From assembly GCF_002001175.1 (NCBI RefSeq), contig NZ_MUNT01000001.1, positions 124,001-188,000 of the forward strand: DNA of 64,000 nt. The letters run 5' to 3'. Under the pieces are notes generated by a model that was not told where the DNA came from, did not search any database, and saw only the letters and a list, made by a program, of their open reading frames with translations. Made by a program: the position numbers and the translations under genes. Shown here one piece after another: positions 1 through 64,000 of this stretch; position 1 is the first letter of the stretch; every line of letters starts with the position of its first letter. Source of the stretch: Rhodanobacter sp. C03. GTDB taxonomy: Bacteria > Pseudomonadota > Gammaproteobacteria > Xanthomonadales > Rhodanobacteraceae.

Positions 1-1670
1 TCGAGGATCACCGGCGCGGAGAATCCGCGCAGCAGGGAAGGCACCGGCGCGGTGATAACGTTGTTGAAGACGAAGCTCTGCTCGGCCTGTGCCAGTACCA
101 CCATGCATTCGGTCTCACGGGTGGATGGCTGGCCGTCCACATGCAACGGCAGCATGTCGCCGTTTCGCGTGAACAGGGCCAGCTTGACCGGGATCGGCAG
201 CGGCACCTTCGGCCCGTGTTCGGCGCCGGCCTGTATCTGCTGGGCCAGCGTGAGCGTGTATTCGCGCCGGGCGGCATCGTAGTGGCCGTGCGCCTTCAGT
301 CGCGGAGTGCCGGCCTGGGCGTACCAGGCAAGGTATGGCGTGAGGTCGATTCCGTTGGCTTCGCCGAGCGCGCCGAGAAAATCCTCCAGCGTGGCCGCGC
401 GGCCGTCGTTGCGTTCGAAATAGCGATCCATGCCTCGGCGGAAGCCGTCCTTGCCCAAGGCGCCGGCCAGCATGCGTACTAGCTCGGAGCCTTTCTCGTA
501 CACCGTGGCGGTATAGAAATTGTTGATCTCGCTGTATTGCGCCGGGCGCACTGGATGCGCCAGCGGACCGGCGTCCTCGGGGAACTGTGCACGGCGCAGC
601 AGCGCGACATCCTCGATGCGCTTCAGCGGCGCGGAATTCATGTCGGCGGAGAAACTCTGCTCACGGAACACCGTCAGCCCTTCCTTCAGCGACAGCTGGA
701 ACCAGTCGCGGCAGGTGACGCGGTTGCCGCTCCAGTTGTGGAAATACTCGTGCGCGACCACCGCTTCGACATGCCGATATTCGTCGTCGGTGGTCGAGTC
801 CGGGTCGGCCAGCAGATACTTCGCATTGAAGATGTTGAGACCCTTGTTCTCCATCGCGCCCATGTTGAAGTCGTGGGTGGCGACGACGTGGAACACATCC
901 AGGTCGTAGTTGCGGCCATAGGCCTTCTCGTCCCAGCGCATCGAGCGTTCCAGCGCGTCCATCGCGTAGTGGCAGCGGTCGATAACATCAGCCTCGGCCC
1001 AGATATTCAGCTGCACCGCGCGGCCGTCGGCGGTGACATAGTCGCGCTCGATCTTTTCCAGCCGGCCGGCCACCAGCGCGAACAGGTAGCTGGGTTTCGG
1101 ATGCGGATCGACGAAGCGCGCCCAATGCCGGCCACCCTCCAGTTCACCGGCGCCGTCCGGGTTGCCGCCCGCCAGCAGCACGGGAAAGCGTGCGCGGTCG
1201 GCGCGCAGGGTGACGCTGTAGCGCGACTGTACGTCGGGCCGGTCGGGGAAGAAGGTGATGTGGCGGAAGCCTTCGGCCTCGCACTGGGTCAGCAGGAAGC
1301 CGGCTTCGCGCGAGCCAGACAGGTACAGGCCTTCCAGCGCAGTGTTCGCTGCCGGGCGCAGCCGTACGCGGGTTTCCAGCACGCTGCCGTCGCGAGCACC
1401 ATCGACTTCCAGCACGTTGCCGACGTATCGATACGCGGTGGCCGGCAGTTGCTCGCCATCCAGCGCGATCGACAGCAGCTGCAGGTCCTCGCCATCCAGC
1501 CGCAGCGGCGCGGTCTGCGCCGGATCGCGCCGCAACAGCAGGCGGGCGAAGACTTCGCTGGCATCGATGCCGAGGTCGAAATCCAGCTCGACCGTCTCGA
1601 CCCGCCAGGCGGGTGCACGGTAATCGTTGAGACGAATCAGTGCAGGGGCTTGCTCGGAAAGTGCATTCAT
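1..1670 (-). CDS. pepN: Aminopeptidase N, M1 family (partial, C-terminus off window)
   Basis: Zinc metallo-aminopeptidase that removes N-terminal residues from peptides in the cytoplasm. The reading frame is open from an ATG at 1670 to the left window edge (556 codons). The start reads MNALSEQAPALIRLNDYRAP, matching the family N-terminus with its DYRAP motif. The substrate-anchoring GAMEN motif is at residues 271-275 and the zinc motif HEYFH at 307-311. It is followed by NWSGNR and by the Glu of LKEGLT, the usual third ligand. These spacings match E. coli PepN (about 870 aa), so roughly 300 C-terminal residues lie outside. It is divergent from the epimerase-like gene, with 69 bp between them. 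Confidence 0.95.
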   Translation of the reverse strand, partial: MNALSEQAPALIRLNDYRAPAWRVETVELDFDLGIDASEVFARLLLRRDPAQTAPLRLDGEDLQLLSIALDGEQLPATAYRYVGNVLEVDGARDGSVLETRVRLRPAANTALEGLYLSGSREAGFLLTQCEAEGFRHITFFPDRPDVQSRYSVTLRADRARFPVLLAGGNPDGAGELEGGRHWARFVDPHPKPSYLFALVAGRLEKIERDYVTADGRAVQLNIWAEADVIDRCHYAMDALERSMRWDEKAYGRNYDLDVFHVVATHDFNMGAMENKGLNIFNAKYLLADPDSTTDDEYRHVEAVVAHEYFHNWSGNRVTCRDWFQLSLKEGLTVFREQSFSADMNSAPLKRIEDVALLRRAQFPEDAGPLAHPVRPAQYSEINNFYTATVYEKGSELVRMLAGALGKDGFRRGMDRYFERNDGRAATLEDFLGALGEANGIDLTPYLAWYAQAGTPRLKAHGHYDAARREYTLTLAQQIQAGAEHGPKVPLPIPVKLALFTRNGDMLPLHVDGQPSTRETECMVVLAQAEQSFVFNNVITAPVPSLLRGFSAPVIL

Positions 1671-1739
1671 GCGGACAACAATAGGTGTGAGTATTGATCA
1701 GGCTAACATGGGGTGCTTTAACGGCAGGAGAACCCGGTA

Positions 1740-2750
1740 ATGCCATCGAATGCAGCGTGTTATACCGCCGAGCGCGCCCGGCTCGGCGAGCAGGAGATCG
1801 TGGTGCTGACCGGTCCCGGCGCCAGCCGGCGCCTGCGCATCGCGCGCCATGGCGCGGCCCTGCTCAGCTTCGAGGTGGCGCTGGACGGCGTCACGCATGA
1901 TCTGGCCGACGGCTACCGCGATGCGGCCGAAGTGGCCAGTCGACCGGGTTCGCGTTTCGCGATCATGGTGCCGTTCGCCGGACGGATCGCCGATGCTCGC
2001 TACCGCTTCGACGGCCAGTCGCAGGATCTGCAACCTGGTGTCGTTGGTGCTGCCCGTGCCAGCCGGCACGGCTTTGTGCGCGACACGGAGTTCGAGATCA
2101 CGGCACTCGAGGCGGATGAACATGCTGCGCGGGTGACGCTGGGTACGAAGTCGATCCGTCCGCAGCCGGGCTATCCGCACGCGATCGACCTGACCGTGAC
2201 CTTCACGCTGGATGCCGGCGGGATCACGCTGGAGGTGCGCATGCGCAATGTCGGCGACAGCGCGGCACCGTGCTTCTTCGGCTGGCACCCGTATTTCCGT
2301 CTGGCCGATACCACGGTCGATGGCTGGCAGTTGCAGATTCCCGCGCAGACCTTGATCCGCACCGATGCCGACCTGATCGCGCTGCCCGGTGCGGCGGCAT
2401 TTGTGGCACTCGATGAGGTGCCAGCCCTCGATTTCCGCAAGCCGCGGCTGCTTGGCGACAGCATTCTCGATCATGAATACACGAACCTGACTGCCGACGC
2501 CGATGGCCGCATCCGCACCCATTTGCGCGATCCGTCCAGCGGGCTCGGCATCGCGGTATGGCAGGAACACGGCGTGATGCATGCGTTCACCGCCGACACG
2601 ATCAGCCGCGATGCACGCCGCGCGATCGCGCTGGAGCCGATGGAATGCATGGCCGACGCATTCAACCGGCCCGAATGCGCCGACGCGATCCGCCTGTTGC
2701 CCGGTGCCGAGCGCAGCTTCCGTTGTGGCGTGGAGGTCCAGTTGCCATGA
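1740..2750 (+). CDS. Aldose 1-epimerase family protein
   Basis: 336-aa member of the galactose mutarotase-like superfamily, which interconverts alpha and beta anomers of free sugars or acts on related hexose phosphates. Visible family landmarks are GRIADARYRFDG near residue 80, SRHGFVRD near 108, and GWHPYFRL near 180, where the His is a family sugar-binding residue. The start ATG is preceded by GGCAGGAG. The stop overlaps the start of the next gene by 4 bp (ATGA), so the two are probably cotranslated. The exact sugar cannot be told from sequence. Confidence 0.85.
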   Translation: MPSNAACYTAERARLGEQEIVVLTGPGASRRLRIARHGAALLSFEVALDGVTHDLADGYRDAAEVASRPGSRFAIMVPFAGRIADARYRFDGQSQDLQPGVVGAARASRHGFVRDTEFEITALEADEHAARVTLGTKSIRPQPGYPHAIDLTVTFTLDAGGITLEVRMRNVGDSAAPCFFGWHPYFRLADTTVDGWQLQIPAQTLIRTDADLIALPGAAAFVALDEVPALDFRKPRLLGDSILDHEYTNLTADADGRIRTHLRDPSSGLGIAVWQEHGVMHAFTADTISRDARRAIALEPMECMADAFNRPECADAIRLLPGAERSFRCGVEVQLP

Positions 2751-3709
2751 GTTCTTCGCTGGGTGCGTTGCCAAGTTTCGAACAGATCCGCGATGCCGCC
2801 GCGCGCATCGCGCCGCATGCGCGGGTTACGCCGGTATTGCGTAGCGATGCGCTGGATGCGCTGAGCGGCGCCGAGCTGTATTTCAAATGCGAAAACCTGC
2901 AGCGCGGCGGTGCGTTCAAGTTCCGCGGCGCCTGCAATGCAGTATGGGCGTTGAGTGACGAGCAGGCTGCGCACGGCGTGGTCACGCATTCGTCCGGCAA
3001 CCACGGCAATGCGCTGGCGATGGCCGCTGCTACCCGCGGCATCGCTGCGCATGTGGTGGTGCCAGAAGGCGCGGTGCGCGCGAAGATCGCGGCGATCGGG
3101 CGCGCCGGCGCGATCCTGCATCGCTGCGCGCCGACCCAGGCCGCTCGCGAGGCGATGACGGCCGAGGTGCAAAAGATCACTGGCGCGGTGCTGGTGCACC
3201 CGTATGCCGACACCCAGGTGATGGCCGGGCAGGGCACCCTGGTGCTGGAGTTGTTGCAACAGGCAGCGGGACTGGATGCGCTGATCACACCGGTCGGTGG
3301 CGGTGGCCTGGCCAGCGGCGCGGCGATCGCTGCACATGCGATCGATCCGTCACTGAGCCTGTTCGGCGCGGAGCCGCTAGGCGCCGACGATGCCGCGCAA
3401 TCACTGGCCCGTGGTTCACGCGTCACCAGCGTGGTGCCGGACACGCTGTGCGACGGCCTGCGTGCACTGGTCGGCGAGCGCAACCTCGATGCCTTGCGCG
3501 CTCATAAGGTGGACGTGATCACCGTCAGCGACGCGGAAACCATCGCCGCGATGCAGCTGCTGTGGTCGGAGTTGAAGCAGGTGGTGGAAGTGTCCAGCGC
3601 CACCGTGCTGGCGGCGATCCTGCAGCAGCGCAAGCGCTTTGCCGGACGCCGCGTCGGCGTGGTGCTGACCGGCGGCAACGTCGATCTGCAGGTGTTGCCC
3701 TGGTATTAG
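2747..3709 (+). CDS. PLP-dependent serine/threonine dehydratase (serine racemase-like)
   Basis: 320-aa fold-type II PLP enzyme. The Schiff-base Lys lies in GGAFKFRGA near residue 55, the substrate loop is SSGNHGNA near 83, and the phosphate-binding loop is GGGGLASG near 185. No C-terminal ACT-like regulatory domain is present, unlike the biosynthetic IlvA at 14175-15740. This points to a catabolic threonine/serine dehydratase, a serine racemase or a hydroxyaspartate ammonia-lyase; sequence does not decide between them. The ATG at 2747 overlaps the epimerase stop. The frame stays open upstream, but an earlier start would lie inside the epimerase gene. Confidence 0.85.
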   Translation: MSSSLGALPSFEQIRDAAARIAPHARVTPVLRSDALDALSGAELYFKCENLQRGGAFKFRGACNAVWALSDEQAAHGVVTHSSGNHGNALAMAAATRGIAAHVVVPEGAVRAKIAAIGRAGAILHRCAPTQAAREAMTAEVQKITGAVLVHPYADTQVMAGQGTLVLELLQQAAGLDALITPVGGGGLASGAAIAAHAIDPSLSLFGAEPLGADDAAQSLARGSRVTSVVPDTLCDGLRALVGERNLDALRAHKVDVITVSDAETIAAMQLLWSELKQVVEVSSATVLAAILQQRKRFAGRRVGVVLTGGNVDLQVLPWY

Positions 3710-3715
3710 AGCGCG

Positions 3716-3733
3716 CCCCTGCGAAAGCAGGGG
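3716..3733. terminator. Bidirectional hairpin between convergent genes
   Basis: Perfect 7-bp stem CCCCTGC/GCAGGGG closed by a GAAA tetraloop. It occupies nearly the whole 24-bp gap between two convergent genes. There is no clear T-run on either side, so termination strength is uncertain. Confidence 0.55.
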
Positions 3734-4843
3734 TCAGGCCACTTCCGCCGACGTGGTGCTGCTGACCGGATCCGCTTCGGCGACGGCCGTGGCTGGCGAC
3801 TTGTGTTCGAACACATGCAGGTCCAGCTGGCTGACCGGAATCGGCCGGTAGCCTTCGCCAAACGCCACCTCGCCGGGTGTCCAGCCCTCGATACAGCGCA
3901 CCGCGCCCCAGAACCGCTTCAGTGCGGCCCAGTGCAGACCGACCAGGCCGTGGTCGTTGTCGGCATCGACGACCGGATCGCCCACGCCGGTCGGTCGCGG
4001 TGCCAGGCCATACAGCGACGTACCGAACAGCACGTCCCAGATCGAAAGCACCTGGCCGTAGTTGCAGATATGCAGGGTCGGTCGCTCGGGATCGACCAGC
4101 ATGTGGTGCAGGCGGTGGAATTTCGGATCGACAAACACCCGCTCGAACACCTTGCCGAAGCCGATGCGCGTGTTGGTATGCGAGAAGTTCTGCACCAGTT
4201 CGCCGAGCAGCATCAGCCACGCAAACTCGTCCGGATCCACGCCGATCACCAGGCCCACCACGGCCAGGATCATCGACTGGATGAAACCATCGACCAGGCT
4301 GCCGCGATCGTTGGTCCAGCAGCTCATCTGGCGCGTGCTGTGATGCATGCTGTGCAGCGCCCACCACCACGGGATCGCGTGCTGGGTGCGGTGCATCCAG
4401 TAGTACACGAAGTCGTACACCACGTAGTACGTCGCGAACAACACGAACGGGTGCTGGTTGAACCACGGTATCCAGTGCGTCAGCGCCAACGGCGAGCCGG
4501 TGCTCGAGGTGGCGCTGTCGACACCGCCGAACAGATGGCTGAACGGGGTCAGCACCAGATAGGTGAACAGCGGGAAGATGCCGAGCAGCATCAGCAGCGT
4601 GTAGTTGCGGTCGACCAGGGTCAGCTTGCGATCGGCCCACTTTTCGGCCGGAAACCAGGTTTCCAGCGGGCGAAACAGGAAGCCGATGATGCCCACCTGC
4701 AGCGCCGCGATCATCAGCGAGGCGGAAATGTCGTTGGGATCGCCGGCCAGCCCGTTCAGATGCAACACATCCAGGAAGGGCACGACCGCATGGGCACTCA
4801 GCCAACTGACCCCGTGAGCCCACCATTGAGACAAATCAAACAT
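3734..4843 (-). CDS. Sterol desaturase / fatty acid hydroxylase family membrane protein
   Basis: 369-aa integral membrane di-iron oxygenase. The histidine clusters of the fatty acid hydroxylase family are visible: YWMHRTQH (HX3H), ALHSMHHS (HX2HH) and HRLHHM (HX2HH), set among several hydrophobic segments. The ATG at 4843 (MFDLSQWW) is preferred because GAAGAA lies 6 nt upstream; an ATG two codons earlier (4849) is also possible. Family members hydroxylate or desaturate lipids or sterols; the substrate here is unknown. The window holds a second, only distantly similar family member at 50395-51657. Confidence 0.85.
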   Translation of the reverse strand: MFDLSQWWAHGVSWLSAHAVVPFLDVLHLNGLAGDPNDISASLMIAALQVGIIGFLFRPLETWFPAEKWADRKLTLVDRNYTLLMLLGIFPLFTYLVLTPFSHLFGGVDSATSSTGSPLALTHWIPWFNQHPFVLFATYYVVYDFVYYWMHRTQHAIPWWWALHSMHHSTRQMSCWTNDRGSLVDGFIQSMILAVVGLVIGVDPDEFAWLMLLGELVQNFSHTNTRIGFGKVFERVFVDPKFHRLHHMLVDPERPTLHICNYGQVLSIWDVLFGTSLYGLAPRPTGVGDPVVDADNDHGLVGLHWAALKRFWGAVRCIEGWTPGEVAFGEGYRPIPVSQLDLHVFEHKSPATAVAEADPVSSTTSAEVA

Positions 4844-4913
4844 CGGCATTTCTTCAGTTCCGGCAGCGTTGCATGATATCGCCGCGTGCAAGGCCGGAGG
4901 CTGAATGGCCCCC

Positions 4914-5801
4914 TCAAGCGCGTCGCCGCGCGCCCACGCCGCTGACCGCGACCAGACCCAGCAGCACCAGGGCGATGCCGACTATTTCCATCATCGACGG
5001 CTGTTCGTGCAGGATCAGCCACGCCAGCAGCACGCTGACGATCGGCACGCCGAGGCTGCACAGACTGGCCACCGTGGTGGGCAGGCGTTGCAGCACAATC
5101 GACCACAGCCACCATGCCAGGCTGGACGCCAGCACCACGCTATAGGCCAGTGCGCCGATGAAGGCCCAGTTCCAGTCGATCGGGCGTTGCGGCACCGCCA
5201 GCGCGACCACGGCAAGCGCCACGCCACCGGCCAGCATCTGCCACGCGGTGAGGCTGAGCACGGAGAACGTGCGCTGGCGGAACAGCCGCTTGCTCAGCAC
5301 CGTGCCGGCCGCCCACGCCACGCCGCCGGCAATCGCCAGCGTGGTGCTCACCACGCTGCCCATGCCATGCCACGGCTCGATGATGCATAGCAGGCCCAGC
5401 GCGGCCAGCGCCAGCCCCAGCCAGTGTCGCCGGCTCGGCCGTTCACCCAGCAGCAGCCACGCCAGCAGCACCGCCCAGAACGGCATCGTGTAGGCCAGCA
5501 GCGCCACATGACCGGCGCCGCCGTCGAGCAGCGCCCATTGCTCCAGCCCCTGGAACGCCGCGGTCTGGCACAGGCCGATCAGGATCGTCGGCAGCAGCGG
5601 CGGCGGTCGCAACGATTGCCGCGAGATCAGCAGCGCCGCAAACAGCACCGCCGCGCCCAGCAGGTAGCGCAACGCGGCGAAGTTGAACGGCCCGGCATGC
5701 GCCAGCACCTGTTTCATCACCACCCAGCTGTAGGCCCAGACCAGGATGGTGACGAGCAGCGCGAGCACCGCGCCGCGGCGTGGCGAGGAGGAAGACGACA
5801 T
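4914..5801 (-). CDS. EamA/DMT-family transporter
   Basis: About 295 aa with ten predicted hydrophobic helices arranged as two EamA repeats (about residues 8-135 and 145-285). This is typical of drug/metabolite exporters in the inner membrane. Landmarks include FAALRYLLGAAVL in the first repeat and VPIVSVLLAWLILHEQPS in the second, with the conserved Glu of the E(R/Q)P turn. It begins MSSSSSPRRG; the ribosome-binding site is weak, so the start is less certain. It lies 70 bp downstream of the hydroxylase gene on the same strand. The substrate is not predictable. Confidence 0.85.
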   Translation of the reverse strand: MSSSSSPRRGAVLALLVTILVWAYSWVVMKQVLAHAGPFNFAALRYLLGAAVLFAALLISRQSLRPPPLLPTILIGLCQTAAFQGLEQWALLDGGAGHVALLAYTMPFWAVLLAWLLLGERPSRRHWLGLALAALGLLCIIEPWHGMGSVVSTTLAIAGGVAWAAGTVLSKRLFRQRTFSVLSLTAWQMLAGGVALAVVALAVPQRPIDWNWAFIGALAYSVVLASSLAWWLWSIVLQRLPTTVASLCSLGVPIVSVLLAWLILHEQPSMMEIVGIALVLLGLVAVSGVGARRRA

Positions 5802-5890
5802 GCGCAGGCCGGCAGGAAAGGGGGCGACAAGTCTAGCGGTGTCGGCTACGTTGTGCCGGCGCTCTTCCTGTACCTGCCGGATCCGGACCC

Positions 5891-6481
5891 ATGACCAAGC
5901 CTGCCGACCTGCCACGCTGCCACTGGGCCACCGGCAGCGATGCCTTGATGTGCCACTACCACGACACCGAATGGGGCACGCCACTGCATGACGATCGCGC
6001 GCTGTTCGAGTTCCTGTGCCTGGAAGGTGCACAGGCCGGCCTGTCCTGGCACACCGTACTGGCCAAGCGCGAGAACTACCGCAAGGCCTTCCACCATTTC
6101 GAGATCGCCCGCGTCGCCGCGATGAAGGATCGCGAACTGGAAAATCTGCTGCTCGACCCCGGCATCATCCGCAATCGCCTGAAGGTGACGGCCACACGCG
6201 ACAACGCGAAAGTTGCGCTGGAAGTGATCGATGAGTTCGGCAGTCTGGACGCTTATCTGTGGTCATTCGTCGACGGCAAGCCGCTGGTCAATCGCTGGCG
6301 CGACAAGAGCGAAGTGCCGGCCAGCACCGAGTTGTCCGACCGCATGAGCAAGGCGTTGAAGAAGCGCGGCTTCCGCTTCGTCGGCACGACGATCTGCTAT
6401 TCGCTGCTGCAGGCGACCGGGATGATCAATGATCATCTTGTCGGGTGTTTCCGGCACAAAGCATGTAGCGGGAAGAAGTGA
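5891..6481 (+). CDS. tag: DNA-3-methyladenine glycosylase I
   Basis: 196-aa base-excision repair enzyme that removes 3-methyladenine from alkylated DNA. The Zn-binding set of the Tag family is visible as Cys10, His24 (in YHDTEWG), His182 and Cys186 (NDHLVGC). The motifs EGAQAGLSW and GFRFVGTTICYSLLQATG are characteristic. Length is normal for the family. It is divergent from the EamA gene, with an 89-bp gap that must hold both promoters. Confidence 0.97.
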   Translation: MTKPADLPRCHWATGSDALMCHYHDTEWGTPLHDDRALFEFLCLEGAQAGLSWHTVLAKRENYRKAFHHFEIARVAAMKDRELENLLLDPGIIRNRLKVTATRDNAKVALEVIDEFGSLDAYLWSFVDGKPLVNRWRDKSEVPASTELSDRMSKALKKRGFRFVGTTICYSLLQATGMINDHLVGCFRHKACSGKK

Positions 6482-6589
6482 GCGTTATTTCTTGTGAATG
6501 ACCGCTTTCACCCAAAGCAGACCTTCAAAAGAAGCGTTGAGCAAGTTCGAACCGCATGTGGCTAAGATGCACGAAAGCAAAGGGGCACT

Positions 6590-7075
6590 ATGAATATTTC
6601 GCACTATTGGGGTTTGCTTTTGGTGCCGGCCGCGATCATATACGTGGCATTGGCAATGAGGCAGCACCATCAAATCGTAGGGGATACGGAGATTTACAGA
6701 ATTCCCTATGCCTATACTTTCTTGTGTTTCGCGGGCTTTGTATTTTTTGAGATCCTCCCGTTCTGGAAAAGCATCCCGAGCGACGCCGTTTCATTTGTGG
6801 TTTACCACGTATTTTTCCCGCTTCCCTTTTTTGTGGTTTGGCTCCGAAACCTGATGTATAGAGTTGAAGTTACAGGTAGCAAGGTCGTGGTAGGGGCGTT
6901 CCCAAGGCATCAGTTTGATATGCATGACATCGTCGACTCTGATCTGACGGAAGGGCGGGCGCAGGTGCTGACCCTTCGACTGCGTAATGGAAAAAAACGA
7001 TACATATCGGGATACATAGCTGACTTCAAACCGCTTGCTGCGAAGCTCGTCAGGCAGGTCGGAAGAATTGATTAG
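6590..7075 (+). CDS. Hypothetical membrane protein, AT-richer than neighbours
   Basis: 161 aa, not recognised. Three hydrophobic segments are visible (about residues 7-24, 42-58 and 66-86). They are followed by a soluble C-terminal half with alternating polar/hydrophobic residues (VEVTGSKVVVGAFPRHQFD), which could be a small beta-rich PH-like domain. Codon usage is visibly less GC-biased than in the flanking genes, which suggests horizontal acquisition or weak expression. It follows tag by 108 bp and is convergent with bioC. No functional clue comes from its neighbours. Confidence 0.6.
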   Translation: MNISHYWGLLLVPAAIIYVALAMRQHHQIVGDTEIYRIPYAYTFLCFAGFVFFEILPFWKSIPSDAVSFVVYHVFFPLPFFVVWLRNLMYRVEVTGSKVVVGAFPRHQFDMHDIVDSDLTEGRAQVLTLRLRNGKKRYISGYIADFKPLAAKLVRQVGRID

Positions 7076-7173
7076 TGGTCCGCCACTAGCCGCGAGCGGT
7101 CCTTGCGTAGCGGACGGCAAACGAAGGTCCGCCACCCAAAGCGGACATTCCGGATTCCGCAAAATCTTCGATT

Positions 7174-8055
7174 TCAGCGCCGCCTCGACCCACGCAAATT
7201 CTCGATCGAAAAGCTGGCAATCTCGCCGCCATCGGCACCGCGGCGTGGTTGACCAATCGGCGGCCCCCACGCATGCGCAGTGACGACTTCCCACGTCGCC
7301 GGAATGCGCCCGTCCACGCGCATCGCTTCATAGGTGGCAAGCATGCGCTGGTAGCGTGACTTGCCGGTGAGGCCGCGTTCGCGTGTGCTGTCAGCATTCG
7401 TGGCGCCGAGGCCCTGCAGTTCTTCGAGCAGTTTGCGCGGCTCGCTGTAGGTCAGGGTGTAGCGGAACACGTCCAGTACCGGGTCGCGCAGGCCGGCGGC
7501 GAGCATGGCGTCGCCGACATCGTGCATGTCGAGGAAGCGGCTGACATGTGCCTGCTGGTCGGCTTCGGCCCATGAGGCGCGCAGTTCCTTCAGCGTATCC
7601 GGGCCGAAGGTGGAGAACGCCAGCAGGCCGCCGGGTTTCAGCACGCGCGCGCATTCGTTGAATAGTGCGGGCAGGTCGTCGATCCACTGGAAGCACAGGT
7701 TGGAATGCAGCACGTCGATGCTGTGGTCGGGCAGCGGCAGCGCCGTGGCTTCGGCGCAGACGCGTTGGAAGGGCTTGAGCCAGCTTGCGTGCTGTTTCGC
7801 CGCGCGCAGCATCGGCAGCGCCAGGTCGACGGCGATCACTTCGGCCTTGGCATAACGCTGCTTCAGTAGCGCGCTGCCGCGGCCGGTGCCGGCGCCCACA
7901 TCGATCACGCGTTGTGGTGTCTGCGTATAGAAGTCCAGACGCTCCAGCAAGGCGGCCTGCACTTCACGCTGCAGCACGTCGTGTTGTTCGTAGCTTTTGG
8001 CGGCGCGGCCGAAGTGACGGCGCACCAGCTGGCGGTCGAGGTGGAAGTCGCTCAT
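7174..8055 (-). CDS. bioC: Malonyl-[acyl-carrier protein] O-methyltransferase BioC
   Basis: 293-aa SAM-dependent methyltransferase that caps malonyl-ACP as its methyl ester so that fatty acid synthesis can build the pimeloyl chain of biotin. The SAM motif VIDVGAGTGRGS is near residues 50-61, with the acidic residue after strand 2 in AVDLA. The N-terminal family signature VRRHFGRAAKSYEQHDVLQ is present. It is the last gene of the bio operon, and its ATG overlaps the bioH stop by 4 bp (ATGA). Confidence 0.95.
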   Translation of the reverse strand: MSDFHLDRQLVRRHFGRAAKSYEQHDVLQREVQAALLERLDFYTQTPQRVIDVGAGTGRGSALLKQRYAKAEVIAVDLALPMLRAAKQHASWLKPFQRVCAEATALPLPDHSIDVLHSNLCFQWIDDLPALFNECARVLKPGGLLAFSTFGPDTLKELRASWAEADQQAHVSRFLDMHDVGDAMLAAGLRDPVLDVFRYTLTYSEPRKLLEELQGLGATNADSTRERGLTGKSRYQRMLATYEAMRVDGRIPATWEVVTAHAWGPPIGQPRRGADGGEIASFSIENLRGSRRR

Positions 8056-8837
8056 CGGACGTGCTCAGGGTGAATGTGTGCCAGCAAGGGCTGGAGTGCC
8101 TGTGCCACCGCATCGGCATGGCCGAAGAACGGTGCATGGCCGGCGTGATCGATTTCGTCGTAACTGCCGCCGCATTGGCTGGCCGACCATTGCATCGCCT
8201 GCGGATGCACCAGCCGGTCGCGGCGGCCGGCGATCCATGCGCTTGGCACGCTGAGGTCGGGCAAGCCGGCGCGGCGGTCGCCGGTGTCCAGGATGCGGAT
8301 GCCTTCCTGCAATACGCGCAGATCGGGTTCGCCGCGGGCGAATACCAGCGTGCGCAGCTGTCGCAGTTCGGCGCGTGGATCGGCGCTGCCCATCGCCTCC
8401 AGCGCGAGGAAGCGCTCGATCGTGCCGTGGTAATCGGTTTCCAGATCGGTAGCCAGCTGCTGCACCATCGCGGCATCGTTGCCATACGGCCAGCTGGCAT
8501 CGCGCACGAAGCGCGGCGTGGCGCACAGCATCGCCAGGCCGCGTACCTGCTGCGGTAGATCCAGTGCGGCAGTCAACGCGATCAGTCCACCCAGCGACCA
8601 GCCCAGCCAGATCGCCGGCGGGGTGATCGCGGCAATCGCGGCGGCGCAGTCACTCGGCTCCAGCGGCAGTCCGCAGTCGCGTGAATAGCCATGGCCGGGC
8701 AGGTCGACCACGTACATCGTGCAGTGTTCTTCCAGCGCCTCGACCAGCAGGGCCAGCACGCCGCCGTGCATCGCCCAGCCATGCAGCAGCACCATCGGCA
8801 CCGGGCCGTGGCCGCGCTTCTCCATGTACAGGCTCAT
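8052..8837 (-). CDS. bioH: Pimeloyl-[acyl-carrier protein] methyl ester esterase BioH
   Basis: 261-aa alpha/beta hydrolase that releases the methyl group from pimeloyl-ACP methyl ester, ending the BioC/BioH chain-building phase. The oxyanion region [10 protein letters not shown], the nucleophile elbow GWSLGG, the acid in AGRRDRLV and the His in DHAGHAPFF are all visible. It overlaps both neighbours by 4 bp (ATGA at 8834-8837 and 8052-8055), indicating coupled translation. Confidence 0.93.
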
Positions 8838-9616
8838 GCGCCGGGGTCCTTGTCCTTGTCTTTGGCGCGCGGTGCGGGCATCGGAATGCCGGCCGGCGTC
8901 AGTGTGCTGTCGATCGCAACGCGTCCATCGAACACGAAACAGTCGCCGTGCCAGTGGGTGCCGTCGGTCTGTTCCAGGTATTTCAGGATGCCGCCTTCGA
9001 GCTGGTAGACGTCCGACATGCCGAGATCGCGCATGTGCAGCGCGGCCTTCTCGCAACGGATGCCGCCAGTGCAGTACGAGACGATGGTCTTGCCCTCGTA
9101 GCGTGCACGGTCGGCGGCGATTGCCGCAGGAAACTCGGTGAAGCTGGCAATGCGGTAATCCACTGCCAGCGGGAACTTGCCGACATCGACCTCGTAGTCG
9201 TTACGGGTGTCCAGCAGCACGACTTCGCGGCCCTCATCGTCATGGCCCTGATCCAGCCAGCGCTGCAGAGTGAGTGCATCCACCGCGGGTGCGCGACCGC
9301 CTTCGGGACGGACCATCGGCAATCGCATGGTGATGATTTCCTGCTTCAGGCGCACCCGCATGCGGCTGAACGGCGCATCGTCGGACAACGATTCCTTCGG
9401 CTCGATATCAGCAAAGCGCGGATCTTCGTGCAGCGTGGCCATGAAACCGTCGATCGACGCGCGGCCGCCGGCGAGAAACAGATTGATGCCTTCCGGCGCC
9501 AGCAGGATCGTGCCTTTCAGCGCCAGCGCCTCGCAGCGTTCGCGCAGCCGCTCGCGCAGCGTGGGCAGCTCGTCCAGGCTGATGAATTTATAGGCGGAGA
9601 TATTGACGATCGACAT
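8834..9616 (-). CDS. trhO: tRNA uridine(34) hydroxylase TrhO (rhodanese family)
   Basis: 260-aa protein of the YceA/TrhO family, which forms 5-hydroxyuridine at tRNA position 34 with oxygen. An N-terminal ferredoxin-like part ([25 protein letters not shown]) precedes a rhodanese domain with catalytic Cys in [12 protein letters not shown] near residue 180. The C-terminal tail is rich in Lys/Asp. The gene sits between bioF (59-bp gap) and bioH (4-bp overlap), so a tRNA-modification enzyme is cotranscribed with biotin synthesis. No direct metabolic link is evident. Confidence 0.93.
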
Positions 9617-9675
9617 GCGGGGGTATCGGTAAAGCAAGCGGGCAATTATACGCGGCGGCGGCTGGTCGCCTGCTT

Positions 9676-10869
9676 TCAGGCGGCTGAGGGTGGCAAGTGC
9701 AGGGTTTTCAGTGCGGCCAGCAGGCGGTCGACGTGCGCTTCCTCGTGTGCCGCCGACAGCGTGATGCGCAGGCGCGCCTGACTTTGCGGCACGGTCGGTG
9801 GGCGGATCGCGCTGACAAGCAGGCCTTGTCCTTCCAGTGACTGTGCCGCGGCCAGTGCGGCATCGGCACTGCCCAGCAGCAGCGGCTGGATCGCGCTGGT
9901 CGAGTTCGCCAGCGGCAGGCCGAGTTCGCTCGCACCGCGGCGAAAGCGCTCGATCAACGCGGCAAGTTTCTGCCGTCGCCATCCTTCGGTCTGCGCCAGT
10001 TGCACCGCTTCGAGTGCGGCGGCTGCCAGCGCCGGTGGCATCGCGGTGGTGTAGATGTACGGCCGCGCGAACTGGATCAGGCCCTCGATCAAGGCGGCTG
10101 GGCCGGCGACGAAAGCGCCGGCGCAACCGAGCGCCTTGCCCAGCGTGGCCATCAGCAACGGGACTTCATGTTGTCCGAGATCTGCGGCGCTGATGCTGCC
10201 GGCGCCGTGCGGGCCGAGCACGCCGAGGCCGTGCGCGTCGTCGACCATCAAGGTGGCGTGCTCGTTCGCGCACAAGGTCGCCAATTCGCGCAGCGGCGCG
10301 ACATCGCCGTCCATGCTGAATACGCCATCGGTGGCCAGCAATGCGGCGGCATCCGGGCTCGACGCCAGTTGCCTCGCGGCGGCAGCCACATCGGCATGCG
10401 GATAGCGTTTCAGTTCGGCGCCGCTGAGTTTCGCGCCATCCAGCAGACAGGCATGGTTGAGTTTGTCCTGCAGGCAGACATCGCCGCGCGTCAGCAACGC
10501 CTGCAGCACGCCGAGGTTGGCCATGTAGCCGGTGGAGAACAGCAGCGCACGCTCGCGTCCGGTCCAGACGGCGAGCGCTTCTTCCAGTTCCGCATGTTCC
10601 GTGCGGTGGCCGCAGATCAGATGCGCCGACGTACTGCCGACGCCGGCTTGTCTGGCCGCGCGGGTGAGTGCGGCGATCAGCTGCGGATGTTGCGCCAGAC
10701 CGAGGTAGTCGTTGCTGCAGAACGACAGCAGGCGCTGGTGGCCGGTTTCCAGCCACGGGCCGTCGACGTGATCGATCGTGCGCAACCGGCGCAGCAGTTG
10801 CGCGTGCTCACGTTCGGCCGTCTGTGCGGCCAATCGTTCGAGCAGATCAGGCCGCGGCGCTGCAGCCAC
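9676..10869 (-). CDS. bioF: 8-amino-7-oxononanoate synthase BioF
   Basis: PLP-dependent alpha-oxoamine synthase that condenses pimeloyl-ACP with alanine. Family motifs are [37 protein letters not shown], and the PLP Lys in [11 protein letters not shown] place the start at a GTG at 10869 (397 aa) because the protein then begins [13 protein letters not shown] like other BioF proteins. An in-frame ATG at 10914 would add 15 residues that lie within bioB. Either way the start overlaps the bioB end (stop at 10847), so translation is coupled. Confidence 0.93.
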
Positions 10870-11890
10870 AGCTTTGTCCGCAGCCAGTCGCTTCGCTTTC
10901 CAGGATGTCCGCATGCACGGTGCTGTTTTCCTCGACCACCTGCAGCGGATGCAGGTCGAGCCGGCGGAACAGCGCGCGGTCGTGTTCCACATCCGGATTA
11001 CCGGTGGTCAGCAGCTTCTCGCCGTAGAAGATCGAGTTGGCGCCGGCGAAGAAGCACAGCGCCTGCACCGCATCGTCCATCTGCTGGCGACCGGCCGACA
11101 GGCGCACCATCGAGGCCGGCATCAGCAGGCGCGCCACCGCGATCGTGCGCACGAACTCGAACGGATCCAGCGCCGCGGTGCCGTTGAGCGGCGTGCCTTC
11201 CACCTGCACCAGCTGGTTGATCGGCACCGACTGCGGATGCTCGGGCAGGTTGGCCAGCGTCTGCAGCAGGCCGGCGCGTTGATCGCGCGACTCGCCCATG
11301 CCGACGATGCCACCGCAGCAGGTTTTCATGCCGGCGGCGCGCACATGATCGAGAGTGTCGAGCCGGTCCTGGTACTGGCGGGTGTGGATCACTTCACCGT
11401 AGAACTCCGGCGCGGTGTCGAGATTGTGGTTGTAGTAGTCGAGCCCGGCGGCCTTCAGTGTGTCCGCCTGCGACCCGCTCAGCATGCCCAGCGTGGCGCA
11501 GGTTTCCAGGCCGAGGCCTTTCACCGCGCGGACGATCTCGGCCACCTTCACCACGTCGCGATCCTTCGGACCACGCCAGGCCGCGCCCATGCAGAAACGG
11601 CTGGCGCCGGCATCCTTGGCCGCCTGCGCGCGCTCCAGCACCGCTTCCACGCTCATCAGTTTCTGCGCCTGCACGCCGGTGTCGTAGCGCGCCGCCTGCG
11701 GGCAGTAGGCGCAGTCTTCCGGGCAGCCGCCGGTCTTGATAGAGAGCAGGGTGGACACCTGCACCGCATTCGGGTCGTGCTGTTCGCGATGCACCGAGTG
11801 CGCGCGATGCAGCAGCTCGTTGAACGGCAGCGCGAACAGTGCGGCCACTTCGGCGCGGGTCCAGTCGTGGCGGATGGCGGTGTCGACCAT
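10847..11890 (-). CDS. bioB: Biotin synthase BioB
   Basis: 347-aa radical-SAM enzyme inserting sulfur into dethiobiotin. The 4Fe-4S motif [10 protein letters not shown] (CX3CX2C) is near residues 55-64, and the residues for the auxiliary 2Fe-2S cluster are in [17 protein letters not shown] and the later Arg. The C-terminus is Cys-rich (GCGQSCGC), as in many proteobacterial BioB proteins. The ATG at 11890 has GGGAG about 10 nt upstream. First gene of the operon bioB-bioF-trhO-bioH-bioC; bioA and bioD are not in the window. Confidence 0.97.
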
Positions 11891-11921
11891 GGAACAGCAA
11901 CTCCCATACATGAATCGCGAA

Positions 11922-11950
11922 AGTGTGGGAGTCGCCCCGAAGCGTGTCAA
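11922..11950 (-). promoter_or_regulatory. Candidate bio operon promoter
   Basis: On the minus strand a perfect TTGACA (11945-11950) is followed after 17 nt by a weak -10, CACACT (11922-11927), about 30 nt before the bioB start. A short TGTC-N5-GACA dyad overlaps the -35 and might be an operator. I see no canonical BirA box. This is a sequence-pattern call only. Confidence 0.35.
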
Positions 11951-12044
11951 CTCGACAGGTGTTGCGAATGGTTGACGCGGACATGGACACAGCCCAGCCG
12001 TTACCATCACACCATCGATGCAAGGTGACACGGAGCAGATCAGC

Positions 12045-12254
12045 ATGAGTGAAGGACAAGGCAGCAGTGGCAATGTGCTCGCGGCCATCTGCAGTTTCTT
12101 TATCCCCGGGCTGGGCCAGCTGGTACAGGGGCGTTTGCTCAAGGCGATCATCATGTTCGTGCTGGCTGCCCTGCTGTGGATTGTCCTGCTCGGCTGGCTG
12201 ATCCACCTGTGGTCGATCCTCGACGCTGCGTTGTACAAGCCGCCCGGCCGCTGA
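12045..12254 (+). CDS. Small two-helix membrane protein (TM2-like)
   Basis: 69-aa protein with a short polar N-terminus and two hydrophobic segments separated by GRLLKA. The pattern [13 protein letters not shown] followed by a second helix and WSILDAALY resembles the TM2/GYF-like small membrane proteins. The ATG at 12045 is chosen because GGAG lies 9 nt upstream; an earlier in-frame ATG at 12018 has no such site. It is divergent from bioB and precedes comF by 12 nt, so the two are probably cotranscribed. Function unknown. Confidence 0.7.
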
Positions 12255-12266
12255 GTGGAGATGCGC

Positions 12267-12983
12267 ATGGATGCGCTGATGAAGCCTTTTCGATACCTGC
12301 AGCGCTTCGTGCTGCCGTGGCGCTGCCTGTTGTGTGGTGCCGCTGGATCCGACGGTGTCGACCTGTGTGCTGACTGCGCGGCCGAACTGCCGCGCAACCG
12401 CAGCTGCTGCGCACGCTGCGCGTTGCCGTTGGCGGCGCCGGCGGCGATGTGTGGCGAATGCCTGCGTCGCGCGCCACCCTGGGACGCGGCATGGGCGCCG
12501 TTCCGTTACGGCTGGCCATTGGACCGGTTGGAGTCGCGCTACAAGTTCGGTGCCGATCTCGCCGCCGGCCGCGTGTTGTCGACCCTGTGGCGACGCGAGC
12601 CATGTCCAATCGATCTGCCGCAGTTGCTGTTGGCGGTGCCGCTGCATCGCAGCCGGTTGCGCCAGCGTGGCTACAACCAGGCACTGGAACTCGGTCGTCC
12701 GCTGGCGCGCGAACTAGGTGTGCCGCTGCGTCACGATGTGCTGCAACGCTTGCATCGCACCGATGCGCAAACCGAACTCGATGCCGTCGGCCGGCGCCGC
12801 AATGTACGCGGCGCATTCGCGTTGCACTCAGATATTGCGTTGCCTGCGCATGTGGCGATTCTCGATGACGTGATGACCACCGGCGCCACCGTGGCCGAAT
12901 GCGCCCGTGTGCTCAAGCGCGCAGGGGTGCAGCGGGTGGATGTGTGGGCACTGGCGCGGGCACCAAAGCCGAGAAACGAGTGA
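12267..12983 (+). CDS. comF: ComF family protein (double zinc ribbon + phosphoribosyltransferase)
   Basis: 238-aa ComF/GntX-type protein linked to DNA uptake or use of external DNA. The N-terminus has four CXXC-like pairs (CLLC, CADC, CARC, CGEC) forming a double zinc ribbon. The C-terminal half is a type I phosphoribosyltransferase-like domain with the PRPP loop [13 protein letters not shown] near residue 205 and the RGYNQALEL motif. The ATG at 12267 is preferred because GGAG lies 6 nt upstream; in-frame GTG 12255 and ATG 12261 are alternatives. comF divergent from bioB is a common gammaproteobacterial arrangement. Confidence 0.93.
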
Positions 12984-13041
12984 AGAGGAGTGAGAAGTGA
13001 GTAAGAGCGATGGCCCGCTCATTTCTCACCCCTCTTCACTC
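12978..13041. terminator. Long inverted repeat between comF and ubiA
   Basis: Two 19-bp arms (12978-12996 and 13023-13041) pair with one mismatch around a 26-nt loop, in the gap between convergent comF and ubiA. The left arm contains the comF stop codon. The arms are purine-rich on one side and pyrimidine-rich on the other, and there is no T-run, so it may act as a bidirectional terminator or mRNA 3'-end stabiliser. Confidence 0.6.
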
Positions 13042-13052
13042 ACTCCTCGCTC

Positions 13053-14078
13053 TCAGCGCACCGCCAGCGCCAGCACGATACCGATCCACACCGCCAGTCC
13101 CAGCCAGTTGTTGTGGCGGAACGCGGTGAGGCAGGCATCGCGCGCGCGCGCGCGGACCAGCCACAGCTGGTAGCCGAACAGGCCGGCGGCGACGGCGAGG
13201 CTCAGCCAGTACGGCCAGCCCAGCGCGGCGCGCTGGCCGACGAACAGCATGGCCAGTACGAAGGTGCCCATCAGCACGCCGAGAATCGGCAGGTCGGCGT
13301 CGCCGAACAGGATCGCGGTGGACTTGGCACCGGCCTTGAGGTCGTCGTCGCGATCGACCATTGCGTACTCGGTGTCGTAGACCACCGACCAGATGATGTT
13401 GCCGATGAACAGCAGCCAGCCCACCGGCGGCACTGCATTCGTCACCGCGGCGAACGCCATCGGGATCGACCAGCCGAACGCGGCGCCGAGTACCACCTGC
13501 GGCATATAGGTGTAGCGCTTGGTGAACGGGTAGATCGCCGCCAGCGCGGCGCCGGCGAAGGACAGCTCGATCGTCAGCCGGTTGGTGAACAGCACCAGTA
13601 TGAAGGCGAATATAAGCAACGCGGCGAAGACGAGCAGTGCCTCGCGCGGCGTGACCCGGCCCGATGCGATCGGTCGCCCGGCGGTGCGCGCGACCTGCGG
13701 GTCGAGCTTGCGATCGGCAAAGTCGTTGATGGCGCAGCCGGCCGCGCGCATGGCGAATACGCCGAGGGTGAAGATGATCAGTGGCTTCCACGGTGGGAAA
13801 TCGCCGGCCGCCAGCCACAGCGCCCACCAGGTCGGCCACAGCAGCAGCAGCGCGCCGATCGGCCGATCCATCCGGGTCAGCACCAGATAGTCCAGCGCCT
13901 TCTCGCGCTGGCTTGGCGGCAGCTTCCGCAGCAGCCAGTTCAGCACGCGCGTGGCACGGGTCGAGCTATCGGCTGGCTGGACTGGCTTGGCAACGGGCTT
14001 CGCCACACCGGGCCGTGGCCGGGCGGTGGGCGCGGGTGCGGTATTGCGTCGCTGGCGTTTGCGGGGAGGAGGGGCCAT
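13053..14078 (-). CDS. ubiA: 4-hydroxybenzoate polyprenyltransferase UbiA
   Basis: Membrane enzyme attaching the polyprenyl tail to 4-hydroxybenzoate in ubiquinone synthesis. Both Asp-rich Mg-diphosphate motifs are present, NDFADRKLD and DTEYAMVDRDDD, among about eight hydrophobic helices. At 341 aa it is longer than the usual 290 aa because of a Pro/Arg/Lys-rich, apparently unstructured N-terminus of about 50 residues before the core (PPSQREKALDYLVLTRMDRPIG). A later start is possible, but the ATG at 14078 has GGGAGGAGGGG just upstream. Confidence 0.93.
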   Translation of the reverse strand: MAPPPRKRQRRNTAPAPTARPRPGVAKPVAKPVQPADSSTRATRVLNWLLRKLPPSQREKALDYLVLTRMDRPIGALLLLWPTWWALWLAAGDFPPWKPLIIFTLGVFAMRAAGCAINDFADRKLDPQVARTAGRPIASGRVTPREALLVFAALLIFAFILVLFTNRLTIELSFAGAALAAIYPFTKRYTYMPQVVLGAAFGWSIPMAFAAVTNAVPPVGWLLFIGNIIWSVVYDTEYAMVDRDDDLKAGAKSTAILFGDADLPILGVLMGTFVLAMLFVGQRAALGWPYWLSLAVAAGLFGYQLWLVRARARDACLTAFRHNNWLGLAVWIGIVLALAVR

Positions 14079-14174
14079 CCGCCGAGTTTAGCGTGGCCGC
14101 CGTGCTCTGTTCGCGCGCTGGATCACTTCAGTACATGCAGCGTGATGGCTGTGGCCGACATCGAGCCATCCCGT

Positions 14175-15740
14175 TTACTGCCGCAGTAGCAGCCGGTAGG
14201 CGGGGTGGTCGCTCTCATCCCAATGCGGGTAACCGAGTGCGGCCAGAAACGACGGCAGCAGAGCATGCTCATCAGGTGGCACCTGGATGCCGACCAGGAT
14301 GCGGCCGTAATCGGCGCCGTGGTTGCGATAGTGGAACAGGCTGATATTCCAGTCCGGGTGCAGCTGGCCGAGGAAGTGGGTAAGCGCGCCGGGGCGCTCG
14401 GGGAATTCGAAGCGGTACAGCCGCTCATGCTGTGCCAGCGAGGAGCGGCCGCCGAGCATGTGGCGCAGGTGCAGCTTGGCCAGCTCGTCGTCGGTGAGGT
14501 CGAGTACGTCGAAGACCTGCTCGCGGAAAGCGTTCACCAGCGCCTCGCGTTCATCGCGGCTGGCGATCTGCACGCCGACGAAGATATGTGCGGAGCTGGC
14601 ATCGCCGATGCGGTAGTTGAATTCGGTGATGCTGTGCCGGCCCAGGGTGGTACAGAAGCGACGAAAGCTGCCGCGTTCCTCCGGTATCGTCACGGCGAAC
14701 ACCGCCTCGCGTTGCTCACCGACCTCGGCGCGTTCGGCGACGAAGCGCAGGCGATCGAAATTCATGTTGGCGCCGGAGACGATCGCGATCAGCGCGCCGC
14801 TGCCGTCGCCGTGAGTAGCGACATATTGCTTCAGCCCGGCCAGCGCGAGTGCGCCGGATGGCTCCGGCACGCTGCGAGTTTCCTGGTAGATGTCGCGGAT
14901 CGCTGCGCAGATCGCGTCGGTGTCTACCCGCAGCATCGCGTCCACATGCTGCTTGCATAGCGCAAAGGTGAGTGCGCCGACCTGCTTCACCGCGGTACCG
15001 TCAGCGAACAGGCCGACTTCGTCCAGTGCTACGCGCGTGCCGTTCTCAAGCGAACGCACCATCGCGTCGGCATCGGCCGCCTGCACGCCGATCACTTGTA
15101 CCTGCGGTCGCAGCGCCTTGATGCACGCGGCCACGCCGGCAAGCAGTCCGCCACCACCAACCGGCACGAACACCGCGTGCAGCGGGCCGGGATGCTGGCG
15201 CAGGATTTCCAGCGCCACGGTGCCCTGGCCGGCGATTACCGCCGGATCGTCGAACGGGTGCACGAAGGTGGCGCCGCGTTCTCCCTGCAAGCGTGTCGCT
15301 TTGGCCTGCGCGTCGCTATAGGAGTCGCCAGCCAGCACGATCTGCACCATCGCACCACCGAACCGGCGCACCGCATCCACCTTCACCTGTGGCGCGGTCA
15401 CCGGCATCACGATGGTGGCGTGGATGCCGAGTTTCGCCGCGGCCAGCGCCACACCCTGCGCGTGGTTGCCAGCGGAGGCGGCGATCACGCCGCGCGCGCG
15501 TTGCGCCGGGTCCAACTGCACCATGCGGTTGTACGCGCCGCGCAGCTTGAACGAGAACACCGCTTGCTGGTCTTCGCGCTTGAGCATTACTGGCTGGCCG
15601 AGTCGCGCGCTGAGCAGCGGCGCGCATTCCAGTGCCGACTCGTGTGCCACGTCGTAAACGCGTGCGGCACGGATCTGTGCCAGAAGATCGTCGGCTGCTA
15701 GCGCATCGTCATCGGAAGCAGGTGCGGCGACTGCATTCAT
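14175..15740 (-). CDS. ilvA: Threonine ammonia-lyase, biosynthetic (IlvA)
   Basis: 521-aa PLP enzyme converting threonine to 2-oxobutanoate, the committed step to isoleucine. The catalytic domain carries the Schiff-base Lys in [10 protein letters not shown], the [10 protein letters not shown] loop and GGGGLLAG. The last 190 residues form the two ACT-like domains that bind isoleucine/valine ([13 protein letters not shown] and [13 protein letters not shown]). The start ATG overlaps the preceding ilvN stop by 4 bp. Last gene of the block; it uses threonine made by hom-thrB-thrC upstream in the same block. Confidence 0.96.
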
Positions 15741-15985
15741 GCCGCCAGTGCCGTCGCCGGATGTGCCACCTGCAATACGTCGACCAGCTTGCGCGTCTGC
15801 TGCAAGATCTGCGCGACGCCAGCATCGTCGCACTGCAGACTAAGGGTGAGTCGCGAGACAGCCGGATCGTGGGTGGCGCTGACGGTCAGCGTGTCGATGT
15901 TGTAGCCGCGTGCGGCGAACAGCCCGGCCACGCGCACCAGTGCACCGGCTTCGTTCTGCAACAGGATGGACAGCGTGTGGTTCAT
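15737..15985 (-). CDS. ilvN: Acetolactate synthase small subunit, short ACT form
   Basis: 82-aa single ACT domain ([29 protein letters not shown]). This resembles the N-terminal half of IlvH/IlvN-type regulatory subunits, which bind valine and activate the large subunit. The roughly 80-residue C-terminal domain of IlvH is absent, so its length is like IlvM. The ATGA overlap with ilvA implies coupled translation. It is separated from ilvB by a 162-bp gap holding an inverted repeat. Confidence 0.88.
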
Positions 15986-16036
15986 GGTGAATGACTCCGG
16001 TAGTTGGTTCCTTTCCGGGAGGCAATCTCTTTGTTC

Positions 16037-16104
16037 GTCATTTCCGCGAAGGCGGGAATCGCTCTTGAGAGCGGTGGAGCGATTCCCGCCTTCGCGGGAA
16101 TGAC
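16037..16104. repeat. 'VIPAKAGI'-type inverted repeat between ilvB and ilvN
   Basis: Two 27-bp arms (16037-16063 and 16078-16104) pair with a single mismatch around a 14-nt loop. The arm begins GTCATT(T/C)CCGCGAAGGC, a dispersed intergenic element found in many proteobacteria that translates as VIPAKAGI in one frame. Within the operon it would fold in the RNA between the large and small acetolactate synthase subunit genes. Confidence 0.85.
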
Positions 16105-16147
16105 GTCGTTGGAGGTTTCCAGGCCAGGCAAGGAGAAAATCAAAAGC

Positions 16148-18016
16148 TCAGAACATGTTCGAAGGGGCCGCCTCGCCCGTGACCGCCACCGCACGCGAGG
16201 CAATGAAATCGCCGGTGATCATCTGCGCGTAGCTGGCGCCGGGGCCGACCATCGGATACACGCCGGCATCCGGATCGATCATCACTTCCAGAAACGCGGG
16301 ACCATCGAAGGCGAGGAACGCGGCGATCGTCGCCTCAAGATCCTCTGTGCGTTCCAGCCGTTGCGCCCAGGCGAAACCGTCGGCCTGCGCGGCCAGCACG
16401 AAGTCCTTCTTGTGCAGGCTCTTGTCGGAGGCGGCGAAGCGGCCCTTGAAGTACAGCTTCTGCCACTGCCGCACCATGCCATCACCAACGTTGTTGAGCA
16501 CCACCACCTTGATCGGCAGGTTGTAGGTGGTGACGGTTTCCAGCTCGCCGAGGTTCATGCGGATGCTGCCGTCGCCGTCGATGTCGATGACCAGCTTGTC
16601 GGGATGCGCGAACTGCGCGCCGATCGCCGCCGGCAGGCCGAAGCCCATCGTGCCCATCGAGCCGGAGGTGAGCCAATGCCGCGGTGCACGGAAGTCGAAG
16701 TACTGTGCCGCCCACATCTGGTGCTGGCCGACACCGGTGCTGATGATCGCGCGGCCATCGGTATGCCGATTGATTGCCTCCAGTACGGCGTATGGCTGGA
16801 TCAGCGCGCTGCTGCGGTCATAGTTCAACGCATGCATGCGCTTCAGCTCGGCCACGTGCGTATGCCAGGCATCGAACGCGGGCTGCAACCCGTGCGCGCG
16901 GCCGTAACTGGTCAGGCGCTCGAGTGCGCGTACCAGTGGGCCGACGTGATGCCAGTGCACCGATTTCACCTTGCCGATTTCGGCCGGGTCGATGTCGATG
17001 TGTGCGATGAACTTCGCACGCGGCGCGAACTTGTCCGGCACGCCCGCCACGCGGTCGTCGAAGCGCGCGCCCAGCGTCAGCATGAAATCGCAATCCTCCA
17101 CCGCGTAGTTCGCATACGCGGTGCCGTGCATGCCGAGCATGTGCAGCGCCAATGGATCGGTGGTGTCGAAGCCGCCCAGGCCCATCAAGGTGGTGGTGAC
17201 CGGCAGCCCGAACGTGTCGACGAATGCACGCAATGCGGTTGCCGCACTGGCGGCGATCACGCCACCGCCGGCGTAGATCAGTGGACGCTTTGCCTGCATC
17301 AACGCCGTGAAGAAGGCGGCGCAGTCGGCATCGCTCAGTGCCGACTGTTCCACCGCGCGCAGACGCGCGCGGTAACCGGTCAGTGCCAGCTCGCCGGTGC
17401 CATGAAACTTCAGCGTGGTGTTCTGCACGTCCTTCGGTACATCCACCACCACCGGTCCGGGGCGACCGCTGCGGGCGAGAGTGAACGCGGTACGCAGGGT
17501 CGCTTCCAGCTGCGCTGGATCGGTGACCAGGAACACATGCTTGGCGCAGGCACCCATGATGTTGCTGATCGGCGCCTCCTGGAACGCGTCGCTGCCGATC
17601 GCCACCGTGCTCACCTGGCCGCAGATCACCACCAGCGGGATCGAGTCGGCCATCGAGTCGCGCACCGGCGTGACCATGTTGGTGGCGCCGGGACCGGAAG
17701 TGACCACCGCCACGCCGACCTTGCCGGAGGCGCGCGCATAACCCGCGGCCATGAAGCCCGCGCCCTGTTCGTTGGCGGGCACGATCAGCGGCATCGGTTC
17801 GTCGCCGTTGTCCTTCGGATGTGTCGCGTTGTAGCGGAACACGGCGTCGTACACCGGCAGGATCGCGCCGCCGGAATAGCCGAACATCACCTCGACGCCC
17901 TGGTCGGCGAATACCTGCACGATCACGTCGGCGCCACTCATCGCGTGGCCGGTGAGCGGGTGCTGGTCGATGGCGATGGCCTGGTTAGGCTGCGTCGTCT
18001 GCGCTGAAGTCGTCAC
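16148..18016 (-). CDS. ilvB: Acetolactate synthase large subunit
   Basis: 622-aa ThDP- and FAD-dependent enzyme making 2-acetolactate (valine/leucine) or 2-aceto-2-hydroxybutyrate (isoleucine). The catalytic Glu lies in PANEQGAGFMAAGYARASG (Asn replaces the more common His before it), with TSGPGATN and the ThDP motif GDGSIRMNLGELETV near residue 490. It has a slightly long N-terminus of about 25 residues before the core ALS domain. It lies between the VOC-like gene (91-bp gap) and ilvN. Called ilvG in some relatives. Confidence 0.96.
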   Translation of the reverse strand: MTTSAQTTQPNQAIAIDQHPLTGHAMSGADVIVQVFADQGVEVMFGYSGGAILPVYDAVFRYNATHPKDNGDEPMPLIVPANEQGAGFMAAGYARASGKVGVAVVTSGPGATNMVTPVRDSMADSIPLVVICGQVSTVAIGSDAFQEAPISNIMGACAKHVFLVTDPAQLEATLRTAFTLARSGRPGPVVVDVPKDVQNTTLKFHGTGELALTGYRARLRAVEQSALSDADCAAFFTALMQAKRPLIYAGGGVIAASAATALRAFVDTFGLPVTTTLMGLGGFDTTDPLALHMLGMHGTAYANYAVEDCDFMLTLGARFDDRVAGVPDKFAPRAKFIAHIDIDPAEIGKVKSVHWHHVGPLVRALERLTSYGRAHGLQPAFDAWHTHVAELKRMHALNYDRSSALIQPYAVLEAINRHTDGRAIISTGVGQHQMWAAQYFDFRAPRHWLTSGSMGTMGFGLPAAIGAQFAHPDKLVIDIDGDGSIRMNLGELETVTTYNLPIKVVVLNNVGDGMVRQWQKLYFKGRFAASDKSLHKKDFVLAAQADGFAWAQRLERTEDLEATIAAFLAFDGPAFLEVMIDPDAGVYPMVGPGASYAQMITGDFIASRAVAVTGEAAPSNMF

Positions 18017-18107
18017 GTCTGGTTCCTGTGGGTGGATGGTGTGTGGCGATGTCCGGGTCGCTCCTTGTGTTCATCCCGGCCTGCACCGGAACGACGGACT
18101 TCGCCCG

Positions 18108-18449
18108 TCAATTGCGAATCAGGTCGCGCTCGACCGCCGGATGCACCGGCACGCCAAAGGTGGCGATGATCTGCAGGTCCTGCTCCAGCGTGGAAAAACG
18201 TTCCCACGCGATGCCGTTCACGTCGGTGCTGCTGGTGAAGCCCTGCGCGATGTCGTCCTCGAAGCCGAGCTGGCAGATCTGGCCGGCCTTTTCGGGTTGC
18301 TGGCGGATCGAGAAATTGAGGTTGTCGGTGCGCCACATCGCGTAGACGCCGTAAACCAGGGCCTGCGGTGGCTGGCCGAGTCGGGCGCTGTAATCGGCGA
18401 TCGAGGCTTCCAGGTTGGCGACGGCCAGGGCGATATGGAAACGTTTCAC
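18108..18449 (-). CDS. VOC/glyoxalase-like protein inside the ilv operon
   Basis: 113 aa, beginning MKRFHIALAVANLEASIADY, the usual first strand and helix of a vicinal-oxygen-chelate half-domain, with His5 at the family metal-ligand site. TDNLNFSIRQ and GFEDDIAQG match later strands of the fold. It sits between ilvC and ilvB on the same strand, with gaps of about 70 and 90 bp, so it is likely cotranscribed. VOC proteins act on vicinal carbonyls or hydroxyls; a role with acetolactate or dihydroxy acids is tempting but purely inferred. Specific family not recognised. Confidence 0.7.
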   Translation of the reverse strand: MKRFHIALAVANLEASIADYSARLGQPPQALVYGVYAMWRTDNLNFSIRQQPEKAGQICQLGFEDDIAQGFTSSTDVNGIAWERFSTLEQDLQIIATFGVPVHPAVERDLIRN

Positions 18450-18485
18450 GGTGAATCTCCTCGTTCAATGCATCGGATAAGGCTG

Positions 18486-18503
18486 CCCGCCACAACTGGC
18501 GGG
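18486..18503 (-). other. Perfect hairpin in the ilvC-VOC gap
   Basis: A 7-bp perfect stem, CCCGCCA/TGGCGGG with a 4-nt loop, lies 17 nt after the ilvC stop. There is no T-run on the minus strand, so it is more likely an mRNA-stabilising or attenuating structure than a strong terminator. Confidence 0.45.
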
Positions 18504-18520
18504 AAGCCTGTTACTGGCTG

Positions 18521-19537
18521 TCAGCCGACCTTCTTCAGTGGCGCGGCTTCAGCCTTGGCAGCGGACGGCTGCAACCACGGCATCTGCGCGCGCAACTTGG
18601 CGCCGACCACTTCGATCGGATGATCGAGATCGGCCTGCTTCAGGCGTTTGTAGTTCGGCAGGCCGGCTTTGTATTCGGCCGTCCAGTTGCGTGCGAAAGT
18701 GCCGTCCTGGATGTCGGTGAGGACGTCCTTCATGCGTGCCTTGGTGCCGGCGTCGACCACGCGCGGACCGCTGACGTAGTCGCCGTATTGCGCGGTCTCG
18801 GAGACGAACTGCAGCATCTTGGTCAGGCCGCCCTCGTAGAACAGGTCGACGATCAGCTTCAGCTCGTGCATCACTTCGTAGTAGGCGATCTCCGGCTGGT
18901 AGCCGGCCTCGACCAGGGTCTCGAAACCCTTGATTACCAGCTCGCTGGCGCCGCCGCACAGCACCGCCTGCTCGCCGAACAGGTCAGTCTCGGTCTCTTC
19001 CTTGAAGTCGGTCTTGATGATCATCGCGCGGCCGCCACCGATGCCGTCGGCGTAGCCCTTGGTCTTCGCCTCGGCGTGGCCGCTGACGTCCTGGTGCACC
19101 GCCCAGATGCACGGCACGCCACGGCCACGCTCATACTCGCTGCGCACCAGCGCGCCGGGGCCCTTCGGCGCGACCAGGATCACGTCGATGTCGGCGCGCG
19201 GGGTGATCTGCTTGAAGTGCACGTTGAAGCCGTGCGCGAACAACAGCGCGGCGCCCGGCTTGATGTTCGGCTCGATCACTTCCTTGTACAGCGCCGGCTG
19301 CACCATGTCCGGAGTCAGCACGGCGACCAGGTCGGCGCCGCGCACGGCATGGGCTGGCTCGACCACGGCAAAGCCATCGGCCTCGGCACGCTGCCAGGTC
19401 GGGCCGCCGGGACGCAGGCCGACCACGACGTCGAGGCCGGAATCGCGCAGGTTCAGCGCATGCGCGCGGCCCTGGCTGCCGTAGCCGAGTACGGCAATGC
19501 GGGATTTGGCGAGTGGGTTGGTTGGGGCGGTACTCAT
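18521..19537 (-). CDS. ilvC: Ketol-acid reductoisomerase IlvC (class I)
   Basis: 338-aa NAD(P)H- and Mg-dependent enzyme that rearranges and reduces acetohydroxy acids. The Rossmann motif is [13 protein letters not shown] at residues 19-31. The following loop (GLRPGGPTW) belongs to the short class I form, and Mg ligands are in [12 protein letters not shown] and the later E/E motif. Length is normal for class I. Its ATG overlaps the ilvD stop by 4 bp. Confidence 0.97.
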
Positions 19538-21237
19538 GCGGCAACTCCTTCAGTGGTTTCGGTGTGGGTGTGTTTGGATGGGGCGATCGCGGCATGCAGC
19601 TGGGTGGTGGCGCCGTCGGAGGCGGAGCCGACCAGACGCGCGTACTTGGCCAGTGCGCCCTGGGTGACTTTCGGTTTTGGCGGCTGCCAGCTGGCACGAC
19701 GACTGGCGAGATCGGCCGTGGTGCGCAGCTCGCGGTGTTCGGCATCGATCACCACGCGATCGCCCTCACGCAGCAGCGCGATCGGGCCGCCGCGCACCGC
19801 TTCCGGTGCGATGTGGCCGACCATGAAGCCGTGGGTGGCGCCGGAGAAACGGCCGTCGGTGATCAGCGCGACATCGTTGCCGAGGCCGCGACCGACCAGC
19901 GCCGCGGTGACGCCGAGCATCTCGCGCATGCCGGGGCCGCCGGCGGGACCTTCGTTGCGGATCACGATGACGTCGCCGGCGTGGATGCGATCGCCCTGCA
20001 CGGCGGCGAAGGCTTCCTCCTCACTCTCGAACACGCGCGCGCTGCCTTCGAAGTTGCCACTCTTGCCAGCGAGCTTGAGGATGCAGCCTTCCGGCGCGAG
20101 GTTGCCGTACAGGATCGAATAGCCGCCGCGCGGTTTCAGTGGTCGGGTGACCGGATGCACTACATTCTGCGTCTCGGCGCGTGGTGCGGCGGCGGCTTCG
20201 GCAAACAGGCTGCGGCCGGTGACGGTGGGCGCATCGTCCAGCATGCCGGCGGCGATCAGCTCCTGCGCCACGCGCCCGCTGCCACCAGCGCCGAACAGCT
20301 CGACCGCGGTGTAGCGACCGCCGGGCAGCAGGTCGGCGATCACCGGCGTATGCACCGAGGCGGGCTCGAAATCTTCCAGCGCCCACGCGACGCCGGCCTC
20401 GCGCGCGATCGCCAGCAGGTGCAGCACGGCGTTGGTAGAGCCGGCGGTGGCGGCGACCATGCGGGCGGCGTTGCGGAACGAAGTGCGTGTCAGCATTTCG
20501 CGTGGCGTGCGCTCGGTCTTCAGGCATTCCATCACCAGCTCGCCGCAGCGATAGGCCGCGGCACCCTTGGCTGGATGGGTGGCGGGGATGTCGTTGTAGC
20601 CCATCGGCGACAGGCCCAGCGTGGTCAGCACCATCGCCATCGTGTTGGCGGTGAACTGACCGCCACAGGCGCCGGCGCCGGGGCAGGCATCGCGCTCGAC
20701 CGCGGCGAGTTCAGCGTCGTCGATCTTGCCGGCGCCATGTGCGCCGACGGCCTCGAACACCTGCTGGATGGTGATCGGATGGTTGTCGTGCGTGCCGTGC
20801 GCAATGCTGCCGCCGTACAGCGCGACACCGGGAATGTTCAAACGCGCCAGCGCCATCGCCGCGGCAGGAATGGTCTTGTCGCAGCCGCACAGCACCACCA
20901 TCGCGTCGAGGCAGTGGCCGTCCACCGCCAGCTCGATCGAGTCGGTGATCACCTCGCGGCTGATCAACGAGGCACGCATGCCGGGCGTACCCATCGCGAT
21001 GCCGTCGGTCACGGCGATCGTGTTGAACTCGATCGGCGTGCCGCCGGCGGCGCGGATACCGGCGGCCGCTTCGACCGCCAGCTCGCGCAGGTTGAGGTTG
21101 CATGGGCTCACGTTCGACCAGGTGTGCACCACCGCGACCAGCGGTCGGGCAATCGCCGCGTCGTCCAGTCCGGTGGCGCGCAGCATGGCGCGGGCGGGTG
21201 CGCGGTCGGGGCCGCTCTTGATCAGGTCACTGCGCAT
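19534..21237 (-). CDS. ilvD: Dihydroxy-acid dehydratase IlvD
   Basis: 567-aa Fe-S dehydratase forming the 2-oxo acids of valine and isoleucine. Cluster and active-site motifs [13 protein letters not shown] and [18 protein letters not shown] are present, as is the C-terminal [19 protein letters not shown]. The start at ATG 21237 ([12 protein letters not shown]) matches the family N-terminus; an open frame extends upstream but without a good site. A 204-bp gap with two hairpins separates it from leuB, so ilvD may head its own regulated unit. Confidence 0.96.
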
Positions 21238-21266
21238 GGGTGTTCCGTTGGATTGACAAGAAAAAG

Positions 21267-21362
21267 CGTCCCCTGCGTGCAAGGGAAGTTGGCGACACGG
21301 ACGGGAAGGTGCGCCTTGGGAACGCACGGAGGGCATCCGGTGCCGGAAGCACGCAGGGGACG
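21267..21362 (-). promoter_or_regulatory. Attenuator-like long-loop hairpin upstream of ilvD
   Basis: A perfect 14-bp inverted repeat (21349-21362 and 21267-21280; CGTCCCCTGCGTGC and its complement) encloses 68 nt. On the minus strand it is followed at once by CTTTTTCTTG, and ilvD begins 24 nt later. The combination of stem and T-run resembles a terminator whose formation could compete with pairings inside the loop. No branched-chain-rich leader peptide is visible here. Confidence 0.5.
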
Positions 21363-21365
21363 GCA

Positions 21366-21408
21366 GAAAATACGGAGACGTCCGCGGATCGATGGGATAC
21401 GTCTCCGT
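21366..21408 (-). terminator. Rho-independent terminator after leuB
   Basis: On the minus strand a perfect 10-bp stem, ACGGAGACGT/ACGTCTCCGT (21399-21408 and 21372-21381), with a 17-nt loop is followed by ATTTTC. It begins about 34 nt after the leuB stop, a normal position for an operon terminator. Confidence 0.7.
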
Positions 21409-21441
21409 TGGGAAACTGTTGATGGGAGCCGGGTGTTCGCA

Positions 21442-22539
21442 TCAGCCGCATGCACGTGTTCCGCGAAAGAAAGCGGCGGCGCTGTCGGCGTACTCCTCGA
21501 TCGCTGCCAGCACGGCGTCGCACACTGCGGCGGTGCCGGCGCTGCCGCCGATGTCGCGGGTGTGCGGGCCATGGCGCAACACCTGGTCAACCGCTGTCTC
21601 GACGGCCACCGCTTCGGCTTCCAGCCCCAGCGAATGACGCAGCAGCATGGCGGCAGAAAGGATCGCGCCGACCGGATTGGCGACGCCATGGCCGGCGATA
21701 TCCGGTGCCGAGCCGTGGATCGGTTCGTACAGGCCGGCCTTGCCTTCACCCAGTGACGCTGACGGCAGCAAGCCGAGCGAACCGGCCAGCGCGGCGGCCT
21801 CGTCGGTGAGGATGTCGCCGAACAGGTTCTCGGTGACCACCACGTCGTAGCGATTCGGCTGGGTCAGCAGCAGCATCGCCATCGAGTCGACCAGCTGGTG
21901 CTCGACCTTCACGTCGGGATAGTCGGCGGCAATGCGTTGCACGGTGCTGCGCCACAGCCGCGAGGTTTCCAGCACGTTTGCCTTGTCCACCGAGGTGACG
22001 TGATGACGACGGCCGCGCGCCAGCTCGAACGCGCGGCGCACCACGCGCTCGATTTCGACGACGGTGTACTTGCATTCGTCGGTGGCGGTGTCGGCTGTGC
22101 GCGTCTTGGCGCCGAAGTAAGCGCCGCCGGTCAGCTCGCGCACGAACAGCACGTCGACGTTCTCCAGTTTCCCGTTCTTCAGCGGCGACAGGTCGGCCAG
22201 CGCCGGATGTACCTGCAGCGGGCGCAGGTTGGCGTAGACACCTAGCGCAGCGCGCAGCGCCAGCAGTCCCTGTTCAGGGCGCACCGACGCGTTCGGGTCG
22301 GACCATTTTGGTCCACCGACGGCACCGAGCAGCACGGCATCGGCGGATTGGCATGCGGCCAGCGACTCAGCCGGCAACGGCGCGCCGGTGGCGTCGATCG
22401 CGGCGCCGCCGATCAACTGCTCGTCGAAGGTGAACTCGTGTTCGTAGCGGGCAGCGATTGTCTTCAGCACTGCGACTGCAGCGGCGGTGACTTCGGGGCC
22501 GACGCCGTCGCCGGGCAGGGTGACGATGTGGGCTTTCAT
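21442..22539 (-). CDS. leuB: 3-isopropylmalate dehydrogenase LeuB
   Basis: 365-aa NAD-dependent decarboxylating dehydrogenase, the third committed step to leucine. It begins [17 protein letters not shown]. Substrate residues lie in [16 protein letters not shown], metal-binding Asp residues in the VDSMAMLL and [19 protein letters not shown] regions, and the NAD signature in [19 protein letters not shown]. The ATG overlaps the leuD stop by 4 bp. Confidence 0.97.
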
Positions 22540-23117
22540 GCAGCCTCCTGGGCTTGTTCGTATTCGGTGATGGCATCGCTGTGTTGCAGCAGGTAGCCAA
22601 GCTGGTCGACGCCGTTGAGCAGGCAGTGCCGCGCGAACGGTTCCAGCCGGAACGGAATACGGCCGCCGTCGGGCAGCGCGATGAACTGCTCGCGCACGTC
22701 GATCACCAGTTCGATGCCGGGGTGCTTGAGCAGCCAGCGGTGTTCCAGTTCGTCGATGACGATCGCCAGCAGGCCGTTCTTCAACGCGTTGCCGCGGAAG
22801 ATGTCTGCAATCTCGCTGCACAGCACCGCCTGCACGCCGTAGTCGAGCAGGGCCCACGGTGCGTGTTCACGCGAGGAGCCGCAGCCGAAGTTGCGTCCGG
22901 CGACCACGATCGAGCAGCCCTGCGCCTGCGGCTGGTTCAAAGGAAACGCCGGGTTGTCGCTGCCATCGGCCTGGTAGCGCCAGTCGTTGAAGCACAGCTT
23001 GCCCAGCCCTTCACGGGTGGTGGTGGTGAGGAAGCGCGCCGGGATGATGCGGTCGGTGTCGATGTTCTCGTCGGCCAGCACGGCGGTGCGCGAGTGGATG
23101 CGGGTGATGGGCTTCAT
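22536..23117 (-). CDS. leuD: 3-isopropylmalate dehydratase small subunit LeuD
   Basis: 193-aa swivel-domain subunit of isopropylmalate isomerase. It shows [17 protein letters not shown] near the N-terminus and the characteristic [17 protein letters not shown] loop. It pairs with LeuC to move the hydroxyl from C2 to C3. Overlaps leuC and leuB by 4 bp each, giving tightly coupled leuC-leuD-leuB translation. Confidence 0.97.
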
Positions 23118-24544
23118 GCGGCTTGCTCCTGCCGGCGGTTATCGCGCACGGCGTAGTCGCGCGGATCGGCAATGCGGCCGGCCAGCGCGGACGCGGCGGC
23201 GGTGGCCGGGCTGGCCAGCACGGTGCGCGCGCCCTTGCCCTGGCGGCCTTCGAAGTTGCGGTTGGAGGTGCTCACCACCAGCTGGCCTGGCTGGGCCAGG
23301 TCGCCGTTCATCGCGATGCACATCGAGCAGCCGGGCACGCGCCACTCGGCACCGGCGGCGGTGAATACCTGATGCAGGCCTTCGCGCTCGGCATCGCGGC
23401 GCACCGCTTCGGAACCCGGCACCACCAGCATGCGCACGCCGTCGGCGACGCGACGGCCACGCAGGACGTTGGCCGCTTCGCGCAGATCCGACAGGCGCGA
23501 GTTGGTGCAGCTGCCGACGAACACCACGTCGACTGGCGTGCCCTGCATCGGCTGGCCAGGTTTGCTCTGCATGTAGTCGAGTGCGCGGTGTTCCTGTGCA
23601 TTGGTCGCGGCCGGCACCGGCGCATCCATCGCGATCGCCATGCCCGGATGGGTGCCGTAGGTGACCGTCGGTTTCACCGCGCTGGCATCGATGCGCACTT
23701 CGCGGTCGTAGGCTGCGCCGTCATCGCTGCGCAGCGCGCGCCACGTCGCGACGGCGACATCCCACGCGGCACCCTGCGGGGTGCGGGGGCGACCCTTCAG
23801 CCACGCGAACGTAGTGTCGTCCGGTGCAATCAGGCCTGCGCGCGCGCCGGCCTCGATCGACATGTTGCAGACGGTCATGCGCTCGTCCATCGACAGCGCC
23901 TCGACCGCTGCACCGCGGTACTCCAGCACGTAGCCGGTGCCACCGTCGACGCCGATCGCGCCGATGATGTGCAGGATCAGATCCTTCGCACTGATACCGG
24001 CGGGCAAGTGGCCGTCCACATGAATCGCCATGGTCTTCGGCTTGCGCTGCAGCAGGCACTGCGTGGCCATCACGTGGCCGACCTCGGTGGTGCCGATGCC
24101 GAACGCCAGCGCACCGAACGCGCCGTGGGTTGAGGTGTGGCTGTCGCCGCAGACGATCGTCATGCCGGGCTGGGTGGCACCCAGCTCGGGGCCGATCACG
24201 TGCACGATGCCACGGTCGGCACTGTCCCAGCCGTGCAGCTCGACGCCGAACTCGCGGCAGTTGGTTTCCAGCTGGGTCACCTGCGCCTGCGCCTCGGCAT
24301 TCGCGTAGGGGCGGCTGCCGTCCGCATTTGTCGGCAAGGTCGGCGTGGAGTGGTCCAGCGTGGCCAGCATGCGATCGGGGCGGCGCAGCTGCAGGCCGCG
24401 CTCGCGCAGTTCGCTGAATGCCTGCGGCGAGGTCACCTCATGCACCAGATGCAGGTCGGCGTAGAGCACGGCCGGCGTGTCGGTGGTTTCGGCGACGACA
24501 ACGTGTGCGTCCCAAACTTTTTCAAACAAGGTCTTGCCGCTCAT
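23114..24544 (-). CDS. leuC: 3-isopropylmalate dehydratase large subunit LeuC
   Basis: 476-aa aconitase-superfamily subunit binding the 4Fe-4S cluster. Cluster Cys residues are in [13 protein letters not shown] and the paired [10 protein letters not shown]. The substrate motif [20 protein letters not shown] is near residue 130. Normal family length. Its ATG overlaps the ilvE stop by 4 bp. Confidence 0.97.
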
Positions 24545-25485
24545 GCAGCCTCCTGTGCAGTGATGTTGGCGTGGACCGGCGTTAGCCAGTTCCAGCGATC
24601 TTCGGTGCGGCCATCGAACAGGCCGAAGAACGCCTGCTGCAGTTGCTTGGTGATCGGCCCAGGCGCACCCTTGCCGACCGGTTTGCGATCGACCGAACGC
24701 ACTGGCGTGATCTCGGCGGCAGTGCCGGTCATGAACACTTCGTCGGCGGTGTACAGCGCCTCGCGCGGCAGGTCGCGCTCTTCCACCGTGATGCCGAGAT
24801 CGGCGGCCAGCGTGAGTACGCTGTCGCGGGTGATGCCGGCGAGGATGCCGGCGCTCGACGGCGGCGTGAGCAACTTGCCGCGCTTGACCAGGAACAGATT
24901 TTCGCCGGCGCCTTCGCTGAGCAGACCGTTGTGGCCCAGCGCGATACCTTCGTCGTAGCCGCCGCGGCGCGCTTCCAGCCCGATCAGCTGGCTGTTGAGG
25001 TAATTGCCGCCGGCCTTGGCCCAGCTAGGTAAGGTGTTCGGTGCGGGGCGATGCCACGAGGACACGCAGACGTCCGCGCCTTTTTCCATCGCGTCGCCCA
25101 GATACGCGCCCCAGTCCAGCGCCATGATTGCCACCTCGACCGGTGCGCCATCCTTCGCCAGCACGCCCAGGCCGCCGGCACCGCGAAACACGATCGGCCG
25201 CACATAGGCCGAGCGCATCGCGTTGGCGCGGATCAGCTCGACGCAGGCGGTGTTGATCTCGTCCTCGCTGTAGCCGATCTCGATCTCGTAGATCGCGGCG
25301 GATTCGAACAATCGGCGGGTGTGCTCGGCCAGCCGGAAATACGCAGGGCCCTGCGGCGTGGCGTAGACGCGTTCGCCCTCGAACACCGATGAGCCGTAGT
25401 GCAGGGCATGCGTGCTGACATGGACGCTGGCATCGGCCCAGGGCTTGATGCGGCCGTTGTGCCAGAGGAAAGGCGTGTTGCTCAT
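24541..25485 (-). CDS. ilvE: Branched-chain amino acid aminotransferase IlvE
   Basis: 314-aa fold-type IV PLP transaminase for the last step of Ile, Val and Leu synthesis. The start [16 protein letters not shown], the [11 protein letters not shown] motif, the PLP Lys in [13 protein letters not shown], and [13 protein letters not shown] are family hallmarks. It sits between leuA (17-bp gap) and leuC (4-bp overlap), so this shared enzyme is embedded in the leucine genes. Confidence 0.96.
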
Positions 25486-25502
25486 GGAGATTCCTCGGCT
25501 GA

Positions 25503-27098
<1,596 letters not shown>

Positions 27099-27129
27099 CG
27101 CTGGCTCCGTGGATGCGAGCCGAGGGCAA

Positions 27130-27161
27130 CAAAAAACCCCGCGCCGTTGCCGGTGCGGGGT
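27130..27161 (-). terminator. leu operon attenuator terminator (with antiterminator partner at 27213-27220)
   Basis: On the minus strand the stem AACCCCGC-ACCG-GCAA-CGGC-GCGGGGTT is followed directly by TTTTTTG, 32 nt before the leuA start. It has an 8-bp outer stem, one mismatch, a 3-bp inner stem and a GCAA tetraloop. Its 5' arm, CCCGCACC (27152-27159), is exactly complementary to GGTGCGGG at 27213-27220, which covers the last codons of the leader peptide. A ribosome at the leader stop would cover that segment and allow termination; a ribosome stalled on the Leu/Val/Ile run would leave it free to block the terminator. Confidence 0.88.
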
Positions 27162-27208
27162 TCTTTGGGAGTCTTCAGGTTACTTTCTATCTACCTGGAC
27201 ACATGCCC

Positions 27209-27346
27209 TCAGCCCGCACCTCCGTTGGTAATAAGGAGTACGAGTACAAGGGCAAGAAGGAGCGTGCCGCGAAGCTGCAGCAGGCCGGCAACCGTCGGGA
27301 GACGGTTGGTTTCGGCGGTGCGGCAGGGGTTGTTGCGTTGCGACAT
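27209..27346 (-). CDS. leuL: Leucine/branched-chain leader peptide
   Basis: 45-codon frame starting MSQRNNPCRT, with the control run LLLALVLVLLIT near residues 29-40 and ending NGGAG before TGA. Ten of the eleven residues from Leu29 to Ile39 are Leu, Val or Ile. It lies immediately upstream of a U-tailed terminator and leuA, the classic order of a transcription attenuator. No ribosome-binding site precedes the ATG, and the predicted -10 box ends only 7 nt before it, so the message is probably leaderless. A perfect 8-bp hairpin (27289-27308) lies inside the coding region and could pause polymerase. Confidence 0.9.
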   Translation of the reverse strand: MSQRNNPCRTAETNRLPTVAGLLQLRGTLLLALVLVLLITNGGAG

Positions 27347-27353
27347 GTGACCG

Positions 27354-27383
27354 ACCATACGCGAAGCCGAAATGGCACGTCAA
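27354..27383 (-). promoter_or_regulatory. leu leader promoter
   Basis: Minus-strand -35 TTGACG (27378-27383), 18-nt spacer, -10 TATGGT (27354-27359). The predicted start of transcription falls at about 27347-27346, on or just before the leader-peptide ATG at 27346. Confidence 0.65.
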
Positions 27384-27606
27384 CAGTTTCCTTTGAAACT
27401 GATCGCTCGATCACAGCGATTGCGGTATGGATGGCTAGCCATCCATACGACAGAGAGGCTTATGCCTTGCGCGCGCGTGGCGCGCGCGAACATTCAGGGT
27501 AAGTGGTGATCGGTCGGCGCACATGGATAGAGCTGCAAAGCCTGCCGCAACTGACTTGGGACTGCCCGGCGACCGGTCATCGCGGCTCCGCATTCATCCT
27601 GTGCCA
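27384..27606. other. thrC-leuA intergenic region: perfect 24-bp palindrome and GC hairpin
   Basis: No gene is supported here. It holds a perfect 24-bp palindrome at 27425-27448 (half-site GTATGGATGGCT), centred about 53 bp upstream of the leuA -35, and a GC-only hairpin at 27470-27488 (CGCGCGCG-type arms). The palindrome has no adjacent T-run on either strand, so it looks more like a protein-binding dyad than a terminator. The hairpin might mark the end of the thr transcript. Confidence 0.6.
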
Positions 27607-28926
27607 TCAAGCTTGGGCGTGCTGCAGCAGCCATTGCCGCAATGCGTTTTCGTCGGCAGCCAGCGGCTCGGACGAGGCCGGGAGGGCCAGCATCGCCGCG
27701 AGTGACACGGGCACCGCAAGCGATTGCCCGATCAGCGGTTCGACCACGCTCTCGAACTTGGCCGGGTGCGCAGTGGCGACCACGGCCCACGGAGTTGTGT
27801 CGCCGCTCGCGCGCAGCCGATCGAGCAGATGCACGGCAGTGGCGGTGTGTGGGCAGAACACGTCGCCGTGGTCGTGTGCGTGGCTGGCGATGGTTTGCCG
27901 GATCGCCGCATCGTCGACACTGGCGGCCTGCAGTTGCTCACGTAAGGTGTGTTCATCCTGATAAGTCCATCGCAGCCGATCGAAGTTGCTCGGCGCACCC
28001 ACGTCCATCGCATTCGCCAACGAGGCGACCGCTTCGCGCGGGGCGTAAGCGGCGCCGGAAAAATAGTCGGGCAGGGTGGCGTTTGCATTGCAGGCCAGCC
28101 GCACAGTGCCCACCGGCAGGCCGATCTCGCGCACCCACAGGCAGGCCAGCGCGTTGCCGAGGTTGCCGGTGGGCACGATGAAGTTCAGCGGTGTGCCGTG
28201 TTCGCGCCACCAGCCCAGCGCGGCGTGCGCGTAGTAGCTCATCTGCGGCAGTAGGCGGCCCAAGCTGATGCTGTTGGCCGATGACAGCGGCAGCTGCGCC
28301 TGCAGCGTGGCATCGCCGAGTGCCGCCTTGACCATGCGCTGGCAATCGTCGAAGCGGCCGGCCACGCGTAGCGCAGTAACGTTGTCGCCGAAGCAGCCGA
28401 GCTGGTGTGCTTGCCGAGGTGAGACCAGTCCGTCGGGATACAGGATCACCACGCGCACGTTCGGCTGGCGATGGAAAGCTGCAGCAACTGCCGCACCGGT
28501 ATCGCCTGAAGTAGCGACCAGGATCGTCAGTGGTCGTGCATCGGTGCGCGGCAGCCGGCGCAAGCAGGCGGCGAGGAAGCGTGCGCCGAAATCCTTGAAG
28601 GCCGAGGTGGGGCCTTGGAACAGCTCCAGCATCATGGTATTCGGAAGCGCCGGCATTGCACGCAGCGGTGCGTCAAACGTGAACGCCTCCGCGCAGATCG
28701 CCGCCAATTCGTCGCCGAGCGGATCATCGGCGAAGAACGGCGCCAGCAAGGTTGTGGCGGTGTCGGCCAACGAGCCGTGCGGATCGAACGCAGCCGGATC
28801 GATTGACGGCAATGCCTCTGGCACATATAGGCCACCATCGGGCGCGAGTCCAGCGGCGATCGCCTGACTGATCGGCACGGTTGGACCGGCGCCGCGGGTG
28901 CTGTGATAGCGCACCGGTTCGCTCAT
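27607..28926 (-). CDS. thrC: Threonine synthase ThrC
   Basis: 439-aa PLP enzyme converting O-phosphohomoserine to threonine. It begins VRYHSTRGAGPTVPISQAI. The PLP Lys lies in GPTSAFKDFGARFLA near residue 110, the phosphate loop in VATSGDTGAAVAAAF, and FIVPTGNLGNALA follows. Length fits the shorter proteobacterial class. It follows thrB after a 118-bp gap filled by an inverted repeat. Last gene of hom-thrB-thrC; its product feeds ilvA at the far end of the block. Confidence 0.96.
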   Translation of the reverse strand: MSEPVRYHSTRGAGPTVPISQAIAAGLAPDGGLYVPEALPSIDPAAFDPHGSLADTATTLLAPFFADDPLGDELAAICAEAFTFDAPLRAMPALPNTMMLELFQGPTSAFKDFGARFLAACLRRLPRTDARPLTILVATSGDTGAAVAAAFHRQPNVRVVILYPDGLVSPRQAHQLGCFGDNVTALRVAGRFDDCQRMVKAALGDATLQAQLPLSSANSISLGRLLPQMSYYAHAALGWWREHGTPLNFIVPTGNLGNALACLWVREIGLPVGTVRLACNANATLPDYFSGAAYAPREAVASLANAMDVGAPSNFDRLRWTYQDEHTLREQLQAASVDDAAIRQTIASHAHDHGDVFCPHTATAVHLLDRLRASGDTTPWAVVATAHPAKFESVVEPLIGQSLAVPVSLAAMLALPASSEPLAADENALRQWLLQHAQA

Positions 28927-28960
28927 GTGCGCCTCGAATGGCAGGCACCCGGTTGCAAGG

Positions 28961-29040
28961 GCCCTGTAGGAGCGGCTTCAGCCGCGACGGCCATGCGATG
29001 AGGCTGGGGCATGTCGCGACTGAAGTCGCTCCTACAGGGC
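28961..29040. repeat. Inverted pair of 'GTAGGAGCGGCTTCAGCCGCGAC' elements
   Basis: Two copies of the dispersed TGTAGGAGCGGCTTCAGCC-type element face each other (about 28961-28988 and 29013-29040) with near-complete arm pairing. They fill most of the thrB-thrC gap. A single copy recurs at 51663-51686. Such elements are common between genes in pseudomonads and xanthomonads. In RNA this would form a strong stem inside the thr operon. Confidence 0.9.
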
Positions 29041-29044
29041 GGCC

Positions 29045-30040
29045 TCACGATTGGGTCTCGTCGATGGAGGCGATCAGCGCGGCCGCCGGCCCATCGATCG
29101 GCGACACCCACGCATCGCTGTCCAGGCCGGCTTCGGCGAACGCAGCCTGCATCGCGACGGACGCGGCTTCGGCATCGGCGCGATTGTCGTACCAGCCGAA
29201 CACGCTGGGGCCGGCGCCGGAGATGCTGGCGCCGAGTGCGTGATGCTCAAGCGCGGCCTGTTTCACCCGCGCGAAGTTCGGTATCAATGGCGCGCGGCGC
29301 GGCTCCACCAGCACGTCCTTCAGTCCTTCGCGCACCAGCGCCGCGTCGCCGCGATAGCAGCCGGCCAGCACCAGCGCGAGGTTCGAGCTTTGCGCGACGA
29401 ACTCGCCGAGCTCGTAGTGGCCGGCCAGCGCGGCGCGCGCCTTGCGGGTCTCCAGCACCACATGCGGATGCACCAGCGCGCAATGCCACGCAGCCGGCAC
29501 CTCGATGCGCAACAGGCGCTCGTGGGTGGCCAGCACCAGGCCGCCGAGCAGCATCGAACCGAGGTTGTCACCGTGGCGACTGCCGCTGGCCACTGCTTCG
29601 CCATCCAGCGCGAAGCCATACAGCGATTCACGCGGCAACGGCTGCACCAGCAATGCATTCGCGGCGACCAATGCAGCTACGCACGATGCAGCCGAGCCGC
29701 CCATGCCCGACCCCAGCGCGATGCCCTTGTGCAGCACCAGCTCGAAACCGTGCTGCAGGCCGAGCGCCTTGCGCAGCGCGAGCAGGGCGACGCCGGCGGT
29801 GTTCTGACGCGGATCGGTCGGCAGTTCGGTGACACAGCCGCGGATCGCCGCAATACGCACCACCGGCTCGTCGATGCGACGCACCTCGGCGCGATCGCCG
29901 GCGCCGGCCACGCTGTGGCCGAGCAGGTCGAAACCCACGCCGACGTTGCCGACACTGGCGGGGGCGAAGGCGCAGGCGACCTGCGGGAGTTTGGGGCGAC
30001 GCGGTGAAGCCATGACGGGTTCCAGCAGTGAGGAGTTCAT
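29045..30040 (-). CDS. thrB: Homoserine kinase ThrB
   Basis: GHMP-family kinase phosphorylating homoserine. The start of the fold is [20 protein letters not shown], the ATP-binding loop is [19 protein letters not shown] near residue 110, and the C-terminal motif [15 protein letters not shown] is present. At 331 aa it is slightly long. Family similarity begins after residue 20, so a later ATG at 30013 ([11 protein letters not shown]) is possible. The ATG at 30040 overlaps the hom stop by 4 bp. Confidence 0.95.
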
Positions 30041-31197
30041 GCGCGCACCTCCAGCGAGTCGGCAATGCGCAGCAGATCGGTGAACACACCGGCGGCGGTC
30101 ACTTCGGGACCGGCGCCGGGGCCTTGCACCGACAGCGGATTGTCGCAGTAACGGCGCGTGGTGAACTGCACGATGTTGTCGGTCAGCCGCGTATGCGCGA
30201 ACGGATGCTTCGCCGGCAGCACGACCAGCTTGACACGGGCGCGGCCGTGGCGGTCCAGGCTGGCGACATAGCGCAGCACGCCGCCGGTGGCCCGCGCCTC
30301 GGCCAGCCGGGCGGACATTAATGGATCCAGTTCGTGCAGTTGCTGCATGCAGGCTTCGAGCGGCAAGGCTGCCAGGGCGGGCGGCACCAGACTTTCCACC
30401 ACGACATCTTCCAGCGACAGCGGCCAGCCCGCTTCGCGCGCCAGGATCACCAGCTTGCGCGCCACATCGAGGCCGGACAGATCGTCGCGCGGATCGGGCT
30501 CGGTATAGCCCAGCGCATGCGCCTCGCGCACCAGTGCCGAGAACGGCTGTTGGCCATCATGGCGGTTGCACAGCCAGGCCAGCGTGCCGGAGAACATGCC
30601 CTCCACCGCGAGCAGTTCGTCGCCGGTATCGAGCAGGTCGCGCAGCGTCTGCACTACCGGCAGGCCGGCGCATACGGTGGCCTCGTAGCGGAAGCGCATG
30701 CCGTCGGCGCAGGCGGCACGGATCGCCTGCCAGCGTGACAGCGCGCCGCTGCCAGCCAGCTTGTTCGGCGTCACCACATGCAGCCCGGCGGCCAGCCAGT
30801 CGGCGTAGTGACCGGCGACGACCTCGCTGGCGCTGCAGTCGATCAGCAGCGCGTGGCGGCCATCACTGCCGCGTACGTGCGCGGCGAATTCGTCGAGGTT
30901 GCCCGGCCGCCAGATCTGCGCTCGCTCACCGTGATGGTCGCGGCCGGCATGGTTGAGTTCGGGATCGTCGCAGTCCAGCCACATCCGCCGGCTGGCAGCG
31001 ATGCCGCACAGCTGCAGCTCCAGTCCGGTTTCGCGCATCAACCGTGGCTGGGCGGCACGCAATTGGGCGAGCAGCGCACTGCCGACGCGGCCAGGTCCGA
31101 TCAGTCCAACCGCCAGCGCGCGTCGCCGCCGCGCAGTCGGCACGGCGAAGCCCAATGAGGGTGGCGGGGAGGCAAGTTGGGGTGCACAGACATTCAC
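30037..31197 (-). CDS. hom: Homoserine dehydrogenase, stand-alone ThrA-type domain
   Basis: 386-aa NAD(P)-dependent reductase of aspartate semialdehyde. The Rossmann motif is [14 protein letters not shown] near residue 30. [14 protein letters not shown] and [26 protein letters not shown] match the dehydrogenase half of E. coli ThrA, but no aspartokinase domain precedes it. The start is a GTG at 31197 with a perfect AGGAGG 5 nt upstream; nothing in frame upstream looks coding. It heads hom-thrB-thrC beneath the thr leader. Aspartokinase must be encoded elsewhere. Confidence 0.93.
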
Positions 31198-31257
31198 GAT
31201 GACCTCCTATGAGGCCCGTGCTCGCTGGCGGATCGGCTTGTGCTGTGGGAGTGCGCC

Positions 31258-31282
31258 GGCCCGCCTCATCGAGGGCGGGGCC
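31258..31282 (-). promoter_or_regulatory. thr leader hairpin, no U-tract
   Basis: On the minus strand GGCCCCGCC-CTCGATGA-GGCGGGCC forms a GC-rich stem with one bulged base, starting 17 nt after the thr leader stop. It occupies the place of an attenuator terminator but is followed by GGCGCACTCCC rather than U residues. CGGGGT just after the Thr codon run (about 31316-31321) could pair with its 5' arm in a 6-bp antiterminator-like helix. Confidence 0.5.
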
Positions 31283-31299
31283 GTTGCGTAGTGAAGAAC

Positions 31300-31452
31300 C
31301 TATTCGCGCACGGACACCCACCCCGACCGAGTCGTGGTGGTAGTCGTAATCGTGGTGGCGATGGAACGAGAGTTGACGCCCGCCGGCAACGGCAGATGCC
31401 CGGTGGAAACCGGGACAGCGTGCATGCGTGCTGGCGTGGAAAGCGGCGACAT
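31300..31452 (-). CDS. thrL: Threonine/isoleucine leader peptide
   Basis: 50-codon frame with the run IATTITTTTTTR: eight Thr and two Ile in eleven residues, strongly resembling the control region of E. coli ThrL. It lies 103 bp upstream of hom. The first in-frame ATG (31452, MSPLSTPAR) is 7 nt past the predicted -10 and has no ribosome-binding site, suggesting leaderless translation. An internal ATG at 31425 would give 41 residues, also without a good site. The thr genes are therefore probably controlled by threonyl- and isoleucyl-tRNA charging. Confidence 0.88.
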   Translation of the reverse strand: MSPLSTPARMHAVPVSTGHLPLPAGVNSRSIATTITTTTTTRSGWVSVRE

Positions 31453-31459
31453 GGTTCCG

Positions 31460-31489
31460 ACGTTAGCGCCGATGTTGCAGTGCGGTCAA
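31460..31489 (-). promoter_or_regulatory. thr operon promoter
   Basis: Minus-strand -35 TTGACC (31484-31489), 18-nt spacer, -10 TAACGT (31460-31465). The predicted transcription start is about 31453-31452, at the leader ATG. Same spacer length and same -10-to-ATG distance as the leu promoter. Confidence 0.6.
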
Positions 31490-31575
31490 CCGATTCATTT
31501 GCAACCTTTGCGGCGGTTCGCGGATGCATTGGCCTGTTACGATGATTCGGGGCAACTGAGACTCAGGCCATCGGC

Positions 31576-33549
31576 GTGGCGGATATCTTTCTTAGCTACA
31601 AGCGAGAGGATCGCGCCCGGGCCGCCGTAATCGTCGCCGCGCTGCGCAAGAGCGGCCGGACGGTATGGTGGGATGAAGGCCTGACCCCGCGCCAGGCATG
31701 GGATACGACGATCGAACAGGAGATCGCGGCGGCGGCGAGCGTAATAGTCCTGTGGTCGCCGCGCTCGGTCACGTCCGAGTGGGTTCGCAGCGAAGCGCAT
31801 TACGCGCAGGACCGTTCCAAGCTCGTGCCGGTCCTCATCGAACCGTGTACCGTCCCTTTGGCATTCATGCTGAAACAGTCCATCGACCTGTCGCACTGGC
31901 GCGGGTCGCCGAACGATCCGGCGTGGTGCAAGTTGATCGAATGGCTGGACACGCAGGGGCCTGCGACCGAGCCGCTGCCGCTGCACGACCGACGCGCTCG
32001 CCGGCTGCGCTGGCCGGGTCGAAAGATGCTGATCGTCGCCGCGTTCGCCATCGCCGCGTTGCTGGCCGCACTTTTCATCTATCGGTCGAAGGCCGATCAC
32101 GGCGACGCGCCGAGCATCCGCGTCGCGGCATTCGATACGCTGCCCGGCGATCAGGCGGCGGCGTCCTTCTCGCAGGGCTTTGCCGCCGATCTCGCGCAAA
32201 TCGTCACGTCCGGCGGCTCCAAGTTGCGGGTGCTCGATGGGACAACCGCCGGGGCTCCCGCCACGATCGCCGCCGATTTCACCTTGAACGGCAGCGTCCG
32301 CAGCGTGGCGGGCAAGCTGCATTCGACGCTGACGCTGAACTCGGCGGCGGATGGCGCGATCATCTGGTCGACCAACCTGACGCGGCCGATCGCCGAGGCC
32401 GACGCCATGCACCACGAGGCCGAGGTACGCATGGGCGCGGTGTTCGTTTGCGCGCTCGACGAGACTGCGCGCGACCGCTCGATCGTCAGCGTCGAGGCAC
32501 TCAAGGTCTATCTGCAGGCTTGCGAAGCGCTGCCGAGCGGCGACGACCTGCAAACCCGCAAGCTGCTGCGTGACGTCACCCGACTGGCCCCCGATTTCGC
32601 GCAGGGCTGGGGCACGCTTGCCGAATGGAACGGCTTCATCGTCGGAGAAAGTGACGACGACGAGCCCGCCGCGCGCAAGGAAGCGCTGGATGCCGCGGCA
32701 CGCGCGCTCGCGATCGATCCACGCAACTCGGCCGCCTGGGTGGCGCGCGGCATGACCAGGACGCAGATCGGCGAATGGTCGGCGGCGCAGGCCGACCTCA
32801 CGCAGGCACTGACGCTCAATCCCGACGATCCGATCGGCAATTACTTCTACGCCTCTGGCCTCATCAACGTCGGCCGCACCAACGAAGCGCTCGACTATGC
32901 GATGCGCGCGGCCAATTCGGGACCACAATTCTGGCCCAAGACACTGCAGGTCATCATGACGCTGGCGAACCTCGATCGCATCGACGAGGCGCAGGCGATG
33001 CTTACTGCCGCCTTGAAGACCTGGCCCGACAACGACAATCTCAAAGATTTCGCGGGAACCTTGGCGGCGCGCTACGCCGACCCGACCAAGGCCGCCGCAA
33101 CGCTCGACGATCCCGCGATCACGGCTGGGCTAGGTTCGGCGCACGTGCACCTGCTCCGGCTGGAGGCGGATGCCAGGGCGCATCCGTCGCCAGCCACAGT
33201 CGAGGCGGCGGCAGGTGCGATCAAGGCGCTTAATGCCGGCCCGGACGGTGCTTTCGGTGCGGCGCTCAACTTCATGGTGGTCGGTCGCATCGACGATGCC
33301 TATGCCAGCATCGGCGAGATGCGGACGCCTCTGCGCAACGCGCCTTACGTCGGAAACCCGTCGATTTTCTTTCGACCCTACGCTGTGAAGTTCCGCGCCG
33401 ATCCACGCTTCATGGCGCTGGCGGCGAAGCTCGGCCTCGTCGCGATCTGGAAGGCGACGAAGTGGCCGGATTTCTGCACCGCGCGAGACGCGCCTTACGA
33501 CTGCCGTGCCGTGGCGGCGAAGCTGGTCAATCGGCCGCCTGCGCCATGA
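31576..33549 (+). CDS. TIR domain - transmembrane - TolB-like - TPR protein
   Basis: 657 aa. An N-terminal bacterial TIR domain (residues 1-125) starts ADIFLSYKREDRARA and carries WSPRSVTSEWVRSEAHYA, where the Glu of the WV-x2-E element is the residue used for NAD cleavage in active TIR enzymes. A single membrane helix follows at about 152-170. Next comes a TolB/FlgO-like domain (about 177-290: FSQGFAADLAQIV, FTLNGSVRSVAGKLH) and several TPR-like repeats (about 330-560). The start is a GTG at 31576, and the gene is divergent from the thr operon. This is a membrane sensor layout with cytoplasmic TIR and extracytoplasmic sensor; ligand and output are unknown. Confidence 0.82.
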   Translation: MADIFLSYKREDRARAAVIVAALRKSGRTVWWDEGLTPRQAWDTTIEQEIAAAASVIVLWSPRSVTSEWVRSEAHYAQDRSKLVPVLIEPCTVPLAFMLKQSIDLSHWRGSPNDPAWCKLIEWLDTQGPATEPLPLHDRRARRLRWPGRKMLIVAAFAIAALLAALFIYRSKADHGDAPSIRVAAFDTLPGDQAAASFSQGFAADLAQIVTSGGSKLRVLDGTTAGAPATIAADFTLNGSVRSVAGKLHSTLTLNSAADGAIIWSTNLTRPIAEADAMHHEAEVRMGAVFVCALDETARDRSIVSVEALKVYLQACEALPSGDDLQTRKLLRDVTRLAPDFAQGWGTLAEWNGFIVGESDDDEPAARKEALDAAARALAIDPRNSAAWVARGMTRTQIGEWSAAQADLTQALTLNPDDPIGNYFYASGLINVGRTNEALDYAMRAANSGPQFWPKTLQVIMTLANLDRIDEAQAMLTAALKTWPDNDNLKDFAGTLAARYADPTKAAATLDDPAITAGLGSAHVHLLRLEADARAHPSPATVEAAAGAIKALNAGPDGAFGAALNFMVVGRIDDAYASIGEMRTPLRNAPYVGNPSIFFRPYAVKFRADPRFMALAAKLGLVAIWKATKWPDFCTARDAPYDCRAVAAKLVNRPPAP

Positions 33550-34210
33550 AGATCACCGACGCGGGCCTCTGCATCTGCGGATGCAGCGGCTCACGCAGCT
33601 CCAGCAGGCGTAGGCCATGTTCCGGGAAAAGCCTGACCCAGCTTTCCAGCGTGCGGAAATACCAGGGCGCTGCGTCGCTGAAATCGGCACTGAAGCCGGC
33701 CCAGGAGCCTGCTCGCCAGCCATCCTGGTAAGGATGGTCGCCGCAGGCGGCGACCGGATGCAGGGTCTGCACCAGGAATGTGCCTTGTGGGTTGAGCAGC
33801 GAGCGGACGACGCCAAACAGCCCTGCAACGGATTCTTTGCCGAGCAAGGCGAAATTGCACACGACGGCATCGACCGACGCGTCGAGCTTGCCGGCACCGA
33901 TGTCTTCATACGACATCACCCGAAAGTCAGCACCGCCAGCCAGCCGCGCCTGCTCGATCAGCGCGGGAATCGCATCGATCCCGATCACGTCGATGCCGAG
34001 GGCCGCCAGCGCGTGGGCCAGCCAACCCTCGCCGCAGCCGAGGTCGAGCACCGAGCGCGGCGAGCGGCTGAGGGTGGCCTCGATGATCGCCTGATCGGTG
34101 ACCAGTCGCCGGCTCTCGATCTGCTGCTTGCGTACGGCGACGGTCCATGGCGCGGCATTCCTGCCCCAGGCATCGACGATCTTCGCATCGCTGAATGGAT
34201 CGATGCTCAT
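33527..34210 (-). CDS. Class I SAM-dependent methyltransferase
   Basis: 227 aa with the SAM motif SVLDLGCGEGWLAHAL near residue 53, the acidic residue of motif II in GIDAIPALIEQAR, and DAVVCNFALLG as motif IV. The C-terminal half has PYQDGWRAGSWAGF, typical of small-molecule methyltransferases of unknown substrate. The ATG at 34210 is preferred (MSIDPFSDAKIVDAW). Its 3' end overlaps the convergent TIR gene by 23 bp. Confidence 0.82.
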   Translation of the reverse strand: MSIDPFSDAKIVDAWGRNAAPWTVAVRKQQIESRRLVTDQAIIEATLSRSPRSVLDLGCGEGWLAHALAALGIDVIGIDAIPALIEQARLAGGADFRVMSYEDIGAGKLDASVDAVVCNFALLGKESVAGLFGVVRSLLNPQGTFLVQTLHPVAACGDHPYQDGWRAGSWAGFSADFSDAAPWYFRTLESWVRLFPEHGLRLLELREPLHPQMQRPASVIFMAQAAD

Positions 34211-34259
34211 GCCATCTCTCACGAGGGCAGCGCGTGGGCGACGCTTGCCGGTCACCAGC

Positions 34260-35432
34260 TCAGCGCATGATCCCGGTGTGGCCCAGCGAATAACGGCCGG
34301 GCTGCGGCCAGACGGCCAGCCCATGCGGCTCCGCGCCGACCTTGATCGATCTGACCGCACCGGTGGTGGTGTCGAACGCATAGACGACATCATCGAAGCG
34401 ACCGGACAGCCACAGCAGCTTGCCGTCGGCGCTGACGTTGCCCATGTCCGGGCTGCCGCCATGCGGAATCGGCCAGTTCGCGACGACCTTGCGCGTGGCG
34501 AAGTCGATCACCGACACGCTGCCATTGCCGTGGCGCTTGCCGTGAATCTGGTTGGTACCGCGATTGGCGACATACAGTTTCGTACCGTCGCGGCTCGGAT
34601 ACATCCCGTGGGTGCCGACACCGGTCGGAATGAAACCGATCCTGGTAAAGCTGTCGCCGTCGATCAGGTACACACCATTCGCCATCATGTCGGCGACGTA
34701 GAACACCTTGCCATCGGGCGAGACGCGGATGTCCTGCGGCATGCCCTTCTTGTCGAGCAAGAGGTAGCCCACCACTTGGCGCTTGACCATGTCGATCTTG
34801 GCCAGTTTGCCGCCAAATTCGCAGGTGAAGATCGCGTACCTGCCGTCGATCGAGAAATCGGCGTGATTGATGCCTTTGCACTCCGGCACCTGAAGGCTGT
34901 TGTGCAGCGCCATCGTATGCGCATCGCGGAAATCCAGCCGCGCGTGTGCTTCCGCCACCACGATCGCTTCCTTGCCGTCCGGGGTGAAGTACATGTTGTA
35001 GGGGTCGTCGACCGGGATGGCCTTGCCCGGCTTGCCCGTCTTCGTATTGATCGGGGTGAGGCTGCCGTCGTTTTTACCTTCGGCGTTGTTGGTCACCCAC
35101 AGCGTCTGCAGATCCCATGACGGAACCACGTGCTGCGGGCTCTGGCCGACCGGGAAGGTGTCGACCACCTTGAACGTCGCCGGGTCGATCACGGATACGC
35201 TTTTCGAACGCAGGTTCGGCACATAGATCCGCGGCAACGCACCAGCCACGACGGGACTGAAGTGATTGACGCCAGCCTCGCTGTACATGTTGCTGGCATC
35301 CACGACCCGCGGCATGCCGGCGACTGTCGTGACCGACTGCGCGGCAACGGCCAAGGAGGCGCCACCGGCACCTGCCAGAGCGACGCCGACACACGCGGCG
35401 ATCCGGAAAAAACGATGGGAACGTGTAGTCAT
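34260..35432 (-). CDS. Secreted YVTN-type beta-propeller protein
   Basis: 390 aa with an N-terminal signal peptide (RFFRIAACVGVALAGAGGA, cleavage near AVA-AQ). Repeating propeller blades follow, with YVPNLRSKSVSVIDPATFKV, LYVANRGTNQIHGKR and DGKLLWLSGRFDDVVYAFD. These are the YncE/YVTN pattern of periplasmic binding or scaffold proteins. It lies downstream of a secreted creatininase-like gene on the same strand (44-bp gap). Catalytic function is not evident. Confidence 0.8.
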   Translation of the reverse strand: MTTRSHRFFRIAACVGVALAGAGGASLAVAAQSVTTVAGMPRVVDASNMYSEAGVNHFSPVVAGALPRIYVPNLRSKSVSVIDPATFKVVDTFPVGQSPQHVVPSWDLQTLWVTNNAEGKNDGSLTPINTKTGKPGKAIPVDDPYNMYFTPDGKEAIVVAEAHARLDFRDAHTMALHNSLQVPECKGINHADFSIDGRYAIFTCEFGGKLAKIDMVKRQVVGYLLLDKKGMPQDIRVSPDGKVFYVADMMANGVYLIDGDSFTRIGFIPTGVGTHGMYPSRDGTKLYVANRGTNQIHGKRHGNGSVSVIDFATRKVVANWPIPHGGSPDMGNVSADGKLLWLSGRFDDVVYAFDTTTGAVRSIKVGAEPHGLAVWPQPGRYSLGHTGIMR

Positions 35433-35476
35433 GTCGATTTCGCTATCAAGGGATGGGGGAGGAGTCAGCCGTCGCA

Positions 35477-36295
35477 TTATCGCCCAGCCGTGTCCTTCCT
35501 GAGCGCATCGACTGTTCGCGACACGATCGCGTCGATACCCAGCCGGCCGAGTTCGGCGCTGGAACGGCGCGGGTCGCCGCCGTAGACGCCGTCCGCCGGG
35601 CCGAGCTTCGCGCCGCTGTGTAGTCGATCAAGCCGGACCATCTGCGGCGCGACGGCAAGTTGCAGGGAAGTGTCGGCGAGCCCCGCATGGGTGCCGATCT
35701 CGTCATCGCGGTAGCCGTGCTGGCGCAGAATCTGCGCGTAGCCGTCCGAGCTGGTCGCGTAATATTCCGGCGGCACGAAGGCACGGGCCTTCGTACCTGC
35801 CCACGCCTTGTTGAGATGGGCTACCACCAGCGTGATGTCCTTCTGGTAACCGCCGTGGTCGCCCAGAAACACGATGTTCGTGAAGCCGTGCACTGCAAAA
35901 CTGTTCGCCGCGGATTCCAGCGTTTTCTCGAACACGTCATCCGGAATGGTGATGGTGCCGGGAAAGCGCATATGTGATGTCGGCGGCGCGTAACTGCCTT
36001 CCGGCACATAGGCGATCACCGGCGCCACGAGCGCGTTGTCCAGCCCCTCGGCAATCTTTTGCGACAGCCACGCCACGCGCGCGTTGTGCTTGCCCAGTGC
36101 GACATCCGGACCGCTCTGCTCGGTCGCGCCGATCGGAATGATGATGGTGGTCTTGCCGGCCTGGATCTGGTCGCGCAGTTCCGTCCAGGTGAGGTCCTGC
36201 AGCAGCACGGTTTTCGGCGTCTGTGCCAACGCGGTTTGTGCGGCGAGGAGCAAAACGGTAACCGCGAAGATCAGTCGCACTGAATGACGCATCAT
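35477..36295 (-). CDS. Secreted creatininase-family protein with altered metal motif
   Basis: 272 aa with a signal peptide (residues 1-25, ending TALA-QT). The creatininase motif is recognisable as IGATEQSGPDVALGKHN. The first ligand Glu is kept, but the usual EQHGPHxPLxxD has Ser for the first His and His at the Asp position. The later GHGGN motif appears as GDHGGYQ. It is probably a metal-dependent amidohydrolase variant acting in the periplasm, or an inactive relative. It precedes the YVTN gene, likely in one operon. Confidence 0.75.
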   Translation of the reverse strand: MMRHSVRLIFAVTVLLLAAQTALAQTPKTVLLQDLTWTELRDQIQAGKTTIIIPIGATEQSGPDVALGKHNARVAWLSQKIAEGLDNALVAPVIAYVPEGSYAPPTSHMRFPGTITIPDDVFEKTLESAANSFAVHGFTNIVFLGDHGGYQKDITLVVAHLNKAWAGTKARAFVPPEYYATSSDGYAQILRQHGYRDDEIGTHAGLADTSLQLAVAPQMVRLDRLHSGAKLGPADGVYGGDPRRSSAELGRLGIDAIVSRTVDALRKDTAGR

Positions 36296-36566
36296 GAAGG
36301 ATTCTCGCAGGCAGGCATCGCAGGGCGCGGGCGGAAAGGGTGCCGATAGTTCAGCACATCATTGCCGGTTGCGTGTCGATAAACTACCTGCCGTGCGCAC
36401 CCCGGTCAGCTGCTGTACTGGCTCTGCTGTATTTGCCGCAAGGTTTGCCATGGCTCATGGCGGCAAGAGCAGCTTGGTTCTGGAAATCACCGGGCGGTGC
36501 ATGACCACTGCAGGTCGGAAAGGATCATGCCTGCCGTGGTCATGTCGATCATGCTGAAGCCAGAGG

Positions 36567-37094
36567 TCAACCTTCGCCTTGCACCGGATCAGTGTTGAAC
36601 GTGTACAGCACGATCTTCCACACGCCGTCGACCTTGTTCAGCACGAAGACCTCGCGGTTGTAATCGATCACCTTCTTGCCGTTCTCGATGACCGCGGCAC
36701 CGACGTGGTGATGTGTACGAACCACCGCGGCATCGCCATAGATATTGACCGCGTCGTACTCGAACACAGTGGAAAATTTCGCGATCTTGAACAGCGCGCC
36801 ATAGCCATCGATCTTCTGCTGCCGCGTGGCGTAGGTGTGCTTCTCGTTCCATTCCGCCACGCTGTCCTTGGCGAACAGATCGACGATCGCCTTGGTGTCG
36901 CCCGCATTCAGCGCCGACTCGTATTGATGGACCACGGCATACACCGCGTGCTGCTCGGCGCTGACGGCGGGATCGCTCGAAACGGGGAACGGCGTGGTGG
37001 CAGCATCCTTCGCATGAAGCGCAGGGAGCACCCCCAGCGCGCCAGCCAGGACCAGTGCGGCAACTTTGGTGCGGAACAGATCGTGCCTTTTCAT
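36567..37094 (-). CDS. Secreted NTF2/SnoaL-like protein
   Basis: 175 aa: a signal peptide (MKRHDLFRTKVAALVLAGAL, cleavage near LHA-KD), then an NTF2-like domain of the DUF4440/SnoaL kind. Features are VYAVVHQYESALNAGDTKAIVDLFAKDS, the strand AAVVRTHHHVGAAV and the C-terminal GVWKIVLYTFN. The ATG at 37094 is chosen for its signal peptide and GGAGAA 6 nt upstream, although the frame is open 31 codons further. Such proteins bind or isomerise small molecules; function unknown. The 271-bp gap before it (36296-36566) holds nothing I can assign. Confidence 0.78.
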   Translation of the reverse strand: MKRHDLFRTKVAALVLAGALGVLPALHAKDAATTPFPVSSDPAVSAEQHAVYAVVHQYESALNAGDTKAIVDLFAKDSVAEWNEKHTYATRQQKIDGYGALFKIAKFSTVFEYDAVNIYGDAAVVRTHHHVGAAVIENGKKVIDYNREVFVLNKVDGVWKIVLYTFNTDPVQGEG

Positions 37095-37208
37095 GGAGTT
37101 CTCCAGATGCCACGTGGTGAAGGAAAGGCGTCGTGCTGCGGACGCCTGGGCGAACTGCTGTTCTGTCTCTTTGAGTTGCGGCTGCATCAAGTCAGATCAT
37201 ATTGAACG

Positions 37209-38042
37209 TCAGAACGGCACGCCTTCGAGCCGCCCCATGCGACCGCTGAGAAAGTCACGCTTCGCCTGTTCGAGCCGCTCGGGCGTGTCCATCACGAACG
37301 GGCCGGAGAACAGCACGTCGCCCTGCACCGGTTGGCCGCCGAGCAAGGCGATTTCGACGGCTTCGTCACCATGTGCCGCAATGTGCACCTGGCTGCCGCT
37401 GCCCAGGATGCCCAGCGCGCCCGTAGTCAAACGGGTAGCGCCGACATCGACCTGGCCCTGCAGCACATAAATCCCCAGCTCGGGCGTGGGCTCGACGTCC
37501 AGTGCCATGCTCGCACCCGCATCGAGGTGCAGTCTGGCGAACACGGCGCCACCACTCAGCGCCATCGGGCCCTGCACACCGTTCACCTGCCCAGCGACGA
37601 CATGCAGCCGTGAACCGGGACCGATCAGGTCAGGCATTTCGGCAGCGCGCAGCGAGGTATAGCTGGGCTCCACCTGCTTGAGTTCCGGCGGTAGGCTGAT
37701 CCACAGCTGCAGACCGTGGCGGCCACCGGTCGGCTGTTCGGCGTGCAGCATGCCGCGTCCGGTGCGGATGAACTGCGCGTCGCCCGGTCCCAGCCGATCG
37801 CGGAAACCCATGCTGTCGCGATGCTCGACACCGCCGTCGAGCAGGTAGCTGACCACCTCGATGCCGGCGTGCGGATGCGGGCGGTCACCGATGCCGCGCT
37901 GGCTGCGGTGGCGGTAATGGTCGATGAAGACGAACGGGCCGAGCGCCGTGCGCTGCTCCTGCGGCAGTGCGCGGCGCAGGTGCATGTCGCCATCGTCGAT
38001 GAGGTCATGCGCTGGAATGATCTGTGTGACGTTGCGATCCAA
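37209..38042 (-). CDS. Pirin family protein (YhaK-like)
   Basis: 277-aa bicupin. The N-terminal cupin has PHPHAGIEVVSYLLDGGVEHRDSMG near residues 56-80, with the metal-binding His pair and Glu of pirins. The C-terminal pirin_C domain includes PELGIYVLQGQVDVGATR. The start is a TTG at 38042, supported by AAGGAG 7 nt upstream. Some pirins are quercetinases or redox-responsive regulators. It is followed by no same-strand partner within 100 bp; an isochorismatase gene lies 63 bp upstream. Confidence 0.88.
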   Translation of the reverse strand: MDRNVTQIIPAHDLIDDGDMHLRRALPQEQRTALGPFVFIDHYRHRSQRGIGDRPHPHAGIEVVSYLLDGGVEHRDSMGFRDRLGPGDAQFIRTGRGMLHAEQPTGGRHGLQLWISLPPELKQVEPSYTSLRAAEMPDLIGPGSRLHVVAGQVNGVQGPMALSGGAVFARLHLDAGASMALDVEPTPELGIYVLQGQVDVGATRLTTGALGILGSGSQVHIAAHGDEAVEIALLGGQPVQGDVLFSGPFVMDTPERLEQAKRDFLSGRMGRLEGVPF

Positions 38043-38105
38043 GCAGGTACTCCTTCAGAAGTGTATTCAACGGAGGTTTCGGTGCGACGTGCCGGAAAGC
38101 GCAGC

Positions 38106-38744
38106 TCAATCGCGATCGTAGGAAAGCTGGATGCCCATGGTGCCGCCGGTTTCGATGAACAGGTTCATGAAGGCCGGCACCGTATCGGTGCGTGCCCAGT
38201 CGCGCTGCAGTTCGCAGAACAGCTGGCCCACGCTGATCATCTTGCCGCCGGCCTGCTCGATCCGACGCAGCGCCATCTCGTGCGCGGCCAGCGAGGTGCC
38301 GCCTACCGCATCGGCCACCACATAGACTTCGTAGCCTTCCTTCAGCGCATCGAGTGCGGGAAAGGTCAGGCAGGCCTCGGTCCACAGCGCGGTCATGATC
38401 AGCTTCTTGCGGCCAGTCGCTTCCACCGCCTTGCGGAACTCGACGTCCTCCCACGAGTTGATCGTGCTGCGGTCGTAGGTGGGAATGCCGGCGAGCGCCT
38501 TGCGCAAGGGCGCGATCGGCGGCTTGTTCGCACCGCTCTTCACGTTCACCGTCGAATGCACGATCGGCAGGCCGTAGGCCACGGCCGCTTTCGCGGTGCC
38601 GACGATGTTGTTGATCAGCAGTTGCCGGTTCATCGAGTCGATCGAGTTGACCTGCACCGGCTGGTAGTCGATGACGATCAGGGCCGAGTTTTGTGGGGTC
38701 AGCAAATGATCCTTGACCGGATCACGGATGGGTTCGCTTGCCAT
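38106..38744 (-). CDS. Isochorismatase family hydrolase (YcaC-like)
   Basis: 212-aa cysteine hydrolase. The fold starts ALIVIDYQ with catalytic Asp26, and the nucleophile Cys is in ALWTEACLTFPALDALKEGY near residue 122. NSWEDVEFRKAVEATGRKKLIM matches the YcaC branch. The substrate is unknown; relatives hydrolyse amides, or isochorismate in the named subfamily. It lies between two pirin genes on the same strand. Confidence 0.88.
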   Translation of the reverse strand: MASEPIRDPVKDHLLTPQNSALIVIDYQPVQVNSIDSMNRQLLINNIVGTAKAAVAYGLPIVHSTVNVKSGANKPPIAPLRKALAGIPTYDRSTINSWEDVEFRKAVEATGRKKLIMTALWTEACLTFPALDALKEGYEVYVVADAVGGTSLAAHEMALRRIEQAGGKMISVGQLFCELQRDWARTDTVPAFMNLFIETGGTMGIQLSYDRD

Positions 38745-38856
38745 GAGCTTTCTCCAAGGGGGGAGCGGAATGTGCTGATACGCAGCACGCGTGATGCTGG
38801 CGCCGAGTCCATGGCCAAGCTGACGGCTCCCGCCCGAAGGCGGGAGCCGTTTCGAT

Positions 38857-39723
38857 TCAGTGCGCCATCCGACCGAACTTGCCGCTGCTGAAGTCGGTGA
38901 ACGCCTGCTGGATTTCTTCCTGGCTGTTCATCACGAACGGGCCGTAGCCGACCACCGGTTCGTCGATCGGTTCGCCGCTGAGCAGAAGGATGGTCGCGTC
39001 GGTGTTCGCTTCCAGCGAGATCTCGTCGCCGGCGCGATCGAACGTCACCATCTGCGCATCGCGGGCAACCTGGCTGCCGTTCACCTGCACGGTGCCGCGC
39101 AGCACGATCAACGCGACTGTGCGACCTGCCGGCACCACGAAATCCACCGCATGATCCTGCTTCAGCCGCACGTCCCACACGTCGATCGGGGTGAACGTGT
39201 GCGCCGGGCCGCGATGGCCGTTGTACTCGCCGGCGATCACGCGCAGCTTGCCGGCGCCATCGGGCAGATCGACCGCCGGAATGTCGGCGTCGAGCAGGGT
39301 CTGGTAACCCGGCGCGGCCATCTTGTCGCTGGCGGGCAGGTTCACCCACAGCTGCACCATCTCCAGCGTGCCGCCATTGCGGGTGAACTCGTGCGAGTGG
39401 AACTCCTCGTGCAGGATGCCGGACGCCGCCGTCATCCACTGCACGTCGCCGGGGCCGATCTTGCCGCCGGCACCGGTGGAGTCGCGATGTTCGACCTCGC
39501 CCTCATAGACGATGGTGACGGTCTCGAAACCGCGATGCGGATGCTGGCCGACGCCGCGCGGTTGCGTCGCGGGCTTGAACGCCATCGGGCCGGCATAGTC
39601 CAGCAGCAGGAACGGGCTGAGATGCTGGCCGTGGCTGTTGTACGAGAACATCGAGCGCACCGGAAAGCCGTCACCCACCCAATGCTGTTGCGGGGCGCTG
39701 TACACGCCAAGAATCTTTTTCAT
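38857..39723 (-). CDS. Pirin family protein
   Basis: 288-aa bicupin, distinct from the pirin at 37209-38042. The metal-binding motif is GQHPHRGFETVTIVYEGEVEHRD near residue 60, with the partner Glu in GILHEEFHSHEF. The pirin_C domain holds FVVPAGRTVALIVLRGTVQVNG. It starts at ATG 39723 (MKKILGVYSAPQQHWVGDG). It is divergent from a LysR regulator across a 126-bp gap, the usual layout for a LysR-controlled target. Confidence 0.9.
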   Translation of the reverse strand: MKKILGVYSAPQQHWVGDGFPVRSMFSYNSHGQHLSPFLLLDYAGPMAFKPATQPRGVGQHPHRGFETVTIVYEGEVEHRDSTGAGGKIGPGDVQWMTAASGILHEEFHSHEFTRNGGTLEMVQLWVNLPASDKMAAPGYQTLLDADIPAVDLPDGAGKLRVIAGEYNGHRGPAHTFTPIDVWDVRLKQDHAVDFVVPAGRTVALIVLRGTVQVNGSQVARDAQMVTFDRAGDEISLEANTDATILLLSGEPIDEPVVGYGPFVMNSQEEIQQAFTDFSSGKFGRMAH

Positions 39724-39849
39724 GGGATCTCCTTCGCTGCGGGCCGGAGTGGCCGCAGGCATGGGCGCCATGGTGAACCCGGGTCACTGCCGCCGGTAGC
39801 TGGCGTGGCTTATCCTCAGTGTCCTATCCATGGAACGCTGGACGCCGCG

Positions 39850-40770
39850 ATGCAGGATCTCAATGACCTGTTCTATTTCGTCCAGGTGGTGGAACACCAC
39901 GGTTTTGCCGCGGCCGGACGCGCGCTCGGCATCCCCAAGTCCAAGCTCAGCCGGCGCGTGGCGATGCTGGAGGAACGCCTGGGCGTGCGCCTGGTGCAGC
40001 GTTCCACCCGGCGTTTTTCGGTCACCGAGCTGGGCCAGGACTATTACCGCCACTGCAAGGCGATGCTGGTCGAAGCCGAGGCGGCGCAGGAGCTGATCGA
40101 CCTCACCCGCGCCGAGCCGCAAGGCATCGTGCGCGTGGCCTGTCCGGTGGCGCTGCTGCACTTCCAGATCGGCACGATGCTGGCCCGCTTCATGGCCAGC
40201 CATCCACGCGTGCAGGTGCAGCTGGATGCGACCAACCGACGCGTGGACGTGATCCAGGAAGGCTACGACCTCGCGCTGCGCGTGCGCTTTCCGCCGCTGG
40301 AGGACAGCGATCTGGTGATGAAGGTGCTCGGCGAAAGTCCGCAATGTCTGATCGCCAGCCCTGCGTTGCTGGAACAGCACCCGCCGCTGCGCGTGCCCGC
40401 AGACTTGCATGGCGTGCCCAGCATCGGTCTCGGCCTCGATCTGGCGCGCACGCGCAGCGAACATGTGTGGCAGCTCAACGGCCCGGACGGCCGCAGCGTG
40501 GTGGCAACGCACACACCGCGTCTGGTTACCGACGACATGATGGCGCTGCGGCTGGCAGCACTCGCCGGCGTGGGCATCGTGCAGCTGCCGACCATGACCA
40601 TCCGCGATGAATTCCGCGCGGGAACCCTGCAGCGTGTCCTGCCGGACTGGGCACCGCAGAGCGGCATCGCGCACGCGATCTTCCCGTCGCGCCGCGGGCT
40701 GCTGCCGGCGGTGCGTCAGCTGATCGATTATCTGGCTGGGGAATTCGAGCAGCTGGCTGACGAAGGCTAG
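39850..40770 (+). CDS. LysR-family transcriptional regulator
   Basis: 306 aa. The N-terminal winged helix-turn-helix is residues 1-60 (DLNDLFYFVQVVEHHGFAAAGRALG, then KSKLSRRVAMLEERLGVRLVQR). A periplasmic-binding-protein-like effector domain covers residues 90-295. The frame is open far upstream, but the ATG at 39850 aligns with the family start. Divergent from the pirin gene, which it probably regulates; the inducer is not predictable. Confidence 0.93.
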   Translation: MQDLNDLFYFVQVVEHHGFAAAGRALGIPKSKLSRRVAMLEERLGVRLVQRSTRRFSVTELGQDYYRHCKAMLVEAEAAQELIDLTRAEPQGIVRVACPVALLHFQIGTMLARFMASHPRVQVQLDATNRRVDVIQEGYDLALRVRFPPLEDSDLVMKVLGESPQCLIASPALLEQHPPLRVPADLHGVPSIGLGLDLARTRSEHVWQLNGPDGRSVVATHTPRLVTDDMMALRLAALAGVGIVQLPTMTIRDEFRAGTLQRVLPDWAPQSGIAHAIFPSRRGLLPAVRQLIDYLAGEFEQLADEG

Positions 40771-40858
40771 ATTCCCGAACGCGTCACCTGCTTACTGCTT
40801 CGCGTCATGATCACGTATGGTGCGGTGATACCCCAACGGCTCCTTGAGGATACGCACG

Positions 40859-42490
40859 ATGGCCGACTCGGTGGATTATCTCGTTGTGGGTGCCGGCCCG
40901 GCCGGTTGCGCGGTGGCCGCGCGACTGGCCGCGGCGCGGCCCGACCTGACCATCGCCATCCTCGAGACCGGGCCGGAGCGCACGCCGCTCCTCTCGAAAG
41001 TGCCGCTGGGCATTGCCGGTCTGGTGGGTCTGAAAGGCTCGGCCAATTACGCCTACACCACGACACCGCAGGCGGGGCTGCAGGGGCGCCAGGGTTTCCA
41101 GCCGCGCGGGCGCGGCGTCGGTGGCTCCAGCCTGATCAACGCGATGATCTACATGCGCGGTCAGCCGCAGGATTACGACGGCTGGGCAGCGCTGGGCTGC
41201 CACGGTTGGAGTTGGAACGACGTGCTGCCGTATTTCAAGCGCGGCGAGGACAACGTGCGCGGCGCCTCGGCGCTGCATGGCGTCGGCGGTCCGCTGCGGG
41301 TCGAGGATCTGCGCGAGCGCAATCCGGCGACTCACGCCCTGATCGATGCTGCCGTGCAAGCGGGCTTTCCGCGCAATGACGATTTCAACGGCGCCGTGCA
41401 GGAAGGCGTCGGCGCCTATCAGGTCTTCCAGAAAGCCGGCCGCCGTTTCAATGCCGCCGAAGCCTACCTCGGTGCGGCTGGCGCGCGGCCAGCCAATCTG
41501 CAGGTGATCGCCGATGCCCAGGTCCGGCGTATCCGCTTTGAGGGCAAGCGTGCCACCGGCGTCGTCTATCGCAATGGCGGGGTCGAACATTCGCTGAGCG
41601 CGCGCGGCGAGGTCATCCTGTCGGCCGGTGCGTTCGGCTCGCCGCAGCTATTGATGGCCTCGGGCGTGGGTCCAGCCGAACACCTGCGCGAGCACGGCAT
41701 CGATGTGGTGGCGGATCGCGCACAAGTCGGACAGAACCTGCAGGACCATGTCGACTACACCTTGAATGTACGCGCCAAGGCGCCGGGCCTGTTCGGCATC
41801 AGCTTGCCGGTGCTGTACCAAGGCATGATGAGCATGCGCGCATGGAGTCGCGACGGGCGCGGCATGCTGACCACGAACGTGGCCGAAGCCGGCGGCTTCC
41901 TCAAGAGCGATCCCTCGCTCGACCGGCCCGACCTGCAACTGCACTTCTGCATCGGCATCGTCGACGACCACAACCGCAAGCTGCATTTGGGTTCGGGTTA
42001 TTCGATCCACGTCTGCGTATTGCGTCCGCACAGCCGCGGCCAGGTTCGCCTGGCCAGCGCCGATATGGGCAAGGCGCCGCTGATCGATCCGAATTTCCTC
42101 AGCGATCCGCGCGACCTCGACACCCTGGTCGCCGGCACCAGGATCAGCCAGCGCATCATGGCCGCGTCCACATTGGCCAGCTGGAATGGGCGCACGATCT
42201 ACGGCACGGGATGCGATGACGACGAAACACTGCGCCAGCTGATCCGCGCCCACGCCGATACGATCTATCACCCGGTCGGTACCTGCCGCATGGGCGGCGA
42301 TGCGGAATCCGTGGTCGATCCCTCATTGTGCGTGCGCGGCATCGAAGGCCTGCGCGTGGTCGATGCCTCGATCATGCCGCGCGTGATCAGCGGCAATACG
42401 CAGGCGCCTTGCGCGATGATCGGTGAGAAGGCGGCGGATATGATTCTTGCGGCAAGCCGCGCGAGCGGGGGGTGTAGCCCCGCTGTCTAA
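40859..42490 (+). CDS. GMC-family FAD oxidoreductase (choline dehydrogenase-like)
   Basis: 543 aa. The FAD-binding motif is YLVVGAGPAGCAVAARLA at residues 7-24. The GMC signature RGRGVGGSSLINAMIYMRG is near residue 85, and the C-terminal active-site region HPVGTCRMGGDAESVVDPSL and NTQAPCAMIGEKAADMIL carries the catalytic His and Asn. The ATG at 40859 has GAGGA 8 nt upstream. It oxidises an alcohol, possibly choline-like, aromatic or a long-chain alcohol. No betaine aldehyde dehydrogenase is adjacent, so calling it BetA is not justified. Confidence 0.88.
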   Translation: MADSVDYLVVGAGPAGCAVAARLAAARPDLTIAILETGPERTPLLSKVPLGIAGLVGLKGSANYAYTTTPQAGLQGRQGFQPRGRGVGGSSLINAMIYMRGQPQDYDGWAALGCHGWSWNDVLPYFKRGEDNVRGASALHGVGGPLRVEDLRERNPATHALIDAAVQAGFPRNDDFNGAVQEGVGAYQVFQKAGRRFNAAEAYLGAAGARPANLQVIADAQVRRIRFEGKRATGVVYRNGGVEHSLSARGEVILSAGAFGSPQLLMASGVGPAEHLREHGIDVVADRAQVGQNLQDHVDYTLNVRAKAPGLFGISLPVLYQGMMSMRAWSRDGRGMLTTNVAEAGGFLKSDPSLDRPDLQLHFCIGIVDDHNRKLHLGSGYSIHVCVLRPHSRGQVRLASADMGKAPLIDPNFLSDPRDLDTLVAGTRISQRIMAASTLASWNGRTIYGTGCDDDETLRQLIRAHADTIYHPVGTCRMGGDAESVVDPSLCVRGIEGLRVVDASIMPRVISGNTQAPCAMIGEKAADMILAASRASGGCSPAV

Positions 42491-42630
42491 TCATCATTCT
42501 TCGCGGGAACCTTGTAGCGTGTTCTGCTGGCACGCAGGGTGGCATCGTTTTGCCACCGCGCCGCATCGGCTCATCGACGATCTGGCTGTCGATGGGTAGG
42601 TGTTCGAGAGGTCTCACCTTATCGCGAGAC

Positions 42631-43374
42631 CTAAGGTTTCGCCTTCTTTGCCATCGCTTTTGTAACGCGTCGTTGAATTACGCCTATGCCCTTATGGCTC
42701 ACGTGGCCTGTATATCGAGCGAGATACCTTCGGAGTGCCAAATCGGCACCTTCGACATTTGCGGCTTCTAAATGAGCCGTCACGAGTGCCTTGATGATTT
42801 CGAAATTTCCAAGTGGCGGAAGTTCACGGAGGATCTGCCCAACCAGTCCGGGTTCCACATTGCATGCCGAGGCCTGATCGTGCAGGGCTAATGCGCTTTC
42901 CAAGTATTTGATGCGCTCGTCAACTCGGCTTGCCTTACTTGCGGTCGCAACTGCCTCGTCGCGCTGCCGACGAAATTCCTCCTCGCGCTTCCATTCGGCG
43001 AGGTTTATTCCACGACCGAAGTTCTGGCGGTTGACCAGTGTTGCTCCGTATTGCTGCATGAGCTCTTCTTCAAGCTCGAGAGCTTGATCCTCCGTAAGTC
43101 CGTCAGCCACGATCTTTACGCGATACTCACCCTGTAGATGTTTTTCGACGTAGTGATTCCAGAGTGTCTCTCGATCTAGTGACCAAGCGCGACGACCAGT
43201 ACCTTTCCCGATGTAGAACGGTTGACCTTTCGATGTCGTGTGGGCGTATACGTAAAAGCCTTTGGGAAGTGTGCATGGCGCTTCATCGGAAATGAATGAA
43301 GGCAACGGCGATGTGACTTGGTTGGCTGAGCTTCTAGGCTCGCCAGATAACAGTCTTTGCAGTTTATCCAGCAC
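42631..43374 (-). CDS. GIY-YIG-like domain protein of unknown role
   Basis: 247 aa, GTG start at 43374. The motif FYVYAHTTSKGQPFYIGKGTGRRAWS near residues 39-64 matches the GIY-YIG nuclease fold (Y-V-Y ... F-Y-I-G-K-G plus Arg). EEELMQQYGATLVNRQNFGRG supplies a downstream Glu and Asn. The remainder is helical (EEEFRRQRDEAVATASKASR), with no recognised domain. Its codon usage is less GC-rich than that of its neighbours, suggesting acquisition. Could be a solitary nuclease or a degenerate mobile-element gene. Confidence 0.7.
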   Translation of the reverse strand: MLDKLQRLLSGEPRSSANQVTSPLPSFISDEAPCTLPKGFYVYAHTTSKGQPFYIGKGTGRRAWSLDRETLWNHYVEKHLQGEYRVKIVADGLTEDQALELEEELMQQYGATLVNRQNFGRGINLAEWKREEEFRRQRDEAVATASKASRVDERIKYLESALALHDQASACNVEPGLVGQILRELPPLGNFEIIKALVTAHLEAANVEGADLALRRYLARYTGHVSHKGIGVIQRRVTKAMAKKAKP

Positions 43375-43404
43375 CCTTCGCTCCCGACCTTCGTGGCTTA
43401 GATG

Positions 43405-45393
43405 TCAATGCGAAAAATCGATCGCATAAGTCGCTGTGCCGTCGCCGTGATCCTTGAGCTGTTGGATATCGTCGAGACCCGCTTCATGCGCCAGCGCCTG
43501 CTTGTCGCTGGCGCCCTTGAACACCACCGGACCATGCGTCTTCAACCGCGCAAACTTCCATGAAGTCGGTTCGAGATCCTTTGCGCCGATCGTCCGATGC
43601 TGCTCCAGCCACTTGGCCAGGATCTCGCGGGTGCCATCGGGCGCGGACAGCACGATGTTTTTGCCGTCGAGGCCGGGGAAGTTGCCGCCGCCGCTGGCGC
43701 GGTAGTTGTTGGTGACGACGATGAACGACTGGTTCGGGGTGACCCGTTTGCCGTGATACGTCAGTGAGGTGATGCGTTGGCCGACCGGCTTCGACACGTC
43801 GATGACGTAGTGGATGCCGCCCTGGATCTGGTCGAAGTTGAAGCCGGGGACGTGGTCGTTGATCAGTTCCTGTGCGTCGGCCTTGCTCGGGTCGATGCTG
43901 TGGAAGCGTTCGGCGGACTGCTCCAGCCAGGCCTTGAGACCGGCGCCGTCGATCTTCACCGCGGCCAGCGTGTTCGGATAGAAGTACAGGTCGGCGGCGC
44001 TGCGCAGGGTCAGCGGGCCGGGCGCGACGTCGGTGTAGTCGTCGGGGCCGCCGAAGCCGCTGCGGAACGCGGCGGCGGCGGAGAGCACCGGCACATCGCG
44101 CAGCTCCGGATGTAGTCGTGGCAGTTCGCTGCGCACGTAGTCGGCTTGCGCGGCGTTGACCGCAGCCAGGGCGGTCATGTTGCCCTCGTCGGAGAAGTAG
44201 CTGCTCAGGCGCAGCGTGCTGTTGCCGATCGGCGTGTTGACGTAGGCGATCGCCGCTTCATGCGCTTGCTGCACCAGCGGCGCGATCTCCGGATCGACCG
44301 GCACGCACTGGTTCTTCTGCGGACAAATGGGCCGCACTTCGCTGTGCGTATTGTCGAGGTCGACTACCCAGCGTCCGTTCTGGCGATTCAGCACCAGCTG
44401 GATCACGCCCAGGTCCTTGCCGAAGAAACCACCCATCACCGCCGGCACATTACGGACGAAACCAAGTCGTGCGTCGACGTCCTTCATGCCGGCGTAATGC
44501 GGGCCAGGGAACTCGGTATGCGAATGGCCGAGCAGCAGCACGTCGATGCCTTTCATGCCGGCCAGGTACCAGCCGCCGTTTTCCATCTGCGGGGTGTACG
44601 GCGCGGTGTCGAGGCCGCCGTGCAGGATCGCCACGATCAGGTCGGGATGCTGCGCCTCAAGTTCCGGCAGGTACTTCTGCGCCGCCTCGACCACACCGCT
44701 GACGGTGACCTTGCCGGCCAGGTTCTGCTTGTCCCACTGCATGATCGGCGGCGGGGTGAAACCGATGATGCCGACCTTCAGTGGCACGCTGACCTTGCTG
44801 CCGTCCTGCGTATACGCCTCGATGGTTTTCGTGACCACCGCCCACGGCTTGAAGATGGGCTGACCATTGCGCGCGCTGTCGACGTTGGACAGCACCAGCG
44901 GGAAATGCGGGCCGGCGCACTGGTTGGCATGGCCGCCATCGACGTTCATCGGCGTGCCGGTGACTTGCGACAGAAAGCCGAGGCCGTAGTTGAATTCATG
45001 GTTGCCGGCGGTGCCGCCGTCGTAGCCGAGCGTATCCATCGCTTTGTAAATCGCCAGCTCCTGGTCGCAGCCGACCGGCTTCACCAGCGCCTGATAATCG
45101 GCCAGCACACTGCCCTGGATGGTGTCGCCGCTGTCGAACAGGAAGGTGTTGGGAAACTCGGCGCGCGCGCGGCGGACCAGGGTGGCGGTGCGCTCGTAGC
45201 CAAGCGAGTCGTCCGGCTTGAGCTTGTAGTAGTCGTAGCTCAGCACGTTGGCATGGATGTCGGTGGTTTCCAGGATCGCCACGTTCGCGCGCGCGCCGTC
45301 CTGCAGCAGCGGGTTCGGCTTGACGGCATGGCTGGCGCAACCGGCGAGCAGGGAAGCGGCAAGAATGGTGAGGGGAAGACGACGTGGTGACAT
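43405..45393 (-). CDS. cpdB: 2',3'-cyclic-nucleotide 2'-phosphodiesterase/3'-nucleotidase-like lipoprotein
   Basis: 662 aa with a lipoprotein signal (lipobox LLAGC, Cys18). The calcineurin-like metallophosphatase domain shows ETTDIHANVLSYDYY, DSGDTIQGS, GNHEFNYG and GHSHTEFPG, the metal-ligand set. A C-terminal 5'-nucleotidase domain carries the substrate-binding NNYRASGGGNFPG. CpdB scavenges nucleotides in the periplasm; here the protein appears anchored to a membrane as a lipoprotein. Divergent from the sulfatase-like gene. Confidence 0.9.
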   Translation of the reverse strand: MSPRRLPLTILAASLLAGCASHAVKPNPLLQDGARANVAILETTDIHANVLSYDYYKLKPDDSLGYERTATLVRRARAEFPNTFLFDSGDTIQGSVLADYQALVKPVGCDQELAIYKAMDTLGYDGGTAGNHEFNYGLGFLSQVTGTPMNVDGGHANQCAGPHFPLVLSNVDSARNGQPIFKPWAVVTKTIEAYTQDGSKVSVPLKVGIIGFTPPPIMQWDKQNLAGKVTVSGVVEAAQKYLPELEAQHPDLIVAILHGGLDTAPYTPQMENGGWYLAGMKGIDVLLLGHSHTEFPGPHYAGMKDVDARLGFVRNVPAVMGGFFGKDLGVIQLVLNRQNGRWVVDLDNTHSEVRPICPQKNQCVPVDPEIAPLVQQAHEAAIAYVNTPIGNSTLRLSSYFSDEGNMTALAAVNAAQADYVRSELPRLHPELRDVPVLSAAAAFRSGFGGPDDYTDVAPGPLTLRSAADLYFYPNTLAAVKIDGAGLKAWLEQSAERFHSIDPSKADAQELINDHVPGFNFDQIQGGIHYVIDVSKPVGQRITSLTYHGKRVTPNQSFIVVTNNYRASGGGNFPGLDGKNIVLSAPDGTREILAKWLEQHRTIGAKDLEPTSWKFARLKTHGPVVFKGASDKQALAHEAGLDDIQQLKDHGDGTATYAIDFSH

Positions 45394-45590
45394 GGTGGTT
45401 CCGTAGGGCGCGTGCGGGTTCAGACCGTAAAAACTAACAGATCGGGGTGACCCTTTGCCTTGCATGGCGTGCACTGCATTACCCAACGCCGGTGGAACGG
45501 CGCGCCGGGCAATCCGCCCGTTGCCGGTGCAAGACCGTAAGATGGCGCCTTGGTCACACGCCGAGTCCTTACAGGGGGACTTTCAACTTT

Positions 45591-47300
45591 ATGCGTCAAA
45601 TCTTTTTACATGTCACGCGGGCCCGTGTGGTGTCGCTGTGTGCCGTGATCCTTTTTGCCGTCTGCGTCGCCAGCACGGCGCTGCTTGAGCCCGAACCGCT
45701 GCAGAAGGCTTTCATCGCAAGCCTGATGCTGTGCACGTTCGTCGTGCTGCTGTTCGTGTTTGCGCGAGTGGCCACCGCGCTGGTGGTCAGTGGCGGGCTG
45801 TTCGTCGCACTGCATTTCATCTCGGAGTTGAAGCAGCGCTATCTCGAATCGCAGCTGATGCCGTCGGACTTCATCTATTACGCCAGCACCAGTCTGGTCG
45901 ATACGCTGAAGCATTACCCGCATCTGTATCTGCTGGGGATCGGCATCTGCGTGCTGGTGCCGCCGCTGCTGTACCTGGTGTGGCGCTGGGACTGGCGCGT
46001 GCTGCGCGGATTGCGGCGCTGGCCGGCATTTGGCGTGCGCGTCGGCGGTATCGCGCTCGGCGTGTTCGCGTTCTGGTTGTGCATGCTGCCGAGCGGCCTG
46101 TTCGCGCATGTGCACTCGCGCAATGTATGGGAGAAGCTTTCCGACGACGCGCAGCTGACCAACTTCTTCGTCAACTTCCGCGACTCCGCTGTGACCTTGC
46201 CGGCGATGTCCAGCGATGCCGTTGCCGAGCAGCAGTGGGGGTCGACCGCGGCGGGCGAACCGGGTGCCGCGCCACCGCCGTATCCGGACATCGTGCAGGT
46301 GCTGGAGGAAAGCACCTTCGATCCATCGATCTACGATGTGTGCACCGTGCCGGCATGCCATTTGGCAATGTTCCAGACCGATGCGCGCACCCGCGGCACC
46401 GGCGTGCTGCGCGTGCATACCTTCGGTGGCGGCACCTGGGTCAGCGAGTTCGCCACGCTGACCGGCATGCCGCAGGACATCTTCGGACCCGGCGGCATGT
46501 ATGCGCCGTTCGTGCTGGCGCCGCACGTGCATGATGCGCTGGCGCTGCAGCTGCGCCGGCTCGGCTATCTCACCATCGGCATCTACCCGACCGAAGGCAA
46601 CTTCATCAACGGCCGCAACGCGTACACGGCGTATGGCTTCGATCACCTGTACGACGTCAACGAGCTCGGCCTGGAAGAATGGGACGAGACCGACAAGCAG
46701 ATGTTCGACGCGGCCAAGCGCGTTTACGACAAGGTGAAGAAGCCGGGCCAGCCGGTGTTCGTGATGATCCTGACGATCAACCAGCACGGCCCGCACGACG
46801 ACCCGATGTCGACGCTGCCGGTACCGTTCCAGAACCTGCTGCATGGCCTGAAGGCCACGCCGGCACTCAACTTCGATACCTATCTGTCGCGCCTGCACGA
46901 TTCCGACGTGGCGATGCGCGGGCTGGAGCACGACTTCCTCGACCGTGAGCAGCCGACAGTACTGGTGCACTTCGGCGACCACCAGCCATCGTTCGACGGA
47001 CTGATCCGCGGCCTGCAGCGCACGCTGCCCACGCCGCTGCAGCCGTACCGCGATTACCTGACCTACTACATGATCAAGAGCAACTTCGCCGGGCCGCCGT
47101 TGCCGCGCTATCCGATGCTCGACATCGCCTTCCTGCCCAGCATGGTGTTGCAGGCCGCCGGCGTGCCGAAGGATGCGTATTTCTCCGCGGAGACCGCGTT
47201 GCGCACGCGCTGCAACGGGCTCTACGACGACTGCGGCGTACCCGGCCTGATCGACTCCTACCATGCGTGGACCTTCGGGCGACTGCACGTGTATCAGTGA
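45591..47300 (+). CDS. Membrane sulfatase-fold protein, LTA synthase/phosphoglycerol transferase-like
   Basis: 569 aa. About four or five N-terminal hydrophobic helices (residues 13-180) are followed by an extracytoplasmic alkaline-phosphatase/sulfatase-type domain. VLEESTFDPS near residue 242 holds the expected Thr/Ser nucleophile, and later metal-site motifs are FHTFGGGTW-like VHTFGGGTWVSEF, TINQHGPHD and VHFGDHQPS. The family transfers phosphoglycerol or phosphoethanolamine to glycans or lipids. The ATG at 45591 is preferred over upstream in-frame codons, as it gives a clean membrane N-terminus. Confidence 0.82.
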   Translation: MRQIFLHVTRARVVSLCAVILFAVCVASTALLEPEPLQKAFIASLMLCTFVVLLFVFARVATALVVSGGLFVALHFISELKQRYLESQLMPSDFIYYASTSLVDTLKHYPHLYLLGIGICVLVPPLLYLVWRWDWRVLRGLRRWPAFGVRVGGIALGVFAFWLCMLPSGLFAHVHSRNVWEKLSDDAQLTNFFVNFRDSAVTLPAMSSDAVAEQQWGSTAAGEPGAAPPPYPDIVQVLEESTFDPSIYDVCTVPACHLAMFQTDARTRGTGVLRVHTFGGGTWVSEFATLTGMPQDIFGPGGMYAPFVLAPHVHDALALQLRRLGYLTIGIYPTEGNFINGRNAYTAYGFDHLYDVNELGLEEWDETDKQMFDAAKRVYDKVKKPGQPVFVMILTINQHGPHDDPMSTLPVPFQNLLHGLKATPALNFDTYLSRLHDSDVAMRGLEHDFLDREQPTVLVHFGDHQPSFDGLIRGLQRTLPTPLQPYRDYLTYYMIKSNFAGPPLPRYPMLDIAFLPSMVLQAAGVPKDAYFSAETALRTRCNGLYDDCGVPGLIDSYHAWTFGRLHVYQ

Positions 47301-47549
47301 AGGGTGGATCTGGTTGGCGCCGGATGTGCGTACCGCACTTCCACGGCTGACCGTGGGGTCAGGCAAGGGCAGTTTCTGTCGTCATGCGGCACTCCCCGGC
47401 CTCCCGGTTCACATGAAAGTGTGATGCACATCGCGCGCGCCATTCATGTTCGTGTGAAGACTTGAGCGGCATGCGGGAGCCAGCTTGTGCGCGTCCGGGT
47501 GTTGTCTTGGGCAACGGCGTACTGGCAAGTGTCTTGCTTGGTAACGGTC

Positions 47550-47828
47550 ATGAACGACTTCACGACCGGCACGCCCATGCTCACCGAAATCACATCGAAA
47601 GATCAGCAAGCACGGATTGTCGAAGACGAAGCGATCCTGGAACAGCAGATGGCCGAACTCGGCCTGTCGAACGACACCCGGCGGTTCCTGCGCAACCTGC
47701 ATCTTGCCGAGAAGCAGCTAAACGACGCCTTCAACAAGTCTCGTCAAGGCGGTGAACTGGAAGAGCGGGTGAGTCAGGTCTATCGCGACCTGTATGGCGC
47801 GGGTTGTGTCGTGCGTACCACGCGCTAG
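47550..47828 (+). CDS. Hypothetical small protein
   Basis: 92 aa, not recognised. It is soluble and strongly helical in appearance, with charged heptad-like stretches (ARIVEDEAILEQQMAELGLS, FLRNLHLAEKQLNDAFNKS, GGELEERVSQVYRDLYGAG). The ATG at 47550 has only a weak purine stretch upstream; MLTEIT at 47577 is an alternative. No operon partner. The spaces on either side (47301-47549 and 47829-48002) hold nothing I can assign. Confidence 0.55.
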   Translation: MNDFTTGTPMLTEITSKDQQARIVEDEAILEQQMAELGLSNDTRRFLRNLHLAEKQLNDAFNKSRQGGELEERVSQVYRDLYGAGCVVRTTR

Positions 47829-48002
47829 AAAAGCGCGCTCCTCAAGCGACATTCGCTGAAACCCCGATGCCTGTCTGGACCAGCGCGTTCATCAACGCCA
47901 CGGCTGACGATCAAGCACCAAACTGCTTCGCCAATCAAGACGAAGAAGCGGTTCAGCATGAACTCGTCCGGGCGCGTACGGGTCTTGGACAGAGCGTTCC
48001 CG

Positions 48003-48374
48003 TCAGCGTACTTCGACCTTTACGTCTGCACGCACACGCTGACCGGCACCGCATGCGAAAGCGGGTGCGATGCCAAGGATGGAGCGTGTCGGGATATGGC
48101 TGCCGGTGACTTCGATGGCCGGACTCACCACATCGAGCCGGTAACGTTGGCCACTGATGTCCACGGGAAGATCGGCGAATGCAAATGCGGCATTCGCATC
48201 GGCTGCGCGGTACGTGGTCTGCTTCGTTTGCCGATCCATCAGGCCGATCACGGCGGCGGGCAACGGGTGTCCGGTGTAGTCGTAAGCGGTGCCAGTGATG
48301 CGACAGGTGTCAGGTGATGCCTGTGCGTCGAATGCCAAGGTCACGAGCAACGCGGTTAGAACCAGGCGAATCAT
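48003..48374 (-). CDS. Small secreted carboxypeptidase-regulatory-like domain protein
   Basis: 123 aa: a signal peptide (MIRLVLTALLVTLAFDAQAS), then a single beta-sandwich-like domain. CRITGTAYDYTGHPLPAAVIGLMDRQTKQTTY matches the start of CarboxypepD_reg/Big-type folds, and FAFADLPVDI matches its second motif. The ATG at 48374 is supported by GGAGG 7 nt upstream. Two Cys (in DTCRI and FACGAG) could form a disulfide. Function unknown, periplasmic or secreted. Confidence 0.7.
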   Translation of the reverse strand: MIRLVLTALLVTLAFDAQASPDTCRITGTAYDYTGHPLPAAVIGLMDRQTKQTTYRAADANAAFAFADLPVDISGQRYRLDVVSPAIEVTGSHIPTRSILGIAPAFACGAGQRVRADVKVEVR

Positions 48375-48538
48375 GATGCTACCTCCAGCGGCGAGGAATG
48401 CATCCCTGCGCGGTGGACTCCGCATCCGATCTTACGCGCTTTACACGCATGTGGACCCTGCGGATTGCTCTTCGTATCGTCGCTTGCGAGAGGCTCAGGC
48501 AATAACCTTTATGCTGGATTGCCCCCGTAACCACCGGA

Positions 48539-49591
48539 ATGCTGGCCATGTCCGTTGCCGCGCACGCTCATGAGAGGCCGCTCGCCGCGAAGGTGCTGGT
48601 GATCGGCCATCGCGGTGCGCCGGCATGGCGGCCGGAACACACGCTGGCGTCGTATGCCAGGGCGATCGCCGACGGCGCCGACTTCATCGAGCCGGATCTG
48701 GTGATGACCAAGGATGGCGTGCTGGTGGCGCGCCACGAGAACGAGATTGGTGGCACCACCGATGTGGCCAGCCATCCAGAGTTCGCCCTGCGCCGGAGCA
48801 CCAGGGTGATTGACGGCCAGACCACGACCGGCTGGTTCACCGAAGACTTCACGCTGGCCGAACTGAAGACGCTGTGTGCGCGTGAGCGTTTGCCGCAATG
48901 GCGCAGCACGCAGTACGACGGCGAGTTCGAGATACCCACACTGGAGGAGATCATCGAGCTGGCGGCGTCGACCGCGGCAACTGGCGGCCGCATGGTAGGC
49001 ATCATTCCGGAGATCAAGCACGGCAGCTATTTCGCCGGGCTCGGCCTGGCGATGGAGGAGCGGCTGCTGGCCACGCTGGCCGAGCAGGCGTATACGCGCC
49101 ATGCGCCGGTGGAGATCCAGTCGTTCGAGATTGGCAATCTGCGCTACCTGCGCGAACGGCTGGGTGCCGCGCCGACGAACATCCGCCTGCTGCAGTTGCT
49201 GGGCGATCCCGCGGAGCAGCCGTGGGATGTGGCGGGTGGCAAGCTCGACTATGCGCGGATGATGACGCCGGATGGCCTGCGTGAAGTTGCCGCCTACGCC
49301 GATGCGATCGGCCCGCACAGTCGCGCGATCGTGCCGCTCGATGCGGCGGGACGATTCGCCACGCCGACTGCGCTGGTGCATGAAGCACATGCGGCAGGAC
49401 TGGAGGTGCACACGTATACGTTCCGCCCGGAAAACCACTTCCTGCCGCGCAGCCTGTGGCGGGGCGACGATCCGGCCAGCTTCAACGAAGCCGGCTCGAT
49501 CACCGAGATCCGCGCCTGCCTCGACGCCGGCATCGATGCGTTCTTCACCGACGCTCCGGCGATCGGCCGCAAGGCGCTCGACGCGCGCTGA
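48539..49591 (+). CDS. glpQ: Glycerophosphodiester phosphodiesterase, GlpQ type
   Basis: 350-aa TIM-barrel enzyme releasing glycerol-3-phosphate from deacylated phospholipids. IGHRGAPAWRPEHTLASY holds the HR and E ligands, DFIEPDLVMTKDGVLVARHE the metal-binding Glu/Asp and second His, and the C-terminal HTYTFRPENHFLP is typical of the periplasmic GlpQ branch. The ATG at 48539 gives only about 10 residues before HERPLA, too short for a normal signal peptide, and an in-frame stop lies just upstream. The export signal may therefore be lost. Confidence 0.9.
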   Translation: MLAMSVAAHAHERPLAAKVLVIGHRGAPAWRPEHTLASYARAIADGADFIEPDLVMTKDGVLVARHENEIGGTTDVASHPEFALRRSTRVIDGQTTTGWFTEDFTLAELKTLCARERLPQWRSTQYDGEFEIPTLEEIIELAASTAATGGRMVGIIPEIKHGSYFAGLGLAMEERLLATLAEQAYTRHAPVEIQSFEIGNLRYLRERLGAAPTNIRLLQLLGDPAEQPWDVAGGKLDYARMMTPDGLREVAAYADAIGPHSRAIVPLDAAGRFATPTALVHEAHAAGLEVHTYTFRPENHFLPRSLWRGDDPASFNEAGSITEIRACLDAGIDAFFTDAPAIGRKALDAR

Positions 49592-49651
49592 AGCGCGTCA
49601 CCCGGGCGGCGGCGCGGCTATGATCGGGTGCCAGTCTATGTGGGGTCATGC

Positions 49652-50398
49652 ATGTCCGTCATCACGTTGCCAGCCGTATCCCGGCCGGTCTCCCGTTGGC
49701 TTGCGCTGGCCACGCTGGTGGTCGCGCTGGGCGCGATCGTCGGCGCACTGATGGCCAGCGGTGCGGCCAGTGCGGTTTGGCTGTGGCTGCACTGGCTGTG
49801 CAAGCCGCTGGCCACGGTGTTGATCCTGTTGCTGGCATGGCGCACACAGCCGCCGCTGTCTGTGCGCTACCAGCGCTGGATACTGGTTGGTATCGTCTGC
49901 TCGCTGCTGGGCGATGTGTTGCTGATGCTGCCGCAGGATCTGTTCGTGCCAGGACTCGTGGCGTTCCTGTGTGGTCACCAGTGTTTTATCGCGGCCTTCA
50001 TCGGCGACAGCCGTTTTGGTGCGCGGCCGTGGTGGTTGCTCGCCAGCCTCGCCTACGGCGCGATCAATCTGTATTTGCTGTGGGATTCGATCGCGGCACC
50101 GCTGCGGTTGCCGGTGATCGTCTACGTCGTGGTGCTGTCCAGCATGGGCGGGCAGGCACTCGCACGTGCATGGACGTTTGTACGGCGTGGCGATGCGCAG
50201 GCTGGCAGCGCGCGGCGCGCCGCTGTGGGCGCCATGCTGTTCATGCTCAGCGACAGCGTGCTGGCGTGGAATCGCTTTCACGCTGCGATCCCGTTATCGA
50301 GCCTGTGGGTGTTGTCGACGTATTATCTGGCCTTGTGGTGGATCGCGCGCTCGGTGCAGCGCGACGACATCCTGGTCGGGGCAGGTGCTGCACAGTGA
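49652..50398 (+). CDS. YhhN/TMEM86-type lysoplasmalogenase-like membrane protein
   Basis: 248 aa, about eight hydrophobic helices. YhhN-family landmarks are the charged pair in HWLCKPLATVLILLL, SLLGDVLLMLPQDLF with its Asp, and FMLSDSVLAWNRF near residue 200. Characterised relatives hydrolyse the vinyl-ether bond of lysoplasmalogens. The gene lies 60 bp after glpQ, and its stop overlaps the next gene's GTG start by 4 bp (GTGA), so it is cotranslated with an alkylglycerol-monooxygenase-like protein. Confidence 0.85.
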   Translation: MSVITLPAVSRPVSRWLALATLVVALGAIVGALMASGAASAVWLWLHWLCKPLATVLILLLAWRTQPPLSVRYQRWILVGIVCSLLGDVLLMLPQDLFVPGLVAFLCGHQCFIAAFIGDSRFGARPWWLLASLAYGAINLYLLWDSIAAPLRLPVIVYVVVLSSMGGQALARAWTFVRRGDAQAGSARRAAVGAMLFMLSDSVLAWNRFHAAIPLSSLWVLSTYYLALWWIARSVQRDDILVGAGAAQ

Positions 50399-51657
50399 AC
50401 ACGTCGGAACTCATCATCACCTGGGCCACCCCGGTGTTTTTCCTGCTGATCGGGATCGAACTGCTGGTGGCGAAGTTGCGTGGCCGGCGCGCGTACGCCA
50501 CCAATGACGCGATGAACAGCATCGGGCTGGGGGTGATCTCGCAGGTCGTTGGCGTGTTCAGCAAGCTGCTGACCTTCGGCATCTACGCCTGGTGCGTGCA
50601 GCATCTGGCGCTGTTCACGCTGCCGGCGGACAGCCTGTGGGTGTGGGCTGGCGCCTTGCTGCTGTACGACTTCTGCTACTACTGGTTGCACCGCTGCGGA
50701 CACGAGGTGAACATCTTGTGGGCCGCGCACGTGGTGCATCACCAGAGCGAGCACTACAACTTGTCGACCGCGTTGCGCCAGACCGGCAGCGGCGTGCTGT
50801 TGAGCTGGCTGTTCTACCTGCCGCTGGCCGTGCTCGGCGTACCGCTGAAGGTGTTCGTGATCGTGGCGCTGATCGACCTGCTGTACCAGTTCTGGGTGCA
50901 TACCGAACAGATCGGCCGGCTCGGCTGGTTCGACCGGGTGTTCTGCTCGCCGTCCAACCATCGCGCGCATCACGCGGTGAACGATCGCTATCTCGACCGC
51001 AACTACGGCGGCATCCTGATCGTGTGGGACCGGCTGTTCGGCAGTTTCGTCGAGGAAGACGACAACGATCCGCCGGTCTACGGCACGCGCTCGCCACTGC
51101 GCAGCTGGAATCCGCTATGGGCGAATGCCGAGGTGTACTGGCACACGGCGGTGGATGCGTGGCACGCGCAGCGCTGGCGCGACAAGCTGCTGCTGTGGAT
51201 CAAGCCACCGGGCTGGCGGCCGGCCGACGTGGCGGCGCGCTATCCGAAACCGGCCTTCGTGATGCCCAGCGAGCGTTTCGATCCGCCGGTGCCGAAGGCA
51301 TTGATGGTTTATGCCCTGGTGCAGTTCGCGCTGCTGCTGGGGATGACTACGCAGTTCCTGGGCATGGCCGGCAGCGCCAGCCTGCCGGCGTTGCTCGCTT
51401 ATGCGCTCTATCTGGTGGCCAGCCTGAGCGTGCTCGGCGCGCTGATGGAGCGGCGGCGCTGGGCGTTGTGGGTGGAAGGTCTGCGCGTGCTGCTGACTGC
51501 GCTGCTGCCGCCGTTGCTCGGTCGCTGGTTCGGTATCGACCATCTGGACGGCCATATCGCGCTCGCCATCGCGGCGGTGTTCGGGCTCAGCGCCTTGGCA
51601 TTGCCGTGGCTGGGTCGGCCGGCTTCTGTTGCGGGTATGGCTTCCGTGGCGAATTGA
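50395..51657 (+). CDS. Alkylglycerol monooxygenase-like fatty acid hydroxylase family protein
   Basis: 420 aa, GTG start overlapping the lysoplasmalogenase stop. The di-iron His clusters are YYWLHRCGHEVN (HX3H), AAHVVHHQSEHYN (HX2HH plus H) and NHRAHHAVN (HX2HH). The C-terminal third adds four or five hydrophobic segments (PKALMVYALVQFALLLGM onward), giving the long form seen in alkylglycerol-monooxygenase-like relatives. AGMO cleaves the ether bond of alkylglycerols. The pairing with a lysoplasmalogenase supports an ether-lipid role, but the substrate is inferred. Confidence 0.8.
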   Translation: MNTSELIITWATPVFFLLIGIELLVAKLRGRRAYATNDAMNSIGLGVISQVVGVFSKLLTFGIYAWCVQHLALFTLPADSLWVWAGALLLYDFCYYWLHRCGHEVNILWAAHVVHHQSEHYNLSTALRQTGSGVLLSWLFYLPLAVLGVPLKVFVIVALIDLLYQFWVHTEQIGRLGWFDRVFCSPSNHRAHHAVNDRYLDRNYGGILIVWDRLFGSFVEEDDNDPPVYGTRSPLRSWNPLWANAEVYWHTAVDAWHAQRWRDKLLLWIKPPGWRPADVAARYPKPAFVMPSERFDPPVPKALMVYALVQFALLLGMTTQFLGMAGSASLPALLAYALYLVASLSVLGALMERRRWALWVEGLRVLLTALLPPLLGRWFGIDHLDGHIALAIAAVFGLSALALPWLGRPASVAGMASVAN

Positions 51658-51662
51658 AGGGC

Positions 51663-51686
51663 GTCGCGGCTGAAGCCGCTCCTACA
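51663..51686. repeat. Single 'GTAGGAGCGGCTTCAGCCGCGAC' element
   Basis: One copy (reverse orientation, GTCGCGGCTGAAGCCGCTCC...) of the dispersed element that forms an inverted pair at 28961-29040. It lies just after the stop of the alkylglycerol-monooxygenase-like gene. Confidence 0.85.
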
Positions 51687-51768
51687 GTTCCAGCGGTCGT
51701 GTTGCAGTGCGCTGTGTGTGTCCGGGCGCATTCGCTATGATCGCCGCTTGCTTCCACAGGGTCAGGCG

Positions 51769-53265
51769 ATGAGTTTCTTCAGCAAATTGGTGCGGCACAA
51801 GTCGGTCGAGCAGTTGCAGGCGGAGGTGGGCTCGCGTGGCGATTTCCGCCGCGTGCTGGGCTTGTGGCAGCTCACCGCGATCGGCATCGGCGGCATCATC
51901 GGCGTCGGCATCTTCGTGCTGGCCGGCCAGCAGGCTGCTACTAATGCCGGCCCGGCAGTCGCGCTGAGCTTCATCATTGCGGGTCTCGGCAGTGCCTGCG
52001 CGGCACTCTGCTATGCCGAGTTCGCCGGGTTGATCCCGGTCACCGGCAGCGCGTACACCTACGGCTACGCGGTGCTCGGCGAGTTCGTCGCCTGGATCAT
52101 CGGCTGGGATCTGCTGCTGGAATACGCGCTGGTGGTCGCGGTGGTGGCGATCGGCTGGTCCGGCTATGTGCAGGTGCTGTTGACCTCCGCCGGCGTGCAT
52201 CTGCCGGAGTGGGCGCAGCAGAGCATGAGCGCGCAGACCATGCAGTATTACCTGCAGCAAGTGTTCGGCGCGCACGGCGCGACCGCGATCGCCGCACCCA
52301 GCGACGGTCATCGTTTCAACGTGATCGCCGCCGGTGTCTCGGTAGCGGTGGCGGTGCTGCTGACCGTGCGCACCGAATGGGGCGCGCGCTTCAACACGGC
52401 GGTGGTGACGATCAAGGTGATCGGCGTGCTGCTGGTGGTGCTGGTGGGCGTGTTCTACATCAATACCGCGAACTGGCATCCATTCATTCCCGCGCGCGTG
52501 GTCGATGCCACCACCGGCCTCGGCCACTTCGGCTGGCAGGGCGTGCTGACCGGCGCCAGCGTGGTGTTCTTCGCGGTGTTCGGCTACGACACGCTGACCA
52601 CCGCGGCGGAAGAGGCCAAGCATCCGCAGCGTGATCTGCCGCGCGCGGTGCTGCTGTCGCTGGCGATCGCGATGGTGTTGTACATCGCGGTGTCGCTGGT
52701 ACTCACCGGCATCACGCCGTACAGCCACCTCGGCGGTGATGCGTCGGTGTCCGATGCGTTCGAATCGATTGGCCTGCACTGGCTCAGCATCATCATCGCG
52801 ATCGCCGCGGTGATCGGCGTCACCAGCGTGCTGTTCGCCTTCATGCTGGGCGCGGCGCGGATCTGGTTTGCGCTGGCGCGTGATGGCCTGCTGCCGGCGT
52901 GGTTCGCCAAGGTCAGTCCGCGCTTCGGCACGCCGGCGCGGCCGACCATCATCCTTGGGTTGTTTACCGCACTGATCGCCGGCCTGCTGCCGATCGGCGA
53001 GGTGGCCGAGCTGGTAAACATCGGCACGCTGAGTGCCTTCATCATCATTTGCGGTTCGATCATGCTGCTGCGTGTGCGCAGGCCCGACTTGCAGCGCAAC
53101 TTCCGCACGCCGGCGGTGTGGTTCACCGCTCCGCTGGGCATCGTGTTCTCAGCGGTGCTGATCTATGGCCTGCCGTGGATCACCTACGAACGCTTTGTGA
53201 TCTGGATGGCGCTGGGCTGCGTGATCTATTTCGCGTACGGCATTCGACACAGCAAGCTGGCATGA
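51769..53265 (+). CDS. APC-family amino acid permease
   Basis: 498 aa with twelve or more hydrophobic helices, inner membrane. The first helix has the unwound glycine motif TAIGIGGIIGVGIFVLAG near residue 40, and FFAVFGYDTLTTAAEEAKHPQRDLP is the conserved sixth-helix and loop region of cationic amino-acid-transporter-like permeases. The N-terminus FFSKLVRHKSVEQLQAEV is typical of the YfnA/CAT branch. Substrate not assigned. Starts at ATG 51769. Confidence 0.9.
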   Translation: MSFFSKLVRHKSVEQLQAEVGSRGDFRRVLGLWQLTAIGIGGIIGVGIFVLAGQQAATNAGPAVALSFIIAGLGSACAALCYAEFAGLIPVTGSAYTYGYAVLGEFVAWIIGWDLLLEYALVVAVVAIGWSGYVQVLLTSAGVHLPEWAQQSMSAQTMQYYLQQVFGAHGATAIAAPSDGHRFNVIAAGVSVAVAVLLTVRTEWGARFNTAVVTIKVIGVLLVVLVGVFYINTANWHPFIPARVVDATTGLGHFGWQGVLTGASVVFFAVFGYDTLTTAAEEAKHPQRDLPRAVLLSLAIAMVLYIAVSLVLTGITPYSHLGGDASVSDAFESIGLHWLSIIIAIAAVIGVTSVLFAFMLGAARIWFALARDGLLPAWFAKVSPRFGTPARPTIILGLFTALIAGLLPIGEVAELVNIGTLSAFIIICGSIMLLRVRRPDLQRNFRTPAVWFTAPLGIVFSAVLIYGLPWITYERFVIWMALGCVIYFAYGIRHSKLA

Positions 53266-53301
53266 ACCGGTGCAGTACGAGGCGGTTTGTGCCTGATTTG
53301 A

Positions 53302-54405
53302 TCAGGCGCTGACAATGCGGTCGCGGCCGCCGTTCTTGGCCTGACGCATGGCCTTGTCCGCATGTGCGAGCAGGGTCTCGATCGCCTCGCCGGGGTAGTT
53401 GCACTCGGCGATACCGATGCTGACGGTCAGTACGCCGTCCGGGCGCCGGATCGCATGCACGGCCCGGCGCAACTGTTCGGCGCGCTGGGCGGCCTGCTGC
53501 AGGTTGAGTCCGGGCAGCAGGATCGCGAATTCCTCGCCGCCGATGCGGCCGATCAGGTCGGTCTGGCGCATCTGCGCCCGCAAGGTCGCGGCCAGCGCGA
53601 TGAGTGCGGCATCGCCGGCGGCATGACCATGATCGTCATTGAGCTGCTTGAAGTGGTCTGCATCCAGAAACAGCATGCACACCGGCTTGTGTTCGCGGCA
53701 GATGTCATGCAGGGCAAGCCGCGCCAGCTCGAGAAAGCGATTGCGCCGCAGCAGGCCGGTCAGGCCGTCGGTGTTGGCCTGCTCGCGCAGTTGGCGTTCG
53801 AGCCGGTACTGTTCGAACAAGGTGCGCGCCATGAAGCCGCGCAGCACCGCCGACAGCGCGATGGCGATCGCCATGTAGACGACGTACTGCACCACGTGCA
53901 CGCCGTTGCCAGTGCGAAGCAGCAGCATCGGCAACGGCCCGAACGCGCACAAGGCCATCGCGATGGCGAAGTCCCAGGCTTCCAGCCAGACCACCGATGA
54001 GGCCACCGGCAGCAACAGGCCCGGCATGACCCAAGGCTGCCCCTGCACGCGGCCGATGCCATTGAGGTTGATGCCGATTTCCAGCAGCAGCACGCACAGC
54101 AGGGTCAGCAGGCTGAGCAGTCGCGGTTGCTGCACGCGTCGAACTGCCGCCGCCACCAGGAACAGTGGGAGGAGCGGTGTCAGTCGCAGCGACAGTGACA
54201 GCGGTGAGGCGCTGAACACGGTGGCGGCGCCGGTAGCCGTTACGTAAGCCAGCACCGCCACCAGCATCAGCGCATGAATCATCGGCCTCATCTGCTGCGC
54301 CAGATAGCGAATGTATTCGCGGTGCTGCTCCGGGTTGTCGGTGCGCTGCGGATTCGGAAACAGGGCGTGCATGCGGGTCTTGGCGCTGGGAGTAGGTGTG
54401 GTCAT
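53302..54405 (-). CDS. Membrane diguanylate cyclase (GGDEF)
   Basis: 367 aa. Five or six N-terminal hydrophobic helices (about residues 45-205) form a MASE-like membrane sensor. A short coiled linker precedes the GGDEF domain (TDGLTGLLRRNRF to the end). The active-site signature is GGEEF, and RQTD five residues before it forms the product-inhibition site, so the enzyme is probably active and feedback-controlled. It synthesises cyclic di-GMP. Convergent with the permease gene. The ATG at 54405 is favoured over an upstream start, although its ribosome site is weak. Confidence 0.9.
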   Translation of the reverse strand: MTTPTPSAKTRMHALFPNPQRTDNPEQHREYIRYLAQQMRPMIHALMLVAVLAYVTATGAATVFSASPLSLSLRLTPLLPLFLVAAAVRRVQQPRLLSLLTLLCVLLLEIGINLNGIGRVQGQPWVMPGLLLPVASSVVWLEAWDFAIAMALCAFGPLPMLLLRTGNGVHVVQYVVYMAIAIALSAVLRGFMARTLFEQYRLERQLREQANTDGLTGLLRRNRFLELARLALHDICREHKPVCMLFLDADHFKQLNDDHGHAAGDAALIALAATLRAQMRQTDLIGRIGGEEFAILLPGLNLQQAAQRAEQLRRAVHAIRRPDGVLTVSIGIAECNYPGEAIETLLAHADKAMRQAKNGGRDRIVSA

Positions 54406-54621
54406 CACCCTGCATCCAGCAAGATGGATGCCATGAACGCTTGCAGATGGCCACCGCCGACTGCGCCGGCATGCGGTCATGACCTTCGGCATGGGTTAAG
54501 CGCAGTGTGACGGGGCTAGCATCGACCCCTTGAATCCGTGCCATGGCGCGGATTCCCTGCATCTGACCGGTCTGGCAGCCCGGTTGGGCAGGTGTCCGAA
54601 TCACCCCATCCATGCCGGAGA

Positions 54622-56526
54622 ATGCTTTTGAAAGTCACCCGCCTCGCTTCCGCCCTTGCCGCCACCGCCTTCGGGCTGGCCAGTTTCGCCGCACTGGCGG
54701 ATGTCCCGGCGCCGCAGGATGTGCCGTACCAGGGCACCTTGAAGATCAGCGTGGATGCCACCGACGTGGCCCATCGCATCTTCCGCGTGCACGAGGTGGT
54801 GCCGGCGCAGCCGGGTCCGCTGACCCTGCTGTACCCGCAGTGGCTGCCGGGCAATCATTCACCGACCGGCCCGATCGACAAGCTGGCCGGGCTGGTGGTG
54901 AGCGCGAACGGCAAGGTGTTGCCATGGAAGCGCGATACGCTGAATGTCTACGCGTTCCACGTCGAGGTGCCGCAGGGCGCCAGCAGCGTCGAGCTGGATT
55001 TCCAGTTCCTGTCGCCGCAGAGCACCCGCGAGGGCCGCGTGGTGATGACGCCGGAAATGCTCAACCTGCAGTGGAACGCCAACACGGTGTATCCGGCCGG
55101 CTACTACAGTCGGCGCATCATGGCCGAAGCCAGTGTGAAGTTTCCCGCCGGCTGGCAATTCGGCAGCGCGCTGGAAGTGGCCTCGCATGATGGCGACACG
55201 GTGAACTTCAAGCCGATCACGTACAACGACCTGGTCGATTCGCCGATCTACGCCGGCAAGTATTTCAAGCGCGTCGACCTGGATCCGGGCGCGAAAGCGC
55301 CGGTGCACATGGACATCGTGGCGGATGCGCCGAAGTATCTGGAGATCACCCCGGCGCAGCTGAAGGTGCACCAGAACCTGGTGCAGCAGATGTACAAGAT
55401 GTATGGCGCGCATCACTACGACCACTACGACTTCCTTTTCTCGCTCAGCGACAAGATGAGCGGTAACGGGCTGGAGCATCACCGCTCCAGCGAGGACGGC
55501 GTCGGCACCGGCTACTTCACCGAATGGGACAAGAACTCGGTGGTGCGCGATCTGCTGCCGCACGAATTCAACCATTCGTGGGATGGCAAGTACCGCCGGC
55601 CGGCCGACCTGTGGACGCCGAACTTCAACGTGGCGATGCAGGATTCGCTGCTGTGGGTGTACGAGGGCCAGACCCAGTTCTGGGGCTACGTGATGGCCGC
55701 GCGCTCGGGCCTGTGGACCGACGAGCAGACCCGCGACATGCTGGCCTTCGTTGCCGCCACCTACGACCAGGGTCGCCCCGGGCTCGCCAGCTGGCGCAAC
55801 ATTCAGGACACCACCAACGACCCGATCATCGCCCAGCGCGCACCGCTGCCGTACCGCAACTACCAGGCCAGCGAGGACTATTACTCCGGCGGCCAGATGA
55901 TCTGGCTCGACGTCGATGCCCGCCTGCGCGAGCTGAGCAAGGGCAAGCATTCCATCGACGATTTCGGCAAGGCGTTCTTCGGCATGGCCAACGGCGAGTG
56001 GGCCGCCAATACCTATACCTTCGACGACGTGGTGAAGACGCTCAACGGTATCGAGCCGTTCGACTGGGCCAGCTATCTGCGCACGCGCCTGGACGGTCAC
56101 GGTCCGCTGATCGGCGGCATCGAGGGTCACGGCTGGAAGCTGGTCTATACCGACCAGCCCTCGGCGGCGGTGAAGGCGGTGGAAGCACGTCGGCACACCG
56201 CCGACCTCACCTACTCGATCGGCCTCTCGGTCGGCAAGGATGGCGCGATCGGCGACGTGCTGTGGGACGGCCCGGCGTTCAAGGCCGGCATCTCGCCGGG
56301 CATGAGCGTGATCGCCGTCAACGGCCACGACTACGACGCCGATGCACTCAAGGATGCGGTTACCGCCGCGGCGAAGGACAAGAGCCAGGGCATCGAGCTG
56401 CTGGTGAAGAACTTCGACCAGTACAAGACCATCCGCGTCGACTACCACGACGGCCTGAAATACCCGCACCTGGTACGCGACAGCAGCAAGCCCGACACGC
56501 TGGCCAACCTGCTCAAGGCACGCTGA
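54622..56526 (+). CDS. M61 family glycyl aminopeptidase-like protein with PDZ domain
   Basis: 634 aa with a signal peptide (LASALAATAFGLASFAALA-DV). An N-terminal beta domain precedes the peptidase_M61 catalytic region with LLPHEFNHSWDGKYRRPADLW near residue 313. HEXXH is present as HEFNH, and the third ligand is probably in WVYEGQTQFWGYV. A C-terminal PDZ domain (GLSVGKDGAIGDVLWDGPAFKAGISPG) is at about 540-610. A TTG at 54628 with GGAGA 6 nt upstream is an equally good start, two codons later. Acts in the periplasm. Confidence 0.9.
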   Translation: MLLKVTRLASALAATAFGLASFAALADVPAPQDVPYQGTLKISVDATDVAHRIFRVHEVVPAQPGPLTLLYPQWLPGNHSPTGPIDKLAGLVVSANGKVLPWKRDTLNVYAFHVEVPQGASSVELDFQFLSPQSTREGRVVMTPEMLNLQWNANTVYPAGYYSRRIMAEASVKFPAGWQFGSALEVASHDGDTVNFKPITYNDLVDSPIYAGKYFKRVDLDPGAKAPVHMDIVADAPKYLEITPAQLKVHQNLVQQMYKMYGAHHYDHYDFLFSLSDKMSGNGLEHHRSSEDGVGTGYFTEWDKNSVVRDLLPHEFNHSWDGKYRRPADLWTPNFNVAMQDSLLWVYEGQTQFWGYVMAARSGLWTDEQTRDMLAFVAATYDQGRPGLASWRNIQDTTNDPIIAQRAPLPYRNYQASEDYYSGGQMIWLDVDARLRELSKGKHSIDDFGKAFFGMANGEWAANTYTFDDVVKTLNGIEPFDWASYLRTRLDGHGPLIGGIEGHGWKLVYTDQPSAAVKAVEARRHTADLTYSIGLSVGKDGAIGDVLWDGPAFKAGISPGMSVIAVNGHDYDADALKDAVTAAAKDKSQGIELLVKNFDQYKTIRVDYHDGLKYPHLVRDSSKPDTLANLLKAR

Positions 56527-56609
56527 GGTTCACCGGCCGCGCTCACGGATCTCCCGGGGCGCGGAACGGACGAGGGTGCTTGGCCATGGCCAAACCAGTC
56601 GCCAGCTCG

Positions 56610-56638
56610 TCCACGCCCCTCGGCAACTCCGCTATACT
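56610..56638 (+). promoter_or_regulatory. Promoter of tRNA-Arg
   Basis: A near-consensus -10, TATACT (56633-56638), lies about 49 nt upstream of the tRNA, with a poor -35 (TCCACG at 56610-56615) 17 nt before it. Confidence 0.45.
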
Positions 56639-56686
56639 GCGCTCCCCGTGGTGTCGGCATTTGCCCTTCACCACGCGGCCATACAT

Positions 56687-56763
56687 GCGCCCGTAGCTCA
56701 GCTGGATAGAGTACTGCCCTCCGAAGGCAGGGGTCGTGGGTTCGAATCCCGCCGGGCGCACCA
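56687..56763 (+). tRNA. tRNA-Arg (anticodon CCG)
   Basis: 77-nt cloverleaf including encoded CCA. The 7-bp acceptor stem is GCGCCCG/CGGGCGC, the D-arm contains AGCTCAGCTGGATAGAGT, and the anticodon stem CTGCC/GGCAG closes the loop CTCCGAA with anticodon CCG. The T-arm is GTGGGTTCGAATCCCGC. It reads CGG codons. The acceptor 3' end is followed within 100 bp by a mobile-element relic. Confidence 0.97.
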
Positions 56764-56814
56764 TCTTTCCGTGATGCCTCCCATGTTGTGCGTTAAGCCA
56801 TAAATTGGCCACGC

Positions 56815-56838
56815 GCACATGCACATGCACATGCACAT
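56815..56838. repeat. Hexanucleotide tandem repeat (GCACAT)4
   Basis: Four perfect copies of GCACAT, 52 bp after the tRNA and abutting the end of the transposase relic. It translates as Met-Cys repeats in the decayed frame and may vary in copy number by slippage. Confidence 0.9.
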
Positions 56839-56844
56839 GTTGCT

Positions 56845-57224
56845 GGCATAGCGAACGGTGCTGGTGGAATGCTCAGTGCGCAATGCACGCCGCTCACTCA
56901 GTCCCTGGGAAATCATCTGCCGCACCAGCAGCCGTCGTGCCGATGCGGTTACCACTTTTTCGCAGCGCTTCGCGAGTGACCTCGATTCCAGCATCGACTC
57001 GGCCAGCAGCTTCTTCAGCCGCGTGTTCTCCGTCTCCAGTTCGCGCAGGCGCTTGGCCTCGGACACCTCAGGCTGCCGAACTTGTTGCGCCACAGGTGGT
57101 AGCTGGCCTCCGAGAAGCCGTGGTGGCGGCACAGCTCCTTCACTGCCAAACCTGACTCGACTTCCCGCAGGAAGCCAATGATCTTTTCTTCCGAAAAATG
57201 CTTCTTCACGTCCGATCTCCTCAT
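56845..57224 (-). pseudogene. IS3-family transposase relic (OrfA plus start of OrfB)
   Basis: The frame starting at 57224 gives KKHFSEEKIIGFLREVESGL and KELCRHHGFSEASYHLWRNK, the helix-turn-helix of IS3 OrfA. A single-base frameshift near 57075 moves the match to another frame, which continues VSEAKRLRELETENTRLKKL and LAESMLE. It then jumps into an OrfB-like piece (VRQMISQGLSERRAL) and stops near 56845. OrfB's DDE region is missing. The element is therefore broken by a frameshift and a large 3' deletion. The 57225-57275 stretch (TCTAAAGCCTCGTGTTACTC) is probably the old left end. Confidence 0.85.
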
Positions 57225-57427
57225 CTCATGGGATCGGACTCTAAAGCCTCGTGTTACTCAGAATGGGGTGACGCCGCAACTGGTCCTGTGCGAACCGAGC
57301 AAAATTGGATATATGAAATCACTTTCCGTTTAGGTATTGCTAATACTGCCAAAAATGCGTGCTGGTAGGGATTGTTCAAGGTGCGTGCACCACCTCAATG
57401 ATTTTTCCAAAATCCGAGGGAATCTGG

Positions 57428-60280
57428 ATGATGATCAAGTCGAAATTGACGGTTGCCGTGGTGGCAACCCTGGCGCTTGGCTATACCTCTGCCTATGCGC
57501 AGTCGACCCAGACCGATGCATCCCAGCAGAGCACATCTCAGCAGAGCACCGATCAAGCGCCGGACGCCGCCAAGGCCAAGAAGCTGCAGGCGGTCACCGT
57601 AACCGGCTCGCTGATTCCGCAGACGCAAATCGAGACGGCAACGCCCACAGTGACCATCACGGCGGACCAATTGAAGGCGCGTGGATTTGCCACGGTGGCA
57701 CAGGCGCTACAGCAATCTTCCAATGCGGTAGGCAGCGTGACAGGCCCTGAGGCTGTAGGAACTTTCACACAAGGCGCACAGACGCTTAGCTTGTTTGGCC
57801 TCTCGCCCGGTTACGTGAAGTACCTGATCGACGGCCGCCCGATGGGCAATTTCCCCGCGCTCTACAACGGCAGTGATGTTTTCAACAATCTGAGCAGCAT
57901 TCCGGTCGAAATGGTCGACCACATCGACATCCTGCCGGGCGGGCAGTCGTCATTGTACGGTTCGGACGCGATTGCCGGCGTGATCAATATCGTGCTCAAG
58001 AAGAAGATCGACGCACCAGTGCTGGACGTGCGCTACGGCTGGAACAGCAACGGCGGCGGTGCGGCGCGTCGGGGCTATCTGGCCGATAGTTTCAATGTCG
58101 GCAAATTCAACCTGATTGCCGGCGTGCAATTCGAGAGTACGCAACCTATCTGGGCCTACGATCGGTCGCTGACCGCCCAGGCTGATCTTGATGCCGTCGG
58201 CGGACCCATCGCGGAGCGGGATTATCTGGCCACTGATCCCACGCTGGGCATTGATAGCTATAAATTCGCGGATCCCAACAATTGCGCCAACACGACGGCT
58301 GGGTTCGGCGGAACGACGGGGTACAGGTATCGCGCCAATAGCGGAAATTATTGCGGGTCGTACTACGGGGAACAGGCCTATGTCACGCTGGCCAATGAAA
58401 GCAAGACCGCAAACCTGTATACCCACGCGACCTTTGACGTCAACGATAACCTGCAGTTGTACAGCGACCTGCTCTACAACTACCAGGAGCAGAAATACCA
58501 GCCGGGAGGGGCCACCGACTGGCTGACTTCAAGTTCAGGCCTGACATTTTACGATCCCATCCGGGCCCAGTACACGGATCTGCAGCGTATCTTCTCGCCG
58601 GAAGAAGTGGGTGGCTACCAGAACTCCATGAACACGCAGGTCGAAAACGCCTATATGTTCAGCCTGGGTGGAAAAGGCACGTTCGGGCAATCGAACTGGG
58701 ACTACGATCTGGGTTTTACGCATTCCAACGACAAGACCAACGAACGTGGTTACGTCGCTTTCACGAATCCCATCAATACCTTCTTTACCAATCGTGTGCT
58801 GGGCCCGGACTTGACATCGACCCTGGGGCCGGATCCTGATGGTTACGGGGTGCCCGTCTTCGAGCCCAACTACGCCGCTTTCTATACCCCGATTACGCCA
58901 GCGGAATATCATAGCTTCACCGGTTATGCCACGACATTGGGGAAGACCTGGGACAATATGTTGCGCGGACAGGTGACAAATGCCTCGCTATTCACCTTGC
59001 CAGGCGGCGATGCCGGCCTCGCGGTCGTGCTGGAAGGAGGCAACCAAGGCTGGGGCTATGTGCCCGACCCGGGTTATTTCAATGGAGATATCTACAATTA
59101 TACCGCGGACCAGGGTGCCGGGCATCGCTCGCGCTATGCCGTCACGACCGAGCTGAATTTTCCTCTGCTGCAGCAACTGACCGTGGATGTGTCCGGTCGT
59201 CGGGACGGATACGAAGTATCCGGCCACCAGGTCAAGCACAATACGTATACGGTGTCGCTGGAATATCGCCCTTTCGAGAGTCTGCTGCTCAGGGGCAAAT
59301 ACGGCACGGCGTTCAAGATGCCCACCTTGGCTGATGAGTATTCCGGGACGAGCGGCTACTACAGCTCGGTCACCGATTACTACAACTGCGCCAAGTTGGG
59401 GTTCACGGGCCCCACCTTGGGCCAATGTCCGGGCGTCTATTCTCAGGCAAGCTATTTCAACAGCACCTCGGGCAATGTCAATCTGAAACCGATCACGGCG
59501 AAAGACTGGAACTATGGCGTCGTATGGGCGCCGACATCGAAGCTCTCAGTGACCGTAGATTATCTGCACTTCGACATCCGCAACGAAGTGGGGACGGTGC
59601 CACCGGACACGATTTCACAGGAGAACTCCCTTTGTCTGCAGGGGATTCTTGATCCCACTACACCGAGTTGCATCAATGCGATCAATGCGATCACGCGCAA
59701 TCAATTCGGTGCGATTGAGGATATCTATACGCCGAATCAGAACATAGCGCGGGAACGGGTCAATGCCATCACCGCCAATCTGAATTATCAGGTAGATATT
59801 GGCGCCTATGGCAGCTTGTCGTTCTCCGGTAGTTACAGCGACGAGCTAAAGCATGAAGAGCAACCGCTCGCGGGCGACCCGTTCATCAACTACCTGGACA
59901 GCCCGCTGTACAGTACCGATTTCAAGACCAAGGCCAATGTCTCGGTGACCTGGAGTCTAGGCGAATGGACCACCACGTTGTTTGCCAACCGTGATGGTCG
60001 ATCGCCCAACTATCTGGCGACCACACTTGATAATTATTCGGCGCCCGGTACGGGTTATCTGGCAGCCTGGGTTACCTACAACGGCAGCGTGCAATACAGC
60101 CCGACGAAAAATCTGACGCTGTCCTTCCTGGTGAACAACCTTTTCAACAAGATGCCGCCAGTGGATAACAGTTATCCCGGTTATGTATTCGGCCCTTACA
60201 ACTCAGCGAATTACAGTGTGTATGGGCGCCAGTTGTATCTGGAGGCGACGTACAAGTTCGGCAGACCCTCAGCTCAGTAA
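57428..60280 (+). CDS. TonB-dependent outer-membrane receptor
   Basis: 950 aa. A signal peptide (MMIKSKLTVAVVATLALGYT, cleavage near YAQ) is followed by a Gln/Ser-rich linker. The plug domain starts LQAVTVTGSLIPQTQIETAT and contains YLIDGRPMG and LPGGQSSLYGSDAIAGVINI. A 22-strand barrel fills the rest, ending ATYKFGRPSAQ. Several paired Cys (NNCANTT, YCGSYY, YNCAKLGF) may form loop disulfides. The ATG at 57428 is preferred, with GAGGGA about 6 nt upstream; ATG 57431 is equivalent. Substrate unknown; no transporter partner is adjacent. Confidence 0.93.
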   Translation: MMIKSKLTVAVVATLALGYTSAYAQSTQTDASQQSTSQQSTDQAPDAAKAKKLQAVTVTGSLIPQTQIETATPTVTITADQLKARGFATVAQALQQSSNAVGSVTGPEAVGTFTQGAQTLSLFGLSPGYVKYLIDGRPMGNFPALYNGSDVFNNLSSIPVEMVDHIDILPGGQSSLYGSDAIAGVINIVLKKKIDAPVLDVRYGWNSNGGGAARRGYLADSFNVGKFNLIAGVQFESTQPIWAYDRSLTAQADLDAVGGPIAERDYLATDPTLGIDSYKFADPNNCANTTAGFGGTTGYRYRANSGNYCGSYYGEQAYVTLANESKTANLYTHATFDVNDNLQLYSDLLYNYQEQKYQPGGATDWLTSSSGLTFYDPIRAQYTDLQRIFSPEEVGGYQNSMNTQVENAYMFSLGGKGTFGQSNWDYDLGFTHSNDKTNERGYVAFTNPINTFFTNRVLGPDLTSTLGPDPDGYGVPVFEPNYAAFYTPITPAEYHSFTGYATTLGKTWDNMLRGQVTNASLFTLPGGDAGLAVVLEGGNQGWGYVPDPGYFNGDIYNYTADQGAGHRSRYAVTTELNFPLLQQLTVDVSGRRDGYEVSGHQVKHNTYTVSLEYRPFESLLLRGKYGTAFKMPTLADEYSGTSGYYSSVTDYYNCAKLGFTGPTLGQCPGVYSQASYFNSTSGNVNLKPITAKDWNYGVVWAPTSKLSVTVDYLHFDIRNEVGTVPPDTISQENSLCLQGILDPTTPSCINAINAITRNQFGAIEDIYTPNQNIARERVNAITANLNYQVDIGAYGSLSFSGSYSDELKHEEQPLAGDPFINYLDSPLYSTDFKTKANVSVTWSLGEWTTTLFANRDGRSPNYLATTLDNYSAPGTGYLAAWVTYNGSVQYSPTKNLTLSFLVNNLFNKMPPVDNSYPGYVFGPYNSANYSVYGRQLYLEATYKFGRPSAQ

Positions 60281-60302
60281 TTGCCAGAGTCTGCTTCAAT
60301 CC

Positions 60303-60331
60303 AAACGGCTCCGCCTTCGCGGGCCGTTTTT
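60303..60331 (+). terminator. Rho-independent terminator after the TonB receptor gene
   Basis: The stem AAACGGC-(T)-CCGC with loop CTTC pairs with GCGG-GCCGTTT: 11 bp with one bulge. The T-run is TTTTT, 23 nt after the stop codon. Confidence 0.9.
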
Positions 60332-60750
60332 ATGCGTGGGCAGCACGAGCTGCATGGAGCAGTCGACTGCGGATTTGTTGATCAGCTTGGGAACAGCTCG
60401 TATTCACCCCTTTAGGGAGGTACATCGCTAGTCCGATCTATCTCAAAGTGCACGGCCCTTCGCTGGGCGTGGGCTTTATCGCCATAAAGTGGCCAAAACG
60501 GCCAAGTTATGGTGAAGCGATACTCGCTGCTGCGGCGCGCGCAGTAGCGTCTTCCAGCATGCGTACCGGTTCGAACTCACGCTCGAAAGCAGCCTGCGAG
60601 ATTTGCACGCGCGGTCGGGTGGCTACGCCGCCAGCGGCCCGTTTTTCGGAAACGGCATACAGCTGAAGTCTGCCGCGTGCACACGGATCGCATCAGCCGG
60701 CTTGAACAGGGCGACCGTGTTCGCGGGTTTCTCTCAAATGGGCCAAACCA
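60332..60750. other. 419-bp region without a confident gene; possible decayed coding stretch
   Basis: No intact gene is supported. On the minus strand about 60430-60670 stays open and reads coding-like (RVQISQAAFEREFEPVRMLE, then SSEYRFTITWPFWPLYGDKA). It has no convincing start or partner and I do not recognise it. It may be the tail of a deleted gene next to the MocR regulator. A short GC-rich inverted motif TGGCCAAAACGGCCA is at about 60490-60505. Confidence 0.3.
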
Positions 60751-62235
60751 TCATCCGGAGTGTCGCCTCAAGGGCAACGATTCCATTGACCTGCAGACCG
60801 TTCCTGCATCTATCGCATCCAGGCATGCGCCGAACAATTGGGCAGCCTCCTGCAGCTCCAGACTGGACAGCCCGCAGTAGCCGAGAAGAAGGCCAGGTAT
60901 GGCGGGCCTTGTGTGGTAATGCGGCGCAATCGGGTACAGGCCGAGTCCGTGCTCATGCGCGTAATCGATCAGGGCCTCCAGTTGTGCGTGATCGTAGTCG
61001 CGCAACCAGACAACCACGTGCATACCGGCGTGCGAATCCGCAATCTGGATGCGCTCACCGGCATGACGCCGCAGCCCGTCGATCAGCACTTCGCGGCGCG
61101 CCTTGAGCGTTCTGCCCATTTGCCGCAGATGTCGCTCGAAGCCGCCGCTCTCCATGAAGTGCGCCAGGGCGGCCTGTTCAATCACCGGATTGCAAATATC
61201 GGCCAGATATTTGGCGTTGATGAAATCCTGACGCAGCGCGGCGGGCAACACCATGTAGCCCAGACGCATCGAGCCGAACAGCGCCTTGGAAAACGTGCCC
61301 ACATAGATCACGCGGTCGCCATCGTCGAGCGAACGCAAGGCAGCCAGGGGTTGGGAGTCGAAGCGAAACTCGCTGTCGTAGTCATCCTCCAGAATCCAGC
61401 TTTGCCTTGCTTCGGCATAACGCAACAGCTCCAGGCGCCGTGACAGCGACATGGTCGGGCCGGAAGGAAACTGATGGGAAGGCGTTACGCAGATCAGGCG
61501 AGATGCCTGCACTGGCAACTCGGCGCATACCAGGCCCTCGTGATCCGTGCGCACGGGCAACAGGCTGGCACCGTGCGCAGCGAATGACTGCCACATGCCG
61601 AAGTAATGCGGCTCCTCCATTACAGCGGCGTCTCCTTCGTTCAGCAGGACACGCGCGGTCAAGGCATAGGCCTGTTGTGCGCCATTGATGATGAGCATAT
61701 GGTTCGGATGCGCATCGACACCGCGCCGCAGTGCCAGGTAGCGACAGATCTGCTCGCGCAAGGCAAACAGTCCTTGCGGGTCGCCCCGTTCGAGCGGGGT
61801 ATAAACCGCAGCGCGAGCGAGTTCACGGGCCCATAGGGTACTCAACGCGGGTTGGGTCATCGGTTCGCCATATTGCATATTCAGACGCAGCCCGTGATGG
61901 CGGCGCGTGATCGATGGATCTCTCTGCGTTCTCGCACGCTTTGCGTAACGCGACGGTGCCGCGATCGGCTCCGCCTTCAGCAGGCGAAGGGGTGGGGAGG
62001 TTTGCAGGTGGCTGACGTAGCTGCCAGCGCCGACCCGGACATAGACGAAGCCTTCGGCACGGAGTTGCTCATAAGCCGTCAATACGGTGATGCGCGACAT
62101 GCCAACTTCCAGAGCAAGTGCGCGGGTGGACGGAAGGCGCGTATCGGCTTTCAATCGCCCGTTGAGAATGGAAGTTTTCAAGGCGCGGGTAAGTTGTGCG
62201 TAAGCCGGCCCTTGGCCATCGAATTCGAGGAACAT
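60751..62235 (-). CDS. MocR-family regulator (GntR wHTH + aminotransferase-like domain)
   Basis: 494 aa. The N-terminal GntR winged helix (PAYAQLTRALKTSILNGRL, LPSTRALALEVGMSRITVLT) covers residues 10-75. A fold-type I aminotransferase-like domain (about 140-480) includes the PLP Lys in VGTFSKALFGSMRLGY and the upstream LEDDYDSEF. MocR proteins use PLP as effector and control vitamin B6, GABA or taurine genes. The ATG at 62235 is preferred, with GAGG 6 nt upstream. The target is not evident; the nearest gene (TonB receptor) is convergent. Confidence 0.92.
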   Translation of the reverse strand: MFLEFDGQGPAYAQLTRALKTSILNGRLKADTRLPSTRALALEVGMSRITVLTAYEQLRAEGFVYVRVGAGSYVSHLQTSPPLRLLKAEPIAAPSRYAKRARTQRDPSITRRHHGLRLNMQYGEPMTQPALSTLWARELARAAVYTPLERGDPQGLFALREQICRYLALRRGVDAHPNHMLIINGAQQAYALTARVLLNEGDAAVMEEPHYFGMWQSFAAHGASLLPVRTDHEGLVCAELPVQASRLICVTPSHQFPSGPTMSLSRRLELLRYAEARQSWILEDDYDSEFRFDSQPLAALRSLDDGDRVIYVGTFSKALFGSMRLGYMVLPAALRQDFINAKYLADICNPVIEQAALAHFMESGGFERHLRQMGRTLKARREVLIDGLRRHAGERIQIADSHAGMHVVVWLRDYDHAQLEALIDYAHEHGLGLYPIAPHYHTRPAIPGLLLGYCGLSSLELQEAAQLFGACLDAIDAGTVCRSMESLPLRRHSG

Positions 62236-62917
62236 GAAAACCTCAACAAGCGGGGTGCCCGTATGCGAGACCCTAGGCCCCCATCGCGGGCGCTGCTTGA
62301 GGAAATTTCGCAAAAAGCGTGAGGCGTTTGCTAGGTTATTTGCGGAAGCGGGCGCGATTCGCTGGCGCGAGTGGTTGGGGCCGTGCTTCGTCTTTGGCTC
62401 CGTCGCGTCGGGCAGCCGGTCGACGCGGAGGCTGGTGGTGCGCAGCAGCTGGCCAAGACAGAAGTCTGCGGTCGGCGCGCCACGTCCGCTGTCCTAATCG
62501 ATGCGCAGTGACCCGAGCCATGCCCGGGTTGCGGATTCCAGTCCGATTGGACACCCGTTCTGGACAGCGCTGGCCAGTACCGCGGTGTTGACCAGGGTCA
62601 TCCGGGGCCTTGGTTGTCCCCAATGGGTGGAGGTCGATTTGCCAGCCCCTTGTTCGTCGTTCAGACGTACGGTCTTCTGTTGCGTCAGACGTGCATTCAC
62701 GCCCCGGGGCGACGCACCTCATACAGCTCGTATGGGCGGACCGGAGATGTGCCTTTTAACCCATGGCGGACCTTGCAGAACCAGCGTAAAGGTAACCAAT
62801 ACCAGCATCGGGTTCAGAGGGCGCTGGAATGCTGTTCGGTCAACAACGAAATCCACGCTTGGTCATGCCGAGGCTCGCTTCAGACTTGGTGTAACCTGAA
62901 CAGGAGCAGGAGCGGGA
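62236..62917. other. 682-bp region without a confident gene; ParA-like fragment possible
   Basis: It separates the divergent MocR and CadC-like genes. No intact gene is supported. On the minus strand 62494-62700 gives a 68-residue frame with LNDEQGAGKSTSTHWGQ, which resembles a deviant Walker A of ParA/MinD ATPases with the first Lys-Gly replaced. The rest does not clearly match, so at most this is a decayed fragment. Confidence 0.3.
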
Positions 62918-64000
62918 ATGGAGGTCGAACAAATGGCTATAGCGTCCGCCCCTGCTGCGTGGATTGCATTCGGCAGGGTCGAGATCGACACCCTGGGTCA
63001 TCGCCTGTTTGTCGATGGCGAGGAGGTCGCGCTCGAGCGCAAGGCATTTGCCGTACTCGTGCTGCTGGCGCGCGAACCCGGCCGTGTGTTGAGCCGCGAC
63101 GAGATTCTCGACGTGGTGTGGGGGCATGCCCATGTCACGCCTGCCGTACTCAGTCGCATCATCGCGGTGTTGCGTCATGCGCTCGGCGAGAGCGGCGAAG
63201 AAAGCCCCTATCTGCATACCGTGCATGGCGTCGGCTTCCGCCTCGATGCCCAGGTGCGATCCGCCGCGTCGCGTGAGGAGTTGATTGCGGACAGGGCATC
63301 AGCGGCCACGGAACCTGTGTTCTTGCCCGCCCTCACCAGCACTGTCGCCGCGCCATCGGCCGCAACGGCAGTGGGTCCGGCAACATCGTTGCCGCCTGAC
63401 AAGACACGTCGGCTCGAAAGCCGACTCGTGGCCGTGATCATCGGTCTGCTCGTGGTGGCGGCCGCGCTGCTCGGGTGGCACCAATTCGCACGCCACCCGG
63501 CGGACACGGTGCCGGCGGTCGATCTGAAGTCCATTGCGGTGCTGCCGTTCGAGAGTCTCAGTACTGACCAGAACAACGCGTATTTCGCCAGCGGCATGCA
63601 AGACATGATCCTGACCCAGTTGGTGGGTATCGGCGGACTCAAGGTGATCGCCCGCACCTCGACAGAGAAGTATCCGAGCCATCCGGAAGACGTGAAAGCC
63701 ATAGCTCGACAATTGGGTGTGGCGACGCTGCTCGAAGGCACGGTACAGAAGGCCGGCAATCAGGTGCTGATCAATGTGCAACTGATCGATGCGAGCAGCG
63801 GCAACCATCTCTGGGCGAAAGCCTATACGCGCACGCTGGACAACGTTTTCAATGTGGAAGGCGAGGTCGCGCAGAATGTGGCGGAGGCGCTGAAGGTGCA
63901 GCTGACGTCCGCCGAGACCGCGCGTATCGAGAGAATGCCGACCTCGAACGCCGCAGCCTACGATCTGTATCTGCAAGCTGGCGTGCACGCCAACCGCGCC
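62918..64000 (+). CDS. CadC-like membrane transcriptional regulator (partial, C-terminus off window)
   Basis: 361 codons to the right edge. The N-terminal OmpR-type winged helix spans about 15-112 (FGRVEIDTLGHRLFVDGEEV, LSRDEILDVVWGHAHVTPAV, YLHTVHGVGFRL). One membrane helix lies at about 168-190. A TolB-like domain (KSIAVLPFESLSTDQNNAYF, LLEGTVQKAGNQVLINVQLI) is followed by what should be TPRs beyond the edge. It probably senses a periplasmic signal and binds DNA from the membrane. ATG 62918 has GGAG 5 nt upstream; ATG 62933 with GGAGGT 7 nt upstream is equally good. Confidence 0.9.
   Translation, partial: MEVEQMAIASAPAAWIAFGRVEIDTLGHRLFVDGEEVALERKAFAVLVLLAREPGRVLSRDEILDVVWGHAHVTPAVLSRIIAVLRHALGESGEESPYLHTVHGVGFRLDAQVRSAASREELIADRASAATEPVFLPALTSTVAAPSAATAVGPATSLPPDKTRRLESRLVAVIIGLLVVAAALLGWHQFARHPADTVPAVDLKSIAVLPFESLSTDQNNAYFASGMQDMILTQLVGIGGLKVIARTSTEKYPSHPEDVKAIARQLGVATLLEGTVQKAGNQVLINVQLIDASSGNHLWAKAYTRTLDNVFNVEGEVAQNVAEALKVQLTSAETARIERMPTSNAAAYDLYLQAGVHANRA

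Follow-up and report, generated by a model that had tools for sequence, protein, structure and literature searches.

A predicted leader-peptide attenuator ahead of leuA in Rhodanobacter sp. C03, probably carried on an mRNA that starts at its own AUG

How is transcription into the branched-chain amino acid genes of Rhodanobacter sp. C03 controlled, given that leuA is preceded by a short reading frame rich in leucine, valine and isoleucine codons and by a hairpin with a T tract? The locus lies on NZ_MUNT01000001.1 in a stretch of 64,000 nt that was analysed as a whole (the window), to which all coordinates refer, and the control element is on the minus strand. The first structural gene, leuA (25503..27098; Pfam HMGL-like and LeuA_dimer), is followed on the same strand by an ilvE-type aminotransferase gene (24541..25485; Aminotran_4) and, further on, by ilvD (19534..21336; ILVD_EDD_N and ILV_EDD_C); the frames in between we take, from their translations, to be leuC (23114-24544), leuD (22536-23117) and leuB (inside 21442-22857). 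Our reading, to which we assign a probability of about 0.88, is that of a classical ribosome-mediated attenuator of leuA-ilvE-leuCDB-ilvD, presumably transcribed together, which senses charged Leu-, Val- and Ile-tRNA and whose leader is most likely leaderless. For the most part this is an ordinary finding: the regulator is of a known kind, and what is new is the family. The most distinctive feature, a promoter-locked and probably leaderless start, has no counterpart in the initial annotation of this DNA.

The element opens with a promoter of the sigma-70 type, whose -35 hexamer TTGACG (27378..27383) and -10 hexamer TATGGT (27354..27359) were recognized in the sequence and by a promoter scan, the latter hexamer lying 7 nt before an ATG. 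From this ATG at 27346, a probably leaderless frame of 45 codons extends to a TGA ending at 27209 (27209..27346; translation MSQRNNPCRTAETNRLPTVAGLLQLRGTLLLALVLVLLITNGGAG), with LLLALVLVLLITNGGAG as the second half of the peptide. Codons 29-39 (27230..27262) constitute the control run, CTC CTT CTT GCC CTT GTA CTC GTA CTC CTT ATT. It overlaps a predicted 1:2 protector hairpin (27204..27254), in which 27254-27235 pairs with 27223-27204, and the last leader codons contain region 2, the antiterminator arm GGTGCGGG (27213..27220). Region 3, the 5' arm of the terminator and partner of region 2, is CCCGCACC (27152..27159), and between regions 2 and 3 a small hairpin, GTCCAGGT...ACCTG-AA-GAC, is found (27171..27200). 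The predicted intrinsic terminator (3:4) with its T tract (27131..27166) has a GC-rich hairpin situated about 40 nt past the leader stop and ahead of leuA (27098). A simple pattern scanner run on the window did not list this terminator (27166-27131), though the fold predicts the hairpin. What the initial annotation had described, a 45-codon Leu/Val/Ile-rich frame between a promoter and a U-tailed terminator before leuA, is therefore present in the sequence.

Conservation of this layout was examined in deduplicated leuA upstream regions, and 71 of 88 carry the leader pattern (70 by pattern, L134 by inspection). Among the 17 regions without it, twelve belong to other families, four are named Lysobacter and one Dokdonella; in at least two (L141 and L149), the covariance model R1, built from the leader-bearing regions, finds a match just upstream of leuA (genomes G094 and G096). 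From 80 named loci, 25 entered the leader search, the rest being mostly from other orders. L119 was dropped because the motif used for placing leuA was absent from the fetched stretch; the model finds a leader in its genome (G059). The resulting alignment, A1, comprises 71 rows and 68 distinct sequences. Across the latter, the 1:2 hairpin is paired in 93% of cells, the small hairpin in 85% (4 of 8 pairs changed on both sides) and the terminator in 97% (5 of 15 pairs). Taken together, 10 of the 41 pairs of these three helices have changed on both sides, against a shuffle mean of 2.9. When the partners are slid, pairing falls to 38-52%, with a slide of +3 still giving 9 double-changed pairs against the real 10. 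The 2:3 core is paired in 99.4% of cells with zero changes on both sides in close relatives, where its covariation score of 0.054 is below that of a +1 slide control (0.067). Within close relatives, the evidence for 2:3 is conservation rather than covariation, which comes from distant copies only.

For these distant copies, an alignment built with model R1 was used, which holds the 1:2 and 3:4 pairs but not 2:3 and thus was not built on that pairing; it contains 50 of 60 fetched loci, and 29 opposite-strand or partial matches were dropped. At least seven of the eight 2:3 pairs are kept in 37 of the 50 rows and fewer in 13, some of which may be alignment faults and others real losses. The third pair is T-A in 27 rows, A-T in 4, T-G in 3, C-G in 2 and G-T in 1; 9 rows have no pair at this place and 4 have a gap. 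In one family (L198, L199, L200, L239) an inserted base is matched on the other arm (GGTAGCGGG / CCCGCTACC). To judge from these aligned sequences, compensatory changes in the antiterminator pairing appear in the distant copies. A finder for the terminator together with a 2:3 helix returned no helix in 11 of the 60 fetched loci. The initial annotation had proposed a leader-peptide attenuator of the leu/ilv operon, and this proposal is upheld by the conserved codon run, terminator and complementary segment. It had also suggested aligning relatives for the codon run and for compensatory changes in the 8-bp pairing: both features are conserved, and compensation is seen in distant copies, but there is none in close relatives.

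As an RNA, the 223-nt leader is predicted to fold at -92 kcal/mol, better than 200 of 200 shuffles (z = -4.27). Region 2 (27220-27213) and region 3 (27159-27152) are exact complements over 8 bp, as had been pointed out earlier from the sequence, and this pairing is the core of 2:3. In dinucleotide shuffles of the end of the reading frame, 43 of 5000 reach an 8-bp exact match with the terminator arm, and among 70 relatives, 69 have a longest exact complement of at least 7 bp; since the match by itself is only moderately unlikely, conservation rather than chance alone carries the argument. Folded as fragments, the 1:2 hairpin (27254-27204) is given -23.0 kcal/mol, and the 2:3 antiterminator, which encloses most of the small hairpin, -28.9 kcal/mol. 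The initial annotation had held that no separate 1:2 hairpin is needed. This does not stand: a strong and conserved 1:2 hairpin is predicted, overlapping the control codons as in the textbook case, and a two-state layout without it was rejected on account of its predicted energy, of the 93% of cells paired and of its dominance when the ribosome is upstream. Region 2 could find another partner in a second copy of CCGCACC near the start of the leader (ORF offset 23); this copy was set aside because it is the control-codon arm that gives the 1:2 pairing in the fold.

The consequences of ribosome position were modelled as equilibrium pairing of the RNA downstream of the ribosome only, the footprint being assumed to extend 10 nt past the A-site codon. 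While the ribosome is at codons 21-22, it is the 1:2 hairpin that dominates (P = 0.87-0.88). The probability of 2:3 is already 0.56-0.86 at codons 23-27, ahead of the control run, is at least 0.80 for codons 25-39, drops to 0.43 at codon 40 and is 0.00 from codon 41 to the stop, so that the control run, codons 29-39, coincides with the switching window. That a ribosome at the stop codon covers the antiterminator, as had been claimed, agrees with the model, in which region 2 is hidden from codon 41 through the stop. The 71 relatives behave alike: at the tested positions between 16 and 7 codons ahead of the stop, the antiterminator is on (P >= 0.5) in 71 of 71, whereas once the ribosome is within 6 codons of the stop it is on in 0 of 71. 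A ribosome-free leader gives P(2:3) = 0.52. Once arm 4 is present, the terminator is the more stable fold, and antitermination must, therefore, be kinetic. Within the limits of such folding, the element is a ribosome-mediated transcription attenuator, combining the codon run, a predicted terminator, mutually exclusive 2:3 and 3:4 pairings and a 1:2 protector.

Most codons of the control run are seldom used in the operon genes. Over the final 20 codons of 131 leaders (3 duplicates), leucine is encoded by CTC or CTT in 93% and by CTG in 4.6%, while CTG makes up 74% of leucine codons in five operon genes; GTA accounts for 69% of valine codons in the leader ends versus 3% in these genes, and ATT for 90% of isoleucine codons versus 10%, the leaders being drawn from many genomes and the reference genes from this window only. 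On 128 distinct leaders, the shares remain the same within 0.5 points. Relatives have a median leader peptide of 45 aa, and in this window the control run is preceded by 28 codons. The peptide varies in its middle part; the start AUG-NCG-CAR-CGC (27346-27335 in the window) is conserved in most of the 71 leaders. Codon 2 is TCG in 51, ACG in 12, CCG in 7 and CCT in 1, so that all 71 leaders have C as the second base and 70 of 71 have G as the third while the amino acid varies, which looks like selection on the RNA. Possibly, these first codons are a signal for leaderless initiation.

Arranged as a mechanism, these features would work as follows. RNA polymerase would begin the transcript on the A of the leader AUG, or no more than 1-2 nt away from it, and this 5' AUG would be loaded by a ribosome. 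With ample leucine, valine and isoleucine, it would reach the stop codon and cover region 2, upon which 3:4 would form and transcription end before leuA. Should any one of the charged tRNAs be short, the ribosome would stall at codons 29-39 and cover region 1; with 1:2 blocked, region 2 would pair with region 3, the terminator would be pre-empted and the operon read. With the ribosome absent or still upstream, 1:2 would form and termination be favoured.

How widely the element occurs was assessed with model R1: among 299 genomes of the order, 214 have a match at E <= 0.01 and 181 at E <= 1e-4. The genome of strain C03 itself gives 18 other matches, none better than E 0.0017 and one being the element read on the opposite strand; as chance matches thus begin at E = 0.0017, 181 of 299 is the fairer figure. 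Two candidates for further copies in this genome (L241 and L243) were rejected as terminator-like hairpins just after a gene end, with no leader ORF seen. At least three genomes of the same family (G045, G161, G229) have no R1 match. When 274 genomes sampled from the class are searched, 16 give a match at E <= 1e-4; since three of these belong to the order, the figure outside it is 13 of 271. Weak matches outside the order at L288, L289, L292 and L296 have leader-like ORFs of 25-29 aa without the promoter-locked spacing, and in L296, AGGAG precedes the leader-like ATG.

All 60 fetched matches from the order, hand-picked so as to favour other families (42 from these, 18 from the same family), have a leader ORF rich in branched-chain codons. 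Three of them (L228, L232, L237) duplicate alignment rows, so that 57 fetched loci are distinct and 131 rows reduce to 128. The gene after the leader, classed by motif and confirmed by Pfam in six cases, is leuA in 21, ilvD in 18, ilvC in 17, ilvE in 2 and ilvB/G in 2; in the other families of the order (L181-L219, L239, L240), the leader mostly stands before ilvD, ilvC, ilvE or ilvB/G, not leuA. The attenuator unit, therefore, travels with the pathway and not with leuA, and, going by the neighbouring genes, it appears to have followed rearrangements of the branched-chain operon.

The second question concerns the start of the leader mRNA. The promoter TTGACG-18-TATGGT (27383-27354) is the single hit of a scan that yields a mean of 0.1 in shuffles. 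Transcription start at an AUG follows from ordinary sigma-70 spacing, and the 7 nt between the -10 hexamer and the ATG place the predicted start on the A of the ATG (+/- 1-2 nt); if this promoter is used, a 5' UTR carrying a Shine-Dalgarno sequence would not fit in. The spacing is kept among relatives: counted from its first base, TTGA[CA] is situated 35-38 nt ahead of the ATG in 120 of 128 distinct loci and 32-39 nt ahead of it in 122 of 128 (-37 in 70, -36 in 36, -35 in 8, -38 in 6, -39 in 1, -32 in 1, missing in 6). When in-frame ATGs are chosen anew and the -35 pattern is relaxed, the spacing is present in 59 of the 60 fetched loci, L193 being the exception; this renewed choice favours the result, and the starts behind the overall counts on branched-chain leaders had likewise been selected with an eye to the promoter spacing. 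A search for Shine-Dalgarno-like 4-mers (GGAG, GAGG, AGGA) at -18 to -4 finds them in 1 of 71 loci and, in the second set, in 0 of 59. Phase-locked promoters together with the near-absence of Shine-Dalgarno motifs suggest that the leader mRNA probably begins at its own AUG and is translated as a leaderless message. As a weak control, 0 of 11 ATG-start ORFs show the spacing among the 13 matches outside the order, which are mostly probable chance hits, only L289 standing before a branched-chain gene.

The same spacing is seen at a neighbouring threonine-rich leader (31452-31300, minus strand; peptide MSPLSTPARMHAVPVSTGHLPLPAGVNSRSIATTITTTTTTRSGWVSVRE) before homoserine dehydrogenase (31197), where the promoter TTGACC-18-TAACGT is again followed by 7 nt and then by the ORF (element 31489-31195). 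In the family (best 30 of 59 genomes), 30 of 30 loci have TTGA[CA] between -36 and -38, candidates with the promoter spacing having been preferred when several ATGs were possible; this repetition speaks for a general habit and not for something special to leu. No T tract was found there (31282-31201, alignment A2). A conserved hairpin at 31282-31258 is paired in 99.3% of cells, and another, over the Shine-Dalgarno sequence of homoserine dehydrogenase (31216-31201), in 83.8% with 3 of 7 pairs double-changed. In this window, the last leader codons include GGGTGGG (31323-31317), which can pair with the 5' arm of the first hairpin. The thr leader may, in such a model, be a ribosome-controlled translational attenuator. 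A his leader was also sought: 11 pattern matches were obtained and 8 loci scanned, with only a repetitive His/Gln ORF lacking the promoter spacing. We consider it likely, judging from promoter spacing, that the order Lysobacterales/Xanthomonadales runs amino-acid attenuators (branched-chain ones and, in Rhodanobacteraceae, thr) from leaderless, AUG-phase-locked mRNAs.

Several other explanations were weighed against this reading. The same attenuator might be carried on an ordinary leadered mRNA from a promoter further upstream, the spacing reflecting something else; read-through from the thr operon is conceivable, and an in-frame ATG lies 12 nt upstream of the chosen one. That ATG, however, falls inside the -10 hexamer, and a leadered origin would have to accommodate the -35 box at 35-38 nt in 120 of 128 loci, the scarcity of Shine-Dalgarno-like motifs, the equal spacing of the thr leader in 30 of 30 loci and the lack of such spacing in the 11 weak-match ORFs outside the order, which together render it improbable. 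Less probable still is that the leader peptide acts in trans, besides or instead of attenuation, in the manner of S. meliloti peTrpL, a leaderless product for which a trans role is reported (PMC7298713). The start AUG-NCG-CAR-CGC, shared by most of the 71 leaders, would fit such a role; yet codon 2 changes its amino acid while keeping its bases, resembling selection at the RNA level, the middle of the peptide is variable, and its end is explained by pairing and control codons.

Least credible of all is the view that the hairpin at 27131-27166 merely terminates the upstream thr genes, the leader ORF being there by accident. An ORF that resembles threonine synthase, to judge from its translation only, does end at 27607 on the same strand, but a promoter and a conserved ORF intervene between it and the hairpin, the unit also stands before ilvC, ilvD, ilvE and ilvB/G in other families, and the compensatory changes support mutually exclusive pairings. 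Ribosome-mediated attenuation from a probably leaderless leader is, thus, preferred.

If the leaderless start is real, it links leaderless translation with the timing of transcription and translation in attenuation. Leaderless initiation would then govern how the sensing ribosome loads, attenuation could also answer conditions that favour or block such initiation, and the approximately 28 mostly variable codons before the control run would replace the missing 5' UTR.

Attenuators of this kind are well known from the ilvGMEDA and leuABCD operons of Escherichia coli, with a short ORF of branched-chain control codons, 1:2, 2:3 and 3:4 pairings and a terminator before the operon. The present element resembles them in its control-codon ORF, three alternative pairings and terminator, and it is multivalent for leucine, valine and isoleucine as in ilvGMEDA; unlike both, it has no Shine-Dalgarno sequence, apparently no 5' UTR and a longer peptide. 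The enterobacterial Rfam model Leu_leader (RF00512) reaches 17.2 bits here against a gathering cut-off of 50, and Thr_leader (RF00506) 24.9 against 55; the only gathering-level Rfam match in the window is a tRNA at 56687-56760, with none at the leader. Hence, an attenuator family that Rfam does not recognize in this window seems to control branched-chain synthesis across many genomes of the order. Among the matches listed in the open-access literature, there was no report of a branched-chain attenuator for this order, which is weak evidence of absence; a survey of proteobacterial attenuators by Vitreschak et al. in 2004 may already list Xanthomonas members.

Leaderless leaders of attenuators are already known, reported examples being Sinorhizobium meliloti trpL and Corynebacterium glutamicum ilvBNC. 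In S. meliloti, the rnTrpL transcript, which is subject to transcription attenuation, is described as beginning with the ATG of trpL, as predicted here, but it concerns tryptophan, a 14-aa peptide and an alphaproteobacterium (PMC7298713). Mycobacterial polycysteine short ORFs are reportedly leaderless amino-acid attenuators as well, but for cysteine and in Actinobacteria. C. glutamicum ilvBNC is, as here, a branched-chain operon. Its control codons include CUU and GUA (PMC11857589), its leader peptide is reported to be made although a ribosome binding site is lacking (Morbach et al. 2000, cited in PMC4046766), and hairpins acting as terminator, antiterminator and anti-antiterminator are described (PMC11857589; PMC4046766). 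Its peptide, in contrast, has 15 aa and its host belongs to the Actinobacteria.
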